Shown here: in pieces, positions 1 through 64,000 of the stretch
Position numbering within the stretch: the stretch's first letter is position 1
Layout: the number at the start of each line of letters is the position of its first letter
Assembly: GCF_030811855.1 (NCBI RefSeq)
Contig: NZ_JAUSRN010000001.1
Coordinates: forward strand, 620,001-684,000
Source: Variovorax paradoxus
Lineage (GTDB): Bacteria > Pseudomonadota > Gammaproteobacteria > Burkholderiales > Burkholderiaceae_C
Length of the DNA: 64,000 nt
Direction: 5' to 3'
Made by a program: the position numbers and the translations under genes
The notes under the pieces: model-generated
The model's database searches: none
What the model saw: only the letters and a program-made list of their open reading frames with translations
What the model was told of the DNA's origin: nothing

Positions 1-300
1 TTCGCCCTGCCTGGCACGTGGACCGGGCCAGTTTCTTGCGCCATACCGCAACAGAAGCGCGTGCTGCGGCGCGCACCTGTCACGAAAAGGGACAGTGCAA
101 CACTGCACTCATGCTCAAACCTGAGACCTCGCGCCAAAGAAGATGCTGACATCGGCGCGACTGCGAAATCCTGTGCTGGATCGCGAGCCCAATTCGGTGT
201 GAACGGGCGTGGGGTGGCTTCTATGCTTGTAGTGCACGACACCTCCTCACCTGTGGCCGCTGCGGCGCCATCCTCCCCTTCTCACTGGAGTTCCCCTCGT
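1..300. other. Leading non-coding stretch upstream of the HAD gene
   Basis: No gene is recognisable on either strand. The HAD reading frame stays open upstream to about position 61, but that extension has no family resemblance and is read as 5' untranslated sequence. The one clear structure is an inverted repeat at 94-109, AGTGCA-ACAC-TGCACT with perfect 6-bp arms. It could be an operator for the HAD-cupin pair or for a gene left of the window. Confidence 0.5.
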
Positions 301-999
301 ATGTCCCTGCAAGATTTCAAGGTCCTCACCTTCGACGTGGTCGGCACGCTGATCGACTTCGAAGGCGGCATGCTCGCCTACCTGCGCTCGGCGGTGCCCG
401 ATGCCGCCGTGAGCGACGACGACTTTCTGGCCGCCTACCGCGTTGCCCGCGCCGACGGCAACTCGGGCTGGTACCCCGACGACCTGGAGCGCTGCTGGCA
501 CGTCATCGCACCCGCACTCGGCCTGCCCGACAACGATGCGCTTGCACAAGGCCTGCGCGATTCCGTCGCGCAGTGGCCGGCGTTTCCGGATTCGGTCGAA
601 GCATTGAAGCGGCTGAAGAAGCGCTTCAAGCTGGTGACGATGACCAACGCGCAGCATTGGGCGCTGGCGCACTTCAACAAGACGCTCGGCTCTCCCTTCG
701 ACATGCTGCTGAGCTGCGACGATGCGCTGTGCGAGAAACCCGATGCGCGCTACTTCGCCTATGCGCGCGGCCGCTTCGAAGGCGCATGGGGCTACAAGCA
801 GGCCGACAACCTGCATGTGGCGCAAAGCCAGTACCACGACATCGGCATCTCCAAACAGCTGGGCATCGCCACCTGCTGGATCGAGCGCCGACACGCGCAG
901 AAAGGGTCGGGCGGCACCATCGAGTCGAAGCGCACCGAACCCGACTACCACTTCCACACGCTGGCCGAGCTGGCCGACGCCGTCGAGGCGGGGCGCTGA
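301..999 (+). CDS. HAD-superfamily hydrolase, haloacid dehalogenase type II-like
   Basis: This 232-aa cytoplasmic protein has the HAD motifs in order. The nucleophile motif FDVVGTL lies at about residues 9-15, the Thr/Asn motif VTMTNAQ near 113, the Lys motif EKPDARYF near 145, and an AQSQYHDIGISKQLG stretch that matches the acidic end motif of type II haloacid dehalogenases. The frame is open for 240 nt further upstream, but family similarity begins at the ATG at 301, which is therefore chosen. The stop is two bases before the downstream cupin, so the two are probably co-transcribed. Substrate is unknown. Many proteins of this subfamily are phosphatases rather than dehalogenases, so I do not assign L-2-haloacid activity. 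A second, more diverged HAD protein of this type lies at 20777-21442. Confidence 0.85.
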   Translation: MSLQDFKVLTFDVVGTLIDFEGGMLAYLRSAVPDAAVSDDDFLAAYRVARADGNSGWYPDDLERCWHVIAPALGLPDNDALAQGLRDSVAQWPAFPDSVEALKRLKKRFKLVTMTNAQHWALAHFNKTLGSPFDMLLSCDDALCEKPDARYFAYARGRFEGAWGYKQADNLHVAQSQYHDIGISKQLGIATCWIERRHAQKGSGGTIESKRTEPDYHFHTLAELADAVEAGR

Positions 1000-1001
1000 C
1001 C

Positions 1002-1358
1002 ATGACCGGCATCACCGTTCTCCATCAGTCCGCCACCATCGGCGGCCTGCAAGACCAGGGCACGCCCGCGCGCCCGCTCACCCAGCCGCCCTGCCGCCTG
1101 CGCGGCATCGACGTCGAGCTCGCGGGTGCGGGAGGCAATGACAGCGGCATCTGGGAATGCGAGCCCGGCCGCTTCGAGCGCCAGCTGCCCAATGCCGAGG
1201 TCATGCACATCCTCGCGGGCGCCGGCACCTTCACGCCGACGGGCGAGGAGCCATTGGAAATTCGCGCGGGCGACACGCTGTTCTTTCCGGCGAATACCAC
1301 TGGGGAGTGGCAGGTGCAAGAGACCGTGCGTAAGGTGTTTGTTGTGATGGCGATGTAG
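1002..1358 (+). CDS. Cupin-domain protein (DUF861/EutQ-like)
   Basis: This is a 118-aa single-domain cupin. The stretch from HILAGAGTFTPTGEEP through EIRAGDTLFFPANTTGEW fits the two cupin motifs, with the second ending in the G-D-x-x-x-F-P-x-x-T signature of the DUF861 group (a family of small beta-barrel proteins, several linked to ureidoglycolate or ethanolamine metabolism). Typical metal-binding histidines are mostly absent, so metal dependence is uncertain. The gene starts 2 bp after the HAD stop, which implies coupling. A role as an accessory or binding protein for the HAD enzyme is inference only. Confidence 0.8.
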   Translation: MTGITVLHQSATIGGLQDQGTPARPLTQPPCRLRGIDVELAGAGGNDSGIWECEPGRFERQLPNAEVMHILAGAGTFTPTGEEPLEIRAGDTLFFPANTTGEWQVQETVRKVFVVMAM

Positions 1359-1455
1359 GTTTCTATCGTCGCGTCGTGGAATGGCGTTGCAGCGTTCGTG
1401 ATCCGGTCCGTTAGCCGCGGACGGTGCACTCGGGCATCTTGACGTCAGCAGATGA

Positions 1456-2004
1456 CTACGATGCGCGGGACATTCTTTCGATCGCTTCGAGTGCAACGAA
1501 GGCCGGGTAGGACTGCAGCGTTGGGAAGCGCCTTCGGTAGTAGCAGTCCCAGTAGCTCGTAGCCCGCCGTCTTGTGGTCGCCATAAAGTCGGGGTTCTCG
1601 CGTGCGAATGCAGAGAGCGGGTCGGGGTCGGCGTCAGAGACAGCGGCAGCAATCGCTTCCACGATCTCGATGACATATTCACCCAGAAGCTGAACGACGA
1701 ATGGAACAACCCATGGCCGATCGTTGCCGATGAGCTGTCGCAGGCAATCCTCGCGAACATAGCCATTCCAATGCCTGGTGCCGAGGCAGAGCGCGAGCGT
1801 TCGAGTGTCGCCACTCGAACGCGCGATGACCGATTGAAGGTTTTGCGGTGCGTAGTAGACGCGGTATGGAACAGACAACTGCTCGCCCTGCACGAGGACG
1901 GTGAACCCGTCCGTGGATGGTGCGAGCTCCGCGTCGGGAAGCGCGAGTAGCAGCGTTGATGCGGCTGGCCACAGCACAGCGGGGAACATCGGGCGGTAAG
2001 TCAT
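1456..2004 (-). CDS. Conserved-looking hypothetical protein
   Basis: I do not recognise this 182-aa protein. It has no signal peptide beyond a mildly hydrophobic N-terminus (LWPAASTLLLALPDAEL) and no known catalytic motif. Two segments look structured: CLGTRHWNGYVREDCLRQL around residues 74-92, and a helical stretch PWVVPFVVQLLGEYVIEIVE around 97-116. The Arg-rich tail has an aromatic YWDCYYRRRFPTLQSYPAF segment. The frame is open to 2130, but the ATG at 2004 is chosen because the upstream bases are part of an IS66 transposase remnant. It is the first gene of the islet that ends at 6281. Confidence 0.6.
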   Translation of the reverse strand: MTYRPMFPAVLWPAASTLLLALPDAELAPSTDGFTVLVQGEQLSVPYRVYYAPQNLQSVIARSSGDTRTLALCLGTRHWNGYVREDCLRQLIGNDRPWVVPFVVQLLGEYVIEIVEAIAAAVSDADPDPLSAFARENPDFMATTRRRATSYWDCYYRRRFPTLQSYPAFVALEAIERMSRAS

Positions 2005-2415
2005 GAGCGCACTCTGATTCGAACTTCGTCGGTCGCTGACGATCGCGCCTGACTGCGAGCCGATGGCCGCGCAGGGTCCAATGCTAAGGCAAGCGCCCGC
2101 GCCGAGGGTCACGCCGTATGGTTGGGCCACCAGCGATGTGGCAGCAGTTCGTCAATGCCGCTGTGCCCAGCGCTTAGGACAGCAGTTCAATGCCTTTGCC
2201 GTCGCTGAACCGTCCGGAACCTTCAGACGCTGGGCGATCATCCAAGCATGCAGCGCCTCGGCAATCGGTCGGCCCGCCGATGCCAGGACTCGCATTTACT
2301 CTCAGTCTTTTCGCAATTGCCTGCGTTACTCACAGCACGTCTTTCCAACGAGGTCTAAGGCCCTAGCCTATTCTCCACCTCATCGGCTGGCCGAAAGCCG
2401 TCGAGGTTTCTATAG
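2005..2415. other. Long intergenic stretch of the islet
   Basis: No intact gene lies in these 411 bases. They hold the IS66 remnant described separately and, towards 2310-2415, unassigned sequence of lower GC than the flanking core. An open plus-strand frame (2063-2431) is antisense to the remnant and has no protein-like features. Confidence 0.5.
2124..2310 (-). pseudogene. IS66-family transposase (tnpC) C-terminal remnant, internally deleted and frameshifted
   Basis: Read on the minus strand, codons at about 2292-2170 give RPIAEALHAWMIAQRLKVP followed by DGSATAKALNCCPKRW. These are the IS66 TnpC C-terminal region just after the catalytic core, where intact copies read close to ALDYSLKRW. 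The next recognisable piece, in another frame at 2124-2156, is IDELLPHRWWP, matching the extreme C-terminus of TnpC (IDELLPHRW). The roughly 90 residues that normally lie between them, containing the last acidic residue region, are missing. Upstream, an AKRLRVNA-like fragment in a third frame extends the decay to about 2310. No terminal inverted repeats are seen. It is dead, and marks past IS insertion at the edge of the islet. Confidence 0.75.
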
Positions 2416-3240
2416 TTACTCAGCCGGTTGATCTTGGTCTGGGCTCAAAACCAACCAAGCCATAGCGCCTGCTTTCCCTTCGCCCTTAAATAGGCGGCGA
2501 TCCTCGGGCGGAGCCTCCCCGAACTTCAGCCATTTCACTAGCTCCTCTTCATTAATCCTGTAACCACGTCGGTCGTCTCCGCCCAGCCCGGTATGAACTT
2601 CGAAGTCTTCGCTGTTTACGGAGGCAATCTGGAGGTAGCGAGTGCCGTCAATGGAGTAAAAAATGTAGCCCTGCTCGAAGTTGTAGATTGGCGGCGTGTC
2701 CACCGCCCAAGCCGTGTATGGTTTCTTCTGCTTCACGAAAGTTCGCATGGTCACCCCCAAGGTCCCCCAATGGTGACGCTCGATGGGATAGCTCCATTCA
2801 ACAAAGAGTGCGGCCGGATCCGGTATCTGCTGCGACCTGCTCCGCTTCTTGGTGGGATTTGCTGTAGTGGGTGTTTCGCCCAATTCGGCTTCAGCCGAGG
2901 GTTTGGTCACATCGTCTAAGCGGGACGCAGGCATCAGCGATAACGCGTGCCCTGATACCTCTTGGCAGGCTGCAGCGTAGAGAGAAAGAAATGCGCTCTC
3001 GTAAAACACCATCGTTGTGCTTGCGGAGAAGCCGCTTTCTTTGTTCCTGCCGTAGAGAAGGCCAGCTTCGGTCAGCCGGGTGTAGCTCTTGATCTCTCCG
3101 CTTCCAGTGCTCGATCTGTACTCGGCCTCTTCTGCCAGGCCCATCTGGATCAAGATCGCGTAAAGCGCATTCGCGTTGAGCAAGGCGTTGATGCCCTGAA
3201 GTAATTCCTTGGCGGAAGCAGTTCTAAAATTGGAAGTCAT
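2416..3240 (-). CDS. Hypothetical protein with a possible winged-helix-like N-terminus
   Basis: I cannot name this 274-aa soluble protein. Residues about 8-65 have the layout of a small helical DNA-binding or KilA-C-like domain: SAKELLQGINALLNANALY, then LIQMGLAEEAEYR, and a turn ending LTEAGLLYGRN. That resembles the C-terminal domain of phage antirepressors, but the match is by eye and weak. A low-complexity basic/proline linker (about 110-140, including KKRSRSQQ) separates it from a C-terminal half rich in aromatic beta-strand pattern (about 145-230). GC and codon use look less extreme than in the core genes, consistent with acquisition. Downstream neighbours on the same strand are unknown or decayed. 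It could be an islet regulator or effector. Confidence 0.55.
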   Translation of the reverse strand: MTSNFRTASAKELLQGINALLNANALYAILIQMGLAEEAEYRSSTGSGEIKSYTRLTEAGLLYGRNKESGFSASTTMVFYESAFLSLYAAACQEVSGHALSLMPASRLDDVTKPSAEAELGETPTTANPTKKRSRSQQIPDPAALFVEWSYPIERHHWGTLGVTMRTFVKQKKPYTAWAVDTPPIYNFEQGYIFYSIDGTRYLQIASVNSEDFEVHTGLGGDDRRGYRINEEELVKWLKFGEAPPEDRRLFKGEGKAGAMAWLVLSPDQDQPAE

Positions 3241-3343
3241 GGGAAAAAGCAGGTGATATGAAGCCCGCCGGGCCTAGTCGCGGTAATCACGGATGAACGT
3301 CTGGTCCTACTCTGCGGCAGGCTCATGCGGGTGGCCATAGATG

Positions 3344-3958
3344 TCATCCGCGCAATGAAGCGGCCCAAGTATCTTCATGCACGATGAACAGCGGCACACC
3401 GGCTTCTTTGTGCTGAATGGCTTTCTCGATCTTGGTGCCGAAGCTGCCGTGCTTCCATTCCGCACTTCCAAGGCCCCCGACCACAAGGTAGTGAAGCTTC
3501 TTGCTGACGCCCGAGATAGCCCCGCCGCGTGATTCAATGGCTTGCTCACAGAGCTTGCGCGGCCCGAAAACGAAGTCACCGGTGAAGCAGAAGAGCTTGT
3601 TAGGAATCTCGATCCCTTCAAGGCGATCGATCGGCAACTCGGTCACGAAGCCAGCATCTGCAATTTCGTCCAGCTTGCCGCCGACCAGCTGACGCAAGGT
3701 CTCGGCGAGATGGCCGCGTTCTTCCTCGGTCACAAGCCCATCTGCCAGAATGCTTTCAACCTGGGCTTTGATCACCGTGCCTGGCCATGTCAGGGCGACT
3801 GTTTCGGCGCCGGTGAGCCATGACTTGAGGAATGCGATTTCGGCGTCATTGAGATGTCCGTCAGACATGATGCCTTGGACGATGCCGACCAGCGCCGCAC
3901 ATGAGGTGCGCATCTCGTTTCGGAAGGCACTAGCCTGGCGCTGATAGATGTTGATCAC
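3344..3958 (-). CDS. TerB-like helical domain plus BRCT domain protein
   Basis: The 204-aa protein has two parts. Residues about 16-95 form a helical acidic repeat like TerB or tellurite-resistance-type domains (GIVQGIMSDGHLNDAEIAFL and ESILADGLVTEEERGHLAE have the same D-G-x-L/V-x-x-x-E spacing). Residues about 120-200 are a BRCT domain of the DNA-ligase/DNA polymerase III epsilon-like type, with NKLFCFTGDFVFG, a GGAISGVSKKLHYLVVGG loop and a final W in the EDTWAASL segment. BRCT domains bind DNA ends, poly(ADP-ribose) or phosphopeptides. No catalytic domain is present. It starts with GTG and shares a GTGA overlap with the preceding 128-aa gene, so translation is coupled. An internal ATG gives a 15-residue shorter alternative start. 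Confidence 0.75.
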   Translation of the reverse strand: MINIYQRQASAFRNEMRTSCAALVGIVQGIMSDGHLNDAEIAFLKSWLTGAETVALTWPGTVIKAQVESILADGLVTEEERGHLAETLRQLVGGKLDEIADAGFVTELPIDRLEGIEIPNKLFCFTGDFVFGPRKLCEQAIESRGGAISGVSKKLHYLVVGGLGSAEWKHGSFGTKIEKAIQHKEAGVPLFIVHEDTWAASLRG

Positions 3959-4341
3959 TCGATGCCCCCCGGTTCGCCAGCAGCCTTCCAGATGGCAGAG
4001 GTATCCTCAGTGAATGCAACCGCCATACCGGTCAGAGTGCATGTGCGCACGGCGCCGGCCGCAAGATTGATGGAGAGGTCCTCACCGCGTAATCCTTGCC
4101 ACATGGCCAGATAGTGCAACGCTCCCACACGCTTGCCCGCTTTGATGGCTTTTCCTCCGCCCACCCATGGCAGACTTGGTAATTCACCACGCGAAGCCTG
4201 CGCGGCCAGCTCGGGAGATTCTTGCGCCTTCTCGATTCCCCTAAGCCAAGAACAGATGAGGCCTTTGTCGGGACCACCCCATCGTTCCGACCAAGACTCG
4301 CCCTGAGATGGGGCAGAGTTGAAACTGCATTCAACGATCAT
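3955..4341 (-). CDS. Hypothetical 128-aa protein coupled to the BRCT protein
   Basis: No family is recognised. The protein is Gly/Ala-rich and carries a possible core IKAGKRVGALHYLAMWQGL near residues 66-84, followed by hydrophobic strands SINLAAGAVRTCTLTGMAVA. No signal peptide or transmembrane segment is evident. Its stop overlaps the GTG start of the TerB/BRCT gene by 4 bp, so the two products are probably made in fixed ratio and may act together. A 125-bp gap separates it from the NERD helicase upstream, which points the same way. Confidence 0.6.
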   Translation of the reverse strand: MIVECSFNSAPSQGESWSERWGGPDKGLICSWLRGIEKAQESPELAAQASRGELPSLPWVGGGKAIKAGKRVGALHYLAMWQGLRGEDLSINLAAGAVRTCTLTGMAVAFTEDTSAIWKAAGEPGGIE

Positions 4342-4466
4342 GCTGGCTCCGTTCGAGGGAAGATACGAGAAAACTATTCAGAATGAATCCTAGCGGTCGG
4401 CTCATACGCGATCATGTTCCGGCGCAGGTTGCCGGTTCTGCAAATCAATCAGCAGGTAGGTCTTGG

Positions 4467-6281
4467 TCACTGCCGAATGGCGTTGGCCACGATGAGGCGA
4501 GACGTCGCACGCGTCGCGCCGACATAGAACAATCGCATCTCCTCCAATGCGTCGTCATCTTTGTCGAGCACCTCTTGGCCGGACACCGCCTGGCGCGCAC
4601 CCATTACCGCGACGACCGGGAATTCCAACCCCTTGCTGACATGAAGCGTCATCACCTTGATGGTGTCGGCGGCGGGATCGAAATCGTTCGTGCCCTTGCG
4701 CACCTTGTGCGGCAAGCGGCGGCGGTCCAGGGCCTTGGAGCACTCCTCCATGAGTGTCCGGCTTCGGCACAGCACCGCCATGTCGCCCCAGGCGTGCCCT
4801 TCGTTGTGTGCACTCGCCATCAGTTCCGCGATGCGGTCGGCCTGCGCTCGGGTGCTCGGCAGGTCGATGACGATGGGCTCCGGTCCGTCCCGGCCGCAGC
4901 TCACGGGCTGCACGAGCGGCACGCCGTCGTCGTCTTTCTCCTGAGGCCGCAAAAGCTCGGTTGCCATCGCGCTCGCCGTCTGCAGGATCTGTCGAGTGTT
5001 GCGGTAGTTGATCTTGAGAATCGTCGTGCGGCCCTGCGCCTGCACGCCGACGCTCTTGAAGCTGAAGGGCTTGCCGCGGCGTTTGTCGTAAATGCTCTGG
5101 GCATCGTCGTACAGCAGCAGCAAGCTGTTGGTGGTGGGGTCGACCATCTGGGTGACCAGCTTGAGCCACTCGGGCGCAAAGTCGTGGCCTTCGTCAACCA
5201 GCACCGCCAGGTATTGGCCTGACGGAATCATCTGGCGGTCGACGCCGTCGATGACGTTGCGCACCATCTGGTCCATCTTTGCGCCCACTGCAAGATCGTT
5301 TGGCGGCAGCGGCTGGCCGAACGCGACCAGCTGGTCCCGACACCATTTGTGAAAGTGGCGAACATGGACGCGGTCTGCCAATGCCTTGGCTTGCATGGTG
5401 GCATGCAGCTTTACCGCCAGCGGTTCGTTGTAGCAAAGCACGAGCACGGGCTTGTGGATGTCTGTCGCGGCCTTGGCTAGGTACTCGGCGCGGTAGCCCA
5501 GGATCATGGTCTTGCCGGACCCTGCCACGCCATGGATCACGCGGTGGCCGTCGCCCAGGCTGCGCGCCAGCTGTTCCTGCTGCAAGTCCATCACACGCAG
5601 GAAGTCGGGGATGGCTGCCTTGTCGTCCTCATCGTCGAAGAGTGCGCCTTGCTCGGGGACGCGCACTTCGGGAAAGAGGTTCCAACGTACGCGGTCGATC
5701 TGGGGCAGCGACAGCGTGCCGCGCATCAGCTGCGGAAACATGTCCCAAAGCCGGCTCTGGAAAGCCTCTGGCTCGGCGTCCTCAAGCATTTCATCGGAGC
5801 AGACCACACGGTTGGGCTCGATCGCGCTTCCGAGACCGGCGGCATCAAACTGCTTGCGCGTGATGCGCGTGAAGACGACGCCGTAGCTCCACGGAAAAGT
5901 CAGCATGCCCTGCCACTTGCCTTCGTGCTGGATCAGCTGCGCATCGCGCTTGAGGGCATCGACGACCTGCAACGCTTGATGCCGGGCTTGCTCGATCGGA
6001 TTCGGAACGCTCTTGGGAACGCCGTCAGGCGCAATCAGCCAGTCACCGCGGCTGGCCTTCTGGATGGTGTCCAGGCGCCAGTCCTTGGTTTCCACGATCA
6101 GCAAGCCGCGCCGAGGATGCAGCACGACGAAGTCGGGGTGGGACTGCCTGGGCCCGATGGGAACGTCGAACCACAGCAGGTAGTCTTCGTCGAGTTTCTG
6201 CTGCAAGCGCTCCGCCAAGCGGCGCTCGCCGGACGTCATGCGGGCGACGCAGGTGCTCAACGCGGGAATCAAGACAGCCAT
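4467..6281 (-). CDS. NERD-domain superfamily 1 DNA helicase
   Basis: This 604-aa protein combines a NERD nuclease-related domain (about residues 15-120; HPDFVV at 48-53 and IVETKDW at 62-68 supply the Asp and the E-x-K) with a full UvrD/Rep-type helicase. Walker A GVAGSGKT is at 251-258, motif II DEGHD at 363-367, motif III YDDAQSIY at 391-398, motif IV INYRNTR near 424, motif V TLHVSKGLEFP and motif VI FYVGATRA near the C-terminus. The predicted role is ATP-driven DNA or RNA unwinding with possible nuclease cleavage. The ATG at 6281 is chosen over an upstream frame extension (to 6371) because the added residues look non-protein-like. NERD helicases occur in DNA repair and in phage-defence proteins such as Nhi, so islet context allows either. 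Confidence 0.85.
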   Translation of the reverse strand: MAVLIPALSTCVARMTSGERRLAERLQQKLDEDYLLWFDVPIGPRQSHPDFVVLHPRRGLLIVETKDWRLDTIQKASRGDWLIAPDGVPKSVPNPIEQARHQALQVVDALKRDAQLIQHEGKWQGMLTFPWSYGVVFTRITRKQFDAAGLGSAIEPNRVVCSDEMLEDAEPEAFQSRLWDMFPQLMRGTLSLPQIDRVRWNLFPEVRVPEQGALFDDEDDKAAIPDFLRVMDLQQEQLARSLGDGHRVIHGVAGSGKTMILGYRAEYLAKAATDIHKPVLVLCYNEPLAVKLHATMQAKALADRVHVRHFHKWCRDQLVAFGQPLPPNDLAVGAKMDQMVRNVIDGVDRQMIPSGQYLAVLVDEGHDFAPEWLKLVTQMVDPTTNSLLLLYDDAQSIYDKRRGKPFSFKSVGVQAQGRTTILKINYRNTRQILQTASAMATELLRPQEKDDDGVPLVQPVSCGRDGPEPIVIDLPSTRAQADRIAELMASAHNEGHAWGDMAVLCRSRTLMEECSKALDRRRLPHKVRKGTNDFDPAADTIKVMTLHVSKGLEFPVVAVMGARQAVSGQEVLDKDDDALEEMRLFYVGATRATSRLIVANAIRQ

Positions 6282-6410
6282 TGAAATTGGGTCGCCCGCC
6301 AGTCGACGGAGACAAGTGGAAGACCACAAGCTACCGTAACAAGTCGATACGGTCAACCGCCGAAGCGACATTCAGAGGCACATCCCCGCGCACGGGCTGA
6401 AGGCTTGGCT

Positions 6411-6833
6411 TCAGCCGGGCAGGTCGGCTGCGGCCGGCGCGCTGCCGCGCCAGGCCACAAGATCGATCTCGATGCGGGCGCCCTTCGCCAGGCCGGTCAC
6501 GCCAATGCAGGTTCGAGCGGGCCGCCTTCCTTCCGAGAAATGACCGGCGTAGACCGCGTTCATCGCCGCGTAGTCTTCGTCGAAGTGCGTGAGGTACACG
6601 CGCACCGACAGCGCATGCTCCAGGCCCAGGCCGCAACCGGCCAGCACCGTCTGGAGGTTCTTCAACACCTGGCGCGTCTGCGCCGCGATGCCTTCGGGAT
6701 ACGGCGTGTCCAGCGAGGTGCCGACGAACGGCATCTGCCCGGTGACGAAAACCCAACCGTCGGCTTCGACCGCGTGGCTGAACGGTGCAACCGGTTCTGG
6801 TGCACCGGTGATCATGTGAAAGATGGGAGACAT
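6411..6833 (-). CDS. RidA/YjgF/YER057c/UK114 family protein
   Basis: This 140-aa protein has the family features: PVAPFSHAVEADGWVFVTGQ near the N-terminus and the C-terminal ARTCIGVTGLAKGARIEIDL block, whose Arg is the residue that binds carboxylates of imine substrates in RidA. Related proteins hydrolyse reactive enamine/imine intermediates or act in pathway-specific deamination. The ATG at 6833 gives the usual family length; 25 upstream residues in frame are rejected. It is divergent from the AraC-acetamidase fusion with a 164-bp shared intergenic region, so the two may be co-regulated and the RidA protein may serve amide or amine catabolism there. Confidence 0.88.
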   Translation of the reverse strand: MSPIFHMITGAPEPVAPFSHAVEADGWVFVTGQMPFVGTSLDTPYPEGIAAQTRQVLKNLQTVLAGCGLGLEHALSVRVYLTHFDEDYAAMNAVYAGHFSEGRRPARTCIGVTGLAKGARIEIDLVAWRGSAPAAADLPG

Positions 6834-6997
6834 CGCGGCAGGTTGAGGCGGCCGCGGCAGCCGGCATCGGGCGCGGCTGCCGCCCCCGCACCGGAGTTTG
6901 ACAAGCATCTACGGCAAGCCAGTTGCGTGCCAACTCTGGGGCGTGGCAAGTGGCACGTGTCTTGCGCGCCCTGCGCAAGCAACCAGAAAGCGCCACC

Positions 6998-9400
6998 GTG
7001 CAGTTCGACCAGTTCTCGACCGACTCCTATCCGGTGCACCAGCGGCCTCACGCCTGGCGCAATGCCCTGCAGCTGCACCGTCTCAGGCCCGAGATGGCGC
7101 CCGCGGCCGCACCCCTTTATGGCACGCTGACCGCGGGACGCACCGCGCGCGGGGTCGGCATGGCGCGCATCACCTCGTCGCCGCAGACGCTCCAGCGGCT
7201 GGGCGACCCGGCCGATGCCGTGTGGCTCGCGCTGCACCTGAGCGGTGATGCTGCGCTTCACGATGGACAGCGGACCATTGAACTGGCGCCCGGCGACATC
7301 GTCTTCGGACCGGCCCAGGCGCGCGCGGGCCTGGATTTCCGCTCCAACTTCCGGCAGTTCATGGTGTCCATGCCGCGCGCCAGCCTGAAGGCGCGGCTGC
7401 CCGGCGGGCAAGGATTCGCACTCGGCCACCTGTCGGGCCGTGCGGGCCTCGGCCGCATGTTCGCGGGCACGCTGACCGCCCTGGCCGACGCCTTCGACAC
7501 CCTGAGCGACGACGACGTCGCACCGGTCGAGTCCGCCCTGTCGGAGTTCATTGCAACAAGCCTGGCCGCTCACCAGGACCCGGCCTCGCCCGCCATCAGC
7601 AGCACGCGGGCTGCCACCGTGCATCGGCTGTGCCAATATGTCGATGCCAACCTGAGCGATGCATCGCTCTCCCTGGCCGCCGTGGCGGCGCATGAGCGCT
7701 TGTCGGAGCGGCTGGTGCAGAAGCTCTTCGAGAGCCTCGGCCAGACCTTCACCGCCTACGTGCGCCAGTGCCGCCTCGAACGCTGCCGCGCCGACCTCGC
7801 CAACCGCCAGTACGGGCACCTGTCCATCTCGGACATCTGCTTTCGCTGGGGCTTCAACGACCCGGCGCATTTCAGCCATTGCTTTCGCGACCGCTACAGC
7901 ATGTCGCCGCGGCAATACCGACAGCAGGCCAATGAGGCCAGCCAGCAGTCGCTGCGCAAGCGCATTCGGCGCGGCTGGCCGTCGGGCTACTTCGAGACGC
8001 CGGCCAAGGACCCGGTGGCTTCCACCGCCCGCATCGACGCTCGGACCGTGGCCTATGACGGCGCCGCGGCCGCCGTACAAGCGGCACCGGCCGCGCAGCA
8101 CGGCAGCAGCGCCCTCGCCGGCCACCATCACCACCTGCCGGCCACCGCGCAGACCATCCACTGGGGCTACTTCGGCCGCTCGATCCCGCCGGTGCTGACC
8201 ATTGCCTCGGGTGACATCGTGACGATCGAGACGCTGACGCAGCACGCCTACGACGACCACGAGCGCATGATCAAGGGCGACTCCGGCGCCGAGAGCGTCT
8301 TCCAGTGGACGCGCGAGCACAAGGCCGTGGACCGCCGCGGCGCGGGTCCCACCGATGCGTCGATCTATGGCCGCGGCAGCGGCGAAGGCTTTGGGGTGCA
8401 CATCTGCACCGGGCCCATCTACGTGAAGGAAGCGCAGCCCGGCGACGTGCTGGAGGTGCGCATCCTCGACCTCGCACCGCGCCTGGCGGCCGATGCCAAA
8501 TACGAAGGCCGCGCCTTCGGCAGCAACGCCGCCGCGTGGTGGGGCTTTCACTACGACGACCTGATCGAGGAGCCCAGGCAGCGCGAGGTGGTGACGATCT
8601 ACGAAGTTGACTGCAGCCAGGGCGATGCCTGCGCCCATGCCGTCTACAACTTTCGCTGGACGCCGCAGCTCGATCCGAATGGCGTGCTGCATCCGACCAT
8701 CGACTATCCCGGCATTCCGGTCGACCGCGCTTCGATCGTCGAAAACCATGGCGTGCTCCAGGGCGTGACCATCCCGGTTCGACCGCACTTCGGCGTGATC
8801 GCGGTGGCGCCCGCCGAGACGGGCCTCGTCGATTCAGTGCCGCCCTCATGCTTTGGCGGCAACCTGGACAACTGGCGCATTGCCAAGGGCGCCACCCTCT
8901 ACCTGCGTGTCGGAGTCGATGGCGGGCTGTTGTCGGTGGGCGATCCGCACGCCTCGCAGGGCGACAGCGAACTGTGCGGCACGGCCATCGAATGCTCGCT
9001 GACGGGCGTTTTCCAGATCGTCCTGCACAAGGCGGATCAACTGCAGGGCGAACCTTATGCCGACATCGACTACCCCTTGGTCGAAACCGCCGACGAGTGG
9101 GTGATCCACGGCTTCAGCCACGCGGACTATTTAAAAGAATTCGGCGACAAGGCACGCAGCGCAATCTACGAAAAGTCTTCGCTCGACCCGGCCATGCGCG
9201 ACGCCTTCCGCAAGACGCGGCGCTTCCTGATGACCGCGATGGGACTGACCGAGGACGAGGCGATTTCCCTGATGTCAGTCGCCATCGACTTTGGCGTGAC
9301 GCAAGTCGTCGACGGCAACTGGGGCGTGCACGCGGTCATCCGCAAGTCGCTGTTTGCCGGCCGGCAACGTTCGCCGGGTGTTGACTACCAGAAGGAATGA
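6998..9400 (+). CDS. AraC-family regulator fused to acetamidase/formamidase
   Basis: One uninterrupted frame encodes 800 aa. Residues 1-190 form a cupin-like ligand domain (HLSGDAALHDGQRTIELAPG at about 80-99). Residues 207-306 are a double HTH of the AraC type, with LSLAAVAAHERLSERLVQKL in the first motif and ISDICFRWGFNDPAHFSHCF in the second. Residues 311-378 are a basic then Ala-rich linker ending in four histidines. Residues 379-800 are a complete FmdA/AmdA amidase, with QTIHWGYFGRSIPP and the family motif GDPHASQGDSELCGTAIE. The linker ends with HHHHLPATAQTIHWGYF, aligning with the native N-terminus (KHHILPVSPQTIHWGYF) of the stand-alone paralogue at 11738-12979. The start is taken as GTG 6998 rather than TTG 6923. 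It is likely both an amide-hydrolysing enzyme and a DNA-binding regulator. Sequence error is unlikely, as codon pattern is continuous across the junction. Confidence 0.85.
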   Translation: MQFDQFSTDSYPVHQRPHAWRNALQLHRLRPEMAPAAAPLYGTLTAGRTARGVGMARITSSPQTLQRLGDPADAVWLALHLSGDAALHDGQRTIELAPGDIVFGPAQARAGLDFRSNFRQFMVSMPRASLKARLPGGQGFALGHLSGRAGLGRMFAGTLTALADAFDTLSDDDVAPVESALSEFIATSLAAHQDPASPAISSTRAATVHRLCQYVDANLSDASLSLAAVAAHERLSERLVQKLFESLGQTFTAYVRQCRLERCRADLANRQYGHLSISDICFRWGFNDPAHFSHCFRDRYSMSPRQYRQQANEASQQSLRKRIRRGWPSGYFETPAKDPVASTARIDARTVAYDGAAAAVQAAPAAQHGSSALAGHHHHLPATAQTIHWGYFGRSIPPVLTIASGDIVTIETLTQHAYDDHERMIKGDSGAESVFQWTREHKAVDRRGAGPTDASIYGRGSGEGFGVHICTGPIYVKEAQPGDVLEVRILDLAPRLAADAKYEGRAFGSNAAAWWGFHYDDLIEEPRQREVVTIYEVDCSQGDACAHAVYNFRWTPQLDPNGVLHPTIDYPGIPVDRASIVENHGVLQGVTIPVRPHFGVIAVAPAETGLVDSVPPSCFGGNLDNWRIAKGATLYLRVGVDGGLLSVGDPHASQGDSELCGTAIECSLTGVFQIVLHKADQLQGEPYADIDYPLVETADEWVIHGFSHADYLKEFGDKARSAIYEKSSLDPAMRDAFRKTRRFLMTAMGLTEDEAISLMSVAIDFGVTQVVDGNWGVHAVIRKSLFAGRQRSPGVDYQKE

Positions 9401-9508
9401 GCCTGCGTCACCTTGGAGTCGGCCATCTACGCCCTGATCAATCACTGCGCTTGGAACCGTCGTTTCACTCAAGTTGAAATTCTTCGGGGTTTGTCTCCTT
9501 AGGTTTGA

Positions 9509-9525
9509 AATTTAGCGGCTAAATT
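9509..9525. promoter_or_regulatory. 17-bp perfect palindrome, candidate operator
   Basis: AATTTAG-CGG-CTAAATT has perfect 7-bp arms around a 3-bp centre, in an AT-rich pocket 116 bp upstream of the TTG start of the binding-protein gene and 109 bp after the fusion gene stop. It is followed by no T-run, so it suits a protein-binding site better than a terminator. The binding regulator is not known. Confidence 0.45.
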
Positions 9526-9640
9526 GCGACCCTCGACGCCGTCGCACAAGCCCGCTCTGCCAGTGAGATGGCGGAAGCCGAGAACCGCACTCGGCCCAGA
9601 GGCGGTCATTCAGCGTTTCGACTCATTCACAAGGAACCCC

Positions 9641-10801
9641 TTGATTCATCGCATTCGCTCTGTCCTCGTGACCTGCGCCTTGGGCACCGCTGTGCTGGCC
9701 GCATCCGCACAGGTAAAAATCGGCTTTGTCGGCACGCTGTCCGGACCGGCGGCAACGCTGGGGCAGGAACAGTACGACGGCTTCATGCTGGCGGTCGAGC
9801 AACGGCAAGGAATGCTTGGCGGCGTGCCCGTGGCGGTCATCAAGGAAGACGATCAGCACAACCCCGACCTCGGGGCGCAGCTGGCGCAGAATCTGATTGA
9901 GAAAGACAAGGTCAGCTTCATCACCGGCGTGACCTTCTCCGACGTGATGATGGCAATGGCCAAGCCGATGGCCAGAGCGGGGATGTTGTTCATCGGCTCG
10001 AATGCCGGCCCGGCGCCGATTGCCGGCAAGCGGTGCAACAGCAAATTCTTCTTCACCTCGTATCAGGACGAGTACCAGGCCGGGATCGTGGGACGGTACG
10101 CAGTCGATCAGCGCTACTGGAAGACGCTGTTTCTGGCGCCGGACAGCCCGTCGGGCAAGGACCAGCTGCGGGGCTTCAAGCGTTACTACTCGGGCGAGGT
10201 GGTCAGCGAGGTCTACGTCCAGCCCCATCAGACCGACTACGCGGCAGCGCTGGCGCAAATCAAGCGCGTCGCGCCCGATGCGGTGGTTGCCTTTTTGCCT
10301 GGCGACATGGGCGTCAACTTCATCCAGCAGATGAACCGCTCGGGCCTCTTGAACAAGGTGCCCCTGCTGACGGTCGGCACGGTCGATGGCACGACACTGC
10401 CGCTGCTCAAGGATGCCGCGCTCAATGTGCTGGCCGGCGCGGTCTGGGGTCCCGACTTGCCGAGCCCGACGAGCAAGGCTTTTGTTGCCGCCTTCGAAAA
10501 GAAGCACGGGCGCATCCCATCGCAATACGCTGCGCAAGGTTTCGATGCGGCGCTCTTGATCGATAGCGCGCTGAAAGAGACCAAAGGCGCCGTCACCGAT
10601 CGCGACGCCTTGCGCAACGCACTCGACGCGGCCAACTTTCCTTCGGTGCGCAGTGGCTTCAGGTTTCTGCGCAATGGTTTCCCGGTTCAGGACGGGCACG
10701 TCTTCGTTGTTGCGAAGGACGCACAAGGCCGCGCGTCGCTCAAGCGGATCGCCACGCCGCTGAAGGGGAATCCTGATTGGTACTGGGACGAGTGCCGGTA
10801 G
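9641..10801 (+). CDS. LivK-like periplasmic substrate-binding protein of an ABC importer
   Basis: The 386-aa product has an N-terminal signal peptide (RSVLVTCALGTAVLAASAQ) and a type I periplasmic fold (Peripla_BP_6), beginning VKIGFVGTLSGPAATLGQEQ with a GFDAALLIDSAL stretch near the C-terminus. The start is TTG at 9641, preceded by AAGGA five bases upstream. That start puts the signal peptide at the N-terminus, whereas the in-frame ATG-like extension to 9524 would bury it. No permease or ATPase follows, so it must use a transporter encoded elsewhere or act as a sensor. The location 3' of the AraC-acetamidase fusion suggests an amide, urea or amino-acid ligand (inference). Confidence 0.82.
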   Translation: MIHRIRSVLVTCALGTAVLAASAQVKIGFVGTLSGPAATLGQEQYDGFMLAVEQRQGMLGGVPVAVIKEDDQHNPDLGAQLAQNLIEKDKVSFITGVTFSDVMMAMAKPMARAGMLFIGSNAGPAPIAGKRCNSKFFFTSYQDEYQAGIVGRYAVDQRYWKTLFLAPDSPSGKDQLRGFKRYYSGEVVSEVYVQPHQTDYAAALAQIKRVAPDAVVAFLPGDMGVNFIQQMNRSGLLNKVPLLTVGTVDGTTLPLLKDAALNVLAGAVWGPDLPSPTSKAFVAAFEKKHGRIPSQYAAQGFDAALLIDSALKETKGAVTDRDALRNALDAANFPSVRSGFRFLRNGFPVQDGHVFVVAKDAQGRASLKRIATPLKGNPDWYWDECR

Positions 10802-11062
10802 GCGATGCCGAATGCAACATCCGATCCGCGTCGACGGGTATCGCGGCTACAACGGGACATCGAACCGACGGCGGAAGTCGCCTGGCGCGAGGCCGGGTTC
10901 TCGCGAAGAGCTCTGATCCCAACAACTTCCAAGGCGCTCTAAAGTCGTGGACTCTTGGGGTGGACCAAAGCGCCACCAAACCTGACGCGCGTTCGCTGAC
11001 GGGCGACCTGTATTGACAACGCTCGAGTCGGCGACCAAGCTCCGGTCAGGAGGTGCCGGACC

Positions 11063-11578
11063 ATGAACAAGCGACAAGCTCTCCTGATCGGGTTGGCCGC
11101 CGTAATGACGCCGTTCGGGCGCTACGCCAGCGCGCAACCGAAGAAAGCCCAGGGCAGCGGCACCGAAGCCACCCTGCGTGACACCATCTTTCAGTTCGAG
11201 AAAGCCTGGAACCGGCACGACGTGAACGCCTGCCTGGCCTCGATGACCGAGGACGTCTGGTTCACCCAATCGCTCGACCACTACGGCCGCATGAAGGGCA
11301 AGGCGGCAGTGAAAACCGCCTTCGAGTACGACGTGAAGAACACCGACCTCCGGTGGGAGGTGAAAGCCGTCCGCATGATGCCCGATGGGACTGCTAGCGT
11401 CGTGTTGCGTCAGGTCGGCTTGATACCGCCCAAGACCGACGGCAAGTACAAGCGTGAGGACGTGAGTGATCCAAGCTTCAGCCGCTGGCGCCTCGAAGGC
11501 GGCAAGTGGCGACTATTCTTTTTCACTTCGCACAAGGGCTGGGCGCTGGATGAGATGAAGAAAGACGGAATGCAGTAG
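11063..11578 (+). CDS. Exported NTF2-like (SnoaL/DUF4440-type) protein
   Basis: The product is 171 aa. It has a short signal peptide (QALLIGLAAVMTPFGRYASA, probable cleavage near residue 24) followed by a single cone-shaped NTF2-like domain. Its hallmarks are FEKAWNRHDVNACLASMTED near the start and the final YDVKNTDLRWEVKAVRMM and WRLEGGKWRLFFFTSHKGW strands. Members of this fold are small-molecule-binding or isomerase-like proteins, and function is not predictable here. A strong AGGAGGT lies 9 nt before the ATG. The preceding 261 bp contain no gene and a TTGACA hexamer at 11013-11018 without a good -10 partner. Confidence 0.75.
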   Translation: MNKRQALLIGLAAVMTPFGRYASAQPKKAQGSGTEATLRDTIFQFEKAWNRHDVNACLASMTEDVWFTQSLDHYGRMKGKAAVKTAFEYDVKNTDLRWEVKAVRMMPDGTASVVLRQVGLIPPKTDGKYKREDVSDPSFSRWRLEGGKWRLFFFTSHKGWALDEMKKDGMQ

Positions 11579-11737
11579 CGAGCATTCCGATTCATCTCCA
11601 ACGTGGGCAGGCGGTCGACCGAGGTCCAGGGGCGCTCCCTGTCGACGACGGCCTGGTGGCGGCGCCAGCAGCAGCTGCAGTTCCAAGCTCGGTGAAAAAA
11701 TTCCATTCCCAGTGAGACACGACACCAAGCCCCACAG

Positions 11738-12979
11738 TCAGCGGTTCGTAAAAACGTTCTTGCGGATCGAACCATGGATGCCCCAGTTGGCATCCACCAC
11801 CTGCGTCACGCCGAAGTCGGCCGCCACCGACAGCAGCGCGATCGCCTCGTCTTCGCTGAGGCGGTGCACCGTCATCAGGAATCGGCGCAGCTTGCGGAAA
11901 GCGTCGCGCATGGCCGGGTCAAGCGACGACTTGCCCGCAATCACTGTCTGCGCGTCCGGCCCGAGGGCGGCCAGGTAGTTGGGGTAGGTGAAGCCGTAGA
12001 CCGACCATAGCTCCTCGGTCTCCAGCAGCGGGTGGTCCAAGCCCTCGAGCAAGGTGCCGCCCAGTTCGGACTGCTTGTGCAGGATGAATTCGAAGTCGCC
12101 CGTCAGCGAGGTCTCGATGGCGGTGCCGCCAAGCTCGCTGTCGCCCTGCGCGGCATGCGGGTCGCCGACCGAGAAAAACGCGCCGGGCACGGCGACGGGG
12201 TAGTACACGCGTGCGCCCTTGCCGACACGCCAGTCGTCGATGTTGCCGCCGGTGTAGCTCGGTGGAATGGAGCTCACGAAGTCGGATTCGGACGGCGCCA
12301 GGCCCATAGTGCCGAAGTGCAGCCGGGCCGGCACCTTGACGTTGCGCAGAATGTCTTCGCGCTTGTGCACCAGCGTATGGTCGACGCGCACGCCGGGATA
12401 GTCGATCATGGTGTGTACCACGCCGTCGGGGTCGGTCTGCGGCGTCCACACGTAGTTGTAGACGGCACGTGCGAAGGGCTCGCCCGAGGTGTCGAGTTCG
12501 AAGATCGTCACCACTTCGCGCGGCTTGGGCTCCTCGATCAGGTCGCGAAAATGGAAGCCCCAGGACGCGGCTACGTTCGAGCCGAAGCAGCGGCCCGCAT
12601 AGCAATGGTTGCAGCTGGGCCGGGGGCGCACGTCGAGGATGCGCACCTCCAGCACGTCGCCTGGCTCCGCGCCTTCGATGACGACCGGACCCGTCAGCAG
12701 GTGCACGCCGACGCCCTCGCCCTCGCCGAGCTTGAAAGGCCCCTCCATGGGACCGGCGCCGCGGCGCGGCACGGCCTTGTGCTCGCGCGTCCACGCGAAC
12801 ACCGACTCGGCGCCGGGGTCGCCGGCGATCATGCGCTCGTGGTCGTCGTTGGCATGGTGGGTCAGGGTTTCAATGGTCACGCGGTCGCCGGACTTCACGA
12901 CGAGCGACGGTGCGACCGCCTTGCTGAAATAGCCCCAGTGGATGGTTTGTGGAGAGACGGGCAGGATGTGATGTTTCAT
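11738..12979 (-). CDS. Acetamidase/formamidase (FmdA/AmdA family)
   Basis: A 413-aa cytoplasmic amidase predicted to hydrolyse short-chain amides such as formamide or acetamide to ammonia and the acid. Family motifs include QTIHWGYFSKAVAP near the N-terminus, THHANDDHERMIAGDPGAES, and GDPHAAQGDSELGGTAIE in the second half. It is a paralogue of the C-terminal half of the fusion protein at 6998-9400, nearly collinear along the whole length. Its start ATG has GAAGGA 6 nt upstream. It lies 22 bp downstream of the permease-ATPase gene on the same strand, so it probably ends an operon binding protein, permease-ATPase, amidase, pairing uptake with hydrolysis. Confidence 0.9.
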   Translation of the reverse strand: MKHHILPVSPQTIHWGYFSKAVAPSLVVKSGDRVTIETLTHHANDDHERMIAGDPGAESVFAWTREHKAVPRRGAGPMEGPFKLGEGEGVGVHLLTGPVVIEGAEPGDVLEVRILDVRPRPSCNHCYAGRCFGSNVAASWGFHFRDLIEEPKPREVVTIFELDTSGEPFARAVYNYVWTPQTDPDGVVHTMIDYPGVRVDHTLVHKREDILRNVKVPARLHFGTMGLAPSESDFVSSIPPSYTGGNIDDWRVGKGARVYYPVAVPGAFFSVGDPHAAQGDSELGGTAIETSLTGDFEFILHKQSELGGTLLEGLDHPLLETEELWSVYGFTYPNYLAALGPDAQTVIAGKSSLDPAMRDAFRKLRRFLMTVHRLSEDEAIALLSVAADFGVTQVVDANWGIHGSIRKNVFTNR

Positions 12980-13001
12980 GAGGTCCTTCAGGGAACGGGA
13001 C

Positions 13002-14648
<1,647 letters not shown>

Positions 14649-14683
14649 GTCAGTACCGCCCGGCCGTTCCGAAGGTACCGACC

Positions 14684-14722
14684 GCCCCCATGGGTGGCAG
14701 CGAACCGAGTGAGCGTGGGGGC
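14684..14722. repeat. Intergenic hairpin, possible REP-like element
   Basis: GCCCCCA at 14684-14690 pairs with TGGGGGC at 14716-14722 around a 25-nt GC-rich loop, between the binding-protein gene and the permease-ATPase gene. Such hairpins often protect the abundant binding-protein mRNA from 3' decay. A related string (GTGAGCGTAGGAGCTG) lies at about 15725, hinting at a dispersed intergenic repeat family. Confidence 0.35.
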
Positions 14723-14728
14723 CTCATG

Positions 14729-15661
14729 TCACTTCGCCACGAGCAGGCGCGGCGCCTCGAGGTTCTCGACCGGCAGTCCGTTCTTCTTGAGCAGTTCGGT
14801 ATGGATGCCGGCCTTTTGCAAGACCACCATCGCGGCCATCACCGCATCGCGGAAGTCGGTCTTGCCCTTGGGCACGGCAATGCCGACCGAATAGGGAATC
14901 GTGACCGCGGTGGCTTTCTCCAGCTTGTCAGGGTAGGCCTTGACGGCACTGTCGACCGTATTGACGTCGTTGATGTAGGTGTGGGCGCGGCCGGCAAGGA
15001 TGGCCTGGATGCAGTTCTGGTTGTTGTCATAGAGCTGGATCTCGGGCTCGGCCTTTCCCATGGCCTTGCACTGCGGCGCGAGCGCCTGGATCAGCGGTAC
15101 TTCGACATAGCCGGTGTTCTCGGCCGCGACGGTGCCGCACAGCGACGTGTTGAGGCCGGTGATCTTCTTCGGGTTGCCCTTGGCCACCAGGACGCCGTCG
15201 AACACCTTGGAGTAGGTGATGAAGTCGGCCGCCTTGGCGCGCTCTTCCGTGGCGTAGATGTCGGAGATGACGATGTCGGCCTGGCCGGCCTGCAGCGTGG
15301 TCAAGAGCGCCGCAAACGTCACGGGCTTGTAGGTCAGCGTGAAGCCCAGGCAGCCACCAATCGTCTCGCCCAGGTCGATGTCGAAGCCGATGTACTTGTT
15401 CGGATCTTTGGGATCGATCGTTTCGTAGCCCGGCGTGTGCGGGTTGATTGCGTTGACCAGGGACTTGCCCTTGAACTGCGGGTATTTGGCTTGCAACGCG
15501 GCGCACTCGACGGGCGCCTTGACCGCTTCGGCGTGGGCCGGCGCGGCGGCCAAAGCGAGGGCCGACAGGCCGATCGCCGCAATGGCCGCGCCGCGCATGC
15601 GGGCCCATACGAAGGCGCGAAGCCGGACGCAGCGTCCGGCCGGGAAAGGAAGGTTTTGCAT
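14729..15661 (-). CDS. Amino-acid-type ABC transporter periplasmic binding protein
   Basis: This 310-aa protein has an Arg-containing n-region and a signal peptide (AAIAAIGLSALALAAAPAHA, cleavage near residue 44), then a type II binding fold of the SBP_bac_3 family. Hallmarks are YIGFDIDLGETIGGCLGFTL, LLTTLQAGQADIVISDIYAT and YSVGIAVPKGKTDFRDAV. It has the ligand-loop pattern of polar amino-acid receptors, but the ligand is not deducible. The ATG at 15661 is preceded by AGGAG at good spacing; the frame upstream to 15754 lacks one. It is the first gene of the probable operon ending in the acetamidase. Confidence 0.87.
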   Translation of the reverse strand: MQNLPFPAGRCVRLRAFVWARMRGAAIAAIGLSALALAAAPAHAEAVKAPVECAALQAKYPQFKGKSLVNAINPHTPGYETIDPKDPNKYIGFDIDLGETIGGCLGFTLTYKPVTFAALLTTLQAGQADIVISDIYATEERAKAADFITYSKVFDGVLVAKGNPKKITGLNTSLCGTVAAENTGYVEVPLIQALAPQCKAMGKAEPEIQLYDNNQNCIQAILAGRAHTYINDVNTVDSAVKAYPDKLEKATAVTIPYSVGIAVPKGKTDFRDAVMAAMVVLQKAGIHTELLKKNGLPVENLEAPRLLVAK

Positions 15662-15780
15662 CGAGGCTCCTGTGGAAACAGCGCGAGCCGACTGGCACCA
15701 CGCCAGCCTGCTGCACCGCACCATGTGAGCGTAGGAGCTGCGCCGCCGCCCCACTTGTGCGTGGGCGCACGACTGCTTGT

Positions 15781-15802
15781 GCGGCCACCAGGAGATGGCC
15801 GC
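15781..15802. terminator. Short hairpin downstream of the SRPBCC gene
   Basis: GCGGCCA and TGGCCGC form a perfect 7-bp stem with an 8-nt loop, 39 nt past the SRPBCC stop and 120 nt before the binding-protein start. There is no T-run on the minus strand, so termination by the intrinsic mechanism is doubtful. It may mark an operon boundary. Confidence 0.3.
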
Positions 15803-15840
15803 CGGTCGTCCAGCGGCAGGGAGCCACCTCTGCGGCTAAC

Positions 15841-16287
15841 TCAGCCTGGAATATCCGGCTCGACCAGCTGCGCCAGCGCCACGAGCGACTCCTGCCAGCC
15901 CAGGTAGCACATCTCCGCAGGAATCACGTCGGGAATGCCCTCCTGCACCACCGACATTTCAGTGCCGCAGGACACCGCGGTGAGCGTCACGTTCGTCTTC
16001 ATGGTGCCTGGCAGATTGGGATCGTCGAAGCTTGCGTCGTACGCAATGCGCTGGCCCGGGACGAGTTCCAGGTACTTGCCGCCGAAAGAGTGGCTATGGC
16101 CACTGCCAAAGGCGGTGAAGGACATGCGCCAGGCACCTCCGATCACCGGCTCCATGCTGTGCACCTTGCCGATGAATCCGAAGGGCGGCAGCCAGCGCTC
16201 GAAGGCGCCGGGTTCGACGAAGGCGCGGTAGACCCGCTCCGGTGGGGCGCGCAGCACGCGGTGCAGACGGACGGTGTTGGTGGCCAT
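15841..16287 (-). CDS. SRPBCC family protein (AHSA1/START-like)
   Basis: The 148-aa protein starts VRLHRVLRAPPERVYRAFVE and continues with PGAFERWLPPFGFIGKVHSM, the N-terminal signature of activator-of-Hsp90-like and polyketide-cyclase-like SRPBCC proteins, which have a deep hydrophobic ligand cavity. The C-terminal helix is present (MCYLGWQESLVALAQLVE). The start ATG at 16287 has AGGAGA 7 nt upstream. Function is unknown. It is 39 bp downstream of the Lrp gene and may be co-transcribed with it. Confidence 0.85.
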   Translation of the reverse strand: MATNTVRLHRVLRAPPERVYRAFVEPGAFERWLPPFGFIGKVHSMEPVIGGAWRMSFTAFGSGHSHSFGGKYLELVPGQRIAYDASFDDPNLPGTMKTNVTLTAVSCGTEMSVVQEGIPDVIPAEMCYLGWQESLVALAQLVEPDIPG

Positions 16288-16326
16288 GGCAGTCTCTCCT
16301 GAAGTGCGGAGGATCAAAAGCGCTGA

Positions 16327-16821
16327 TCAACGCGGGTGGGGAAACAGCCGCTCGATCGGGCAATGCGTCTTGATGAACGGTGACTTGATGACGATGTAGC
16401 TGAAGTACTTCGCGATGCCGATGTTGCTTTCGAGCAGTCCCTCGATCACTTCCTGGTAGTGGTTCACGCCCCGTGTCAAAAAGCGCAGCAGGTAGTCGTA
16501 CCCGCCGCTCACCAGGTGGCATTCGAGCACTTCGTCCACGTCCCGGATCGCGGTCTCGAAACGCACGAAGTCTTCGCGGTGGTGGTCCTGCAGCGTGACC
16601 TCGGTGAACACGGTGAGCGTGTCGCCGAGCTTCTCGAGCCGCAGGTGCGCGCCATAGCCGGCAATGTAGCCGGCCTGTTCGAGCCGCTTGACGCGGATGA
16701 GGCAGGGGCTGGGCGAGAGGCCGACCGCGTCCGCGAGGTCGACGTTCGTCATGCGCCCGTTCTGCTGCAGCTGGGCGAGGATGCGCAGGTCGAGTCGGTC
16801 GATCTTGAAGGCTTCGGACAT
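16327..16821 (-). CDS. Lrp/AsnC family transcriptional regulator
   Basis: The 164-aa protein has an N-terminal winged HTH (LDLRILAQLQQNGRMTNVDL, then LSPSPCLIRVKRLEQAGYI) and a C-terminal RAM ligand domain with the ECHLVSGGYDYLLRFLTRGV strand-turn. Lrp/AsnC proteins sense amino acids and commonly control adjacent amino-acid catabolic genes. Here the neighbours are an omega-type aminotransferase (71 bp upstream on the same strand), a GhrA-like reductase and, across the divergent region at 20276-20776, a long ABC and dehydrogenase operon. It is therefore the best candidate local regulator of that locus (inference). Confidence 0.9.
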   Translation of the reverse strand: MSEAFKIDRLDLRILAQLQQNGRMTNVDLADAVGLSPSPCLIRVKRLEQAGYIAGYGAHLRLEKLGDTLTVFTEVTLQDHHREDFVRFETAIRDVDEVLECHLVSGGYDYLLRFLTRGVNHYQEVIEGLLESNIGIAKYFSYIVIKSPFIKTHCPIERLFPHPR

Positions 16822-16891
16822 GGCGGTCTTGAATAACGGAGAAGGTCCGATTCTGCTTTGCCGGCGGAACTCCGGAACAGGGCTTTCCCGC

Positions 16892-18295
16892 TCAGGCTGC
16901 CAGCGCCGCCCGCACGTCGGCGGCGTCCAGCACTTCGTCGAGCGTTTTCTTCAGTCGCACGAACATCTGCGCGAACTCGTCTTCCGTGAAGGTGAGCGCC
17001 GGCGCAAAGCCCAGGATGTTGTCGCCGAAGGCGCGGAACACCAGCCCGTTGCGGTAGCCTGCGGCAAAGATGCGTTCCGAAAGCCCAAGCGCCGGATCGA
17101 AGCCACGCTTGCTCTGCTTGTCGCTCACCAGTTCCAGTGCGCCCAGCAGTCCGCGGTGGCGCGAATCGCCCACCAGCGGATGCGCGCGCAGCGCATCGAG
17201 CCCGGCGCCGAAATGGGCCGCGACGCGCTGGCCGTTGGCGAGCACGCCGCCCTCTTCGTACAGGCGCAGCACCTCGAGTGCCACCGCGGCGCTCACCGGG
17301 TGGGCCGAGTAGGTGGCGCCGTGGCCCACGGGAGCGCCCGCGGGTGCGCCGTCGGCAATGCCGGCGTAGACCTTTTCCGAGATCATCGTCGCGCCCATGG
17401 GCACGTAGCCCGAGGTCAGGCCCTTGGCCATGGTCATCAGGTCGGGCTCAACGCCTTCGGCTTCGCAGGCGAACATGGGGCCGGTGCGGCCGAAGCCGGT
17501 GATGACCTCGTCGACGACAAAGAGGATGTCGAGCTCGCGCGCGGCATCGCGCATGGCCTTGAGCCAGCCCTTGGGCGGCACGATGACGCCTCCCGAGCCC
17601 TGGATCGGCTCGCAGAAGAAGGCGGCCACGTTGTCGGCGCCAAGCTCGGCCACCTTGGCGCGCAGCGAGGCCACCGATGCGGCAATCAGCGCCTGCGGAT
17701 CGGCGCCGTCCGCGTGGCGGTACGGGTTGGGCGACGGAATGTAATGCTGCGTGGGCAGCGGCAGGTCGAAACCGCGATGGAACACGGGCAGCGCCGTGAG
17801 ACCAGCGCCGGTCGACGATGAGCCGTGGTAGCCGCGCTCCAGCGCAATGAACTGCTTCTTCGACGGCTTGCCGATCGCGTTGTAGTACTGCACGATGAAG
17901 CGCACAGCGGCATCGATCGCCTCTGAGCCGCCGAGTGTCATGTACACACGGGTCAGCGACGCGGGCGTGATCTGCACCAGCTTTTCCGCCAGGCGGATGG
18001 CCGGCTCGCTGCTGAAATGAAAGTAACCGGTGGCGTACGGCAGGAGGCGCATCTGCTCGGCCGCGGCTTGCACCACGCTCTCCTGGCCGTAGCCCACGTT
18101 CACGCACCAGAGGCCCGCGAAGGCGTCGAGCAGCTCATGGCCGCTTGCGTCGGTCAGCCATGAACCGCGTGCCGAGGCCAGCACGGTGGGGCCGCGCTGC
18201 TCGTGGGTGCGCCAGGGCGAGACGGGATGAATCAGGTGGGCGCGGTCGATCGCGTCGAGCGCGGCGTGGTGCGGCAATGCGGTGGGATGCGTCAT
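16892..18295 (-). CDS. Class III (omega) aminotransferase, PLP-dependent
   Basis: A 467-aa fold-type I PLP enzyme of the putrescine/beta-alanine/omega-amino acid:pyruvate aminotransferase group. Visible elements are YMTLGGSEAIDAAVRFIVQY, the PLP-phosphate and Asp motif FVVDEVITGFGRTGPMF, and the Schiff-base Lys in MTMAKGLTSGYVPMGATMI. Amino donor specificity cannot be read from sequence; amines or omega-amino acids with pyruvate are typical. The ATG at 18295 is chosen because the 43 residues before it are not family-like. Flanking Lrp and GhrA-type genes suggest one amine-to-aldehyde or keto-acid route together with the divergent operon. Confidence 0.88.
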   Translation of the reverse strand: MTHPTALPHHAALDAIDRAHLIHPVSPWRTHEQRGPTVLASARGSWLTDASGHELLDAFAGLWCVNVGYGQESVVQAAAEQMRLLPYATGYFHFSSEPAIRLAEKLVQITPASLTRVYMTLGGSEAIDAAVRFIVQYYNAIGKPSKKQFIALERGYHGSSSTGAGLTALPVFHRGFDLPLPTQHYIPSPNPYRHADGADPQALIAASVASLRAKVAELGADNVAAFFCEPIQGSGGVIVPPKGWLKAMRDAARELDILFVVDEVITGFGRTGPMFACEAEGVEPDLMTMAKGLTSGYVPMGATMISEKVYAGIADGAPAGAPVGHGATYSAHPVSAAVALEVLRLYEEGGVLANGQRVAAHFGAGLDALRAHPLVGDSRHRGLLGALELVSDKQSKRGFDPALGLSERIFAAGYRNGLVFRAFGDNILGFAPALTFTEDEFAQMFVRLKKTLDEVLDAADVRAALAA

Positions 18296-18447
18296 GGCGG
18301 TGTGGGGGTTTGAAGCGAGAGCGGAGGAAGCCTTCGATGCCTCCAGCTTAGGCGGCGCGCCGCATGGCGTGGTGCTGCTTTGGGGGTGCCGCGCAAAGCA
18401 CGCTGCGGAAATGCGCCGCGCCACAGCAGATCATGCGGTGAGCCTTT

Positions 18448-19383
18448 TCAGTAGCCCTTGGCGCGGTCCACGCGGCCGATCATCGGCTCGCCGGCTTCGA
18501 AGCGGCGCAAGTTCTCGAGCAAGGCTTCGGCGGCGCTCAGTGGCTGCGTCATGCTCGCGATGTGCGGCGTGATCTCGATGCGCGGATGGCGCCAGAAAGC
18601 ATGCGTGGGCGGCAGCGGTTCGGGATCGGTCACGTCGAGCACGGCATCGCCAATCTGCCCGCTGGCCAATGCATCGAGAAAGTCGCGCTCGACAAGATGC
18701 GGCCCGCGGCCCACGTGCACCAGCCCTGCACCCTTGGGCAGCATGGCGAACAGCTTCGCATCGAGAAAGCCGCGCGTCGAGTCGGTGAGCGGCAGCAGGC
18801 ACACGAGGATGTCGGTGCGCGCAAGAAAGGCTTGCAACTCGTCAACGCCTGCATGGCATTGCACGCCCTCGACCTCGTGCCGCGAACGGCTCCAGCCCGC
18901 ACAGTCGAAGCCCAATGAGACCAGTTGTGCCAGCACGGCCTGACCGAGAGAGCCGAGCCCCAGCACGCCCACGCGCCGCTCCCCGGCGGGCCGCACGGGG
19001 AGCGGCTTCCACAGCCCTTCCTGCTGCTGGCGCCGGTACTGCGGCATGTCGCGATGCAGGCCGAGCACCGCATGGGTCACGTACTCGACCATGCCGCGCA
19101 CGATGCCCGGCTCGACCATGCGGACCACGGGCAATGCATGGGGGAGCGCCGCGAAGTCGAACTGGTCGACCCCCGCGCCGGAGGAGAACAGCACCTCGAG
19201 ATTCGGAAACCGCTCGGCCAAGTCCGCGGGCGGCTCCCAGGCCGCGAGAAAGCGCACCTGTGCCGCATCGCCGACGTCGGGCCAGATGCGAAAGTCGATG
19301 TCAGGCCGCTGACGGCTGAACACCTCGGCCCATTGGCGGCCGCGAACGGGATCGGACTTGTAGAGAAAGGTGGTGGTCTTCAT
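18448..19383 (-). CDS. ghrA: Glyoxylate/hydroxypyruvate reductase A-like 2-hydroxyacid dehydrogenase
   Basis: The 311-aa protein is a D-2-hydroxyacid dehydrogenase with the GhrA layout. The Rossmann motif GVLGLGSLGQAVLAQL is near residue 140, the substrate Arg is in VHVGRGPHLVERDFL, and the catalytic Glu and His are in DPEPLPPTH and ITPHIASMTQP. It is predicted to reduce glyoxylate or hydroxypyruvate with NADPH in the cytoplasm. Two consecutive ATGs (19386, 19383) occur; the second has the better 5-nt spacing to GGAG. It follows the GNAT gene after 13 bp, so both are in one transcription unit and may clear a 2-oxo acid from the neighbouring pathway. Confidence 0.85.
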   Translation of the reverse strand: MKTTTFLYKSDPVRGRQWAEVFSRQRPDIDFRIWPDVGDAAQVRFLAAWEPPADLAERFPNLEVLFSSGAGVDQFDFAALPHALPVVRMVEPGIVRGMVEYVTHAVLGLHRDMPQYRRQQQEGLWKPLPVRPAGERRVGVLGLGSLGQAVLAQLVSLGFDCAGWSRSRHEVEGVQCHAGVDELQAFLARTDILVCLLPLTDSTRGFLDAKLFAMLPKGAGLVHVGRGPHLVERDFLDALASGQIGDAVLDVTDPEPLPPTHAFWRHPRIEITPHIASMTQPLSAAEALLENLRRFEAGEPMIGRVDRAKGY

Positions 19384-19396
19384 CATCGCTCCGCCT

Positions 19397-20275
19397 TCAG
19401 CCCACGGCCTGCGTCACGATGGCGAACAGCGACGGCCCTTCTGCCGGCGCCGCCAGCGGCTCACCGCGCACCATCGTCGTTGGCGCATCCACGCGCAAGA
19501 GGCCAATGCTCTCGAGCCATTCGGCCAGACCGCTGTCGAAGTCGATGTCGATGCGCGTGAAGTTGCCTGCATTCAGGCCCGCAAGATGCGCGATCAGCGC
19601 CTTCGCGCCCTCGGCGTCGGGCGCGACAACGGGCCCAATGACATGGCCGCGGCCGAAACGCCGCAGCATCGCGAAGCCCTTGGGCGCGTTGTCGTGGTCG
19701 AGCACCACGCAGGCATCGGCGCTTTGCAGCAGCTCGGCGATGAGCGCGTCGCGCGGCATGCCCCGCGCCGCCGCATCGAGCGCCTGCAGCGCCGGCAACT
19801 CGTTGAGGCCGGCGGGCCGCAAGCGCCAACCGGGCTGCAGCGCAATCAGCGGTGCCGGCAGCGCAATGCCCTGGTGCTGCCGCATCTCGCCGGTACGCAC
19901 GAAGCCCAGCCGCTCATAGAGGCCCCGCCCTTCCGCGGTCGCATGCAGCAGCACTGTGCGCTTGTCCAGCCCGTCGAGCAACGCGTTCATGAGGCGGTGC
20001 CCAATGCGGCGGCCCTGGCAAGCGGGCGAGACGATCACCAGGCCGATGGTGGCGTGGCTCTTGCCCCAGAGCCAGCGCAGGCCGGTCGCGATGAGCTCGC
20101 CGTCGCGTTCGGCCGCAATGCCTTCCGCGTGCGAGAACACCTGCTCCCAGTCTGCTTGGCGATGCGGCCATCGCAGCTCGGCGGACAGCGCATGCGCATG
20201 CGCAAGGTCGGCGGCCGTCATCGGTCTGAGCACCACGCCATCCGGGGCGGGCGCGTTCGAAATAGGTTCAGGCAT
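19397..20275 (-). CDS. GNAT family N-acetyltransferase with two GNAT-like halves
   Basis: A 292-aa protein with a complete GNAT domain at about residues 15-140. The acetyl-CoA pyrophosphate loop is VIVSPACQGRRIGHRLMNAL and the C-terminal strand LYERLGFVRTGEM. A second, more diverged acetyltransferase-like half runs from about 145 to 280 (CVVLDHDNAPKGFAMLRRFG and GAKALIAHLAGLNAGNFTRI). Twin-GNAT proteins are common in soil proteobacteria and their substrates are mostly unknown. The ATG at 20275 is preceded by a non-coding divergent promoter region. It heads the short GNAT-ghrA unit. Confidence 0.8.
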   Translation of the reverse strand: MPEPISNAPAPDGVVLRPMTAADLAHAHALSAELRWPHRQADWEQVFSHAEGIAAERDGELIATGLRWLWGKSHATIGLVIVSPACQGRRIGHRLMNALLDGLDKRTVLLHATAEGRGLYERLGFVRTGEMRQHQGIALPAPLIALQPGWRLRPAGLNELPALQALDAAARGMPRDALIAELLQSADACVVLDHDNAPKGFAMLRRFGRGHVIGPVVAPDAEGAKALIAHLAGLNAGNFTRIDIDFDSGLAEWLESIGLLRVDAPTTMVRGEPLAAPAEGPSLFAIVTQAVG

Positions 20276-20776
20276 GGGAAAACTCTTTATTGCGAGGGAA
20301 TGGCGCATCCATCTTGGACGACATTGCGGCGCCGCACCATAGCGAATTCGGTCTGTTTCGCAACTTGCAAGCTTCGGTTGCCGGGCGGTCCGGTTTCGCA
20401 ATTCGCTGCGGCGGCGCGCCCGCATACGCACACAAATGCTGAGCCATCCTGCCTAGGATCGACGGCCACTTTCAATGACCTTCCGCCATGCATGTCTTCG
20501 AACCGTTCAACACCTTTCGGCAGGAGCCGGGGGTGGCGTGCGTTCGAAGCCAATCCGCGCTTCAAAAGCGTGCTCCTCGAGCCTGCCGCGACGCAGCGAG
20601 GTGCATGGCCGCACGCGCGCAGGGCACACCGCACGGCATGCCGTCGCCGGCCCTGCAAACCGCAGCTTCGGTTCGACAAGAACCGTTTTTCCCTACATAC
20701 CTCGAGCGGGGGCGTGCTGCAATCGCTTCGTAATGAGTTTGTCGCATTTACCACCCTTTGAACAGGAACTGAGACC
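20276..20776. other. 501-bp divergent intergenic region without a supported gene
   Basis: Open frames in both orientations lack any recognisable domain, have atypical Cys/Arg/Ser-rich composition and are rejected. The segment separates the minus-strand GNAT-ghrA unit from the plus-strand catabolic operon. It holds a hairpin-like GCAAC...GTTGC pair around 20360-20380 and a weak AGGA ribosome site before 20777. Divergent promoters controlled by the Lrp protein are likely here, but I see no conclusive site. Confidence 0.45.
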
Positions 20777-21442
20777 ATGACCTTCCGTCCCAAATACGTC
20801 ACCTTCGACTGCTACGGCACCCTCACCCGGTTCCGCATGAAGGAGATGGCCGCCGACCTTTTCGCCGACCGCGTTCCGGCCGAGCGCATGGCCGAGTTCC
20901 ATGCCGACTTCACCGCCTATCGCTTCGACGAGGTTCTGGGCGACTGGAAGCCCTACGAGGTGGTGCTGAAGAACGCAGTGCGGCGCCTCTGCAAAAAATG
21001 GAAGATCCAGTACTTCGACCTGGACGCGCAGAAGATCTACGACGCAGTGCCCACCTGGAGCCCGCACGACGACGTGGCGGCAGGCCTGGCCAAGGTGGCC
21101 AAGGAAATCCCGCTGGTGATTTTGTCGAACGCCTCGGACGACCAGATCCAGAAGAACGTGGCCATGCTCGGCGCACCGTTCCACCGCGTCTACACCGCGC
21201 AGCAGGCACAAGCCTACAAGCCGCGCCTGCAGGCCTTCGAGTACATGCTCGACTCGCTGGGCTGCAACCCGGAAGACGTGCTGCACGTGTCGTCGAGCCT
21301 GCGCTACGACCTGATGTCGGCGGACGACATCGGCATTGTCAACAAGGTGTTCGTCAACCGCGGCCACGGCCCGGGCAACCCGGCCTACCGCTACACCGAA
21401 ATCAAGGACATTGGCGGCCTGCCTGGTGTCGTCGGCCTCTGA
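20777..21442 (+). CDS. HAD-superfamily hydrolase, haloacid dehalogenase type II-like
   Basis: The 221-aa protein shows the nucleophile motif VTFDCYGTLTRF at residues 8-19, the second motif VILSNASDDQIQKNVAML near 114, Lys in AYKPRLQAFEYML and the acidic motif region HVSSSLRYDLMSADDIGI. Typical type II dehalogenases have D-x-x-G-T-L and the same cap insertion, but the final motif here is SSS-x-x-x-D rather than the canonical form, so substrate may be phosphorylated or a phosphonate. It is the first gene of an operon of an oxidase, ABC importer and two dehydrogenases. A role in removing phosphate or halide from an imported compound is inference. Confidence 0.83.
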   Translation: MTFRPKYVTFDCYGTLTRFRMKEMAADLFADRVPAERMAEFHADFTAYRFDEVLGDWKPYEVVLKNAVRRLCKKWKIQYFDLDAQKIYDAVPTWSPHDDVAAGLAKVAKEIPLVILSNASDDQIQKNVAMLGAPFHRVYTAQQAQAYKPRLQAFEYMLDSLGCNPEDVLHVSSSLRYDLMSADDIGIVNKVFVNRGHGPGNPAYRYTEIKDIGGLPGVVGL

Positions 21443-21473
21443 TCTCTTTCTACGCGTCCAACCGCCCTACGCC

Positions 21474-22766
21474 ATGAAGCTCGACTCCTACTGGACCGAT
21501 TCCGCGCCGGCCTTCACGCCTGCTGTGCATGCACTGCCGGCGCAGGTCGACGTCGCGATCGTTGGCGGCGGCTTCACGGGCCTGTCGGCGGCGCTGGCGC
21601 TGGCCAAGCGCGGCGCCAACGTCGCGGTGCTGGAAGCCGGCACGCGCGTGGCGGCCGAGGCGTCGGGACGCAACGGGGGCCACGTGAACAACGGGCTTGC
21701 GGTGGACTATGCCGACGTGGCGGCCAAGGTGGGCATCGAGAAAGCCCGCGCCTGGTACCGCGCCTACGACGATGCGGTGGACACCGTGGCGCGACTGGTG
21801 CGCGACGAAGCCATCGACTGCGACTTCATGCGTCACGGCAAGCTCAAGCTCGCTACGCGCGCCAACCAGATGGGCGCCCTCGAACGCAGCGCGCAGCGCC
21901 TATTGGCCGACGGCGTGGACACCGACGTCGAGATCCTCGACGCGGCACGTGTGCGCAGCGAGGTGCAGAGCGAGCGCTTTCACGGCGGCCTGCTCTACAA
22001 GCGCAGCGGCCAAATGCACATGGGCCGCTTCGCCCAGGGCCTGGCCGAAGCCGCGCAGCGCAACGGCGCGCAGATCCACACGGGCACCATGGTCAACCGC
22101 ATCGAGCGCGTGGGCCAAAGCCATGCGCATCGGCTGCACACCGCGGGCGGCACCGTCACCGCGCAGCAGGTGCTGTTGGCCACCGGTGCCACGCGGCACG
22201 GCGGCTACGGCAGCTTCGGCTGGCTGCGCCGGCGCATCGTGCCCATCGGCAGCTTCATCGTCGTGACCGAGCCGCTCGGCGCGGAGCGCGCGCAGGCGCT
22301 GCTCGCGGCGCGGCGCACCTACACGACGGTGGCGAACATCCATCACTACTTCCGGCTCACGCCCGACCACCGGCTGGTGTTCGGCGGACGCGCGCGCTTT
22401 TCCGTGTCCAGCCCCCAGGCGGATGCGGCAAGCGGCGAGATCCTGCGCGCGGGACTGGCGGAGACCTTTCCGCAGCTTGGCGCCGTGCGGCTGGACTATT
22501 GCTGGGGCGGACTGGTCGACATGACGCAAGACCGCCTGCCCCACGCCGGCGAGCGCAACGGCCTCTACTACGCCATGGGCTACAGCGGCCACGGCACGCA
22601 GATGTCGGTTCACATGGGCGAGCGCATGGCCGCCGTGATGAACGGCGACACCCGCGCCAACCCCTGGCAGGGCCGCGACTGGCCCTCCATTCCCGGCCAC
22701 TTCGGCCCGCCCTGGTTCCTGCCGGCGGTCGGGCTTTATTACTCGCTCAAGGACAAGTTGGCCTGA
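21474..22766 (+). CDS. FAD-dependent oxidoreductase of the DAO family (PuuB/amine-oxidase-like)
   Basis: The 430-aa protein begins with the FAD dinucleotide fold DVAIVGGGFTGLSAALALAK, then a GRNGGHVNNG loop typical of the gamma-glutamylputrescine oxidase and glycine-oxidase-like subfamily. The C-terminal FAD motif YAMGYSGHGTQMSVHMGERM completes it. It would oxidise a primary or secondary amine to an aldehyde with release of ammonia or amine and transfer electrons to O2 or a carrier. The ATG at 21474 lies 31 bp after the HAD stop; the upstream frame overlaps the HAD gene and is rejected. It fits ahead of an aldehyde dehydrogenase of the succinate-semialdehyde type in the same operon. Confidence 0.87.
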   Translation: MKLDSYWTDSAPAFTPAVHALPAQVDVAIVGGGFTGLSAALALAKRGANVAVLEAGTRVAAEASGRNGGHVNNGLAVDYADVAAKVGIEKARAWYRAYDDAVDTVARLVRDEAIDCDFMRHGKLKLATRANQMGALERSAQRLLADGVDTDVEILDAARVRSEVQSERFHGGLLYKRSGQMHMGRFAQGLAEAAQRNGAQIHTGTMVNRIERVGQSHAHRLHTAGGTVTAQQVLLATGATRHGGYGSFGWLRRRIVPIGSFIVVTEPLGAERAQALLAARRTYTTVANIHHYFRLTPDHRLVFGGRARFSVSSPQADAASGEILRAGLAETFPQLGAVRLDYCWGGLVDMTQDRLPHAGERNGLYYAMGYSGHGTQMSVHMGERMAAVMNGDTRANPWQGRDWPSIPGHFGPPWFLPAVGLYYSLKDKLA

Positions 22767-22852
22767 GCGCCGCGCGAGCCCACCGCTTTTTTTCGTTCCG
22801 TGTTTGTTTGTTCTTCAACCCTCAGTCACCGGCCCCACAGGAGTACCCCACC

Positions 22853-24475
22853 ATGAGCGACACCAGCAACAAGAGGTTCGAAAACCTCGTCGGTCCCAGC
22901 GAAAGCCTTCGCGTAATGGAATCGCTGAAACGCGGCGCCTCGCGGCGCGACATCCTCGCCATGCTGATGGCCGGCGGCATGCAAGCCACCATGGCTGGCG
23001 GACTTGCGGGCATGGCGGTGTCCGCCCATGCGCAGACCCCAAGGAAGGGCGGGCGCCTGCGGGTGGCAGGCGCCACCGCGGCCGCCACAGACACGCTCGA
23101 TCCGGCCAAGCAGTCGAACCAGACCGACTACTCGCGCTGCAACATGGTCTACAACAGCCTGACGTCGCTGGATGCCAGCCTCACGCCGCAGCCCGCATTG
23201 GCCGAGTCGTTCACCACGAAGGATGCCAAGACCTGGGTCTTCACGCTGCGCAGGGGCGTGACCTTCCACGACGGCAAGGCGCTCACGCCGGCCGACGTGG
23301 TGTTCTCGGTCATGCGCCACAAGGACCCGGCCACCGGCTCCAAGGCCAAGGTGCTCGCCGAACAGATCGAGAGCGCCAAGGCCACCGGCGCCAATGAAGT
23401 GACCTTCGTGCTCACCTCGCCGAACGCCGACCTGCCGGTGATCCTGGGCACCTTCCACTTCCATATCGTCAAGGAAGGCACCACCGACTTCAACGCCGGC
23501 ATCGGCACCGGCCCCTACAAGGTCAAGGAATTCAAGCCCGGTGTGCGTTCGCTCATGGTGCGCAACGATGCCTACTGGAAGCCCGGCAAGCCCTACCTCG
23601 ACGAGATCGAGTTCGTGGGCATCGGCGACGAGAGCGCACGCGTCAACGCGCTGCTGTCCGGCGGCGTGGACCTGGTCGGCTCGGTCAACCCGCGTTCGGT
23701 GGAGCGCGTGAAGGGAACGCCCGGCTTCGGCATCCTGGTCACCCAGTCGGGCCAATATTCCGACCTCATCATGCGCAAGGACGTGGGGCCCGGCGCCAAC
23801 CCCGACTTCGTGCTCGGCATGAAGCACCTGTTCGACCGCGAGCAGATGAAGAAGACCATTGCGCTGGATTACGCGGTGGTCGGCAACGACCAGCCGATCG
23901 ACCCGACCAACCGCTTCCACTTCGCCGGCCTGCCGCAGCGCCCCTTCGATCTGGACAAGGCGAAGTTCCACCTGCAGAAGTCCGGTATCACGGGCAAGGT
24001 TCCGATGGTGGCATCGCCTGCCGCGCTGTATTCGGTGGAGATGGCCCTGCTGCTGCAGCAGACGGCGCAGCGCGCGGGACTCGAGATCGACATCAAGCGC
24101 ATGCCGGCCGACGGCTACTGGTCGAACCACTGGCTCAACAGCCACGTCGGCTTTGGCAACGTGAACCCGCGCCCGAGCGCCGACGTGCTGCTGACGCAGT
24201 TCTTCCAGTCAGGCGCCGCGTGGAACGAGTCGCGCTGGAAGAGCGACAAGTTCGACCAGCTGCTGCTGGCCTCGCGCGCCGAGACCGACCTGGCCAAGCG
24301 CAAGCAGATGTATGCCGACATGCAGACCATGATCCACCAGGACGCCGGCATCGGCATCCCGCTGTTCCTCTCGAGCCTGGACGGCCACTCTTCCAAGCTC
24401 AAGGGCCTGTCGCCCATTCCGCTGGGCGGCCTCATGGGCTACAACTTCGCCGAGAACGTATGGCTGGAGGCATAA
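22853..24475 (+). CDS. Tat-exported peptide/opine-type ABC transporter substrate-binding protein (SBP_bac_5)
   Basis: The 540-aa precursor has a twin-arginine-like leader, GASRRDILAMLMAGG followed by a long hydrophobic region and Ala-x-Ala cleavage near residue 57. The mature type II binding protein has the DppA/OppA features: TLDPAKQSNQTDYSRCNMVY, LRRGVTFHDGKALTPADVVF and AFDLDKAKFHLQKSGI-like lobes. A GGAGTACCC ribosome site precedes the ATG at 22853; the extended upstream frame overlaps the oxidase gene and is rejected. It supplies substrate to the DppB/DppC/fused ATPase proteins that follow. Substrate could be a peptide, opine or polyamine-like compound. Confidence 0.9.
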   Translation: MSDTSNKRFENLVGPSESLRVMESLKRGASRRDILAMLMAGGMQATMAGGLAGMAVSAHAQTPRKGGRLRVAGATAAATDTLDPAKQSNQTDYSRCNMVYNSLTSLDASLTPQPALAESFTTKDAKTWVFTLRRGVTFHDGKALTPADVVFSVMRHKDPATGSKAKVLAEQIESAKATGANEVTFVLTSPNADLPVILGTFHFHIVKEGTTDFNAGIGTGPYKVKEFKPGVRSLMVRNDAYWKPGKPYLDEIEFVGIGDESARVNALLSGGVDLVGSVNPRSVERVKGTPGFGILVTQSGQYSDLIMRKDVGPGANPDFVLGMKHLFDREQMKKTIALDYAVVGNDQPIDPTNRFHFAGLPQRPFDLDKAKFHLQKSGITGKVPMVASPAALYSVEMALLLQQTAQRAGLEIDIKRMPADGYWSNHWLNSHVGFGNVNPRPSADVLLTQFFQSGAAWNESRWKSDKFDQLLLASRAETDLAKRKQMYADMQTMIHQDAGIGIPLFLSSLDGHSSKLKGLSPIPLGGLMGYNFAENVWLEA

Positions 24476-24515
24476 CGCGCCCGCGGCCGCCCATCCCACA
24501 CCTGGGAGCACCGAA

Positions 24516-25472
24516 ATGAACCATGTCATCCTGAAGCTTCTTGTCCAGCGCATCGCGCTGGCGCTCCTGTCGCTCCTGGCGGTGTCGGTGATCGTGTTCT
24601 CGATCACCGCGGTGCTGCCTGGAGATGCCGCGCAGGAGCAGCTCGGCCAGGACGCCACGCCCGAGGCGGTGGCCGCGCTGCGTGCGCAGATGGGCCTGGA
24701 CGTGCCGGCGCCTGAACGCTACGCGAAGTGGCTGGTCGGCATGCTGAAAGGCGATCCCGGCCGCTCCGCGACCACGCAGATGCCGGTGGCCGAGTTGGTC
24801 GCCAGCCGCCTGCCCAACTCGCTGCTGCTGGCTGCCGTCACGGCCCTGTTCTCGGTGCCGATTGCGCTGACGCTCGGCATCGCCTCGGCGGTCTGGCGTG
24901 GCTCATGGTTCGACCGCGCCGCGTCAACAACGGCCGTGGGCGTGGTGTCGGTGCCGGAGTTCCTGGTCGCGACGCTGGCGGTGCTGGTGTTCGCGGTCCA
25001 ACTGCGATGGCTTCCAGCGCTCTCCTTCGTCAACGACATCGAATCGCTGGGCCAGCTGCTGCGTGCCTTCGCGATGCCGGTGCTGGTGCTGTGCTGCGTG
25101 ATCATCGCGCAGATGATGCGCATGACGCGCGCCGCGGTGATCGATCAGCTTGAAGCCCCCTACATCGAGATGGTTCGGCTCAAGGGCGCCTCGCCGATGC
25201 GCATGGTGCTCGCGCATGCGCTGCCCAATGCGGTGGGGCCGATTGCCAATGCCGTGGCGCTGAGCCTGTCGTACCTTCTCGGCGGCGTGATCATCGTCGA
25301 GACCATCTTCAACTATCCGGGCATCGCCAAGCTGATGGTCGACGGCGTCTCGCAGCGCGACATGCCGCTGGTGCAGACCTGCGCCATGATCTTTTGCTGC
25401 GCCTACCTGATCCTGGTGACGACTGCCGACATCTGCGGCATTCTCGCCAACCCGCGGCTGCGGCACCGCTGA
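24516..25472 (+). CDS. Peptide-type ABC transporter permease (DppB-like)
   Basis: A 318-aa inner-membrane protein with the DppB/OppB pattern: an N-terminal helix (IALALLSLLAVSVIVFSITA), a periplasmic loop and five further helices. The cytoplasmic EAA loop is MVRLKGASPMRMVLAHALPN, which docks on the ATPase. A DVPAPERYAKWLVGMLKGD stretch follows the first helix as in the family. GGGAG is 7 nt before the ATG. It starts 40 bp after the binding-protein stop and is followed after 10 bp by the second permease. A heterodimer with that protein forms the import channel. Confidence 0.92.
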   Translation: MNHVILKLLVQRIALALLSLLAVSVIVFSITAVLPGDAAQEQLGQDATPEAVAALRAQMGLDVPAPERYAKWLVGMLKGDPGRSATTQMPVAELVASRLPNSLLLAAVTALFSVPIALTLGIASAVWRGSWFDRAASTTAVGVVSVPEFLVATLAVLVFAVQLRWLPALSFVNDIESLGQLLRAFAMPVLVLCCVIIAQMMRMTRAAVIDQLEAPYIEMVRLKGASPMRMVLAHALPNAVGPIANAVALSLSYLLGGVIIVETIFNYPGIAKLMVDGVSQRDMPLVQTCAMIFCCAYLILVTTADICGILANPRLRHR

Positions 25473-25482
25473 AGGAAGAACC

Positions 25483-26388
25483 ATGGAAACGTCCACCTCT
25501 CCAACGGTCGTGAGCGCCGCGGCCTTGCTGGCGCCAGTGCCGACAAAGCGCCGGGGCGGCCCGCTGCGCTGGCTTGCGGGCTTCGGCCCCACCGGCCTGC
25601 TCGGCCTCGTGGTGCTGCTGTTCTGGCTGCTCGCGGCGCTGCTCGGCCCCTGGCTGCTCTCGCACAGCGCAGCGGGCATGGGCACCTCGAACGTCTTTGC
25701 GCCGATCAGCGCGAAGCACTGGCTGGGCACCGACTACCTCGGCCGCGACATGCTGGCGCTCGTCGTCGAGGGAGCGCGCTACACGATCGGCGTTGCGTTG
25801 TTTGCCACGCTGCTGGCAAGCGGAACCGGCATCACGCTGGCGCTGCTGGCCGCCGCCAGCGGCCGCTGGATCGACGCGGTGCTGAGCCGCGGCCTCGACA
25901 CGCTCACGGCAATCCCGAGCAAGATGTTCGCGCTCATCATGGTGGCGGGCTTCGGCTCCTCCGTGCCGATGCTGGTGGTCACGGCGGGCATCATCTACGT
26001 GCCGGGCGCCTACCGCATGGCACGCTCGCTGGCCGTCAACATCAATGCACTCGACTACGTGACCGTGGCGCGCACGCGCGGCGAGGGCACGCTCTACATC
26101 ATGCTGCGCGAGATCCTGCCCAACATCCTGGGCCCGATGCTGGCCGACCTGGGGCTGCGCTTCGTCTACGTGGTGCTGCTGCTGGCAAGCCTGAGCTTCC
26201 TGGGCCTGGGCATCCAGCCGCCCGCAGCCGACTGGGGCTCGCTGGTGCGCGAGAACATCGGTGCGCTGGCCATGGGCGGCGCCTCGGTGATCGTGCCGGC
26301 GCTGGCCATCGCGAGCCTGACCATCGCGGTCAATCTCGTTATCGACAACCTGCCCGGCCGAGCCGCGCGCGAACGAGGAGTACGTTGA
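25483..26388 (+). CDS. Peptide-type ABC transporter permease (DppC-like)
   Basis: The 301-aa partner permease has a long cytoplasmic N-terminus and six hydrophobic segments. The DppC hallmarks are HWLGTDYLGRDMLALVVEGA just after the first helix and the EAA loop YVTVARTRGEGTLYIMLREI. C-terminal helices include FVYVVLLLASLSFLGLGIQ. Its TGA overlaps the ATG of the ATPase gene by one base (TGATG), so translation is coupled. It belongs to the inner-membrane part of the 22853-28043 importer. Confidence 0.92.
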   Translation: METSTSPTVVSAAALLAPVPTKRRGGPLRWLAGFGPTGLLGLVVLLFWLLAALLGPWLLSHSAAGMGTSNVFAPISAKHWLGTDYLGRDMLALVVEGARYTIGVALFATLLASGTGITLALLAAASGRWIDAVLSRGLDTLTAIPSKMFALIMVAGFGSSVPMLVVTAGIIYVPGAYRMARSLAVNINALDYVTVARTRGEGTLYIMLREILPNILGPMLADLGLRFVYVVLLLASLSFLGLGIQPPAADWGSLVRENIGALAMGGASVIVPALAIASLTIAVNLVIDNLPGRAARERGVR

Positions 26389-28043
26389 TGGGCGCACCAC
26401 TCACTGTCCAGGGTTTGAGCATCGTGGCTGGCAACAGCACGCTGGTCGACAACCTGAGCTTTTCCGTCCAGCCCGGCGAAGTGCTGGCGCTGATCGGCGA
26501 ATCCGGTTCCGGCAAGACCACCACGGCGCTGGCGCTGATGGGCTATGCGCGCAGCGGCTGCCGCATCTCGGCCGGCCGGGTGCAGATCGGCGACACCGAC
26601 GTGCTGGCGCTCAATGCGGCGCGGCAGCGCAGCCTGCGCGGCCGAACGGTCTCCTACATTGCGCAGAGCGCGGCCGCCTCCTTCAATCCCTCGCGCACGA
26701 TCATGGACCAGGTGGTCGAGCCCACGGTCATCCACGGCTTGTGCAAGCGGGCCGAAGCCGAGGCCAAGGCAGTGCAGCTGTTCCGGGAACTGGCGCTGCC
26801 CGACCCCGACAACATCGGCTCGCGCTATCCGCACCAGGTCTCCGGCGGGCAGCTGCAGCGGCTCATGGCAGCGATGGCGCTGATCGGCGACCCCGACCTC
26901 GTGATCCTCGACGAGCCGACCACCGCGCTCGACGTAACCACGCAGATCGAAGTGCTGCGCGCCTTCCGCCGTGTGGTGCGCGAGCGCCGCGCCACGGCCG
27001 TGTACGTGAGCCACGACCTGGCCGTGGTGGCGCAGATGGCCGACCACATCCTGGTGCTGCGCAACGGCAAGATGAGCGAACTCAACGCGACCGAGCAGAT
27101 CCTCTCTGCCCCGGTGGACGACTACACCAAGTGCCTGCTGGCAGCGGCGCGGCCCGCGGTGCGCGCCTCGGGACAGGCCTCGGGCGATTCGGCGCTGCTG
27201 CTCCAGGTGAAAGAGCTTTCATGCGGCTACGGCCCGGTGGATGCCAAGGGCCAGCCGGCCAAGCTGATCCTCGAAGATATCAACCTGAAGCTCTACCGCG
27301 GCCAGGCCATCGGCGTGATCGGCGAATCGGGGTCCGGCAAGACCACGCTGGCGCGCGCCGTCGCGGGGCTGCTGAAGCCCTGCCATGGCAGCGTCACGTT
27401 CGACGGCCACGAACTCAAGCCCACGCTGCAGCAGCGCAGCCCCGAAGAGCTGCGCCGCATACAGATCGTGTTCCAGATGGCCGATACGGCCTTGAACCCA
27501 TCACAGACGATCTGGCGCATCCTGGCGCGGCCGCTGCAGTTCTACAAGGGCTTGCGCGGCGAGCCCCTCAAGCAGCGCATCTATGAGCTGCTCGACCTAG
27601 TGAAGCTGCCGCGCACGGTGGCCGACCGGCTGCCGGGCGGGCTCTCGGGCGGACAGAAGCAGCGCGTGAACCTGGCGCGTGCGCTGGCGGCCGAGCCCGA
27701 CCTGATCCTGTGCGACGAGGTGACCTCGGCACTCGACACGGTCGTGGCCGCGGCGGTGCTCGACCTCATGGCCGAGCTGCGGCGCGAACTGGGCGTGTCC
27801 TACCTCTTCATCAGCCATGACCTGCACACCGTGCGCTCGGTGTGCGACGAGATCGTGGTGATGCAGCACGGCCGCAAGCTCTCGCAGGTGGCGCGCGCTG
27901 ACTACGACCGTGGGCCGCACCACCCCTACTACCAGCTGCTCGCGCGTTCGGTGCCCGAGCTGCGCCGTGGCTGGCTCGACGACATGGACCACGCGGCTGC
28001 GACAGCGGCAGCGGCCCACCCCACCAGGGAGATACACGCATGA
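26388..28043 (+). CDS. ABC transporter ATPase with two nucleotide-binding domains (DppD-DppF fused)
   Basis: The 551-aa protein carries two full ATPase halves, each with its own motifs. Half one (about 1-260) has Walker A GESGSGKTT, signature VSGGQLQRL and Walker B VILDEPTTALD. Half two (about 270-551) has GESGSGKTT, LSGGQKQRV and ILCDEVTSALD. The oligopeptide C-terminal helix region is shorter than in separate DppD/DppF proteins. It energises the peptide-type importer. The ATG at 26388 overlaps the DppC stop and is preceded by GAGGAG. The second Walker B has Cys-Asp-Glu, which keeps the catalytic Glu, so both sites look active. Confidence 0.92.
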   Translation: MGAPLTVQGLSIVAGNSTLVDNLSFSVQPGEVLALIGESGSGKTTTALALMGYARSGCRISAGRVQIGDTDVLALNAARQRSLRGRTVSYIAQSAAASFNPSRTIMDQVVEPTVIHGLCKRAEAEAKAVQLFRELALPDPDNIGSRYPHQVSGGQLQRLMAAMALIGDPDLVILDEPTTALDVTTQIEVLRAFRRVVRERRATAVYVSHDLAVVAQMADHILVLRNGKMSELNATEQILSAPVDDYTKCLLAAARPAVRASGQASGDSALLLQVKELSCGYGPVDAKGQPAKLILEDINLKLYRGQAIGVIGESGSGKTTLARAVAGLLKPCHGSVTFDGHELKPTLQQRSPEELRRIQIVFQMADTALNPSQTIWRILARPLQFYKGLRGEPLKQRIYELLDLVKLPRTVADRLPGGLSGGQKQRVNLARALAAEPDLILCDEVTSALDTVVAAAVLDLMAELRRELGVSYLFISHDLHTVRSVCDEIVVMQHGRKLSQVARADYDRGPHHPYYQLLARSVPELRRGWLDDMDHAAATAAAAHPTREIHA

Positions 28044-29128
28044 TCCCGACATTCCGGATTGCGCTGATTGCCGGCGACGGCATTGGCAAGGAAGTGATGC
28101 CCGAGGGACTGCGCGTGGTGCTGGCCGCGGCCGAGCGCTTCGGCTTCGAGCTCGACTGCCGCACCATCGACTGGGCCAGCTGCGACTACTACGCCGAGCA
28201 CGGCCGGATGATGCCGGACGACTGGAAGGAGCAGCTGCGCGGCGTTGACGCGCTGTACTTCGGCGCGGTCGGCTGGCCCGAGACGGTACCCGACCATGTC
28301 TCGCTCTGGGGATCGCTGCTCAAGTTCCGCCGCGAGTTCGACCAGTACATCAACCTGCGTCCGGTGCGCCTGTTCGAAGGCGTGCCCTGCCCGCTCGCAA
28401 ATCGCAAGCCGGGCGACATCGACTACCTGGTGGTGCGCGAGAACACCGAGGGCGAATACACCTCGCTCGGCGGCGTGATGTACGAAGGCACCGAGCGCGA
28501 GATTGTGATCCAGGAATCGGTCTTCTCGCGCCACGGCACCGACCGCGTGCTGCGCTACGCCTACGAGCTGGCGAACAGCCGCGCGCGCAAGCACCTCACG
28601 GTGGCCACCAAGAGCAACGGCATTGCCATCAGCATGCCGTGGTGGGATGGCCGCGCCGATGCCATCGGCCGCGACTACCCCGAAGTCAAGGTCGACAAGC
28701 AGCACATCGACATCCTCTCGGCGCGCTTCGTGCTGCAGCCCACGCGCTTCGACGTGGTGGTGGCGAGCAACCTGTTCGGCGACATCCTCTCCGACCTGGG
28801 ACCGGCCACCACCGGCACCATCGGCCTGGCGCCGTCGGCCAACCTGAATCCGGACCGCAAGTTTCCGTCGCTCTTCGAGCCGGTGCACGGCTCGGCGCCT
28901 GACATCTACGGCCAGAACATCGCCAACCCGATCGCGATGATCTGGTCGGGCGCGCTGATGCTGGACTTCCTCACGCAGGGACAGGGCGCGGGCCGCGCCG
29001 CGCACGACGCCATCCTCGGCGCGATCGAGGCGGTGCTGCGCGACGGTCCGCGCACGCGCGACCTGGGCGGCACGGCCTCGACCACCGAACTGGGCATGGC
29101 AATTGCCGAACGCGTCGCCGCCGCCTGA
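28040..29128 (+). CDS. Tartrate dehydrogenase/decarboxylase-like enzyme of the isocitrate-isopropylmalate dehydrogenase family
   Basis: The 362-aa protein begins RIALIAGDGIGKEVMPEGLR and contains the IVLNLRPVRL-like segment YINLRPVRLFEGVPCPL, the catalytic region VASNLFGDILSDLGPATTGT, and the NAD region EPVHGSAPDIYGQNIANPIA. It would oxidatively decarboxylate a 2R-hydroxy dicarboxylate (malate, tartrate or an alkylmalate) with NAD and Mn or Mg. Tartrate is the usual label, but the pathway here contains amine oxidation, so a substituted malate is equally possible. ATGA overlap with the ATPase gene indicates tight coupling. Confidence 0.85.
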   Translation: MIPTFRIALIAGDGIGKEVMPEGLRVVLAAAERFGFELDCRTIDWASCDYYAEHGRMMPDDWKEQLRGVDALYFGAVGWPETVPDHVSLWGSLLKFRREFDQYINLRPVRLFEGVPCPLANRKPGDIDYLVVRENTEGEYTSLGGVMYEGTEREIVIQESVFSRHGTDRVLRYAYELANSRARKHLTVATKSNGIAISMPWWDGRADAIGRDYPEVKVDKQHIDILSARFVLQPTRFDVVVASNLFGDILSDLGPATTGTIGLAPSANLNPDRKFPSLFEPVHGSAPDIYGQNIANPIAMIWSGALMLDFLTQGQGAGRAAHDAILGAIEAVLRDGPRTRDLGGTASTTELGMAIAERVAAA

Positions 29129-29161
29129 ACCTTCAAACCATTCACGACTTCATTTGCAAAC

Positions 29162-30640
29162 ATGACTCTGACACTTGAACGCCAGGACCTGCTGCCAGGC
29201 CGCCAGCTCATCGGCGGCGAATGGCGCGATGCCAGCGATGGCCGCCGCCTCGACGTGACCGACCCCGCTACCGATGGCGTCTTCGCAACCGTGCCCGACG
29301 GCACGGCCGCCGACGCGCGCGCCGCCGTCGATGCTGCCCATGCCGCCTTCCCGACCTGGCGGGCCGTGCCGGCCAAGCAGCGCGCCCAGATCATCAAGCG
29401 CTGGAACGACCTCATGCTCGCGCACCAGGAAGACCTGGGCCGCCTCATTTCGCGCGAACAGGGCAAGCCGCTGGCCGAGGGCCGCGGCGAAGTGGCCTAT
29501 GCGGCCAGCTACGTCGAATGGTTTGGCGAGGAAGCCACGCGCGCCAATGGCGACGTGATTCCCGCACCCGTGACGGGCCGCCGCATGCTCGCGGTGAAGG
29601 AACCGGTCGGCGTGGTCGCCGCGATCACGCCGTGGAACTTCCCGGCCGCCATGATTGCCCGCAAGATCGCGCCCGCGCTGGCCGCAGGCTGCACCGTGGT
29701 GTGCAAACCGGCCGAGGACACGCCGCTGACCTCGCTCGCGCTCGTGAAGCTGGCCGAGGAAGCCGGCGTGCCGCCGGGCGTGCTCAACATCGTGACAGCG
29801 TCACGCGAACGCACGCCCGAGGTGGTCGACGTGTGGCTGGCCGATGCGCGGGTGCGCAAGATCAGCTTCACCGGCTCCACGCCAGTGGGCAAGCACCTGG
29901 CTCGCGCCTCGGCCGACACGCTCAAGAAGCTGTCGCTCGAGTTGGGCGGCAATGCGCCATTCATCGTGTTCGAGGACGCGGACGTCGATGCCGCTGTCGA
30001 AGGCCTCATGGCCGCCAAGTTCCGCAACGGCGGCCAGACTTGCGTGTGCCCCAACCGCGTGTTCGTGCAGGCCAAGGTGCACGACGCCTTCGTCGACAAG
30101 CTCGCGGCGCGGGTGGGCGCGCTCAAGGTCGGCCCTGCCACCGAACCCGATTCGCAGATTGGTCCGATGATCAACGCGCGCGCAGTCGAGAAGATCGAAC
30201 GCCACGTGCGCGACGCCGTGGCACGTGGTGCGCGCGTCGTGGTCGGCGGCGAGCGGCTGCGCTCCGCGCGCTGCGACGGACCCAACTACTACGCACCCAC
30301 CGTGCTGGTAAATGCCGACCCGACCATGGAGTGCAGCTGCGAGGAGACCTTCGGGCCCGTGGTGCCGGTCACGCGCTTCGACACCGAGGCCGAGGTGATC
30401 GCTGCCGCCAACGACACGCCCTTCGGCCTGGCCGCCTACTTCTATTCGACCGACGTGCGCCGCATCTGGCGCGTGGCGGACGCACTCGAATCGGGCATCG
30501 TCGGCATCAACGAAGGCGCCCTGGCCGCCGAGGCCGCGCCCTTCGGCGGCGTGAAGGAATCAGGCTACGGCCGCGAGGGCTCGGTGCATGGTCTCGACGA
30601 CTACATGCACACCAAGTACCTCTGCCAGGGCGGCCTCTGA
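29162..30640 (+). CDS. gabD: NAD(P)-dependent succinate-semialdehyde dehydrogenase-like aldehyde dehydrogenase
   Basis: The 492-aa enzyme has the ALDH catalytic Glu in LSLELGGNAPFIVFEDAD (near 263) and the nucleophile in NGGQTCVCPNRVFV (near 297), including the second Cys two residues on. That redox-pair spacing is shared with GabD. NAD pocket motif ITPWNFPAAMIARKIAPAL is present. It oxidises succinate semialdehyde or a related 4- to 5-carbon semialdehyde to the acid that enters the TCA cycle. It ends the operon, 33 bp after the previous gene, and would accept the aldehyde made by the oxidase or the aminotransferase. Confidence 0.85.
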   Translation: MTLTLERQDLLPGRQLIGGEWRDASDGRRLDVTDPATDGVFATVPDGTAADARAAVDAAHAAFPTWRAVPAKQRAQIIKRWNDLMLAHQEDLGRLISREQGKPLAEGRGEVAYAASYVEWFGEEATRANGDVIPAPVTGRRMLAVKEPVGVVAAITPWNFPAAMIARKIAPALAAGCTVVCKPAEDTPLTSLALVKLAEEAGVPPGVLNIVTASRERTPEVVDVWLADARVRKISFTGSTPVGKHLARASADTLKKLSLELGGNAPFIVFEDADVDAAVEGLMAAKFRNGGQTCVCPNRVFVQAKVHDAFVDKLAARVGALKVGPATEPDSQIGPMINARAVEKIERHVRDAVARGARVVVGGERLRSARCDGPNYYAPTVLVNADPTMECSCEETFGPVVPVTRFDTEAEVIAAANDTPFGLAAYFYSTDVRRIWRVADALESGIVGINEGALAAEAAPFGGVKESGYGREGSVHGLDDYMHTKYLCQGGL

Positions 30641-30665
30641 GCCTCGTCGGGACGCGCTTCGGCGC

Positions 30666-31742
30666 TTATGCGGCAAGCGCCGGATAGTCGATGTAGCCCT
30701 TGGCGCCGGGCGTGTAGAACGTGTCCGGAGCAGGCGCGTTCAACGGCGCGTCCTGGCGCATGCGGTCGACCAGGTCGGGGTTGGCGAGGAAAGCCCTGCC
30801 CATGGCCGCCAGGTCCGCGCGGCCTTCGCGCAGCGCCAGTTGTGCGCTGGCCTTGTCGAGACCGCCGGCGAGGATGAAGGGGCCGTCGAACGCCGCCTTC
30901 AGGTCGACCTTCAGCTTCGCCGGGACCGGTGGGGCGCCAATTGCCGAATGGTCCAGCACGTGAACGTACATGAGGCCGAGCGCGGAAAGCTCCTCCACCA
31001 GCGCGAGGTACTGTTCGTCCACGCCCTCGAAGGCGCCGGCGCCGTTGAACACGCCGTGCGGCGACAGGCGGATACCCACGCGCTCGGCGCCGATCTCCTT
31101 CGCGGCCGCACGGGCGACCTCGAGCACCAGCCGGTTGCGCCCTTCTGCCGTGCCGCCGTAGCCATCGGTGCGGCGGTTGATGTTGGCGTTCAGGAATTGC
31201 TCGAGCAGGTAGCCGTTGGCGGCGTGCAGCTCGATGCCGTCGAAGCCGGCTTCGATGGCCAGGCGCGCGGCGGTCGCATACTCGCCGACCGCGGTCTGGA
31301 TGTCGGCCTCGGTCATGGCGCGCGGCGGCGTGTGCGGCTGGCTGCCTTGGGTGTCCGTCCACATCTGGCCGGGGCATGTTTCCGCTGAAGCGCTGAGCAC
31401 CTCGCCGCCGGCGGGCAGGTTGGCCTGGTGGCTCACGCGTCCGGTGTGCATGAGCTGCACCACGATCTTGCCGCCCTTGGCATGCACTGCCTCGGTCACC
31501 AGCTTCCAGCCTTGCACCTGCGCGTCGTTGAACAGCCCGGGGATTCGGGCGTAGCCGAGTCCGTTGGGCGACGGCGACGTGCCTTCCGTGATGATGAGAC
31601 CGGCGCTGGCGCGCTGGGCGTAGTACGTCGCCATCAGGCTGTTGGGCGTGTTGTTGTCGACCGCGCGGCTGCGGGTGAGCGGCGACATCACGGCACGGTT
31701 CTTGAGCGGAATGGCGCGCAGGGAGAAGGCGTCGAAAAGCAT
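30666..31742 (-). CDS. Old yellow enzyme family alkene reductase (NemA-like)
   Basis: The 358-aa FMN protein begins with FSLRAIPLKNRAVMSPLTRS, a family-typical sequence. It also has ASAGLIITEGTSPSPNGLGY and the proton-donor region ELHAANGYLLEQFLNANINR, with the FMN-binding C-terminal GGLDKASAQLALREGRADL. It would reduce activated C=C bonds (enones, nitroalkenes, N-ethylmaleimide) or nitro groups with NADPH. The start ATG at 31742 is chosen over an open frame to 31952. It is 59 bp downstream of the SDR gene on the same strand and so probably under the same MarR-type control. Confidence 0.9.
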   Translation of the reverse strand: MLFDAFSLRAIPLKNRAVMSPLTRSRAVDNNTPNSLMATYYAQRASAGLIITEGTSPSPNGLGYARIPGLFNDAQVQGWKLVTEAVHAKGGKIVVQLMHTGRVSHQANLPAGGEVLSASAETCPGQMWTDTQGSQPHTPPRAMTEADIQTAVGEYATAARLAIEAGFDGIELHAANGYLLEQFLNANINRRTDGYGGTAEGRNRLVLEVARAAAKEIGAERVGIRLSPHGVFNGAGAFEGVDEQYLALVEELSALGLMYVHVLDHSAIGAPPVPAKLKVDLKAAFDGPFILAGGLDKASAQLALREGRADLAAMGRAFLANPDLVDRMRQDAPLNAPAPDTFYTPGAKGYIDYPALAA

Positions 31743-31800
31743 GGGCTGTCCTCGAAAAACGGAATGGAAAAGAGAAATAGGTGTGGATGGCCTGGCAGGC

Positions 31801-32601
31801 TCAGCCCACGAGGTAGCGGGCGGCCGGCTTACCAACCTGGGTGGCCGCAAACAGTTCGGTGCGAGCGGCCTCGTACTTTCCCCACAGCGCTGCATCGGCG
31901 ACCGAAGGCCACGTGATCGTTTCGCCCTGGTCCCATCCGGCAAGCGCCGCATCGACCATGTGCTCGGTCGTCATCAAGGCGTCCTGATTGAGGGCCGCCA
32001 ATGGCACGCCCGACAGATCCCAGATCTCGGTGGCTGTCGATGCCGGCAGGACCAGCTGAACCTTCACGCCAGTGCCGGCCAGCTCTTCCTGCAGGCCTCG
32101 GCTGTACTGCAGCACGAACGCCTTGGTGCCACTGTAGACGGCGCTGATGGGCAGCGAATGGATGGCCAGCACGGAAGCGATGTTGATGATCACCCCTTCT
32201 TTTCGCGCGATGAAGGCTGGCACCACGGCTTGGCTCAGGCGCGTCAACGCCGTGATGTTGAGGGCGATCTGGGACAGCGCATCGCCTGCGGTGCGCTGGG
32301 CCACCGGTCCGAGCCGCGCAATGCCGGCGTTGTTCACCAACACGCGCACGTCGGCGTTGGTGGACAGGATCGTCTCGATCCGCGCCAGGTCTTCGTCCTG
32401 GGTCAGATCCGCCACGATCGCTTCGGCTTTGATACCGTGCGCCTTCGAAACCTGCGCGCACAGGGCTTCGAGGCGGTCGGCGCGCCGGGCGACCAGAATC
32501 AGGTCGTATCCACGCGCCGCGAGGCGATCCGCATAGACGGCGCCGATGCCGGAGGAAGCCCCCGTGACAAGGGCGACTTTCTTGGAGTTGGGGGTTGTCA
32601 T
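31801..32601 (-). CDS. Short-chain dehydrogenase/reductase
   Basis: The 266-aa classical SDR has the cofactor motif LVTGASSGIGAVYADRLAAR, the NNAG strand LVNNAGIARLG and the catalytic Tyr-x-x-x-Lys in SAVYSGTKAFVLQ preceded by IINIASVLAIHS. The substrate is unknown. It is the first gene of the unit SDR-alkene reductase, divergent from a MarR regulator gene that starts 111 bp away. Paired SDR and OYE genes behind a MarR repressor suggest an electrophile, quinone or drug detoxification response. Confidence 0.88.
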   Translation of the reverse strand: MTTPNSKKVALVTGASSGIGAVYADRLAARGYDLILVARRADRLEALCAQVSKAHGIKAEAIVADLTQDEDLARIETILSTNADVRVLVNNAGIARLGPVAQRTAGDALSQIALNITALTRLSQAVVPAFIARKEGVIINIASVLAIHSLPISAVYSGTKAFVLQYSRGLQEELAGTGVKVQLVLPASTATEIWDLSGVPLAALNQDALMTTEHMVDAALAGWDQGETITWPSVADAALWGKYEAARTELFAATQVGKPAARYLVG

Positions 32602-32620
32602 TGAAGGCCTTCGAATAAAA

Positions 32621-32632
32621 TTGAGTGCTCAA
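32621..32632. promoter_or_regulatory. MarR-type operator, site 1
   Basis: TTGAG-TG-CTCAA, a perfect inverted repeat with 5-bp arms, lies 20 bp upstream of the SDR start codon on its minus strand. It matches site 2 in arms and spacing; see that entry. Confidence 0.65.
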
Positions 32633-32641
32633 CTAAACAAG

Positions 32642-32653
32642 TTGAGGGCTCAA
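32642..32653. promoter_or_regulatory. MarR-type operator, site 2
   Basis: TTGAG-GG-CTCAA repeats the arms of site 1 exactly, 21 bp (two helical turns) further on, so both sites face the same side of the helix. They lie between the divergent SDR gene and the marR-like gene, suiting a repressor that controls both promoters. Confidence 0.65.
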
Positions 32654-32711
32654 ATGTAGGTTTGAACCGCAGCCGCCTGCCGATGGTTCGGCACTCAACC
32701 ATTTTCTGATC

Positions 32712-33260
32712 ATGGGAATCACCAGCACGCCTGTCGACGCAAAAAGCACCGGCAACAAGCCGAGCCTCCAAGAGCAAGACATCCTGGGCGGACGGGTCTG
32801 CACGAACACGGCCCTGCGCCTCGCGGCACGCCGGCTCGGCCAGCTGTACGACGAAGCGCTGGCGCCGCTGGATCTCAAGGCCACGCAGCTCGCGCTCATG
32901 GCAGAAATACACAAGCTCATGGGTCCTGATCAACAAGGGCCGACGCTGCAGGACTTGGCAAGCCGGCTCGCGATCCAGCTCTCGGCCCTCACCCATGCGC
33001 TGCGGCCCCTGGTGCGCGACGGCATGGTCGAGCTGCGCCTCGACGCCAAGGACCGGCGGACCAAGCACGGCGTTCTCACCCCGCGGGGCAAAGCCAGGCT
33101 GTCAAAAGCCGTGGCGTACTGGGCCGCAGCCAATGATCGGGTCGAAGCGGTCCTCGGCCCTGTCTCGGCTGCGAACCTGAGGGCCCTGGCCGATCAGGTG
33201 TCCTCCGACGCGTTTCTGGCTGCATACAGGCAAGAAGACCGCGCCCCGTGTACTGACTGA
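32712..33260 (+). CDS. MarR family transcriptional regulator
   Basis: The 182-aa protein has a winged HTH core with TALRLAARRLGQLYDEALAP, recognition helix LASRLAIQLSALTHALRPLV and wing DGMVELRLDAKDRRTKHGVL. MarR dimers usually repress adjacent genes until a phenolic or oxidising ligand, or a Cys oxidation, releases them. Two Cys occur (CTNTALRL and RAPCTD near the end). Divergent from the SDR-OYE unit across two identical operator-like palindromes, it is the likely regulator of that unit and of itself. Confidence 0.9.
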   Translation: MGITSTPVDAKSTGNKPSLQEQDILGGRVCTNTALRLAARRLGQLYDEALAPLDLKATQLALMAEIHKLMGPDQQGPTLQDLASRLAIQLSALTHALRPLVRDGMVELRLDAKDRRTKHGVLTPRGKARLSKAVAYWAAANDRVEAVLGPVSAANLRALADQVSSDAFLAAYRQEDRAPCTD

Positions 33261-33278
33261 CCCGCCCCGGTGCAAGCA

Positions 33279-34052
33279 ATGCTCTCCGAGACCAGCCCGG
33301 TGCTGGTCTTCATGGCCTGCGTGGCGCTGGCCACCTATGCCCAGAATCTCACGGGCTTCGCGTTCAGCCTGATCCTGCTCGGCCTGGTGTCGGTGTTCCA
33401 CATCGCGAGCGTGAGCGACACGGCCAACGCCGCCACGGTGTTGAGCCTGATCAATGCGTGGACCTATTTCCGCGCGCGGCCCGGCGTGGTGCCGTGGCAG
33501 CTGATGAAGCCGGCGCTCAACGGCAGCACGGTGGGCGTGATCATCGGGCTCATGCTGCTCATGTGGCTGAGCGGCGGCGCGGTGGACTGGTTGCGGGGCC
33601 TGCTCGGTGTCTCGATTCTGGTCTGCGCGGTGCTGCTGGTGATGCAGGGCAGGCCGTTGATTGCCGTGTCGGGCCAGGCGAGCTTCGCCGTGGTCGGCGC
33701 ACTGTCGGGCGTGCTGGGCGGGCTGTTCTCGAGCTCAGGGCCGCCCATCGTCTTTCACTTGTACCGCCAGCCGCTGGAGCGCGAGCTTGTACGCCGCGCG
33801 CTGCTGCTGATGTTCGCGTTCAACTCCCTCGTTCGGCTGGTCATCGTCGTGCCGACGGGGCACTTCTCGTGGCGTTCGGCGTTGCTGGCCGCGTGCGCGA
33901 TGCCGGTGGTCTGGGGCGTGACCCGCGTACACCACCGGCTGCCGAACAAGCTGCCGCCGCGCACTCTGAAGTGGCTGGTAGGCGGCCTGCTGGCTGCCGC
34001 GGGCGCCACGCTGGTCGCGAGCGCATGGCTCGCGATCGCAGGAGCTCACTGA
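33279..34052 (+). CDS. TSUP/TauE-SafE family membrane exporter
   Basis: About 257 aa with seven to eight hydrophobic segments and the family's internal two-fold repeat. The first half begins VLVFMACVALATYAQNLTGF and the second half holds VVGALSGVLGGLFSSSGPPI, the conserved TSUP GLFSSSGPP-type loop. Proteins of this family move sulfite, sulfoacetate or other organic anions. It starts 18 bp after the marR stop; a GTG at 33270 is an alternative start. Its substrate and relation to the redox genes are unknown. Confidence 0.87.
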   Translation: MLSETSPVLVFMACVALATYAQNLTGFAFSLILLGLVSVFHIASVSDTANAATVLSLINAWTYFRARPGVVPWQLMKPALNGSTVGVIIGLMLLMWLSGGAVDWLRGLLGVSILVCAVLLVMQGRPLIAVSGQASFAVVGALSGVLGGLFSSSGPPIVFHLYRQPLERELVRRALLLMFAFNSLVRLVIVVPTGHFSWRSALLAACAMPVVWGVTRVHHRLPNKLPPRTLKWLVGGLLAAAGATLVASAWLAIAGAH

Positions 34053-34104
34053 GGCGGTCGCTGTCACCTGGCCAGAAGGAACTCCCACTTCCCCATCGTG
34101 CCGC

Positions 34105-34974
34105 TTACGACGCGGCAACGGCCTCCTTGACGAAGTCGCTGTACTTGCGCAGCGGACGGCCGAGCATGTTCTGCAGGCGATCCGCTGCGCCTTCCGCACC
34201 GTGCATGCCGAACTTCTGAATCCCGGCCATCATGAGGCGCATGTCGTAAGCAAGCCAGGACGGTCCCTGCGCAGCCATCTGCGTTTCGAAGGCCGCCACG
34301 TCGTCTCCGCCATAAGCCACGTCGCGGCCGAGCGCGGCACTCCAGATCCTGGCCACCGACGCTCCAGTCAACAGCTCGGGCCCGACCAGCTCCAGCGTCA
34401 CGCGCGGTGACGGCGCAGGCGCGCGGTCGCGGCGCAGCAGTTCGGCGACGGCGGTGTCCGCGATGTCTCGCGCATCGATCATCGCGACGCCCGTGGAGCC
34501 GATCGGCATCGGGTAGACGCCGTAGCCCTGGATCACCTGCTGGACCATGCGCTCGTTCTGCATGAAGTAGGCCGGCCGAAGGATGGTCGCCGGAATGCCC
34601 TGGCTCTCGATCATTCGCTCGACCGTGTGCTTGCCGGTGAAGTGCGGCACATCGGTGAACTTGTCCGCATGGATGACGGACAGATAGACGATGCGCTCGA
34701 TGCCGGCCTCGCGCGCCAGGTTCAGCGCAACGAGGGCTTGGGTCACTTCGTCGGGCGTGACGGCGTTCAGCAGGAACAGCGTGCGCACCGATGAGAGTGC
34801 CGCGCGCAACGAGGGCACGTCGGTCAGGTCGCCGACGACCTCCTTGACGCCCGCCGGGAAGCGTTGCTTTCCAGCTGTGCGAACGAACGCGCTGACTTCG
34901 GCGCCGGCAGCTGCCAGGCCTTGGACGACGAGAGAACCGATGGTGCCGGTGGCACCTGTGACGAGAATGCTCAT
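34105..34974 (-). CDS. NmrA-like NAD(P)-binding protein
   Basis: The 289-aa atypical SDR begins MSILVTGATGTIGSLVVQGL, a Rossmann motif, and continues with GDLTDVPSLRAALSSVRTLF and LNAVTPDEVTQALVALN. It lacks the classical catalytic Tyr-x-x-x-Lys, as is usual for NmrA/HSCARG-type redox sensors or NAD(P)H:quinone reductase-like proteins. It is downstream of the quinone-oxidoreductase gene with 60 bp between, on the same strand. The pair may form a LysR-controlled unit. Confidence 0.85.
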   Translation of the reverse strand: MSILVTGATGTIGSLVVQGLAAAGAEVSAFVRTAGKQRFPAGVKEVVGDLTDVPSLRAALSSVRTLFLLNAVTPDEVTQALVALNLAREAGIERIVYLSVIHADKFTDVPHFTGKHTVERMIESQGIPATILRPAYFMQNERMVQQVIQGYGVYPMPIGSTGVAMIDARDIADTAVAELLRRDRAPAPSPRVTLELVGPELLTGASVARIWSAALGRDVAYGGDDVAAFETQMAAQGPSWLAYDMRLMMAGIQKFGMHGAEGAADRLQNMLGRPLRKYSDFVKEAVAAS

Positions 34975-35034
34975 GAAAAAATCTCCAGAGTTAGAGGTGG
35001 GTAAAGGGGTTAGGTAAAAGGGGCCAGGGGTCGG

Positions 35035-35970
35035 TCAGCGCGAGAAGTCCGCGACGACCTTGCCGATGCGAGGGTCTGTGCGATTGCGTTCGATGGCTGC
35101 GGGGATGTCGTCGAAGCCCACGACTTCGCCGAGCTTCGAGATCAGCGTGCCGTGGGCGATTTCCGCTGCCAGCCGTTCCAGAAGGGGTGCGTCCGGCTTC
35201 GTCATGAACCACAGTCCGCGGCGGCCGGCGGGCGTGCGGGCAAGGATGTCGGGCGAGGACGTGCCGACGATCGCGCCGTTCTTCGCGAGCACTTGCCACG
35301 AGCGATCGAGCACTTCGCCGCCCACGTAGTCGAGTACCAGGTCGATGCCCTGCGCGACCGATTCGAAGCGCACGGTCTGGTAGTCGATGACGTGGTCCGC
35401 GCCGAGGCTGCGCACGTACTCGACGTGCGCGGCCGACGCCGTGGCGAAGACTTCGGCGCCCGCCCGCTTGGCGTACTGCACGGCATAGCCGCCCAGCCCT
35501 CCCGCTGCACCGTGAATGAGGATCCGCTGGCCTGCGGCGATCGGGCCCGCATGGTGCAGGCTGTGCCAGGCTGCCACGGCGGCGACGGGGACGCCGGCCG
35601 CATGAACGTCGTCAAGGCCTTGCGGCGTGCGCACCAGCTTCGCCTCGTCGACCGCCACGAAGTCGGCATAGGCACCCAGGCCGCCAAGCGGACCCATGAC
35701 GCGATCGCCCACGCGAAAACGCGAGGCGCCGGGGCCGAGTGCCTCGACAACACCTGCAAGCTCGATTCCCAGGACGGCGGGCAGTTGGAGCGGGAAAGCC
35801 TCCCGGACGAAGCCTTCTCGCACTTTCCAGTCGATGCCGTTCACGCCGGCGGCCCGAACGCGGACCAGAACCTGGCCCGGTCCGGCTGCGGGCTTCGCGA
35901 TCTCGGCGACCGCGGCGGCGGCCGCACCGCCATAGGCGCGGATCAGCACGGCACGTTGCGTGGTGGTCAT
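35035..35970 (-). CDS. Zinc-independent MDR-family quinone oxidoreductase
   Basis: The 311-aa protein is a medium-chain dehydrogenase/reductase of the QOR group. It has RVRAAGVNGIDWKVREGFVR, the substrate cleft region VGDRVMGPLGGLGAYADFVA, and NADPH fold ILIHGAAGGLGGYAVQYAKR. The structural zinc Cys cluster is absent. It would reduce quinones or enones with NADPH. The ATG at 35970 has GAGAGGA upstream; the frame open to 36051 overlaps the regulatory region. It is divergent from the LysR gene that starts 102 bp away across a perfect inverted repeat. Confidence 0.88.
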   Translation of the reverse strand: MTTTQRAVLIRAYGGAAAAAVAEIAKPAAGPGQVLVRVRAAGVNGIDWKVREGFVREAFPLQLPAVLGIELAGVVEALGPGASRFRVGDRVMGPLGGLGAYADFVAVDEAKLVRTPQGLDDVHAAGVPVAAVAAWHSLHHAGPIAAGQRILIHGAAGGLGGYAVQYAKRAGAEVFATASAAHVEYVRSLGADHVIDYQTVRFESVAQGIDLVLDYVGGEVLDRSWQVLAKNGAIVGTSSPDILARTPAGRRGLWFMTKPDAPLLERLAAEIAHGTLISKLGEVVGFDDIPAAIERNRTDPRIGKVVADFSR

Positions 35971-36014
35971 TGCATTTCCTCTCATCGAAGTTGCGATGAG
36001 GAGAAGATAGGTCG

Positions 36015-36039
36015 TTGCATCAATAAAACGAAGATGCAA
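36015..36039. promoter_or_regulatory. LysR-type binding site
   Basis: TTGCATC at 36015-36021 and GATGCAA at 36033-36039 form a perfect 7-bp inverted repeat with an 11-bp spacer. This spacing and position in the 102-bp divergent region (34 bp before the LysR ATG, 45 bp before the oxidoreductase start) match the regulatory site of an autoregulated LysR protein. Confidence 0.65.
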
Positions 36040-36072
36040 AAATGAAGACACCTCGTCTCAAATCCGAAACAC

Positions 36073-36954
36073 ATGGACCTGAACGCACTGAACGACTTCG
36101 CACTGGTCGCAGCGAATGGCGGCCTCGGAAAGGCAAGTCGCGCGAGCGGAAGATCGAAGGCGACCCTCTCTCGGCGCATCGCAGACCTGGAAGAGCAGCT
36201 CGGCGTGCGGCTCATCGAGCGCAGCGCCCGCGGGCTCAAGCTGACGGAAGCCGGCCAGATGCTGATGGATCGCACCGAAGGGCCGATGCACGAGGTGGCT
36301 GATGCGATGACTTCCGCGCGTGAAGGCTTGTCGGTGCCGCGCGGGCGCTTGCGCATCGCCTCGCCGGTGCTGTTCTCCCAGCTGGCAATGGGGCGCATCT
36401 GCGCCGGGTTTTGCGCGGCTTACCCGGAAGTCACGTGCGAGGTGGTGGCGGACGATCGCATGGTCGACCTGGTCGAGGAGCAGTTCGATGCCGCGATCCG
36501 GATCAATCCAGCTCCGGACAGCAGCCTGGTGGGCCGGTGCTTCGCCAAGGACCGGCTGGTGGTCGTGGCGGCGCCCTCCGTGCCTGTGCCAAAGCCAGGC
36601 AAGGGCAAGGTCAGCCCGGTTCCCGGCATCGTCTCAACAAACTTCCAAGCCGGGAATTGGACACTCGACGACGGACGCCTTGTCGTGGAGCCGATGCCTC
36701 GGCTCAGGCTTTCCTCGTTCCTGATGATTCGCGACGCTGCGGTCGCTGGCGCTGGCGCCGCGCTCATACCGCAGTCCATCGCATGGAACCAGCTCACGCG
36801 CGGAGAGCTGGTTCAGTGGGGAGTGGTGTCGGGCGTGGAGCCCGCGCTTTGGGTGCTGCATACCTCGCGGCGGCTTCCCGCGCCGAAGGTCCGGGCGTTC
36901 GTCGAATTCATGTGCGCGCTGTATCCGCAGGGCTCTCTCGTACTGAACGGTTAG
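36073..36954 (+). CDS. LysR family transcriptional regulator
   Basis: The 293-aa protein has an N-terminal wHTH (LNALNDFALVAANGGLGKAS, recognition part SGRSKATLSRRIADLEEQLG) and a periplasmic-binding-like effector domain (GRLRIASPVLFSQLAMGRI onward, typical of the CrgA-like LysR subgroup). It is divergent from the quinone oxidoreductase and is predicted to activate it. The effector is probably an electrophile or quinone (inference). Confidence 0.92.
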   Translation: MDLNALNDFALVAANGGLGKASRASGRSKATLSRRIADLEEQLGVRLIERSARGLKLTEAGQMLMDRTEGPMHEVADAMTSAREGLSVPRGRLRIASPVLFSQLAMGRICAGFCAAYPEVTCEVVADDRMVDLVEEQFDAAIRINPAPDSSLVGRCFAKDRLVVVAAPSVPVPKPGKGKVSPVPGIVSTNFQAGNWTLDDGRLVVEPMPRLRLSSFLMIRDAAVAGAGAALIPQSIAWNQLTRGELVQWGVVSGVEPALWVLHTSRRLPAPKVRAFVEFMCALYPQGSLVLNG

Positions 36955-36972
36955 AAGACCGGCAACGCCTCG

Positions 36973-37968
36973 TCAATCCGCGGTTGCGCCCGACTTCTTC
37001 ACCAGCTCGGCCCAGCGCGGAATCTCGCGCGCCATGTGCTCGCGCAGTTCCTCCGGCGTGCTGGCGGCGATGTCCATCGCCAGCTGGCCGGACAGCTTGG
37101 CTTGCACGTCGGGCTGCTTGAGCGCCTTCACGATCTCGGCATTCAGGCGCTGGATGATGGGCTTGGGCGTGCCCTTGGGCGCATAGACGGCCTGCCACGA
37201 CGACATCTCGAAGCCGGGCACGCCGGACTCAATCATGGTCGGCAGCTCGGGCACCAGCGCAATGCGCTTGCCGGTGGTCACGGCCAGCAGCTTCAGCTTG
37301 CCGCTCTTGACGAGAGGCAGCGCAGCGGTCACCTGGTCGAACATGAAGGGCACCAGGCCTGACGCCACGTCGGTCATGGCCGGCGGCGTGCCCTTGTACG
37401 GCACGTGCGTGAGCTTCACGCCGATCATGTCGGCGAACATCTCGCCCGCCAGGTGCGTCGAGGTGCCGGCACCCGACGAAGCGAAGGTGCGCTTGGATTC
37501 ATCCTTCTTCAGGAGCGCGATCAGCTCGGCCACCGAGTTCACGCCAAGCTGGCTGTTGACGATCAGCACGTTGGGCAGCCGCCCGACCAGCGACACGGGC
37601 TCGAAGTCCTTCACCGGGTCGTAGGGCAGCTTCTTGTAGAGGCTCGCGTTGATGGCGTGCGTGCTGATGGTGCCGCCAAAGAGCGTGTAGCCGTCGGGCG
37701 CGGCCTTGGCCACATAGGCCGCGCCGATGCCGCCGGCCTGGCCCGGCCTGTTGTCCACCACCACCGACTGGTGAAGGCTCTCTCCCAGCTTGTTGGCCAG
37801 GATGCGGCCGACGATGTCGGTCGAGCCGCCGGCCGTGAAGGGCACGACGTAGGTGATGGTCTTGGCGGCGGGCCATTCGGCCTGCGCCAGCGCTGCGGCG
37901 GGTGCAAGTGCGAAAACGGATGCGGATGCGGCGAACAGCAGTCGCGCGGCGCGCTGGATGAAGGGCAT
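36973..37968 (-). CDS. Bug-family tripartite tricarboxylate transporter binding protein
   Basis: The 331-aa precursor has a signal peptide (LLFAASASVFALAPAAALAQ) and the Bug fold: YVVPFTAGGSTDIVGRILAN, NRPGQAGGIGAAYVAKAAPD, and the family's GTISTHAINASLYKKLPYDP region. It should bind a carboxylate or sugar acid in the periplasm. No TctA/TctB membrane genes accompany it, as for most orphan Bug proteins in these bacteria. It is downstream of the RraA-like and dehydratase genes (43 bp gap), so the ligand may be a sugar acid such as L-arabonate (inference). Confidence 0.9.
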   Translation of the reverse strand: MPFIQRAARLLFAASASVFALAPAAALAQAEWPAAKTITYVVPFTAGGSTDIVGRILANKLGESLHQSVVVDNRPGQAGGIGAAYVAKAAPDGYTLFGGTISTHAINASLYKKLPYDPVKDFEPVSLVGRLPNVLIVNSQLGVNSVAELIALLKKDESKRTFASSGAGTSTHLAGEMFADMIGVKLTHVPYKGTPPAMTDVASGLVPFMFDQVTAALPLVKSGKLKLLAVTTGKRIALVPELPTMIESGVPGFEMSSWQAVYAPKGTPKPIIQRLNAEIVKALKQPDVQAKLSGQLAMDIAASTPEELREHMAREIPRWAELVKKSGATAD

Positions 37969-38011
37969 GGTCTTGTCTCTCTTTGTCGATGTGTGTTGAA
38001 AGGGCGAGCCG

Positions 38012-38722
38012 TCAGCGGCCGCGGGCCTGGCGCCAGGCCGCGAACTCGGTGCGGCTCTGCTCTTCGGTCGGCGGATAGAGGCCGAGGATGGATCGGCCTT
38101 CGAGCACCTTCTCCTGCACGAAGTCTTCGAACACGGTCATCTCGGTGGCCTCGGCCGCGACTTCGTCGGCAATGTCGGCCGGAATGACGATGACGCCTTC
38201 GGCATCGCCCACCACCACGTCGCCGGGCCATACGGCCACGTCGCCGCAGCCGATCGGCACGTTGATGTCGATGGCCTGGTGCAACGTCAGGTTGGTCGGT
38301 GCGCTTGGTCGCTGGTGGTATGCGGGGAAGCCGAGCTTGGCGATGTCGGGGCTGTCGCGAAAGCCGCCGTCTGTGACCACGCCGGCCACGCCGCGCTTCA
38401 TGAGCCGGCTCACCAGGATGCCGCCGGCCGATGCGGCGCGCGCGTCTTTGCGGCTGTCCATCAGCAGCACCGCGCCCTCGGGGCACTGCTCCACGGCCTG
38501 GCGCTGCGGATGGCTGCGGTCGTTGAACACGGTGATCGGATTCAGGTCTTCGCGCGCGGGCATGTAGCGCAGCGTGAAGGCCTCGCCAACCATGTTCGGC
38601 AGCGCCGGGTTGAGCGGATGCACGTTCTGGATGAACTGGTTGCGCAAGCCGCGCTTGAACAGCGCGGTGCACAGGGTGGCGGTGCTGACCTTCGTCAGCT
38701 TCTCGCGGGTCTGGGGATTCAA
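38012..38722 (-). CDS. RraA-like protein (class II pyruvate aldolase/4-carboxy-type aldolase fold)
   Basis: The 236-aa protein has the RraA core with VVTDGGFRDSPDIAKLGFPA and GDVAVWPGDVVVGDAEGVIV, including the Asp/Arg/Asp residues used for metal binding in HMG aldolases. Similar proteins annotated as regulator of RNase activity are now known in part to be 4-hydroxy-4-methyl-2-oxoglutarate or oxaloacetate-type aldolases. In a dehydratase operon it probably cleaves a 2-keto-3-deoxy acid or acts as its isomerase. The start is TTG at 38722, with GGAG at 6 nt spacing. Confidence 0.83.
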   Translation of the reverse strand: MNPQTREKLTKVSTATLCTALFKRGLRNQFIQNVHPLNPALPNMVGEAFTLRYMPAREDLNPITVFNDRSHPQRQAVEQCPEGAVLLMDSRKDARAASAGGILVSRLMKRGVAGVVTDGGFRDSPDIAKLGFPAYHQRPSAPTNLTLHQAIDINVPIGCGDVAVWPGDVVVGDAEGVIVIPADIADEVAAEATEMTVFEDFVQEKVLEGRSILGLYPPTEEQSRTEFAAWRQARGR

Positions 38723-38742
38723 GTGGGTCTCCGTTCAGGTCT

Positions 38743-40470
38743 TCAAAAGATGTCCGGCTCGGGCACCGGCCGGCCGAAGGTGGTTTCGAGAAAGTCGAAG
38801 TCGCAGCCCTCGTTGGCCTGCAGGATGTGGCGGCCGAACATCCAGCCGTAGCCGCGCTCGTAGCGCGGCGCCGGCGGCGTCCAGGCGGCCTTGCGGCGCG
38901 CCAGCTCCTCGTCGCTCACTTCCAGGTGGATGAACCGCGCTGGCACGTCGACGCGGATGCGGTCACCCGTTTGGACCAGTGCCAACGGGCCGCCCACGGC
39001 GGACTCGGGCGAGCAGTGCAGCAGGCAACCGCCGTAGCTGGTGCCGCTCATGCGCGCGTCCGACAGGCGCAGCATGTCGGTGACGCCCTGCTTCAAGAGC
39101 TTGGTCGGGATCGGCAGCATGCCCCACTCGGGCATGCCGGCGCCGCGCGGGCCGGCATTGCGCAGCACCAGGATGTCGTCGCCGGTGACGTCGAGTTCGG
39201 GATCGTCCACTGCCTTCTTGAGCGCCGGGTAGTCGTCGAACACGAGTGCGCGCCCGGTGTGCTGCAAAAGGTGCGGTGCGCAGGCGCTGGGCTTGATCAC
39301 CACGCCGTCGGGTGCCAGGTTGCCGCGCAGCACAGCCAGCGCGCCTTCGGCATAGATAGGATTGGCGAGCGGGCGGATGACGTCGTCGTTGAAGACTTCG
39401 GCGCCCTCGATGTTCTGCCCGATGGTGCGGCCGTTGACGGTGCGCGCTTCGGTCTTCAGGTGGCCGCGGATGCGCTCGAGCATCGCGGGCAGGCCGCCCG
39501 CATAGAAGAAGTCTTCCATCAGGTAGGTGTCGCCGCTCGGCCGGATGTTGGCGACGACCGGCACGCGGCGGCTCGCGGCATCGAAGTCGTCGAGCGTGAC
39601 CGGATGGCCGGCGCGGCGCGACATGGCGATCAGGTGCACGATGGCGTTTGTGCTGCATCCCATCGCCATCGCGCAGGCGATGCCGTTCTCGAAATTGGCG
39701 CGCGTGAGCATCTTCGCCGGCGTCAGGTCGTCCCACACCATCTCGACGATGCGGCGGCCGCATTCGGCGCTCATGCGCACGTGGTTGGCATCGGCTGCGG
39801 GAATGCTCGAGGCGCCCGGCAACGTGAAGCCCACGGCCTCGGCAATGCCCATCATGGTGGCCGCGGTGCCCATGGTCATGCAAGTGCCATGGCTGCGCGC
39901 AATGCCAGCTTCCATCTCTTGCCAAGCCTGGTCGCCGAGCTGGCCGGCGCGGCGCTGGTCCCAGTACTTGAAGGCGTCCGAGCCCGAGCCCAGCACCTTG
40001 CCGCGCCAGTTGCCGCGCAGCATCGGCCCGGCCGGCAGGTAGATGAACGGCAAGCCCATGCTCAGCGCGCCCATCGTGAGGCCCGGCGTGGTCTTGTCGC
40101 AGCCGCCCATCAGCACCGCGCCGTCGATCGGGTGGCTGCGCAGCAGCTCCTCGGTTTCCATGGCCAGGAAGTTGCGGTAGAGCATGGTCGTCGGCTTGAC
40201 CATGCTCTCGGACAGCGAAATGGCCGGCAGCTCGAGCGGAAAGCCGCCCGCCTGGAAGATGCCGCGCTTGACGTCGTCCACACGCTGCTTGAAGTGCGAA
40301 TGGCACTGGTTGGCATCGCTCCAGGTGTTGACGATGGCGATGATGGGCTTGCCCACCCAGTCGGTGGGCGCGTAGCCCATCTGCATCACCCGCGAGCGGT
40401 GGCCGAAGGAGCGGAAGTCGTCGGGCGCGAACCAGCGGGCGCTGCGAAGGGTGTCGTAGGAACGTGGCAT
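38743..40470 (-). CDS. IlvD/Edd-family dehydratase, L-arabonate dehydratase-like
   Basis: The 575-aa protein belongs to the Fe-S sugar-acid dehydratase family. Cluster or metal ligands are in VLMGGCDKTTPG and ARSHGTCMTMGTAATM. The start FAPDDFRSFGHRSRVMQMGY and DARMSGTSYGGCLLHCSPES are typical of the L-arabonate/pentonate group rather than IlvD or phosphogluconate dehydratase. It would convert an aldonic acid to a 2-keto-3-deoxy acid. It is the first gene of a three-gene operon (dehydratase, RraA-like aldolase, Bug protein) divergent from a GntR regulator. Confidence 0.87.
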   Translation of the reverse strand: MPRSYDTLRSARWFAPDDFRSFGHRSRVMQMGYAPTDWVGKPIIAIVNTWSDANQCHSHFKQRVDDVKRGIFQAGGFPLELPAISLSESMVKPTTMLYRNFLAMETEELLRSHPIDGAVLMGGCDKTTPGLTMGALSMGLPFIYLPAGPMLRGNWRGKVLGSGSDAFKYWDQRRAGQLGDQAWQEMEAGIARSHGTCMTMGTAATMMGIAEAVGFTLPGASSIPAADANHVRMSAECGRRIVEMVWDDLTPAKMLTRANFENGIACAMAMGCSTNAIVHLIAMSRRAGHPVTLDDFDAASRRVPVVANIRPSGDTYLMEDFFYAGGLPAMLERIRGHLKTEARTVNGRTIGQNIEGAEVFNDDVIRPLANPIYAEGALAVLRGNLAPDGVVIKPSACAPHLLQHTGRALVFDDYPALKKAVDDPELDVTGDDILVLRNAGPRGAGMPEWGMLPIPTKLLKQGVTDMLRLSDARMSGTSYGGCLLHCSPESAVGGPLALVQTGDRIRVDVPARFIHLEVSDEELARRKAAWTPPAPRYERGYGWMFGRHILQANEGCDFDFLETTFGRPVPEPDIF

Positions 40471-40553
40471 CGAAGGCTGAAAAGGGTCTCTTGGATGGAA
40501 TCAACTACATTAAAACACTAATATATCACTTCGCCAAACGAGAATTCCAGCGA

Positions 40554-41249
40554 ATGACTGCCCTCCCCCGGATCCGACTCGACCGCACGCGCCTGGCCGC
40601 ACCGCAAGTGCTCGAAAAGCTGCGCGACGCCATCCTTTCCCTCGACCTCGTGCCCGGCACGGTGCTGGTGCGGCAAGAGCTGGCCGACCGGTTCGGCGTG
40701 AGCCAGACGCCAGTGCGGGAAGCCTTGCTGCGGCTGAGCGAAGAAGGCCTGGTGGACGTGTTTCCGCAGCACGCCACCCTGGTGAGCCGCATCGACATCG
40801 ACGCGGCCAGGCAGGCGCACTTTTTGCGCCGCTCGATCGAGCTGGAAATCGTCCACCAGCTGGCCGGCGAAGCCCGGCCCGGCCTGGTGGCCCAACTCGA
40901 GGCGCAGGTGGCGCTGCAGGCCACGCTGGCAGCGGCGCGGCAGTACGGCGAGTTCGTCGGTGCCGACCGCAAGTTTCACCACCTGATGTACGAAGCCGCG
41001 AACGTGCCGAGCCTGTGGGACCTAGTGAGCCGCGTCTCGGGCCATGTGGACCGCCTGCGGCGCCTGCACCTGCCCACGGCGGGCAAGACCGAGGCGATCC
41101 TGCGTGACCACCGCGCCATCGTGCGCGCCATTGCCAAGGGCGATGGCGCCGCGGCGCAGAAGGCGCTGCGCGAACACCTCTCCGGCACGCTGAGTTCGCT
41201 GCCGGAAATCTGCGCGCGCCATCCCGACTTCATCGCGCCCAGGAACTGA
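40554..41249 (+). CDS. GntR family regulator (FadR/FCD subfamily)
   Basis: The 231-aa protein has a wHTH (LEKLRDAILSLDLVPGTVLV, then ELADRFGVSQTPVREALLRL) and an FCD ligand domain with metal-type His/Asp/Glu residues in DRKFHHLMYEAANVPSLW and DHRAIVRAIAKGDGAAAQKA. Such regulators usually bind organic acids. It is divergent from the dehydratase operon, and the 83-bp region between starts is AT-rich (taaaacactaatatatcac); I find no unambiguous palindrome there. The ATG at 40554 is chosen over an open frame to 40464 that overlaps the dehydratase gene. Confidence 0.9.
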   Translation: MTALPRIRLDRTRLAAPQVLEKLRDAILSLDLVPGTVLVRQELADRFGVSQTPVREALLRLSEEGLVDVFPQHATLVSRIDIDAARQAHFLRRSIELEIVHQLAGEARPGLVAQLEAQVALQATLAAARQYGEFVGADRKFHHLMYEAANVPSLWDLVSRVSGHVDRLRRLHLPTAGKTEAILRDHRAIVRAIAKGDGAAAQKALREHLSGTLSSLPEICARHPDFIAPRN

Positions 41250-41428
41250 GCGGCATGGCCCCGCGAACCAGGACAGAAGTACTATTTTTTTATTACTACT
41301 TTCATCGTATGCTGGCTTCATTCCAGGCTGGCATTCGGAAAGAGCGTTGCCGGCCGTTTCGAGTCAGCACGCCGGCGGCGCGCCAGAAACGCGACAGGCA
41401 ACGATCATCAAGAGGATGGGACGCAAAC

Positions 41429-42247
41429 ATGGCTTACTCCAGTGCTCCGCAAATCGTCCGACAGATCCTGGAAGGGCCCGTCGCTCGGCCGGTGTTGCAA
41501 CACTGGCGGCGCCAGCGGTTTTTCTCCGAAGCCGGTTTCGCCGGTTTCTTCGGCCTGTTCAAGAGTTTTGCCGAAGCGCGGAGTACGCTGCCTCCCAATC
41601 CGGAATTCGACAACGCCGCTCTGGCGGCCGAGTACGTGGACGTGCGCACGAAGAAGATCTTTGCCTACGACTATCCGGTGATGTGGTGGCTCGAACGCGC
41701 GTTCCGCGATGGTGCCACCAAGGTGCTCGACATCGGCGGCTCGGTGGGTGTCCACTTCTATGCGTACCGCCGCTATATCGAGATGCCGAAAGATCTGTCC
41801 TGGCGTGTCGTGGAAGTGCCGGCGATCGCTTCCATCGGCCGCGAGATGGCCAGCCATGCCGAGGCCGATGCTGGCGCGCTGAGCTTCGCCGAGAACCTGA
41901 CCGAGGTCCTGTCCGGCAACGACATCTGGATCTCCGCGGGAGCCTTGCATTTTCTGGACAATGCGCGCCCCGCCCAGCTGCTCCAGCAATGCGAGCAGCG
42001 TCCGCGGCACATTCTCCTGAACAAGGAGCCGCTCTATGACGGCGAGGACTATGTGACGACGGTGAACATCGGCGACGGTTGCTTTGCGCCGGCGCACGTC
42101 TTCAACCGCCAGCGCTTCGTCAGCGAGGTCGAGGCGCTGGGCTACACCCTGCGCGAGCAGTGGCAGGTTCCCGAGCGTTCGCTCAAGCTGCCGGGATTCC
42201 CCGAGCATTGCGTGCCGGTGTACAGCGGCCTCTACTTCACGCGCTGA
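41429..42247 (+). CDS. TIGR04325-type putative methyltransferase
   Basis: The 272-aa protein has a SAM-dependent fold with KVLDIGGSVGVHFYAYRRYI as the glycine motif, WRVVEVPAIASIGREMASH and a later NDIWISAGALHFLDNARP strand. This pattern matches the LIC12133-type putative methyltransferases, often found in polysaccharide gene clusters. No such cluster is around it, so it is an orphan here. The start ATG at 41429 has a weak ribosome site and follows an AT-rich 179-bp region with an A/T-tract promoter-like segment near 41280-41310. Confidence 0.78.
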   Translation: MAYSSAPQIVRQILEGPVARPVLQHWRRQRFFSEAGFAGFFGLFKSFAEARSTLPPNPEFDNAALAAEYVDVRTKKIFAYDYPVMWWLERAFRDGATKVLDIGGSVGVHFYAYRRYIEMPKDLSWRVVEVPAIASIGREMASHAEADAGALSFAENLTEVLSGNDIWISAGALHFLDNARPAQLLQQCEQRPRHILLNKEPLYDGEDYVTTVNIGDGCFAPAHVFNRQRFVSEVEALGYTLREQWQVPERSLKLPGFPEHCVPVYSGLYFTR

Positions 42248-42387
42248 GTCGACGCGCCGGCACATCCACCAGCCACCGCCTCATGCAGGCTGGTGGTGGA
42301 GGCCATGGGCTGCGCATCGCATCGCCGCCATCCGCCCGACGGGTGCATCATTGCGGCCACGATCCCTCGCGCAAAGGAAAAAAATCC

Positions 42388-43845
42388 ATGCCGTCAACCA
42401 CCGACTACGAATCGATGTTCGAGTTCGCGCCGATGTCCCTCTGGCTCGAGGACTACAGCGGACTTCACCAGCTGTTCGAGTCGTGGCGCAGCGCCGGCAT
42501 CGTCGATCTGGTGGCCCACCTGAATGCCGAGCCCCGGCATGTGCGCGAATGCTTGTCGCAGCTGCGGGTGCTGAGCGTCAACCAGAGCACGCTCACCCTC
42601 TTCGGTGCGCAGAGCCAGGCCGAGTTGCTCTCGCGGCTCGACAGCGTCTTTCGCGACGACATGACCGCGCCCGTCATCTACGAACTGGACCAGCTCTGGC
42701 GCGGCAAGCTCTGCTTCGACAACCAGACGGTCAACTATGCGCTCGACGGCCGCAGGCTCGACGTGCACGTGCGCGTGCAAGTGCTGCCCGGCCATGAGGC
42801 CTCGTGGGACCGCGTGCTGGTGTCGCTGGACGACATCACCGATCGCGTGCGGGCCGAGCGGCTGCGCCTGGAAAGCGAGCGCTATGCGCGCGAGCTGTTC
42901 GAGCGGTCGCCGGTCTCGTTGTGGGTGGAAGACTTCAGCGCGGTCAAGACGCTGCTCGACGACATACGCAAGCGCGGCATCAGCGACTTCGCAACCTTCC
43001 TCAAGGTGCACCCCGAGTTCATCACGCGCTGCATGCGCGAGATCCGCGTGATCGACGTCAACCACGAAACGCTGCGCATGTTCGGCGCCACAGGCAAGAG
43101 CCAGCTGCTGGACAACCTTTCCGGCATCTTCCGCGACGAGATGCACGACTCCTTCGCCGAACAGCTGCAGGACCTCTGGAACGGCAAGATGCTGCAGCAG
43201 CGCGAGGTGGTCAACTACGCGCTCACGGGCGACCTGCTGAACATCCACATGCAGTTTGCCGTGCTCGAAGACCGGCTCGCGAACTGGGACCTCGTGCTGG
43301 TCTCGCTGATCGACATCACGGCCCGCAAGAAGGCCGAGGCCTATCTGGAGTACCTGGGCAAGCACGACGTGCTGACGCAACTGCGCAACCGCACCTTCTT
43401 CTCGGAAGAACTGAACCGGCTGTCGCGCAAGGGCCCGTGGCCGGTGTCGGTGCTGGTCATCGACATGAACGGGCTGAAGCCCGTCAACGACGAGGAAGGA
43501 CACGCCGCCGGCGACGCGCTGCTGCGGCGCGTGGGCGAGGTGCTGAGCAAGGCGGTCGACGAGCCGGGCTGGCCCGCGCGCATCGGTGGCGACGAGTTTG
43601 CCGTGGTGCTGCCCAAGACCGACGAGCGCGGCGCCGAGGCGATTCGCGACCGCATCGTTTCCATGCTCGAGCTGAACAACCAGTTCTATGCAGGCCAGAG
43701 CGGACGCGTGCTGAACCTCGCAATCGGCGTGGCGACCTGCGAAGCCGGCGACCTGCTCGACGCGGCGCTGCAGCGCGCGGACCGCGCCATGTACGAAGAA
43801 AAGGCTCGCCACTACCGCGAGAGTGCGATCGAGCGGCGGCGATGA
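42388..43845 (+). CDS. Diguanylate cyclase with two tandem PAS-like domains
   Basis: This 485-aa cytoplasmic protein has two consecutive repeats of one sensor module, about 5-155 and 165-310. Both open F-x-x-x-P-x-SLW-x-ED (FEFAPMSLWLEDYS; FERSPVSLWVEDFS), both have VN-x-x-T/E-L-x-x-FGA and both end VLVSL-x-DIT. A C-terminal GGDEF domain (about 330-485) contains ARIGGDEFAVVLP at about 397-409. It should make cyclic di-GMP from GTP. The RxxD product-inhibition site is not obvious. No transmembrane segment is present. It is unlinked to other c-di-GMP genes. Confidence 0.88.
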   Translation: MPSTTDYESMFEFAPMSLWLEDYSGLHQLFESWRSAGIVDLVAHLNAEPRHVRECLSQLRVLSVNQSTLTLFGAQSQAELLSRLDSVFRDDMTAPVIYELDQLWRGKLCFDNQTVNYALDGRRLDVHVRVQVLPGHEASWDRVLVSLDDITDRVRAERLRLESERYARELFERSPVSLWVEDFSAVKTLLDDIRKRGISDFATFLKVHPEFITRCMREIRVIDVNHETLRMFGATGKSQLLDNLSGIFRDEMHDSFAEQLQDLWNGKMLQQREVVNYALTGDLLNIHMQFAVLEDRLANWDLVLVSLIDITARKKAEAYLEYLGKHDVLTQLRNRTFFSEELNRLSRKGPWPVSVLVIDMNGLKPVNDEEGHAAGDALLRRVGEVLSKAVDEPGWPARIGGDEFAVVLPKTDERGAEAIRDRIVSMLELNNQFYAGQSGRVLNLAIGVATCEAGDLLDAALQRADRAMYEEKARHYRESAIERRR

Positions 43846-43891
43846 CAAGGTGCCGAGCCGCCACCGCTAAGGCAGCTTTCGCCCGCGGCTA

Positions 43892-44209
43892 CTACTTCTG
43901 GCTGAGCTTCGCGGAAGCCACGTCCTTTTCCTTTTCAGCGCGCCACCATGCGAGCAACTCGTCGAAGCTGCCTCCGAAGGCGCGCTTCTGAAGCGCTTCG
44001 CCTGCAAAAGAGCAATGTGCCGCAGTGGAAGAGTCCAGCAACTGCTGCGATGCCACGCGATCGCACGCCAGGTAGACCCGCTTGAGCTCGTCGATGGATA
44101 CCGAGGCGAGCCTGTCGTCGCCCGCATGCGCGAAGGCCATCATCGAAGTGCACAGCGCCAGCGGCAACATCACGGCAAGGCTTCCGCCGCATCTTTGATC
44201 TGAATGCAT
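43892..44209 (-). CDS. Small exported hypothetical protein
   Basis: The 105-aa product has a signal peptide (GGSLAVMLPLALCTSMMAFAHA) then a short, helix-rich mature part of about 75 aa with two Cys (YLACDRVASQQL, AAHCSFAGEAL). No domain is recognised. ATG 44215 has AGGAG directly adjacent, and ATG 44209 has it six nucleotides away, so 44209 is chosen. It is convergent with the diguanylate cyclase and divergent from the LuxR gene. Confidence 0.65.
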   Translation of the reverse strand: MHSDQRCGGSLAVMLPLALCTSMMAFAHAGDDRLASVSIDELKRVYLACDRVASQQLLDSSTAAHCSFAGEALQKRAFGGSFDELLAWWRAEKEKDVASAKLSQK

Positions 44210-44427
44210 GTTCATCTCCTGCTAGGCCGGCCGAACCGGGGAAGGGGAACCGGAAAGAGCCGGCTGCGCAAGATTAGAGGGGCGCCCCCGCCCGCGCGTC
44301 ATCGGAAGGAATGAGCGGAGGCAACCGCCGGTTCAACATCGTCAAACGCCATTCGACGTATAGCGCGCGAGAACTTTTCTCTATATCGTGCTTTCCATCA
44401 CTTCAATTTTGGGGTCGAAAGGCGTAT

Positions 44428-45609
44428 ATGAGCGTTCTTGCTTCCCCCGCCCCCGCGCAGTTCGAGACGATTGGAATCTCTGCTCGCGAGCTTTCCGAAG
44501 TGATCGGTGCCGTCTACGACTGCGCGCTCGACCCACTGCTCTGGCCGGCCGCCTGCCGAAGGATTTCTGATCTCTGCGAAAGCACCGGCGGGGGCATTTG
44601 CGTGCATGACCTGCGGCAAATGCAGAACGACCAGCTGTTCGTGTTCGGGTACCAGCCGGAGTTTTTGGAGAAGCTGGGCGCCCAGTACGCCGACAGCCCC
44701 ATGGCCGTGTCGGACGTGGTTGCGAACATCGGCGACGTCAACGCCCTCTCCATGGCCCAGTTCCACTTGCGCGAGGGCCGCTTCTTCAGGGAGGTGCTGG
44801 AGCCCTTCGGGCTGCAGGACATGATGTGGTTTCCCGCGCTGCGCACCGGAGGGCGCATGGCGTCGCTGCACGCCTCGCGCAGCGATTCGTCGCCGCGCTA
44901 CCAGGAGCACGACGTCGGATTGTTCAACCTTCTCGCGCCACACGTGTGCCGCGCGCTCGCCATCTCCGACGCGCTCGACATTCGCGCGCTGCGCTCGGAA
45001 ATGCTCGAGAAGACATTGGACGGACTGGCCGCCGGCGTTTTTCTCACGGCCCGCGACGGCCGCGTCGTCTACATGAACCGCGCTGCCGAAAAACAGATCA
45101 AGGCCGGGACGTCGGTGCGGCTTGCAAACCACCGGCTGGCGCCGACGGATTCGGCTGCGCGCGCCGCGCTGTCGAAGGCGATTGACCAATCAGCACGTGA
45201 CCACGACGCCGCCGTTGACGGCCGTGCGAGCGAACATTCCGTGGCGGTGCCCGACGGCATCGGCGGCGGGTACATCGCCACCCTGCTTCCCATCGAGAGC
45301 GGCCAGCGCCAAGGCATCCTGGCGCCGTTCGCCGCCTCCATGGCCGTGTTCATGCAGGACCCGATCCAGGCCCCTCCCATGCCGGGTGAAGCCTTCGCGC
45401 GCCTGCACAAGCTCACGGGCGGCGAACTGCGTGTGCTGCTGTCGCTTTCGCAGGGGCTGGGCGGCATGGAGGCTGCCGACATGCTGGGCATCAGCGAAGC
45501 CACGGTTCGCACCCACCTGCAGCACATGTACTCCAAGACCGGCACGTCCAGGCAGAGCGATCTGCTGCGTCTGTTGAGCAACTCGGCGCCGCCGCTGGGC
45601 CTCCACTAG
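44428..45609 (+). CDS. LuxR-family regulator with PAS-like sensor region
   Basis: The 393-aa protein has an N-terminal half of unknown fold, beginning ELSEVIGAVYDCALDPLLWP, and a PAS-like segment LAAGVFLTARDGRVVYMNRA near residue 200. The C-terminal LuxR HTH at about 325-385 contains GGELRVLLSLSQGLGGMEAA and LGISEATVRTHLQHMYSKTG. It is a cytoplasmic transcriptional regulator with no acyl-homoserine-lactone-binding signature. The target is unknown. The ATG at 44428 is preceded by GAAAGG; the frame is open to 44311. Confidence 0.85.
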   Translation: MSVLASPAPAQFETIGISARELSEVIGAVYDCALDPLLWPAACRRISDLCESTGGGICVHDLRQMQNDQLFVFGYQPEFLEKLGAQYADSPMAVSDVVANIGDVNALSMAQFHLREGRFFREVLEPFGLQDMMWFPALRTGGRMASLHASRSDSSPRYQEHDVGLFNLLAPHVCRALAISDALDIRALRSEMLEKTLDGLAAGVFLTARDGRVVYMNRAAEKQIKAGTSVRLANHRLAPTDSAARAALSKAIDQSARDHDAAVDGRASEHSVAVPDGIGGGYIATLLPIESGQRQGILAPFAASMAVFMQDPIQAPPMPGEAFARLHKLTGGELRVLLSLSQGLGGMEAADMLGISEATVRTHLQHMYSKTGTSRQSDLLRLLSNSAPPLGLH

Positions 45610-45629
45610 GTCGAAGCAGGCACGCCGCG

Positions 45630-45658
45630 CGGCGGATGCCGTGCGCGTCGATCCGCCG
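45630..45658. terminator. GC-rich hairpin after the LuxR gene
   Basis: CGGCGGAT at 45630-45637 pairs with ATCCGCCG at 45651-45658 around a 13-nt loop, 20 nt past the luxR stop and ahead of the Fur-type site. A T-run is missing, so intrinsic termination is not assured. Confidence 0.3.
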
Positions 45659-45683
45659 GAAGCACTGGCGCGATGCGGCCATC

Positions 45684-45700
45684 ATGCGAATAATTCTCAT
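45684..45700. promoter_or_regulatory. Fur-box-like site
   Basis: ATGCGAATAATTCTCAT is a 17-bp near-palindrome (one mismatched pair) that reads on the other strand as ATGAGAATTATTCGCAT, close to the classic Fur-binding pattern. It lies 84 bp before the siderophore-receptor ATG. Iron-dependent repression of the receptor and its partner reductase follows as inference. Confidence 0.7.
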
Positions 45701-45783
45701 TCGTTTGACTTACAATCGGCCGCTCTCCAGTTCTTCTTTCAGATGTCGTCGCCGGGATCCAGGCCCGTCGGCCCGGCGATTCC

Positions 45784-47898
45784 ATGCGCAATCTCTTTGT
45801 CTTTTTGCCGCTCGCGGTGGCGGCCCACGTGGCCTGCGCGCAGGCCGCCCCCTCCACCATCGCCGCGACCGGTGAGCTCGACGCCGTCACCGTCCGCTCC
45901 GACCGCAACAATGGCTTCGTCGCCAACACGGTCGAGGCCGGTACCTTCCGCGGAGCCAGCATCATGGACGTGCCGGCCACCGTCAACACGGTGACGCGCG
46001 AGGTCCTCGAACTGCAGGGGGCGACCGGCATCTACGACGTGCTGCGCAACACGGCCGGCGTCACGCGCCAGCAGAACGGCGGCGATACCTTCGACCAGCT
46101 CGTGATCCGCGGGATTGCCGTGGAGAACCGCACCAACTACCGGCTCAACGGCTCGCTCGCGATCCCCAACGTGTCCGAAATACCGATGGAGAACAAGGAG
46201 CGCGTCGAGGTGCTCAAGGGCGCCTCGGCGCTGTACTACGGCTTCACCTCGCCCGCCGGCGTGATCAACCTCGTGACCAAGCGCGCGGGCAGCACGCCGG
46301 TGACGTCGATCGGCACCAGCTTCGACGACCAGGGCACGATGCAGGGCTTCGTCGACTTCGGGCGCCAGTTCGGGGAGCAGAACCAATATGGCCTGCGCAT
46401 CAACGCGGCAGGCGGGCAGCTCGGCTCGACCATCGATGGCGTGGACGGCAACCGCAAGTTCCTGTCGGCTGCCTTCGACTGGCGCGTCAACAGCAGGCTC
46501 ACGCTCAAGGCCGACCTGGAGTACTACCGCAAGAGCATCACCGAGCAGGCCGGCATTGCGCGCCTGGCGGCCGTCAACGGACTGATCGCGCTGCCGGCCC
46601 TGCCCGATCCGCGCAAGCTCATCGGCCCGCCGTCGGCCGTGTTCGAAGCCGAGGTGAAGAACGCGCAGCTGCGGGCCGACTACTCCCTCAGCGACAACTG
46701 GGCACTGATGGTGGAGGCCGGCCATTCGGAGGCCCAGCGCGACCGCCGCCTGGCGACCTTCAGCAACTACAACGTGCGCACTGGCGCAGGCCGCATCACG
46801 GGCAACGTGCAGCACCTGGAGCAAAGCTCCGACCTGCTGCGCACCGAACTGTTCGGCACCTTCGCGACCGGCGGCGTGCAGCACGAGCTCACGCTGGGCG
46901 CCGCGCAGAGCGACAAGAGCCAGGACCCGATCTTTCAGCGCAACTACGGCGGCGCCACCACGGCGCAGAACCTTTACTTTCCGCGCGCCATTGGCAATTT
47001 GCCGCTCACCGCGCTGCCCACCCAACCCACCACCGGCGCGCAGGACAGCCGGGAGCTGGGCCTGTACGCGCTCGACCGCATCAGCTTCTCGCCGGAATGG
47101 CAGCTGGTGGCGGGCCTGCGGCATACGCACTTCGAAAGCACGCAGTTCGCCAGCGCGACACTGCCGAGGATCGGCTACGACGTGAAGAAGACCACGCCGC
47201 TGGCCGCATTGAGCTACAAGTTCACGCCCGACCTCATGGCCTATGTCTCCTATGCCGAAGGCGTGGAAGAAGGCGAAGTGGCGCCCGCCGGCACCGCGAA
47301 CCAGAACAACCGCATGCCGCCCGGCGTGAGCAAGCAGAAGGAAGCCGGGATGCGTTGGCTCACCGGCTCGGGCACGCTGGTGTCGGGCGCGCTGTTCGAC
47401 ATCGAACGCCCCGGCGCCTACACCAACAGCGCCAACACCTTTGTGGCCGATGGCCGGCAGCGCTACCGCGGCCTGGAACTCTCGGCGCAAGGCAAGCTGA
47501 CGCGCCAGCTCGCCTGGCAGCTCTCGGCGCAGACGCTGGACGCCGAGTTCCGCGGCATCAACGCCCAGTACAACGGCAAGACGCCGGAGAACACCGCCAA
47601 ATACACGGCCAGCGCCTTCTTCTCGTACGACATCGCAGCGGTGCCGGGCCTGTCGGTCAACGGGGGCGCCTACTACACCGGCAAGCGGCCGATCGACGAC
47701 CTGAACCAGGGCTTCATCGGCGGCTACACGATCTTCGCGGCCGGCGCGCGCTATGTGACGCAGCTCTTCGGCAAGCGCACGCTGTGGCAGCTCAACGTCG
47801 ACAACCTCGGCGACAAGCGCTACTGGTCGGCGGCGGGCACGCGGCTGGCGGTGGGCGTTCCGCGCACCGTCAAGGCCACGGTCAAGATCGATCTCTGA
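45784..47898 (+). CDS. TonB-dependent siderophore receptor
   Basis: The 704-aa outer-membrane receptor has a signal peptide (LFVFLPLAVAAHVACAQAAP). A plug domain follows with TonB-box-like ELDAVTVRSDRN, the IVTREVLELQ-like NTVTREVLELQGATGIYDVL, the LRNTAGVTRQQN segment and the ERVEVLKGASALYYG-type motif. A 22-strand barrel ends with IDL and a KRYWSAAGTRLAVGVPRTVK strand typical of FpvA/FhuE-like receptors. It should import a ferric siderophore. It is followed after 13 bp by a flavin membrane reductase, forming an iron-uptake pair under a Fur-type site. Confidence 0.92.
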   Translation: MRNLFVFLPLAVAAHVACAQAAPSTIAATGELDAVTVRSDRNNGFVANTVEAGTFRGASIMDVPATVNTVTREVLELQGATGIYDVLRNTAGVTRQQNGGDTFDQLVIRGIAVENRTNYRLNGSLAIPNVSEIPMENKERVEVLKGASALYYGFTSPAGVINLVTKRAGSTPVTSIGTSFDDQGTMQGFVDFGRQFGEQNQYGLRINAAGGQLGSTIDGVDGNRKFLSAAFDWRVNSRLTLKADLEYYRKSITEQAGIARLAAVNGLIALPALPDPRKLIGPPSAVFEAEVKNAQLRADYSLSDNWALMVEAGHSEAQRDRRLATFSNYNVRTGAGRITGNVQHLEQSSDLLRTELFGTFATGGVQHELTLGAAQSDKSQDPIFQRNYGGATTAQNLYFPRAIGNLPLTALPTQPTTGAQDSRELGLYALDRISFSPEWQLVAGLRHTHFESTQFASATLPRIGYDVKKTTPLAALSYKFTPDLMAYVSYAEGVEEGEVAPAGTANQNNRMPPGVSKQKEAGMRWLTGSGTLVSGALFDIERPGAYTNSANTFVADGRQRYRGLELSAQGKLTRQLAWQLSAQTLDAEFRGINAQYNGKTPENTAKYTASAFFSYDIAAVPGLSVNGGAYYTGKRPIDDLNQGFIGGYTIFAAGARYVTQLFGKRTLWQLNVDNLGDKRYWSAAGTRLAVGVPRTVKATVKIDL

Positions 47899-47911
47899 GG
47901 ACGGGCAAGTC

Positions 47912-50353
47912 ATGGCTTTATTGCGACGCGCCTGGTTCCAGATCCACTGGTTCATCGGCATCACGGCCGGATCGGTGCTGCTGGTCATCGGACTGAGCGG
48001 CGCGCTGCTGTCCTTTCGCGCCGAGATCACCGACCTGATCGATCCAGCCCTGCACCGCCTGCCGCATGCGGCCGACACCCGGCTGCTGACACCGGCCGAG
48101 CTGCTGGACCGGCTGCAGGCCGCGCAACCGGGGCGGCGCGTGGCAACGCTGACGCTGTTCGCGGAGCCAGGCCGCCCGGCGCGCGTGAACTTCACGCCGC
48201 CGCCCGGCGAGCGGCGCGGCGAGACGCGCTTGCTCGACCCATACACCGGCGGTCTGCTGCCGGAGCCGCGCGCCGAAGCCTTCTTCGAGTTCGTCGAAAG
48301 CCTGCACCGCTGGCTGCTGCTGCCGCGCGATACGGGCAAGCCGGTGACGGGCACGCTGGCCGCGGGACTTCTGGTGCTCGCGCTCTCGGGCCTGTACCTG
48401 CGCTGGCCACGGCGGCCGCTCGCTTGGCGCAGCTGGCTGCGCCTGGACTTTGCGCTCAGCGGCCGCGCATTCCTGTGGAATCTGCATGCGGTGGTGGGGA
48501 CCATCGCGTTGCTCGCCTATCTGGTCTCCGGCTTCACGGGGCTCTACTGGGGCTTCGATGCGGTGCGCACCGTGATCGACGACGCGGCCGGTGAAGGCCG
48601 CGCCGTTCGCATGCAGCGCATGCAGGGCGCATCAGGGCCGGCCGACAAGACCGAAGGCGGCGCGCCGGCCAGGCTCGACCTGCAGCGCGTTTGGCGCTCC
48701 TTCGAGCAGACAACCTCGGGCGACTGGAGCCAGGTCACGCTGCGCCTGCCCACGCGCAATGCCGCGCAGGTCGAGGCCACCTACCTGCGCGCCGAGCCCG
48801 AGCACGAGCGCGCGCGCAACCGGCTCTATCTCAACGCAGCCACCGGCGAGGCGGCGCAGCACGAGCGATACGCCGACAAACCGATGGCTGGCCGGCTGGT
48901 GAACAGCATCTATCCGCTGCACATGGGCACCTACTGGGGCCTGCCGGGACGCATCGTGATGATGCTCGCCAGCCTGGGCCTGGCGCTGTTCACCGTCACG
49001 GGCTGGATGCTGTACCTCGGCCGCCGCCGAACCCGCAAGGCGCTGCGCGCCGAGCGCGCGCAGCTGGCGCTCGCCCGCGGCGGCACCGCACCAGGCCCGG
49101 AGCAAGTGCTGATCGCCTTCGCCACGCAGACCGGCCATGCAGAACGCGTCGCGCTGCAGACCGCGGCCGCATTGCAATCGGCGGGCCTCGGCATCGTGGT
49201 CAAGACCATGGCCGAACTCAGCGTCGATGCGCTGCTGAATTTCCGCAAGGTGCTGTGGGTCGTCAGCACCTCCGGCGACGGCGACCCGCCCGACAGCGCA
49301 CGCCCGTTCGCGCGCAAGTTCGCGCAGCAGGCGGGCTCCCGGCTGCAGCACGTGCACTACGGTGTGCTCGCACTTGGCGACTGGCACTACGCCACCTTCT
49401 GCGGCTTCGGCCGCGCGCTCGATCGCGACCTTCGCAACCAGGGCGCACGGGCGCTGTTCCCGATGGTCGAGGTCGACAACGGCAATCCCGAAGCCATCGG
49501 ACGCTGGCAGCGCTCGATCGCCGAGGTCTTCGATGTGCGTGCGGCATGGCCCTCTTCGCATGCTTCTTCTGCGGCCGAGCAACGCCCCTTCGAAGCCTGG
49601 CAGCTGTCGCGCCGTGAACTGCTCAATCCGGGCAGCCTGGGACATCCGCTGTTCGAGATCGAGCTGCAGCGCGCTGATGCGCCGGCGTGGCAGCCGGGTG
49701 CGCTCGTCGAGGTGCTGCTGCCGTCAGACACGCAAGCCAACGCCGGTGCGAGGCCCGCGCCGCGCAGCTACTCGGTAGCGTCGATCCAGGCCGACGGCTG
49801 CATACAGCTGCTGGTGCGCCAGGTGCGCCACGAAGGCGGGCTGGGACTTGCCTCGGGATGGCTGACCGCCGGCGCGCAGACCGGCGACACAGTGCAGATG
49901 CGGCTCGCCCCAAACCCGGCGTTCGCGCTCGTGGACGACGACGCGCCCTGCATCTTCATCGGCAACGGCTCTGGATATGCGGGACTGCGTTCGCATCTGA
50001 GAGAGCGCGTGCAGCGAGCCCACGCGCGCAACTGGCTGATGTTCGGCGAACGCCAGGCCGCGCACGACGCATTTTGCGCCGCGGACGCGGCGCAGTGGCG
50101 AGCGCTCGGCATGCTGGCGCGCGCCGACCTCGTCTACTCGCGCGACCAGCCCGAGCGCAGGTACGTGCAGCACTGCCTGGGCGAATCGGCCGACGAGCTC
50201 CGCCGCTGGATCGCCGATGGCGCAATCGTCTATGTCTGCGGCAGCCGCGAAGGCCTCGCACCGGGTGTGGATGCGGCATTGAGCGAGGTGCTCGGCGCGG
50301 ACGGGCTCGATGCATTGATCGCGCAAGGACGCTATCGCCGCGACGTGTACTGA
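47912..50353 (+). CDS. PepSY membrane protein fused to a sulfite-reductase-type flavodoxin reductase
   Basis: The 813-aa inner-membrane protein has a PepSY-associated TM region (helices near 13-34, 144-165, 189-213, 346-369, with His residues in SLHRWLLLPRD and YPLHMGTYWGL). It then carries a soluble flavoprotein: flavodoxin domain (about 395-530, VLIAFATQTGHAERVALQ, STSGDGDPPDSARPF) and FAD/NADPH domain (about 555-813, RSYSVASI, FIGNGSGYAGLRSH and the end RYRRDVY). Electrons would pass from NADPH via FAD and FMN across the membrane to periplasmic ferric chelates. It resembles siderophore reductases of the PepSY class. Coupled to the TonB receptor by a 13-bp gap. Confidence 0.88.
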   Translation: MALLRRAWFQIHWFIGITAGSVLLVIGLSGALLSFRAEITDLIDPALHRLPHAADTRLLTPAELLDRLQAAQPGRRVATLTLFAEPGRPARVNFTPPPGERRGETRLLDPYTGGLLPEPRAEAFFEFVESLHRWLLLPRDTGKPVTGTLAAGLLVLALSGLYLRWPRRPLAWRSWLRLDFALSGRAFLWNLHAVVGTIALLAYLVSGFTGLYWGFDAVRTVIDDAAGEGRAVRMQRMQGASGPADKTEGGAPARLDLQRVWRSFEQTTSGDWSQVTLRLPTRNAAQVEATYLRAEPEHERARNRLYLNAATGEAAQHERYADKPMAGRLVNSIYPLHMGTYWGLPGRIVMMLASLGLALFTVTGWMLYLGRRRTRKALRAERAQLALARGGTAPGPEQVLIAFATQTGHAERVALQTAAALQSAGLGIVVKTMAELSVDALLNFRKVLWVVSTSGDGDPPDSARPFARKFAQQAGSRLQHVHYGVLALGDWHYATFCGFGRALDRDLRNQGARALFPMVEVDNGNPEAIGRWQRSIAEVFDVRAAWPSSHASSAAEQRPFEAWQLSRRELLNPGSLGHPLFEIELQRADAPAWQPGALVEVLLPSDTQANAGARPAPRSYSVASIQADGCIQLLVRQVRHEGGLGLASGWLTAGAQTGDTVQMRLAPNPAFALVDDDAPCIFIGNGSGYAGLRSHLRERVQRAHARNWLMFGERQAAHDAFCAADAAQWRALGMLARADLVYSRDQPERRYVQHCLGESADELRRWIADGAIVYVCGSREGLAPGVDAALSEVLGADGLDALIAQGRYRRDVY

Positions 50354-50427
50354 GTGCGGCATCAGGTCGCGGCACGCCCCGGCAATGGAAAGCCAACAAC
50401 CCGTTGCTATAGTTCTTCCATTTTTAA

Positions 50428-50442
50428 GTTGTCCTGTACAAC
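50428..50442. promoter_or_regulatory. NrtR-box-like palindrome upstream of nrtR
   Basis: GTTGTCCTGTACAAC lies 18 bp before the nrtR TTG start and matches the two sites in front of the nicotinamidase gene in its GTTGT and CAAC arms. Autorepression by NrtR is inferred. Confidence 0.72.
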
Positions 50443-50460
50443 CGATGCGGAGAACGCGCC

Positions 50461-51201
50461 TTGAAACCATCCAGGAAGCCGGCTGATCTGAATTTTCCGA
50501 GGCCGCTGGTCACCGTCGACGTGGTCATATTCACCGTGTTGGACGACGCGCTGAAGGTTGTGCTGGTGCGCCGCCCCGAAGAGGACGGCGATCCTTTTCC
50601 GGGACGCTGGGCGTTGCCGGGCGGGTTCATCGATGTCGACAAGGACGCCAGCCTGCTCGACTGCGCACTGCGAAAGCTGCAAGAAAAGACCGGCGTCTCG
50701 GCACCCTACCTGGAGCAGTTGGGCAGCTGGGGCGGCGCGGACCGCGATCCGCGCGGCTGGTCCGCGACCCATGCGTTCTTCGCGCTGATGCCCAGCCAGG
50801 ACCTGACGCTCGAAAAAGGAGCGAACGCCGCGCAGGTCGAATGGGTGGAAGCCGGGGCAGCCGGCCGCAAGCGCCTCGCCTTCGACCATGCAGAAATCGT
50901 GGCAGCGGCCATCGCTCGGTTGCGCAGCAAGGTCGAATACACCTCGCTTCCCGCCTTCCTGCTGAGCGAGCCTTTCACCCTGCCCCAGCTGCAGCACACC
51001 TACGAGGTCGTTCTGGGCCGCCCCGTCGACAAGAGCGCCTTTCGCAAGCGCATGCTCGACGGCGGCTTCATGGAAGAAGCCGGCACGGTGGAGAGCGCCT
51101 CCGGCCGGCCAGCCATGGGCTATCGCCTGCGCGACCGGTCCCAGGCGGCCCTGTTTCCCCGCACGTTCAGTCCGCGAGACGCCGCCGCACCCGGCGCTTG
51201 A
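50461..51201 (+). CDS. nrtR: NrtR-type Nudix-domain transcriptional repressor of NAD genes
   Basis: The 246-aa protein has an N-terminal Nudix-like domain (about 15-150) and a C-terminal winged HTH (about 165-235; EPFTLPQLQHTYEVVLGRPV, SAFRKRMLDGGFMEEAG). The Nudix box is degenerate: LPGGFIDVDKDASLLDCALR is followed by KLQEKTG instead of RELxEExG, so it lacks the usual metal Glu residues. Loss of catalysis is expected for an ADP-ribose-sensing repressor. The start is TTG at 50461 with GGAGA 7 nt upstream. It sits next to NAD genes with three matching operators, so it controls itself and the operon. Confidence 0.9.
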   Translation: MKPSRKPADLNFPRPLVTVDVVIFTVLDDALKVVLVRRPEEDGDPFPGRWALPGGFIDVDKDASLLDCALRKLQEKTGVSAPYLEQLGSWGGADRDPRGWSATHAFFALMPSQDLTLEKGANAAQVEWVEAGAAGRKRLAFDHAEIVAAAIARLRSKVEYTSLPAFLLSEPFTLPQLQHTYEVVLGRPVDKSAFRKRMLDGGFMEEAGTVESASGRPAMGYRLRDRSQAALFPRTFSPRDAAAPGA

Positions 51202-51215
51202 CTTTTTCTTTATGA

Positions 51216-51230
51216 GTTGTACTATGCAAC
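51216..51230. promoter_or_regulatory. NrtR-box-like palindrome 1 upstream of the nicotinamidase gene
   Basis: GTTGTACTATGCAAC, embedded in the longer repeat GAGTTG-TACTATG-CAACTC (51214-51232), shares arms with the other NrtR sites. It lies 40 bp before the nicotinamidase ATG. Confidence 0.72.
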
Positions 51231-51238
51231 TCACATAA

Positions 51239-51253
51239 GTTGTACAGTACAAC
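51239..51253. promoter_or_regulatory. NrtR-box-like palindrome 2 upstream of the nicotinamidase gene
   Basis: GTTGTACAGTACAAC is a perfect palindrome apart from its central base, 23 bp centre to centre from the first site and 17 bp before the ATG. Tandem sites about two helical turns apart suggest cooperative NrtR dimers blocking the operon promoter. Confidence 0.75.
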
Positions 51254-51270
51254 CAACCAGGGAAAGCGCC

Positions 51271-52134
51271 ATGAAGCAGAACATCCATCTCCTCGTGATC
51301 GATCCGCAGAATGACTTCTGCGACCTGCCGGCCGACTGGCTCGCCACGGAGCCATTCACGGGTGCGCAGATGCAGCCGGCACTGCCGGTGGCCGGTGCCC
51401 ACGCCGACATGCTGAGGTTGGCCGGGCTCATTCGCGAAGGCGCCGGCGGCATCGACGCCATCACCATCACGCTGGACTCCCACCACAGGTTCGACATCGC
51501 GCATCCCACGTTCTGGCAGTCGCGCGATCGCGGCGCCGTGGCGCCCTTCACCACGATCACCGCGGCGCAGATTCGCGGCGGCGACTATTCGCCTCGTGAT
51601 CGCTCGGCTTTGCAGCGCACGCTGGCCTATGTGGATGAGCTGGAGCGCAGGGGCCGCTACACGCTCATGGTGTGGCCGGTGCACTGCGAGATCGGCAGCT
51701 GGGGTCACAACGTGCACTCGGCCGTCAAGGCGGCCTACAACGCCTGGGAAGATGGACAGCTGCGCGTGGTAGAAAAGATCGCCAAGGGCAGCAACCCCTG
51801 GACCGAGCACTACAGCGCCATTCAGGCGGAGGTGCCGGATGCGGACGATCCTGGCACCGCGCTCAACATGCGGCTGGTCGAATCGCTCGACAGGGCCGAC
51901 ATGATCGTCATTGCCGGCGAGGCCAGCAGCCACTGCGTCAGGGCCACGGCGGAACACGTCGCCGCCAATCTGCCGTCAGGCAGAGCGGACAAGCTGGTGC
52001 TGGTCACCGACTGCATGAGCCCGGTGGCCGGCTTCGAGGCACAGCACCAGGCCTTCCTGAACGACATGGCCGAGCGCGGCGTGCAGCTTCGCGCCAGCGC
52101 CGAAGTGCTTTCCCTGCTGACCTCCAACCTCTGA
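51271..52134 (+). CDS. Nicotinamidase-like cysteine hydrolase
   Basis: The 287-aa isochorismatase-fold enzyme has the D-K-C triad: Asp in [14 protein letters not shown] (residue 11), Lys in [20 protein letters not shown], and Cys in [16 protein letters not shown], with metal-type [14 protein letters not shown]. It should deamidate nicotinamide to nicotinate in NAD salvage. It is longer than PncA of Escherichia coli (about 213 aa), because of an extra segment at 175-190, so a related amide substrate cannot be excluded. It is the first gene after two NrtR boxes and its product feeds the next gene, pncB. Confidence 0.88.
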
Positions 52135-52157
52135 CACATCCCAACCAGGACCGCACC

Positions 52158-53345
52158 ATGCAACCGATCATCCAGAGCCTGTTGGATACCGACCTGTACA
52201 AGTTCACGATGTGGCAGGCCATGCTGCACAGCCACCCGCAGACGCAGGCCGAGTACAGCTTCGTGTGCCGCAACCAGCCGACCTATCCGCTGGCGGAGTT
52301 GCTGGCCGACGTCAACGAACAGCTCGACCATCTCTGCACACTGCGCTTCGCGCCGAGCGAACTCGCTTATCTGCGTGGCCTGCGCTACATCAAGAGCGAC
52401 TTCGTCGACTTCCTGCGCATCTTCAGCTTCCAGCGCGAGTTCATCACCGCCACCGCCGAGGGCGATGTGCTGCGCATCCAGGCAGTCGGGCCGCAGGTCC
52501 ACACCATGGCCTTCGAGATCTTCGTTCTCGCCATCGTCAACGAGCTGTATTTCCGCCGCTTCGATGCGCGAGCGGCGCTGACGCAGGGACGAGAGCGCCT
52601 GCAAGCCAAGGTCGAGCTGCTGCGCGCTTTCGCGAACGAGCCGGCGGCCCGCCATCCTTTCGAGTTCTTCGACTTTGGCGTGCGGCGCCGCTTTTCTCGC
52701 GACTGGCAGCGGGAGGTGGTCGGCACGCTCAAGCGCGAGGTGCCGATGTATTTCAAGGGCACGTCCAACGTGCTGCTGGCCAAGGAGCTTGACCTGGTGC
52801 CGATAGGCACCATGGCGCACGAATACCTGCAGACCTACCAGGCGCTGGGTGTGCGGTTGCGCGACTTCCAGAAGGCCGCGCTCGAAGGCTGGGTGCAGGA
52901 GTACCGCGGCGACCTGGGCGTGGCGCTGACAGACGTGGTCGGCATGGATGCTTTCCTGGCCGACTTCGACCTGTACTTCGCCAAGCTGTTCGACGGCCTG
53001 CGCCACGATTCGGGCGACCCCATCGTCTGGGGCGAGAAGGCGCTGGCGCACTACACAAAGCTGCGTATCGATGCGCACACCAAGCGGCTGGTGTTCTCCG
53101 ATGGGCTCGATCTGCAGACGGCCATCCGGCTCTACCGGACTTTCGCCGATCGCACGCAGACCGGCTTCGGCATTGGTACCAACCTGACCAACGACGTCGG
53201 CTTCCCGCCGCTCAACATCGTGATGAAACTCACCGGATGCAACGGTCAGCCCGTGGCCAAGCTGTCGGACAGCCCGGGCAAGACGCTGTGCGAAGACCAG
53301 ACTTTCCTGGCCTACCTGCGCCAGGTATTCCAGATCGGAGATTGA
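52158..53345 (+). CDS. pncB: Nicotinate phosphoribosyltransferase
   Basis: The 395-aa protein matches Pnc[21 protein letters not shown] at the start, [20 protein letters not shown], the phospho-His site region [15 protein letters not shown] and the phosphate-binding end [20 protein letters not shown]. It couples ATP hydrolysis to formation of nicotinate mononucleotide from nicotinate and PRPP. The ATG at 52158 is 23 bp after the nicotinamidase stop, consistent with Preiss-Handler salvage in an operon. Confidence 0.95.
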
Positions 53346-53350
53346 GCGCC

Positions 53351-55048
53351 ATGCTACGGATCACAGCCGCCCAACTCAACTACACCATCGGCGATCTCGC
53401 CGGCAACGCGGCGCGGATGATCGAGGCTGCACGCAAGGCCTCGGCCGACCAGGCCGACCTGGTCGTCTTCTCCGAGATGTCGCTGACCGCCTACTACCCT
53501 GCCGATCTGCTGGAGGAAGAAGGTTTCATGGACCGCGTGGAAGCCGCATTCGAGACGCTGGTCGCGGCCTCGCGCCAGATGCCCGCGCTGCACTGGGCAA
53601 TAGGGCTGCCCGCGCGGCACGAAGGCGCGGGCAAGAAGCTTCGCAACGTGCTGCGCGTCATCCGCGGGGGGGAAGTGCTGCTCGAGTACGCCAAGCAGCT
53701 GCTGCCCACTTACAACGTCTTCGACGAGCGTCGGCACTTCGAGCCGGGGCCCGACGTGGCACGTGTGCTCCGCATCCGCGGGGTTCAGGTCGGACTGCTG
53801 ATCTGCGAAGACGGTTGGAATGACGAGGCCCAGGACTATGCCGTCAATCCGTTCGCCCGCATGCGCGATGCGGCGCCCGACCTGGTGGTGTCGATCAACG
53901 CGAGTCCTTCCAGCATCGGCAAGCGCGAACAGCGGCACCAGATCTTCGGTGCGGCCAGCCGCCGCCATGGCCTGCCCATCCTCTACGTCAACCAGGTTGG
54001 CGGCCATGACCAGCTGGTGTATGACGGCGCTTCTTTCGCCGTCGAGCCCCAGGCTGGAGTGGTCTACGAGGCGCAGCGCTTCGCGGAGAACGTGCGCACG
54101 CTGCGGTTCGAGGACGGCCGTTTTCTCGCACTGGGCGGGGCGTTGCATCCGAGCGTGCCCGAAGGCTTGCCGGCCCTGGAGTTTTACCGTCAGCAGATCG
54201 TGCTGGGCCTGCGCGACTACGCGAGGCGCTGCGGCTTCCGGCAGGCGGTGGTCGGCTCCTCAGGCGGCATCGACTCGGCCCTGACGCTGGCGCTGGCGGT
54301 CGAGGCGCTGGGCGCCGAGAACGTGGTCGGCATCACGATGCCCTCGCACTTCTCTTCGGAAGGGTCCGTCAGCGACTCTGAAGCCTTGTGCCGCAACCTC
54401 GGCGTGCCGTTGAAGCACCACGCCATCGCCGGCATGGTGTCGCAGTTCACCCAGGGCTTCGAATCAGCATTCACCGCGGAGTTGCACGGTGTTGGCTTGG
54501 AGAACCTGCAGGCGCGCGTGCGTGGCACCGTCCTCATGGCCTACTCCAACAGCTTTGGCCACCTGCTGCTGACCACGGGTAACAAGTCCGAGATCTCGGT
54601 GGGCTACTGCACCCTATACGGCGACACGAACGGCGGGCTGGGTCTCATCGGCGACCTCTACAAGACGGAAGTCTTTGCCCTCTCACGGCACTTGAACGAG
54701 ACGGCAGGGCGCGAGATCATTCCGCAAGCCATCCTCGACAAGGAGCCCTCGGCGGAGCTGGCGCCGGGGCAGAAGGATGCCGACAGCCTGCCGCCTTATC
54801 CGGTGCTCGACCCGGTCCTCAAGCTGCTGATCGAAGGAAGGCGGCTGGCGGAACCGGAATATCAGCAGGCCCTTGCATCCGTCGAGTCGCTTCGTGCGGA
54901 CGCTACAGGCAAAGCGCTGGTCGAACGGATCCGCGGAATGATCGCGCGCAACGAGTACAAGCGGCGGCAGTCGCCGCCCATCATCCGGGTCCGGGCACGT
55001 GCCTTCGGGTCCGGTCGCCAACTGCCGATTGCCGCCCACAGGCCTTGA
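53351..55048 (+). CDS. nadE: Glutamine-dependent NAD+ synthetase
   Basis: The 565-aa protein has an N-terminal nitrilase-like glutaminase (about 1-260; Glu in FSEMSLTAYYPADL, Lys in YAKQLLPTYNVFDE, nucleophile Cys in LLICEDGWND). A C-terminal synthetase follows, with the ATP loop AVVGSSGGIDSALTLAL near 290 and the substrate region TTGNKSEISVGYCTLYGDTN. It amidates deamido-NAD using glutamine ammonia and ATP. Gene order puts it directly 5 bp after pncB, and it carries out the last step of the salvage route. Confidence 0.94.
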   Translation: MLRITAAQLNYTIGDLAGNAARMIEAARKASADQADLVVFSEMSLTAYYPADLLEEEGFMDRVEAAFETLVAASRQMPALHWAIGLPARHEGAGKKLRNVLRVIRGGEVLLEYAKQLLPTYNVFDERRHFEPGPDVARVLRIRGVQVGLLICEDGWNDEAQDYAVNPFARMRDAAPDLVVSINASPSSIGKREQRHQIFGAASRRHGLPILYVNQVGGHDQLVYDGASFAVEPQAGVVYEAQRFAENVRTLRFEDGRFLALGGALHPSVPEGLPALEFYRQQIVLGLRDYARRCGFRQAVVGSSGGIDSALTLALAVEALGAENVVGITMPSHFSSEGSVSDSEALCRNLGVPLKHHAIAGMVSQFTQGFESAFTAELHGVGLENLQARVRGTVLMAYSNSFGHLLLTTGNKSEISVGYCTLYGDTNGGLGLIGDLYKTEVFALSRHLNETAGREIIPQAILDKEPSAELAPGQKDADSLPPYPVLDPVLKLLIEGRRLAEPEYQQALASVESLRADATGKALVERIRGMIARNEYKRRQSPPIIRVRARAFGSGRQLPIAAHRP

Positions 55049-55055
55049 GGACCAC

Positions 55056-56147
55056 ATGACAACCACAACCAAAGCTCACGACGTCGCCGTCTACATCGGC
55101 CGCTTCCAGCTCTTCCACAACGCACAGCTGGCACTGCTGCAGCGTGCCCTGGCCATGGCCGCCGAATGCATCGTGGTGCTGGGCTCGGCATTCCAGGCCC
55201 GCACGCCGCGCAATCCCTTCACATGGGAGGAGCGCGCGGAAATGATCCGTCTGGCCCTTCCTCAAGCCGACCGCGAGCGTGTGCGATTCCTGCCCGTGCG
55301 CGACTTCTACGACCAGGCGCGCTGGGTGGCCGCCGTGAAGCAGGGAGTGGCGCACCTGCATGGTGTTGTGCATCCCGATTCCCCGTCGGTGGTGCTGGTG
55401 GGCCACCTGAAGGACGCGACCAGCGTCTATTTGCGCGAGTTTCCCCACTGGACCCTCGAGGAGGTGGGCCCGCAAGGAGACATACACGCCAGCGCGCTGC
55501 GCGACGCCTACTTCGGGGCGGCGCAAGACGGAACGCTGGAGCCTGCCCTGGCCGCGCTGGTGAACCAGGCGCCGGCCAGCACGCTGCAGTTCCTGCGTGC
55601 CTGGTCCCGTCTCCCCCACTACGCGGTGCTGGCGCAGGAATGGGAGAACCTGCGCCTGGAGCGGGCGCTGTGGGTCAACGCACCTTATCCGCCGGTCTTC
55701 GTGACGGTAGACGCCGTGATCCAGTGCGGCGAGCAGGTGCTTCTGATCCGGCGCGGCCGCGCGCCCGGCAAAGGCCAGCTCGCGGTGCCGGGTGGCTTTC
55801 TCGAGCCGCGCGAAACCGTCTGGCAGTCGGCACTGCGGGAACTCGACGAGGAGACCGGTTTGCGGCTGCTGGACAGCGATATCGAAGCTGCGTTCAAGGC
55901 AGTGCGGGTGTTCGACCATCCCGACCGCAGCCAACGGGGCCGCGTCATCACCCATGCGCACTGGTTCGACCTCGGCCCGCGGCGCCCGCCGGAGCTCACG
56001 GCAGGCGACGACGCTTCAGACGCGCAGTGGGTGCCTATCGCTGACCTGCTGGGCTTGGAAAACCAGTTCCATGATGACCACTTCCACATCCTCGATTTCT
56101 TCTTCGGATTGACGCTGGACGCCTCGGAAAGCAGCGCATATGAATAA
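55056..56147 (+). CDS. nadM: Bifunctional NMN adenylyltransferase-Nudix hydrolase (NadM-Nudix)
   Basis: The 363-aa protein has an N-terminal nucleotidyltransferase with VAVYIGRFQLFHNAQLALLQ and RTPRNPFTWEERAEMIRLAL. It ends in a Nudix domain with an intact box GGFLEPRETVWQSALRELDE followed by ETGL. It forms NAD or deamido-NAD from mononucleotide and ATP, and its Nudix half is probably an ADP-ribose pyrophosphatase. It lies next to nadE, and the operon therefore covers nicotinamide to NAD apart from de novo genes. The start ATG at 55056 is 8 bp after nadE. Confidence 0.92.
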   Translation: MTTTTKAHDVAVYIGRFQLFHNAQLALLQRALAMAAECIVVLGSAFQARTPRNPFTWEERAEMIRLALPQADRERVRFLPVRDFYDQARWVAAVKQGVAHLHGVVHPDSPSVVLVGHLKDATSVYLREFPHWTLEEVGPQGDIHASALRDAYFGAAQDGTLEPALAALVNQAPASTLQFLRAWSRLPHYAVLAQEWENLRLERALWVNAPYPPVFVTVDAVIQCGEQVLLIRRGRAPGKGQLAVPGGFLEPRETVWQSALRELDEETGLRLLDSDIEAAFKAVRVFDHPDRSQRGRVITHAHWFDLGPRRPPELTAGDDASDAQWVPIADLLGLENQFHDDHFHILDFFFGLTLDASESSAYE

Positions 56148-57045
56148 TAGAGATCGCTACCGCGGCTGCCTCCTTGGACTGGCGTGCGGCGATGCCGTGG
56201 GCACGACCGTGGAGTTCATGCCGCGAGGGACTTTCGAACCGGTCACGCAGATGGCTGGTGGAGGTCCTTTCGGGCTGCAGCCGGGCGAGTGGACGGACGA
56301 CACGTCCATGGCGCTGTGCCTGGCCACCAGCATCGTTCGACAGCATGGCTTCGATGCCGTCGACCAGATGAACCGGTACTGCAACTGGCGCAGCGTCGGC
56401 TATCTGAGCAGCAATGGCGAATGTTTCGACATCGGCATCACGGTAGCGACGGCGCTGGATCGTTACCTGCGCACCCGCGACCCTTTCGCTGGAGACCCTG
56501 ATCCAAAGACAGCCGGCAATGGCGCGCTGATGCGGTTAGCACCCGTTCCGATGTACTTTCGCGCAAGCGCTGCAGACACGTTACGGTTTGCCGGCGAGAG
56601 CACGCGCACGACGCACGGCGCCCAAGAAGCGATCGACTGCTCCCGCCTCTTCGCCCTGCAGCTTCGGGCAGCGCTGTTGGGAGCACGAAAGGAGAACATT
56701 CTCGCGACCGTCGTCCCCGGACCGCTGTCGACGAAGGTCGCGGCGATCGCATCGGGCAGCTATCGAGGCAAGCCGCGCGAGGCCATCAAGGGGTCGGGTT
56801 ACTGCGTCGATTCACTCGAGGCAGCGCTTTGGTGCTTTTCGGGCACGGAGTTATTTGAGGAAGCCGTACTGGCTGCGGCAAACCTGGGTGACGACGCAGA
56901 TACGACAGCCGCAATATGCGGTCAATTGGCTGGCGCGCACTACGGCACATCTGCCATTCCGCAGGGGTGGCTGGAGAAACTGGCCATGCGCGGCGACATC
57001 GAACTGCTCGCCGATCTGCTGATGGAAGGCCCGCATAGCTCCTGA
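56140..57045 (+). CDS. ADP-ribosylglycohydrolase family protein (DraG-like)
   Basis: The 301-aa protein has the DraG/ARH fold. Its metal motifs are PGEWTDDTSMALCLATSI near 50 and NLGDDADTTAAICGQLAGAH near 250; both carry the paired Asp residues that bind the di-magnesium centre. It removes ADP-ribose from a protein, nucleic acid or small molecule. The ATG overlaps the nadM stop by 8 bp, so it is translated with the NAD genes. Freed ADP-ribose would be hydrolysed by the NadM Nudix domain or sensed by NrtR (inference). No ADP-ribosyltransferase is nearby. Confidence 0.9.
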   Translation: MNNRDRYRGCLLGLACGDAVGTTVEFMPRGTFEPVTQMAGGGPFGLQPGEWTDDTSMALCLATSIVRQHGFDAVDQMNRYCNWRSVGYLSSNGECFDIGITVATALDRYLRTRDPFAGDPDPKTAGNGALMRLAPVPMYFRASAADTLRFAGESTRTTHGAQEAIDCSRLFALQLRAALLGARKENILATVVPGPLSTKVAAIASGSYRGKPREAIKGSGYCVDSLEAALWCFSGTELFEEAVLAAANLGDDADTTAAICGQLAGAHYGTSAIPQGWLEKLAMRGDIELLADLLMEGPHSS

Positions 57046-57124
57046 TGCATCGGTGCTTACGACGAAGGCGAGCTCAAGTGAAAGCGGTCTTGCTGCGCGC
57101 ACTTTTCCACAGAAAAGTCCGCAC

Positions 57125-57140
57125 CAATTCTTAAGAATTG
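57125..57140. repeat. 16-bp perfect palindrome
   Basis: CAATTCTTAAGAATTG is self-complementary over all 16 bases, in an AT-rich pocket about 80 bp after the ADP-ribosylglycohydrolase stop. It is 174 bp upstream of the small-protein gene. An operator for the small-protein unit is plausible; there is no loop, so it cannot fold as a terminator hairpin well. Confidence 0.5.
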
Positions 57141-57232
57141 TCATGCCAGCTGTTTAAAAAGCCGACCTCTCACTACATTGACAGCAAGTGCTTCAGTTGC
57201 AAGGCCCGCCTTGCCAACGTAGGAGGTGATTC

Positions 57233-57268
57233 ATGGTCTTTGGATATCTCTCATTGACGGGCGCGTGA
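57233..57268 (+). CDS. Candidate 11-residue leader peptide
   Basis: An ATG at 57233 opens an 11-codon ORF with sequence MVFGYLSLTGA that ends in TGA. It is preceded by AGGAGGTGA (57221-57229), complementary to nine bases at the 3' end of 16S rRNA, spaced 3 nt further than usual. Such a full match is unusual for a random site. It lies 30 bp upstream of the small L7/L12-like gene and could couple or regulate its translation. Too short for homology to be tested by eye. Confidence 0.5.
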   Translation: MVFGYLSLTGA

Positions 57269-57298
57269 GAGAGAACATTCAACCTGATGGAGGCGCAA

Positions 57299-57556
57299 AT
57301 GCAAGAGTCCGTCGTGTCGATCAAACTCGATCCCACCATCTATGAAATAAGGATAAGCCATGGCAACCATGAGGATCTCTCTCAAATCAAGGCCATGTCG
57401 AAAGTTTCCAGAAAAAGCATCCTGGATTCAAGAAAGCTCTTGAAGACAGATCATCCCACTGCTTTCAAGGGTGACGCAGTGCATGCCATCGAAGCTCGCG
57501 ATGTGCTGCTTGCCGCAGATCTGGAGATTGAGTTTTCTCCTGCCTTTCCCTGGTAG
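57299..57556 (+). CDS. Small basic protein, L7/L12 C-terminal-like
   Basis: The 85-aa product reads like the C-terminal domain of ribosomal protein L7/L12: IRISHGNHEDLSQIKAMSKV, then KSILDSRKLLKTDHPTAFKG and HAIEARDVLLAADLEIEFSP, in the same helix-strand order as the K-I-x-V-I-K...A-K-x-L-V...A-x-x-L-x-x-x-G-A-x-V-x-L frame. The similarity is by pattern only. GGAGG at 57289-57293 is 5 nt before the ATG at 57299, so that start is preferred over the ATG at 57287. Its composition is less GC-rich than that of its neighbours. Convergent with the FAD-Rieske gene. Confidence 0.55.
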   Translation: MQESVVSIKLDPTIYEIRISHGNHEDLSQIKAMSKVSRKSILDSRKLLKTDHPTAFKGDAVHAIEARDVLLAADLEIEFSPAFPW

Positions 57557-57585
57557 CTCGAGTGACGTCGGTCCCCACATAGCTT

Positions 57586-59136
57586 TCACTCCACGTGGCT
57601 GAGCCTCTCGCTGGGTAGCTCTACGGCTTTCAGATTGGAGATCGCCGGCCCGTTGATCACATAGCCGCGCGCGTCGAAGCGGGAGCCGTGGCAGGGGCAG
57701 TCCCACGACTTCTCGGTGCCGTTCCACTCGACGATGCACCCGAGGTGTGGACAGGTGGCATCGAAGGCGTGCGCAATGCCATCCGGGTCGCGATAAACGG
57801 CGATCTTGTGCAGGCGGTGCCGAATGACGGCGCCTTCGCCAGGAGCAATCTGCTCGACCTTGCCCACGTCGCCCGATGTCAGCCAATCCGCGTACTGGAC
57901 TGCGACGTTGACGTTCTCCTTGGCAAACTCGCCCAAGGCCTGCACTGATTTTCGCTGCGGGTCATACGCCTTCGCCCACGGGTTCTCGCGATCGAGAATC
58001 AGGTCGGTCAGCAGCATGCCGGCAATGGTGCCGTGCGTCATGCCGTTGCCGGAGTCGCCGGTAACGATGAACACATGGTCGTCGCCCGGATTGCGGCCGA
58101 TGAACGCAAGGCCGTCGATCGGCTCCATCACCTGGCCGGACCATCGGTAAAGCGGCGAACCAATCACAGGGAAGTGCCGCCCCGCCCAGTCCGCCAGCCG
58201 CTCGAAGCGCGGCCCGGCGTCGTTCTCCTGTCCGGTCTTGTGATCCTCGCCTCCGACGATCAGAAGGTCGTGCAGATCGTCCAGGCGTCCCGCAATGCGA
58301 ACGTAGTGGTACGGATCCAGCGTATCCCACCACTGCGCCCAGGGGACCGAGTCCTTGGCCACCCGCAGGCCGACCACGAATGTGCGATACGCCGCCTGCT
58401 TCGTATGGATGGTGAAGCGGTTGTTGACCGGCGTGTTCGTCGCCACCACGACCGCGCGGGCGCTGACGACGTTCCCGTTCTCTGTTTTGACGCGCGCCGG
58501 AATACCGTCATCGACTTCCACGACATGCGTGTCGCAATGGATGCGCCCTCCCAGCGCGACGATGCGCTCCGACAGGGCGCCGAGATAGGCGAGCGGATGA
58601 AACTGTCCCTGGCGCGGAAACAGCAAGGCCGGGCCGAGGTTCTGCGTTGGGCTCGGCGGTCCATCGACCGACACCACGTCGGAGAGGCCAGCGCGATGCG
58701 CGGCTTTCAGTTCTTTTTCCAGTTCGCGTCGCTGGGCTTCATGGGCCGCGAAGAGGTAGCCGTCGACCCGCCGAAAATCGCACTCGATGTCCTCGTCCTG
58801 CACGATGGCTTCGATCCGATCGATGGCAGCGGTATGGCTCTGCGCGACCAGGCGGCTGATCTCCTGGCCGTGCAGGCTCTCGATGTGGTGATAGCGATCG
58901 TCGAATGCGTTGGACAGGTGCGAGGTCGTGCGGCCCGTTTCACCGCCGCCCACAGGACCATCGTCGAGCACGATCACCTGCTGCCCTCGCTGCAACAGGT
59001 GATAGGCCGTGCTCAAGCCTGCGATGCCAGCCCCGACGATGCAGACGTCGGTCGTGCAACTTTCGGACAGCGGGGAATAGTCCGGAACGGAGACCTCCAT
59101 CCAGAACGACGTGGTGGCGCCGGAATCACTGGGCAT
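57586..59136 (-). CDS. FAD-dependent oxidoreductase with C-terminal Rieske 2Fe-2S domain
   Basis: The 516-aa protein joins an N-terminal DAO-type FAD domain (DVCIVGAGIAGLSTAYHLLQ, then GGGETGRTTSHLSN) to a Rieske domain at about 425-505. The cluster ligands are in ATCPHLGCIVEWNG and WDCPCHGSRFDARGYVING, with both Cys-x-His pairs intact. It is predicted to oxidise an amine or glycine-betaine-like compound and pass electrons through the 2Fe-2S cluster. No signal peptide is seen. The ATG at 59136 with GAGG spacing is preferred over 59184. It is convergent with the small L7/L12-like gene and its upstream neighbour is a GT14 gene. Confidence 0.9.
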   Translation of the reverse strand: MPSDSGATTSFWMEVSVPDYSPLSESCTTDVCIVGAGIAGLSTAYHLLQRGQQVIVLDDGPVGGGETGRTTSHLSNAFDDRYHHIESLHGQEISRLVAQSHTAAIDRIEAIVQDEDIECDFRRVDGYLFAAHEAQRRELEKELKAAHRAGLSDVVSVDGPPSPTQNLGPALLFPRQGQFHPLAYLGALSERIVALGGRIHCDTHVVEVDDGIPARVKTENGNVVSARAVVVATNTPVNNRFTIHTKQAAYRTFVVGLRVAKDSVPWAQWWDTLDPYHYVRIAGRLDDLHDLLIVGGEDHKTGQENDAGPRFERLADWAGRHFPVIGSPLYRWSGQVMEPIDGLAFIGRNPGDDHVFIVTGDSGNGMTHGTIAGMLLTDLILDRENPWAKAYDPQRKSVQALGEFAKENVNVAVQYADWLTSGDVGKVEQIAPGEGAVIRHRLHKIAVYRDPDGIAHAFDATCPHLGCIVEWNGTEKSWDCPCHGSRFDARGYVINGPAISNLKAVELPSERLSHVE

Positions 59137-59223
59137 GATCGCCTCGCAAAGATGGCTGTGGGAAGCGGGAGAGACAGCTGCCATCAAGCGCGGAAAGTCA
59201 TCAGGCCGGTGTCAGCCGACGGC

Positions 59224-60129
59224 TCAAGGCTGAGTCGGTATGCCTCTGGCGGTCGTTTTCGCACGCGGCCCATCCAGCCTGTCGCAGAGAGCGCCGGAGA
59301 CGCCACTGCCGACCTTGCGCACGAACCACCTGCCCGACGCAATGATCTCCTCATAGTCCGACGCACGAAACCAGCGTGCAAGCGAAGGATCGATCAGGTG
59401 CAGGTTGGCCGCGTCCCAGGGGCCGTGTCCGGTGACGGGCTCCACGCGATGCCCCCACGGAGAATTTGCCAGCAAGGTATGGAAATAGATTTCGTCGGGC
59501 GCCTTGGAGAAACGCAGGAATCGTTTCACGGCCGCCTCATGCGGGTACGAAACGAGATACCTCACCGTATCGGGCGTCAGCGCCCACCATTGCGAGCCGA
59601 AGTACCACTGCGCAAAGAGCGGGAACGAACGACGCCCGAGCTTGCCGGCCAGTTGCAGAAGGCCACGCGAAAGCCGCACCCAGGTGAATTTTCGTCCATC
59701 CACCGGAAGGTCTTCGTAGAACCAGAAGTGGCGCACGCGTCCATGCAGTTTGCGCGTGCTGGTCAGGGGAATCATCTTGATGAAGTCCGCGCGCGCATGC
59801 GCTTGCAAGAAGGCGCGGAACTCTTCCATGGGGCGCACCGGATAGCAGTTGCCGGAGAGCAGCACGAAATGGCTTACCTGCGAGGCATCGCATTGGGCGA
59901 GCGCGGTGCGCATGAGTTTCAACGTGGCCTCGACCTGCGAGATCGCGCCCCAGCGTACGTCGACACGGTCGCTGACGTAGCGCACGCGAGGGTCATCGAT
60001 GCGGAATGCGGAAACGTCGGACTTGGCATCCACATGAACCACGCAGCGCCCGACCGGAGCAAGGCGCCGCAGCAAGCGCTTTACCTGCTGAGGATCCGCA
60101 TGGACGAGCAACAGAAATACCGGGCTCAT
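59224..60129 (-). CDS. GT14-type core-2/I-branching glycosyltransferase-like protein
   Basis: The 301-aa protein has the Branch domain features: VFLLLVHADPQQVKRLLRRL, FVLLSGNCYPVRPMEEFRAF, the acceptor-type FYEDLPVDGRKFTWVRLSRG and WYFGSQWWALTPDTVRYLVS, and PDEIYFHTLLANSPW. These resemble family 14 beta-1,6-N-acetylglucosaminyltransferases and their bacterial homologues. It probably transfers an amino sugar in exopolysaccharide or glycolipid synthesis. No polysaccharide operon adjoins it, so the acceptor is unknown. The ATG at 60129 is chosen as the only family-like start. Confidence 0.83.
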   Translation of the reverse strand: MSPVFLLLVHADPQQVKRLLRRLAPVGRCVVHVDAKSDVSAFRIDDPRVRYVSDRVDVRWGAISQVEATLKLMRTALAQCDASQVSHFVLLSGNCYPVRPMEEFRAFLQAHARADFIKMIPLTSTRKLHGRVRHFWFYEDLPVDGRKFTWVRLSRGLLQLAGKLGRRSFPLFAQWYFGSQWWALTPDTVRYLVSYPHEAAVKRFLRFSKAPDEIYFHTLLANSPWGHRVEPVTGHGPWDAANLHLIDPSLARWFRASDYEEIIASGRWFVRKVGSGVSGALCDRLDGPRAKTTARGIPTQP

Positions 60130-60292
60130 GGCACAGTGGCATCTGAATGAGGATGGTCAAGCCAAATTCTGGCAGAGGCTCGGCCGTCCGGCGCCGGCGG
60201 AATTGTGACGCTGCGTCAGCGTGCTCCGCTACCGTCGTTCGAGTTGCGAACACGCGCGAAGCGGCTGACTTCGCCACTGATGAGCAACCGGT

Positions 60293-61528
60293 TCAGCGCG
60301 CTGCAGAGACCGCCGCGCGTTTGGCCAGTTCGAGCTTGGCAATGGCGTTGCGGTGCACTTCGTCGGGCCCGTCGACGATGCGCACGGTGCGCTGGTGCGC
60401 ATACGCTTCGGCCAGCCAGAAGTCCTGGCTGACGCCGGCGGCGCCATGCGCCTGGATCGCCCAGTCGACCACCTTGCACGACATGTTGGGCGCCACCACC
60501 TTGATCATCGCGATCTCGGCGCGCGCTTCCTTATTGCCCACGGTGTCCATCTTGTAGGCCGCGTTGAGCGTGAGCAGTCGGGCCTGGTCGATGAGGCAGC
60601 GCGACTCCGCGATACGTTCGTGCCAGACCGATTGCTCGGCCAGCGGACGGCCGAAGGCAACCCGGCTGCGGAGCCGCTCGCACATGAGTTCGAGCGCGCG
60701 CTCGGCCGCGCCGATGGAGCGCATGCAGTGGTGGATGCGTCCCGGGCCGAGCCGGCCCTGCGCGATTTCGAAGCCGCGCCCCTCGCCCAGGAGGATGTTG
60801 GACACGGGTACGCGCACGTCTTCCAGCAGCACTTCCATGTGGCCGTGCGGTGCGTCGTCATAGCCGAACACCGAGAGATGGCGCAGCACCGTGACGCCCT
60901 TGGTGTCGCGCGGCACCAGCACCATCGACTGTTGCGCATGGCGCGGAGCGTCGGGATCGGTCTTGCCCATCACGATGAAGATCTTGCAGCGAGGACTGCC
61001 CGCGCCGGAAGAGAACCACTTGCGGCCGTTGATCACGTACTCGTCGCCTTCGCGGCGGATGGTGCACTGGATGTTGGTGGCGTCCGACGACGCCACGGCG
61101 GGCTCGGTCATCAAGAAGCCCGAGCGGATCTCACCGGCAAGCAGCGGCGCCAGCCATTCGTCCTTCTGCGCCTCGGTGCCGTAGCGCTCGATGGTTTCCA
61201 TGTTGCCGGTGTCGGGCGCCGAGCAATTGAACACCTCGCCCGACCACGAGACGCGGCCCATCACTTCGCACAGTGGCGCGTAGTCGAGATTGGAGATGGC
61301 CGGCACGTCGCGGTGCGGATGCGGAAGGAACATGTTCCACAGGCCCGCCGCTCGCGCAACGGGCTTGAGCTCCTCGATCAGCGCTGGCACCTGCCAGGCG
61401 TTGCCCTGGCGGCGGAAGGCATCCATCTCGTGGTGGTATCGCGCTTCGTTCGGATAGATGTGCTGGTCGAAGAACTTGTTCAGTCGTTCGAGCAGGTCGC
61501 GGGTCTTGGCGGAGGGTTCGGCAAACAT
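60293..61528 (-). CDS. Acyl-CoA dehydrogenase
   Basis: The 411-aa flavoprotein has the three ACAD domains, with the FAD/substrate region [20 protein letters not shown], middle strand [19 protein letters not shown], and C-terminal [20 protein letters not shown] plus [15 protein letters not shown]. It oxidises an acyl-CoA to the enoyl-CoA and hands electrons to ETF. The layout fits the ACAD10/11-like group, with chain length unknown. The ATG at 61528 is preceded by AAGGA; the upstream frame to 61561 is not used. It is the last gene of the minus-strand run, 87 bp after the quinone oxidoreductase, and may be in that operon. Confidence 0.88.
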
Positions 61529-61615
61529 GGGACGTCCTTTTGCGGGGTTTGGGCAATTCAAACACCGCGGACTGTTGCGAGCCGTCCCGAAAGTGACGCG
61601 CGCCGCGCCCCTTTT

Positions 61616-62638
61616 TCAATGCCCGGGCGCGTCCGGCGGCAACAGCACGATCTTGCCCAGCGTGCTTCCGCTGTCGAGCAGCGCGTGCACGCGCCGCGCA
61701 TCCGCGAGCGCAAAGCACGTGGCCGGCGGCGCATGCACGCGGCCTTCGGCCATGAGCGCGATGGCGGCCTGCATGAGCCCGCGCCGCTGCGGCACGTCAT
61801 CGTCTACCGAATGGATCGAGAAGGTGCGCACGGCCAGGCTCCGGCTCAGGAGCTTGCGCAACTCCGCGAACACATCGCCGGCCGGCGGGCCGTTCACGAT
61901 GTTGTAGGAGACCACCATGCCGAACGGTGCCAGCGCGCGCAGGCAGGCAATGAAGAGCTCGCCGCCGAGATGGTCGAAAGCCAGGTCGACGCCGCGCCCG
62001 TTGGTGAGCTGCATGACCTTCTCGGCCAAGCCGGACACGTCGCTCTCGATGATCTCGTGCGCGCCGTTGGCGAGCGCGAAGTCGCGCTTGTGCGGCGTGG
62101 AGGCGGTGCCGAATACGCGCAGGCCGCGGTCCTGCGCCACCTGCGCCAGCGCCGTGGCCACACCGCCTGCCGCACCGGGCACCAGGATCGATTGCGCGGG
62201 CAGATTGCCGTTGCTAGACAGCATGGCAAGGGCCAGCTGAAAGTTGCCGAGGCTCACGGCATCCTCGAAGCGGATCGCATCGGGCAGCACGAAAGGCGCG
62301 GCCTCGGGCACGCAGATGGCTTCGGCATAGCAGCCGCCGCGCTGCTTCAGTTCACGCGCGCTCACCAGCACGCGCTGGCCGACCTGCAGCGCGGTGACGC
62401 CGGCACCGACCGCATCGACGATGCCGGCCATCTCGTTGCCGGGAATCGCCGGCATCGGCGGCATCCACTTGTAGGTGCCATTGCGGATCAGCACGTCCGG
62501 GCCGCCGGCACCGATGGCCATGGCCTTGACACGCACCTCGCCCGCCTGCGGCTGTGGCAGCGGGAGTTCCACCAATTGCAGAACCTCGGGGCCGCCGGGC
62601 GCCTGGAGCTGGATCGCCTTCATCGTGGTGTGCCTCAT
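61616..62638 (-). CDS. MDR-family quinone oxidoreductase-like protein
   Basis: The 340-aa protein has MKAIQLQAPGGPEVLQLVEL, QRVLVSARELKQRGGCYAEA and NADPH fold SILVPGAAGGVATALAQVAQ, with no structural-zinc Cys cluster. It would reduce quinones or enones. The start is the ATG at 62638, whose A is shared with the TGA stop of the DUF1185 gene (TGATG), implying coupling; an ATG 15 nt later (62623) is an alternative. The sequence is the same fold as the protein at 35035-35970 but is only distantly alike. Confidence 0.85.
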   Translation of the reverse strand: MRHTTMKAIQLQAPGGPEVLQLVELPLPQPQAGEVRVKAMAIGAGGPDVLIRNGTYKWMPPMPAIPGNEMAGIVDAVGAGVTALQVGQRVLVSARELKQRGGCYAEAICVPEAAPFVLPDAIRFEDAVSLGNFQLALAMLSSNGNLPAQSILVPGAAGGVATALAQVAQDRGLRVFGTASTPHKRDFALANGAHEIIESDVSGLAEKVMQLTNGRGVDLAFDHLGGELFIACLRALAPFGMVVSYNIVNGPPAGDVFAELRKLLSRSLAVRTFSIHSVDDDVPQRRGLMQAAIALMAEGRVHAPPATCFALADARRVHALLDSGSTLGKIVLLPPDAPGH

Positions 62639-63216
62639 CAGCGCTGCCCGTCGTGCACGGACACCTTGTCCTTGGTGAGCCCACCCAGGCGCGCATGCAC
62701 CCGCCCTCCGGTGCCCATGACCAGCGCGAACAAAATCTCGTTCGGCCGTGGCGCATCCTGGATGCCGATCTCCATCGAGTTGTAGTGGCTGCGCACGTAC
62801 GCCGCATGGATGTAGTGCAGCGGCACCATGAGCCGGTAGCCCGTGGCGGCCACGGCCTTGGCCGAAGGCACGATCGCCTTCGGCTCGCCGAGTACCTCGC
62901 GCATGGCCCAGCCGCCGGCCTCGTGCCACACCGCGCCGTGCTCCAGCTCGCCGTTCACGCCGACGATCGCGGCCTTGCTGTAGACCTCCACCTTGTCGCG
63001 CCCGAGCACCTCGACCAGCTCTGTCGCCAGCAGCGTGCCAAGCGAGCGCAGCTCGGCCATGAAGGGCAACAGGTCGGGTTCGTAGCGCCCGGCATACGGG
63101 TTGTGGATGACCGCGCAGGCGGCCGCCAGCCTGAGCGGCGTGGCGGCCGGCGGCCCGCCCTCGTGGTAGATGGTCTCGATGGAAAGGCTGCGCTTGCGGA
63201 TCTCGATCAGCGGCAT
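62638..63216 (-). CDS. DUF1185 (amino acid synthesis-type) family protein
   Basis: The 192-aa protein reads MPLIEIRKRSLSIETIYHEG at the start, with AVIHNPYAGRYEPDLLPFMA and KVEVYSKAAIVGVNGELEHG, as in DUF1185 proteins annotated as amino acid synthesis proteins. Their biochemical role is unknown; some occur with acyl-CoA or hydantoin-type genes. The ATG at 63216 gives the typical length. Its TGA overlaps the next start. It lies 10 bp after the Bug protein gene in the same operon. Confidence 0.78.
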   Translation of the reverse strand: MPLIEIRKRSLSIETIYHEGGPPAATPLRLAAACAVIHNPYAGRYEPDLLPFMAELRSLGTLLATELVEVLGRDKVEVYSKAAIVGVNGELEHGAVWHEAGGWAMREVLGEPKAIVPSAKAVAATGYRLMVPLHYIHAAYVRSHYNSMEIGIQDAPRPNEILFALVMGTGGRVHARLGGLTKDKVSVHDGQR

Positions 63217-63226
63217 GGAGGGGTCC

Positions 63227-64000
63227 TCACTGTTTGGGTATGCGTGCATCGTTCACCACGGTGGTCCACCGCTTGAGCTCGGTGGCCACCATGGTGGTCA
63301 TTTCTTCGGGTGTGCTGCCACGCGCTTCGCCGCCCATTTCCTCGAGCCGCGCGCGCACGGCCGGCACCTGCAGGGCCTTGAGCGTCTCGGCATGCAAGCG
63401 GTCGACGATGGGGCGCGGCGTGCCCGCGGGCGCCATGAAGCCGGCCCAGGAGCGCACGTCGTAGCCGGGCACGCCCTGCTCGGCAACAGTCGGGAGCTCG
63501 GGCATCTGGCTCCAGCGCTGTGCGCCAGTGGTGGCCAGCGCGCGGAGCTTGCCGGCCTTGATGTTGGCCAGCACCGCCGTCGGTGGCGCGATGATCATCG
63601 GCACCTCGCCGCCGAGCAAGGCCGCGACCGAGGCCGCATCGCCGCGATAGGGAACGTGGAGCAGTTCGACGTTCGCGCTCTTCACCAGCAGCTCACCGGC
63701 CAGGTGGTGCGTGGAGCCGATGCCGGCCGATCCATACGACACGCCGCGCGCATCGGCGCGCGCCGCGGCGAGCATCTCGGCCAGACTGCGATAGGGCGAA
63801 TCGGCGCGCACGACCAGCAGGAACGGAAAGTAGGTGATGGTCGAGACCATCTGGAAATCCGTCACCGTCTGGTAGCTGAGCTTGTTGTAGAGCGCGCCGG
63901 CCACTGCATGCCCGCCCGTCGCAAGCAGCAGCGTGTAGCCATCGGGTTTGGCGCGCGCCACCGTGCCGGAGGCGATGGTGCCGCCCGCGCCGGTCTGCGC
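63227..64000 (-). CDS. Bug-family binding protein, N-terminus outside the window
   Basis: At least 257 aa are present, and the frame continues beyond 64000, so the signal peptide is not seen. The visible part starts at the GAGGTIASGTVARAKPDGYT motif and covers LLLATGGHAVAGALYNKLSY, the lobe with ADSPYRSLAEMLAAARADAR and DVRSWAGFMAPAGTPRPIVD near the end, typical of Bug proteins. It binds a periplasmic carboxylate. It is followed by the DUF1185, oxidoreductase and acyl-CoA dehydrogenase genes on the same strand, so the ligand may be an acid that is activated to CoA. Confidence 0.88.
   Translation of the reverse strand, partial: AQTGAGGTIASGTVARAKPDGYTLLLATGGHAVAGALYNKLSYQTVTDFQMVSTITYFPFLLVVRADSPYRSLAEMLAAARADARGVSYGSAGIGSTHHLAGELLVKSANVELLHVPYRGDAASVAALLGGEVPMIIAPPTAVLANIKAGKLRALATTGAQRWSQMPELPTVAEQGVPGYDVRSWAGFMAPAGTPRPIVDRLHAETLKALQVPAVRARLEEMGGEARGSTPEEMTTMVATELKRWTTVVNDARIPKQ

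Follow-up and report, generated by a model that had tools for sequence, protein, structure and literature searches.

The window, a stretch of 64,000 nucleotides of Variovorax paradoxus DNA, contains a gene in which an AraC-type regulator and an acetamidase/formamidase are encoded by a single 800-codon frame without internal stop (Table 1). A preliminary description of this DNA had recognized a full regulator and a full amidase in one frame, and both the uninterrupted frame and the Pfam calls bear this out. In addition to the sensor domain and the double helix-turn-helix, the regulator half has an HTH_AraC match at residues 275–309 (43.3 bits, cut-off 26.6), whereas FmdA_AmdA matches the protein in two stretches, the better of which covers residues 613–772 (89 bits, cut-off 27). 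By its score above the PF12833 cut-off the protein is a member of the AraC/XylS family, and by passing the Pfam cut-off and keeping 68 family positions it is also a member of FmdA_AmdA.

The amidase half could be aligned over its full length with a solved structure from Methylobacillus flagellatus (3b9t; E = 1.2e-182). At the junction, 3b9t and the stand-alone paralogue encoded nearby align from the same point, which supports the earlier observation that the native N-terminal pattern of the amidase is kept there. In a predicted structure of the entire protein (53 rows, mean pLDDT 71, pTM 0.56), an AraC-like half, with CuxR (5nla) as its best fold match, is combined with an amidase fold, and pLDDT falls below 50 at residues 321–339 and 341–374. 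No conserved internal start that would yield a separate amidase was found in the linker among 80 fused genes checked for a start codon with a ribosome-binding-site-like stretch: 19 of the 80, including that of the window (GTG), have such a combination in the linker, compared to 46 of 72 stand-alone amidases at their own starts.

Table 1 Features of the fusion locus, in window coordinates
Feature	Position	Strand	Remarks
RidA-type gene (Ribonuc_L-PSP)	6411..6833	-	divergent from fusion; ATG at 6833, longer frame to 6908; start choice inferred
Second sigma54-like site TGGCACGCAACTGGC	6918..6932	-	9/10 positions; faces RidA gene, back to back with the fusion's site
Sigma54-type promoter TGGCACGTGTCTTGC	6951..6965	+	matches 10/10 positions
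Fused AraC regulator-amidase gene	6998..9400	+	800 aa, GTG start
AraC_binding_2 sensor domain	7070..7522	+	residues 25–175; Pfam 47.4 bits (cut-off 27)
HTH_18 double helix-turn-helix (PF12833)	7685..7927	+	residues 230–310; 71.5 bits (cut-off 33.6)
Variable linker	7973..8122	+	residues 326–375; pLDDT mostly <50; dN/dS 0.17–0.53
Amidase half (FmdA_AmdA, PF03069)	8123..9367	+	residues 376–790
Stand-alone FmdA_AmdA amidase	11738..12979	-	paralogue, 60% identity to fused domain
One-chain ABC permease-ATPase of the polar amino acid type	13002..14648	-	
SBP_bac_3-type binding protein	14729..15661	-	ATG at 15661; longer frame to 15754
Binding-protein leader hairpin CTGGC GTGGT GCCAG	15692..15706	-	
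Candidate operator ACAAG-N6-TGCGC-N6-ACAAG	15753..15781	-	ACAAG repeat at 22 bp, ~92 bp before binding-protein ATG
Genes next to the operon	16327..24475		

Downstream of the fusion, on the opposite strand, the binding protein, the one-chain permease-ATPase and the stand-alone amidase form an operon. The permease-ATPase is itself a fusion, and it recurs beside the regulator-amidase in many loci. The genes next to this operon encode an Lrp-like regulator, a class III aminotransferase (above the PRK05965 subfamily cut-off), a 2-hydroxyacid dehydrogenase, a HAD type II protein and proteins resembling FAD-dependent amine or amino acid oxidases; these genes may be part of the same catabolism.

Recurrence and surroundings of the fusion

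A homologue search across 5.8 billion proteins, with 7993 candidates scored, gave 1927 hits, of which 120 were listed. All 120 listed homologues carry both PF12833 and PF03069, and a PF14525 call is absent in seven of them. Some of the listed proteins are already named ‘acetamidase/formamidase/AraC-like DNA-binding protein’ or ‘AraC family transcriptional regulator with amidase-like domain’; the architecture is thus visible in database names, and what is new here is the candidate operator described below. Scanning one genome per species (84,980 species) confirmed at least 561 matches. The best 80 of these, a set that was not dereplicated, span alpha-, beta- and gammaproteobacteria, and 79 of the 80, from named genomes, passed a one-frame fusion test. 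The 80th, from Thiomonas sp. FB-6 (L113, 146–1930), has a 595-codon frame that holds part of the helix-turn-helix and the whole amidase; it lacks the sensor part, the helix-turn-helix piece is still joined to the amidase in one frame, and it is a shortened fusion. At the near end of the range, the fusions of two genomes of the same genus (G030 and G034) are 97% identical to that of the window.

In a tree of 51 representative amidase domains, 27 fused domains form one clade (support 100/99) together with a single stand-alone record, P0175, which may be a cut fusion because its record name says ‘partial’. The stand-alone amidases that neighbor the fusions sit in lineages apart from this clade: SA60, about 60% identical to the fused domain and holding the paralogue of the window, and SA40, about 40% identical. 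The proposal of a true gene fusion is strongly supported by the 120 listed homologues, the 79 loci and the single clade of fused domains; likewise, the combination of AraC sensor, HTH_18 and FmdA_AmdA recurs in this order in many genomes and is not a lone case. A stop or frameshift at the junction is ruled out by the open frame in the window and the 79 of 80 loci that are fused. The protein is probably an activator of the AraC/XylS family whose C-terminal part is an acetamidase/formamidase domain, and a single fusion probably gave rise to it.

Neighboring genes were counted at 60 fusion loci, the window among them, whose flanks both exceed 5 kb. A stand-alone amidase lies within the fetched stretch in 56 of these (27 SA60, 29 SA40) and is absent in four; it belongs to one or the other of these two lineages, so the fused amidase is kept although the pathway has another. 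Binding-protein genes are present in 26 of the 60 loci, RidA genes in 12, and the permease/ATPase cluster, a broader set that includes other ABC ATPases as well, in 31. The neighbors vary by clade, from an ABC importer with RidA, through PuuE-like with MetX-like genes, to the alphaproteobacterial loci, which instead have Rieske, LigB/DODA, TauD, RutA-like, RutB-like and TonB-receptor neighbors. In a Caballeronia/Paraburkholderia group (L061, L063, L064, L065, L067, L068 and L083), a PuuE-like polysaccharide-deacetylase gene follows the fusion (for example, L065:6949–7851), and a MetX-like hydrolase often follows the ABC genes. Comparison of neighbors across fusion loci gave no substrate clue from further cluster-mates.

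Conservation and selection in the amidase half

Conservation was assessed in four groups of amidase domains, comprising 102 fused, 22 SA60, 26 SA40 and 73 database stand-alone sequences, with P0175 and L065_sa2 left out. At 68 positions identity reaches at least 95% across all four groups. These include the GGN-x-D and GDPH-x-x-QGD-x-E stretches as well as H416, H468 and H597, and no histidine of the shared set falls below 95% identity; a catalytic role for any of the conserved positions is putative. Within its family, the fused domain is 61% identical over its whole length to 3b9t, the nearest solved structure, which it also matches in fold, and the conserved residues are kept; it differs from PF03069 acetamidases/formamidases in being joined to a regulator. 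Another 12 positions reach this level in each of the three stand-alone groups but drift in the fused group (404, 487, 513, 538, 626, 629, 640, 668, 678, 768, 772 and 776), D538, K678 and D772 being among them; of these, only 629 differs from the stand-alone consensus in the fusion of the window.

Comparison of five Variovorax genomes gave dN/dS values of 0.03–0.07 for the amidase half and 0.04–0.15 for the AraC parts, compared to the much higher range of the linker (Table 1), and the stand-alone paralogue gave 0.02–0.10 in four of the five. Purifying selection on both halves is strong, and the amidase half is as constrained as the stand-alone paralogue. By contrast, 371 of 561 pairs drawn from 34 loci show higher conservation in the stand-alone amidase than in the fused domain, and mean identity over 379 pairs is 0.49 for the AraC part versus 0.78 for the amidase domain.

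FmdA-AmdA is one of two formamidase families, according to a paper on these enzymes (PMC10781810). With the formamidase equivalog model NF045496 the fusion scores 52.9 bits, so far under the cut-off of 500 that its substrate cannot be read from this model. A distant relative, 2wkn, is called a formamidase in one listing and a gamma lactamase in another.

Promoter of the fusion gene and candidate operator

The sigma54 -24/-12 consensus is TGGCAC-N5-TTGC, and a perfect match, TGGCACGTGTCTTGC, lies before the fusion gene, where it would give a leader of ~22 bases. It is one of 26 perfect sites genome-wide, compared to eight for a control pattern. The gene is predicted to be sigma54-dependent from the presence of both a -24/-12 site and a sigma54 gene in the genome, which has two such genes (two PF04552 matches) as well as 12 strong activator-domain matches. 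A site with no more than one mismatch in 10 positions lies in the 200 bp upstream of the fusion in 41 of 79 loci, versus 16 of 944 other genes, whose starts were set by simple gene calling, and 14 of 1580 stretches of 200 bases taken at random from the same loci. A good site is absent in 38 of the 79 loci and in five of six further fusion loci, so that sigma54 control would be limited to some clades. The second sigma54-like site, TGGCACGCAACTGGC, faces the RidA gene, and a sigma54-like site is found near RidA in four of 15 loci.

AraC/XylS factors bind half-sites that are repeated directly at a spacing of about two helix turns. The preliminary description had proposed the regions flanking the fusion gene, 6834–6997 and 9401–9640, as the DNA targets of the protein. 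The first does hold the sigma54-type promoter, but it has no direct repeats, only inverted ones, one of which spans both sigma54-like sites; the second holds nothing beyond one inverted repeat, and the likely operator lies instead before the binding-protein gene. There, a 22-bp direct repeat goes with the fusion and is a candidate for such binding. The ACAAG-N17-ACAAG block is conserved in aligned binding-protein leaders (11 loci) and present in 12 of 36 binding-protein upstream regions examined; within the window it is unique, and no shuffle matched it. The genome of the window has one perfect copy, at the binding-protein promoter, while its other 17 hits have three mismatches and a control pattern also gives 17.

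The motif was then transferred to 66 loci outside the Comamonadaceae-type set on which it was trained, with the reversed motif as control; the 17-position consensus was written after the matches in L075 and L107 were known, and three later hits were not blind. At 15 or more of 17 positions, 40 hits were obtained versus none for the reversed motif, and at 14 of 17, 76 versus six. Of the 76, 61 lie near a gene start (one of six for the control), and these are spread over 40 of the 66 loci; the other 26 loci lack a 14/17 site near a gene start. Across all loci, 70 such sites lie near the starts of genes for the binding protein (21), the FmdA_AmdA family, fused or not (17), TauD (8), Rieske (6), TonB receptor (4), LigB (4) and others (10).

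Among 61 relatives, a site with at most one mismatch is found in five, all of them among the six that have the fusion (control pattern, three genomes); the sixth, G028, has the fusion and no operator site within one mismatch. In a family scan of 299 genomes, which used a revised operator pattern and counted G092 as a non-fusion genome, the site is present in seven of seven fusion genomes, never more than ~6.4 kb from the fusion, versus 15 of 292 others (Fisher p = 4e-9; control pattern, eight genomes). With G000 set aside, the stretches from the remaining six fusion genomes have sites matching 16 or 17 of 17 positions, located in five of them between the divergent fusion and a stand-alone amidase; G236 is not independent, because its site is identical to that of the Pseudacidovorax loci used for the motif. 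The fusion is thus predicted, from sequence, to bind ACAAG-N6-TGCGC-N6-ACAAG before the transporter-plus-amidase operon as its only strong site in the genome.

The leader of the binding-protein gene holds a short hairpin whose stem changes on both sides in relatives, to CAGGC/GCCTG in L041 and to CGGAC/GTCCG in L047, L049 and L051, with a constant TGG in its loop; by a strict five-pair test it is present in nine of 11 aligned loci and absent in L042 and L046. No Rfam family scored above cut-off before the binding-protein gene, and a match to M23 (18.1 bits, gathering score 41.2) was taken as chance.

Proposed sensing by turnover and its alternatives

The fusion is likely an amide-responsive activator. 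As the best overall explanation, to which we give an even chance, the protein would be an AraC-type trigger enzyme with a built-in catalytic part and would drive the transporter-plus-amidase operon. In such a scheme, nitrogen limitation would lead to production of the fusion, in this clade via the sigma54 promoter; an amide taken up by the cell would meet the amidase half, and its binding or turnover would alter the state of the AraC half, which would then activate uptake and bulk hydrolysis. Hydrolysis would finally clear the amide signal and reset the switch. The conserved residues of the amidase half, together with selection as strong as on the stand-alone paralogue, are compatible with this reading, and the single frame, the single clade, the 68 kept positions, the low dN/dS, the second amidase and the operator and sigma54 statistics would all count in its favor. 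Against it count the unfused AraC relatives described below (G001/G006), the 12 drifting positions, the 371 of 561 pairs, G028, and the loci without an operator site (26/66), without a sigma54 site (38/79 and 5/6) or without a stand-alone amidase (4/60), as well as the presence of an N-terminal sensor domain, which could bind an inducer itself. More broadly, and with somewhat less confidence than an even chance would warrant, we envisage AraC activators of a widespread class with a single origin, whose small-molecule sensor has been replaced or supplemented by a complete amidase. Such proteins would sample the amide by catalysis and control a small dedicated regulon through the 22-bp repeat operator; where sigma54 control is added, as in some clades, the switch would have two layers, shortage of nitrogen and presence of the amide, and would remove its own signal.

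Several known systems are related to such an arrangement. The nearest curated AraC/XylS model is FeaR (NF007243), which shares AraC_binding_2 and the double helix-turn-helix with the fusion, itself provided with a directly repeated candidate operator. The fusion differs in carrying an amidase after the DNA-binding domain, and at 126.6 bits versus the model's cut-off of 199 it is not a FeaR equivalog. Ada is a known case of AraC-type DNA binding joined to catalysis, and in Ada and MocR-type regulators alike a DNA-binding domain is joined to an enzyme or an enzyme-derived domain; these involve other enzymes and other domain orders, and are not known to hydrolyze amides. Trigger enzymes, of which PepA is one, are enzymes that also act in the regulation of genes (PMC6245113). 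The fusion likewise unites an apparent enzyme and an apparent regulator in one protein, but adds a separate AraC DNA-binding domain. No paper describing an AraC-amidase fusion was recognized among the open-licence literature. With its enzyme and DNA-binding parts in one chain, a single strong predicted target site and unfused natural relatives for comparison, the protein makes a clean system in which to ask if regulators can sense by turnover. With the operator motif, regulons for the catabolism of amides (perhaps lactams) can be marked in proteobacteria, and the fusion protein could be used as a biosensor for amides.

Doubt about the proposed step from the amidase half to the AraC half comes most strongly from two Variovorax genomes, G001 (L135, 3226–8673) and G006 (L134, 1913–8408), in which an AraC relative without amidase lies beside SA40 amidase and TauD genes; the G006 locus also holds LigB and glyoxalase-like genes. 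Neighboring genes at both are 61–77% identical to those of alphaproteobacterial fusion loci, and operator-like sites matching 14 of 17 positions, a level at which chance hits occur, lie 79 bases before the TauD match. That these amidase-AraC pairs are split fusions was ruled out: the G006 amidase falls in the SA40 lineage, and that of G001 had been removed before tree building as a near copy. Placement of the two AraC relatives inside versus outside the fused clade gave an AU p of 0.257; they may have lost an amidase or may never have had one. The amidase half may therefore be dispensable for regulation, as these unfused relatives sit next to related pathway genes and to weak sites that resemble the operator.

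The same loci therefore speak for a bifunctional but uncoupled protein, whose AraC half senses an inducer in its N-terminal domain and whose amidase is a working pathway enzyme attached for co-production. AraC_binding_2 is intact, and tight coupling is not evident, because the linker is variable and of low confidence in the model. Such a protein would leave to be explained why a second amidase is kept for metabolism alone where 56 of 60 loci already have a stand-alone one, and conservation of its AraC part lies far below that of the amidase domain; we regard it as a serious alternative, though less likely than not.

An amidase half that acts as a sensor, binding the amide but no longer cutting it, seems unlikely to us. 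The drift at 12 conserved positions in the fused group, D538, K678 and D772 included, would fit a loss of cutting; the invariance of 68 positions, with every histidine of the shared set, argues against it, as does the departure of the window's protein at position 629 alone of the 12. Finally, a sequencing or annotation artefact, in favor of which we found no point, is refuted by many independent genomes (79 of 80 loci and all 120 listed of 1927 homologues) and has next to no chance of being correct.

In one relative, G092 (L143, 3744–4643), a fused-type amidase piece with 79% identity occupies a 313-residue frame with no AraC match within the 8-kb stretch; it is perhaps a remnant.
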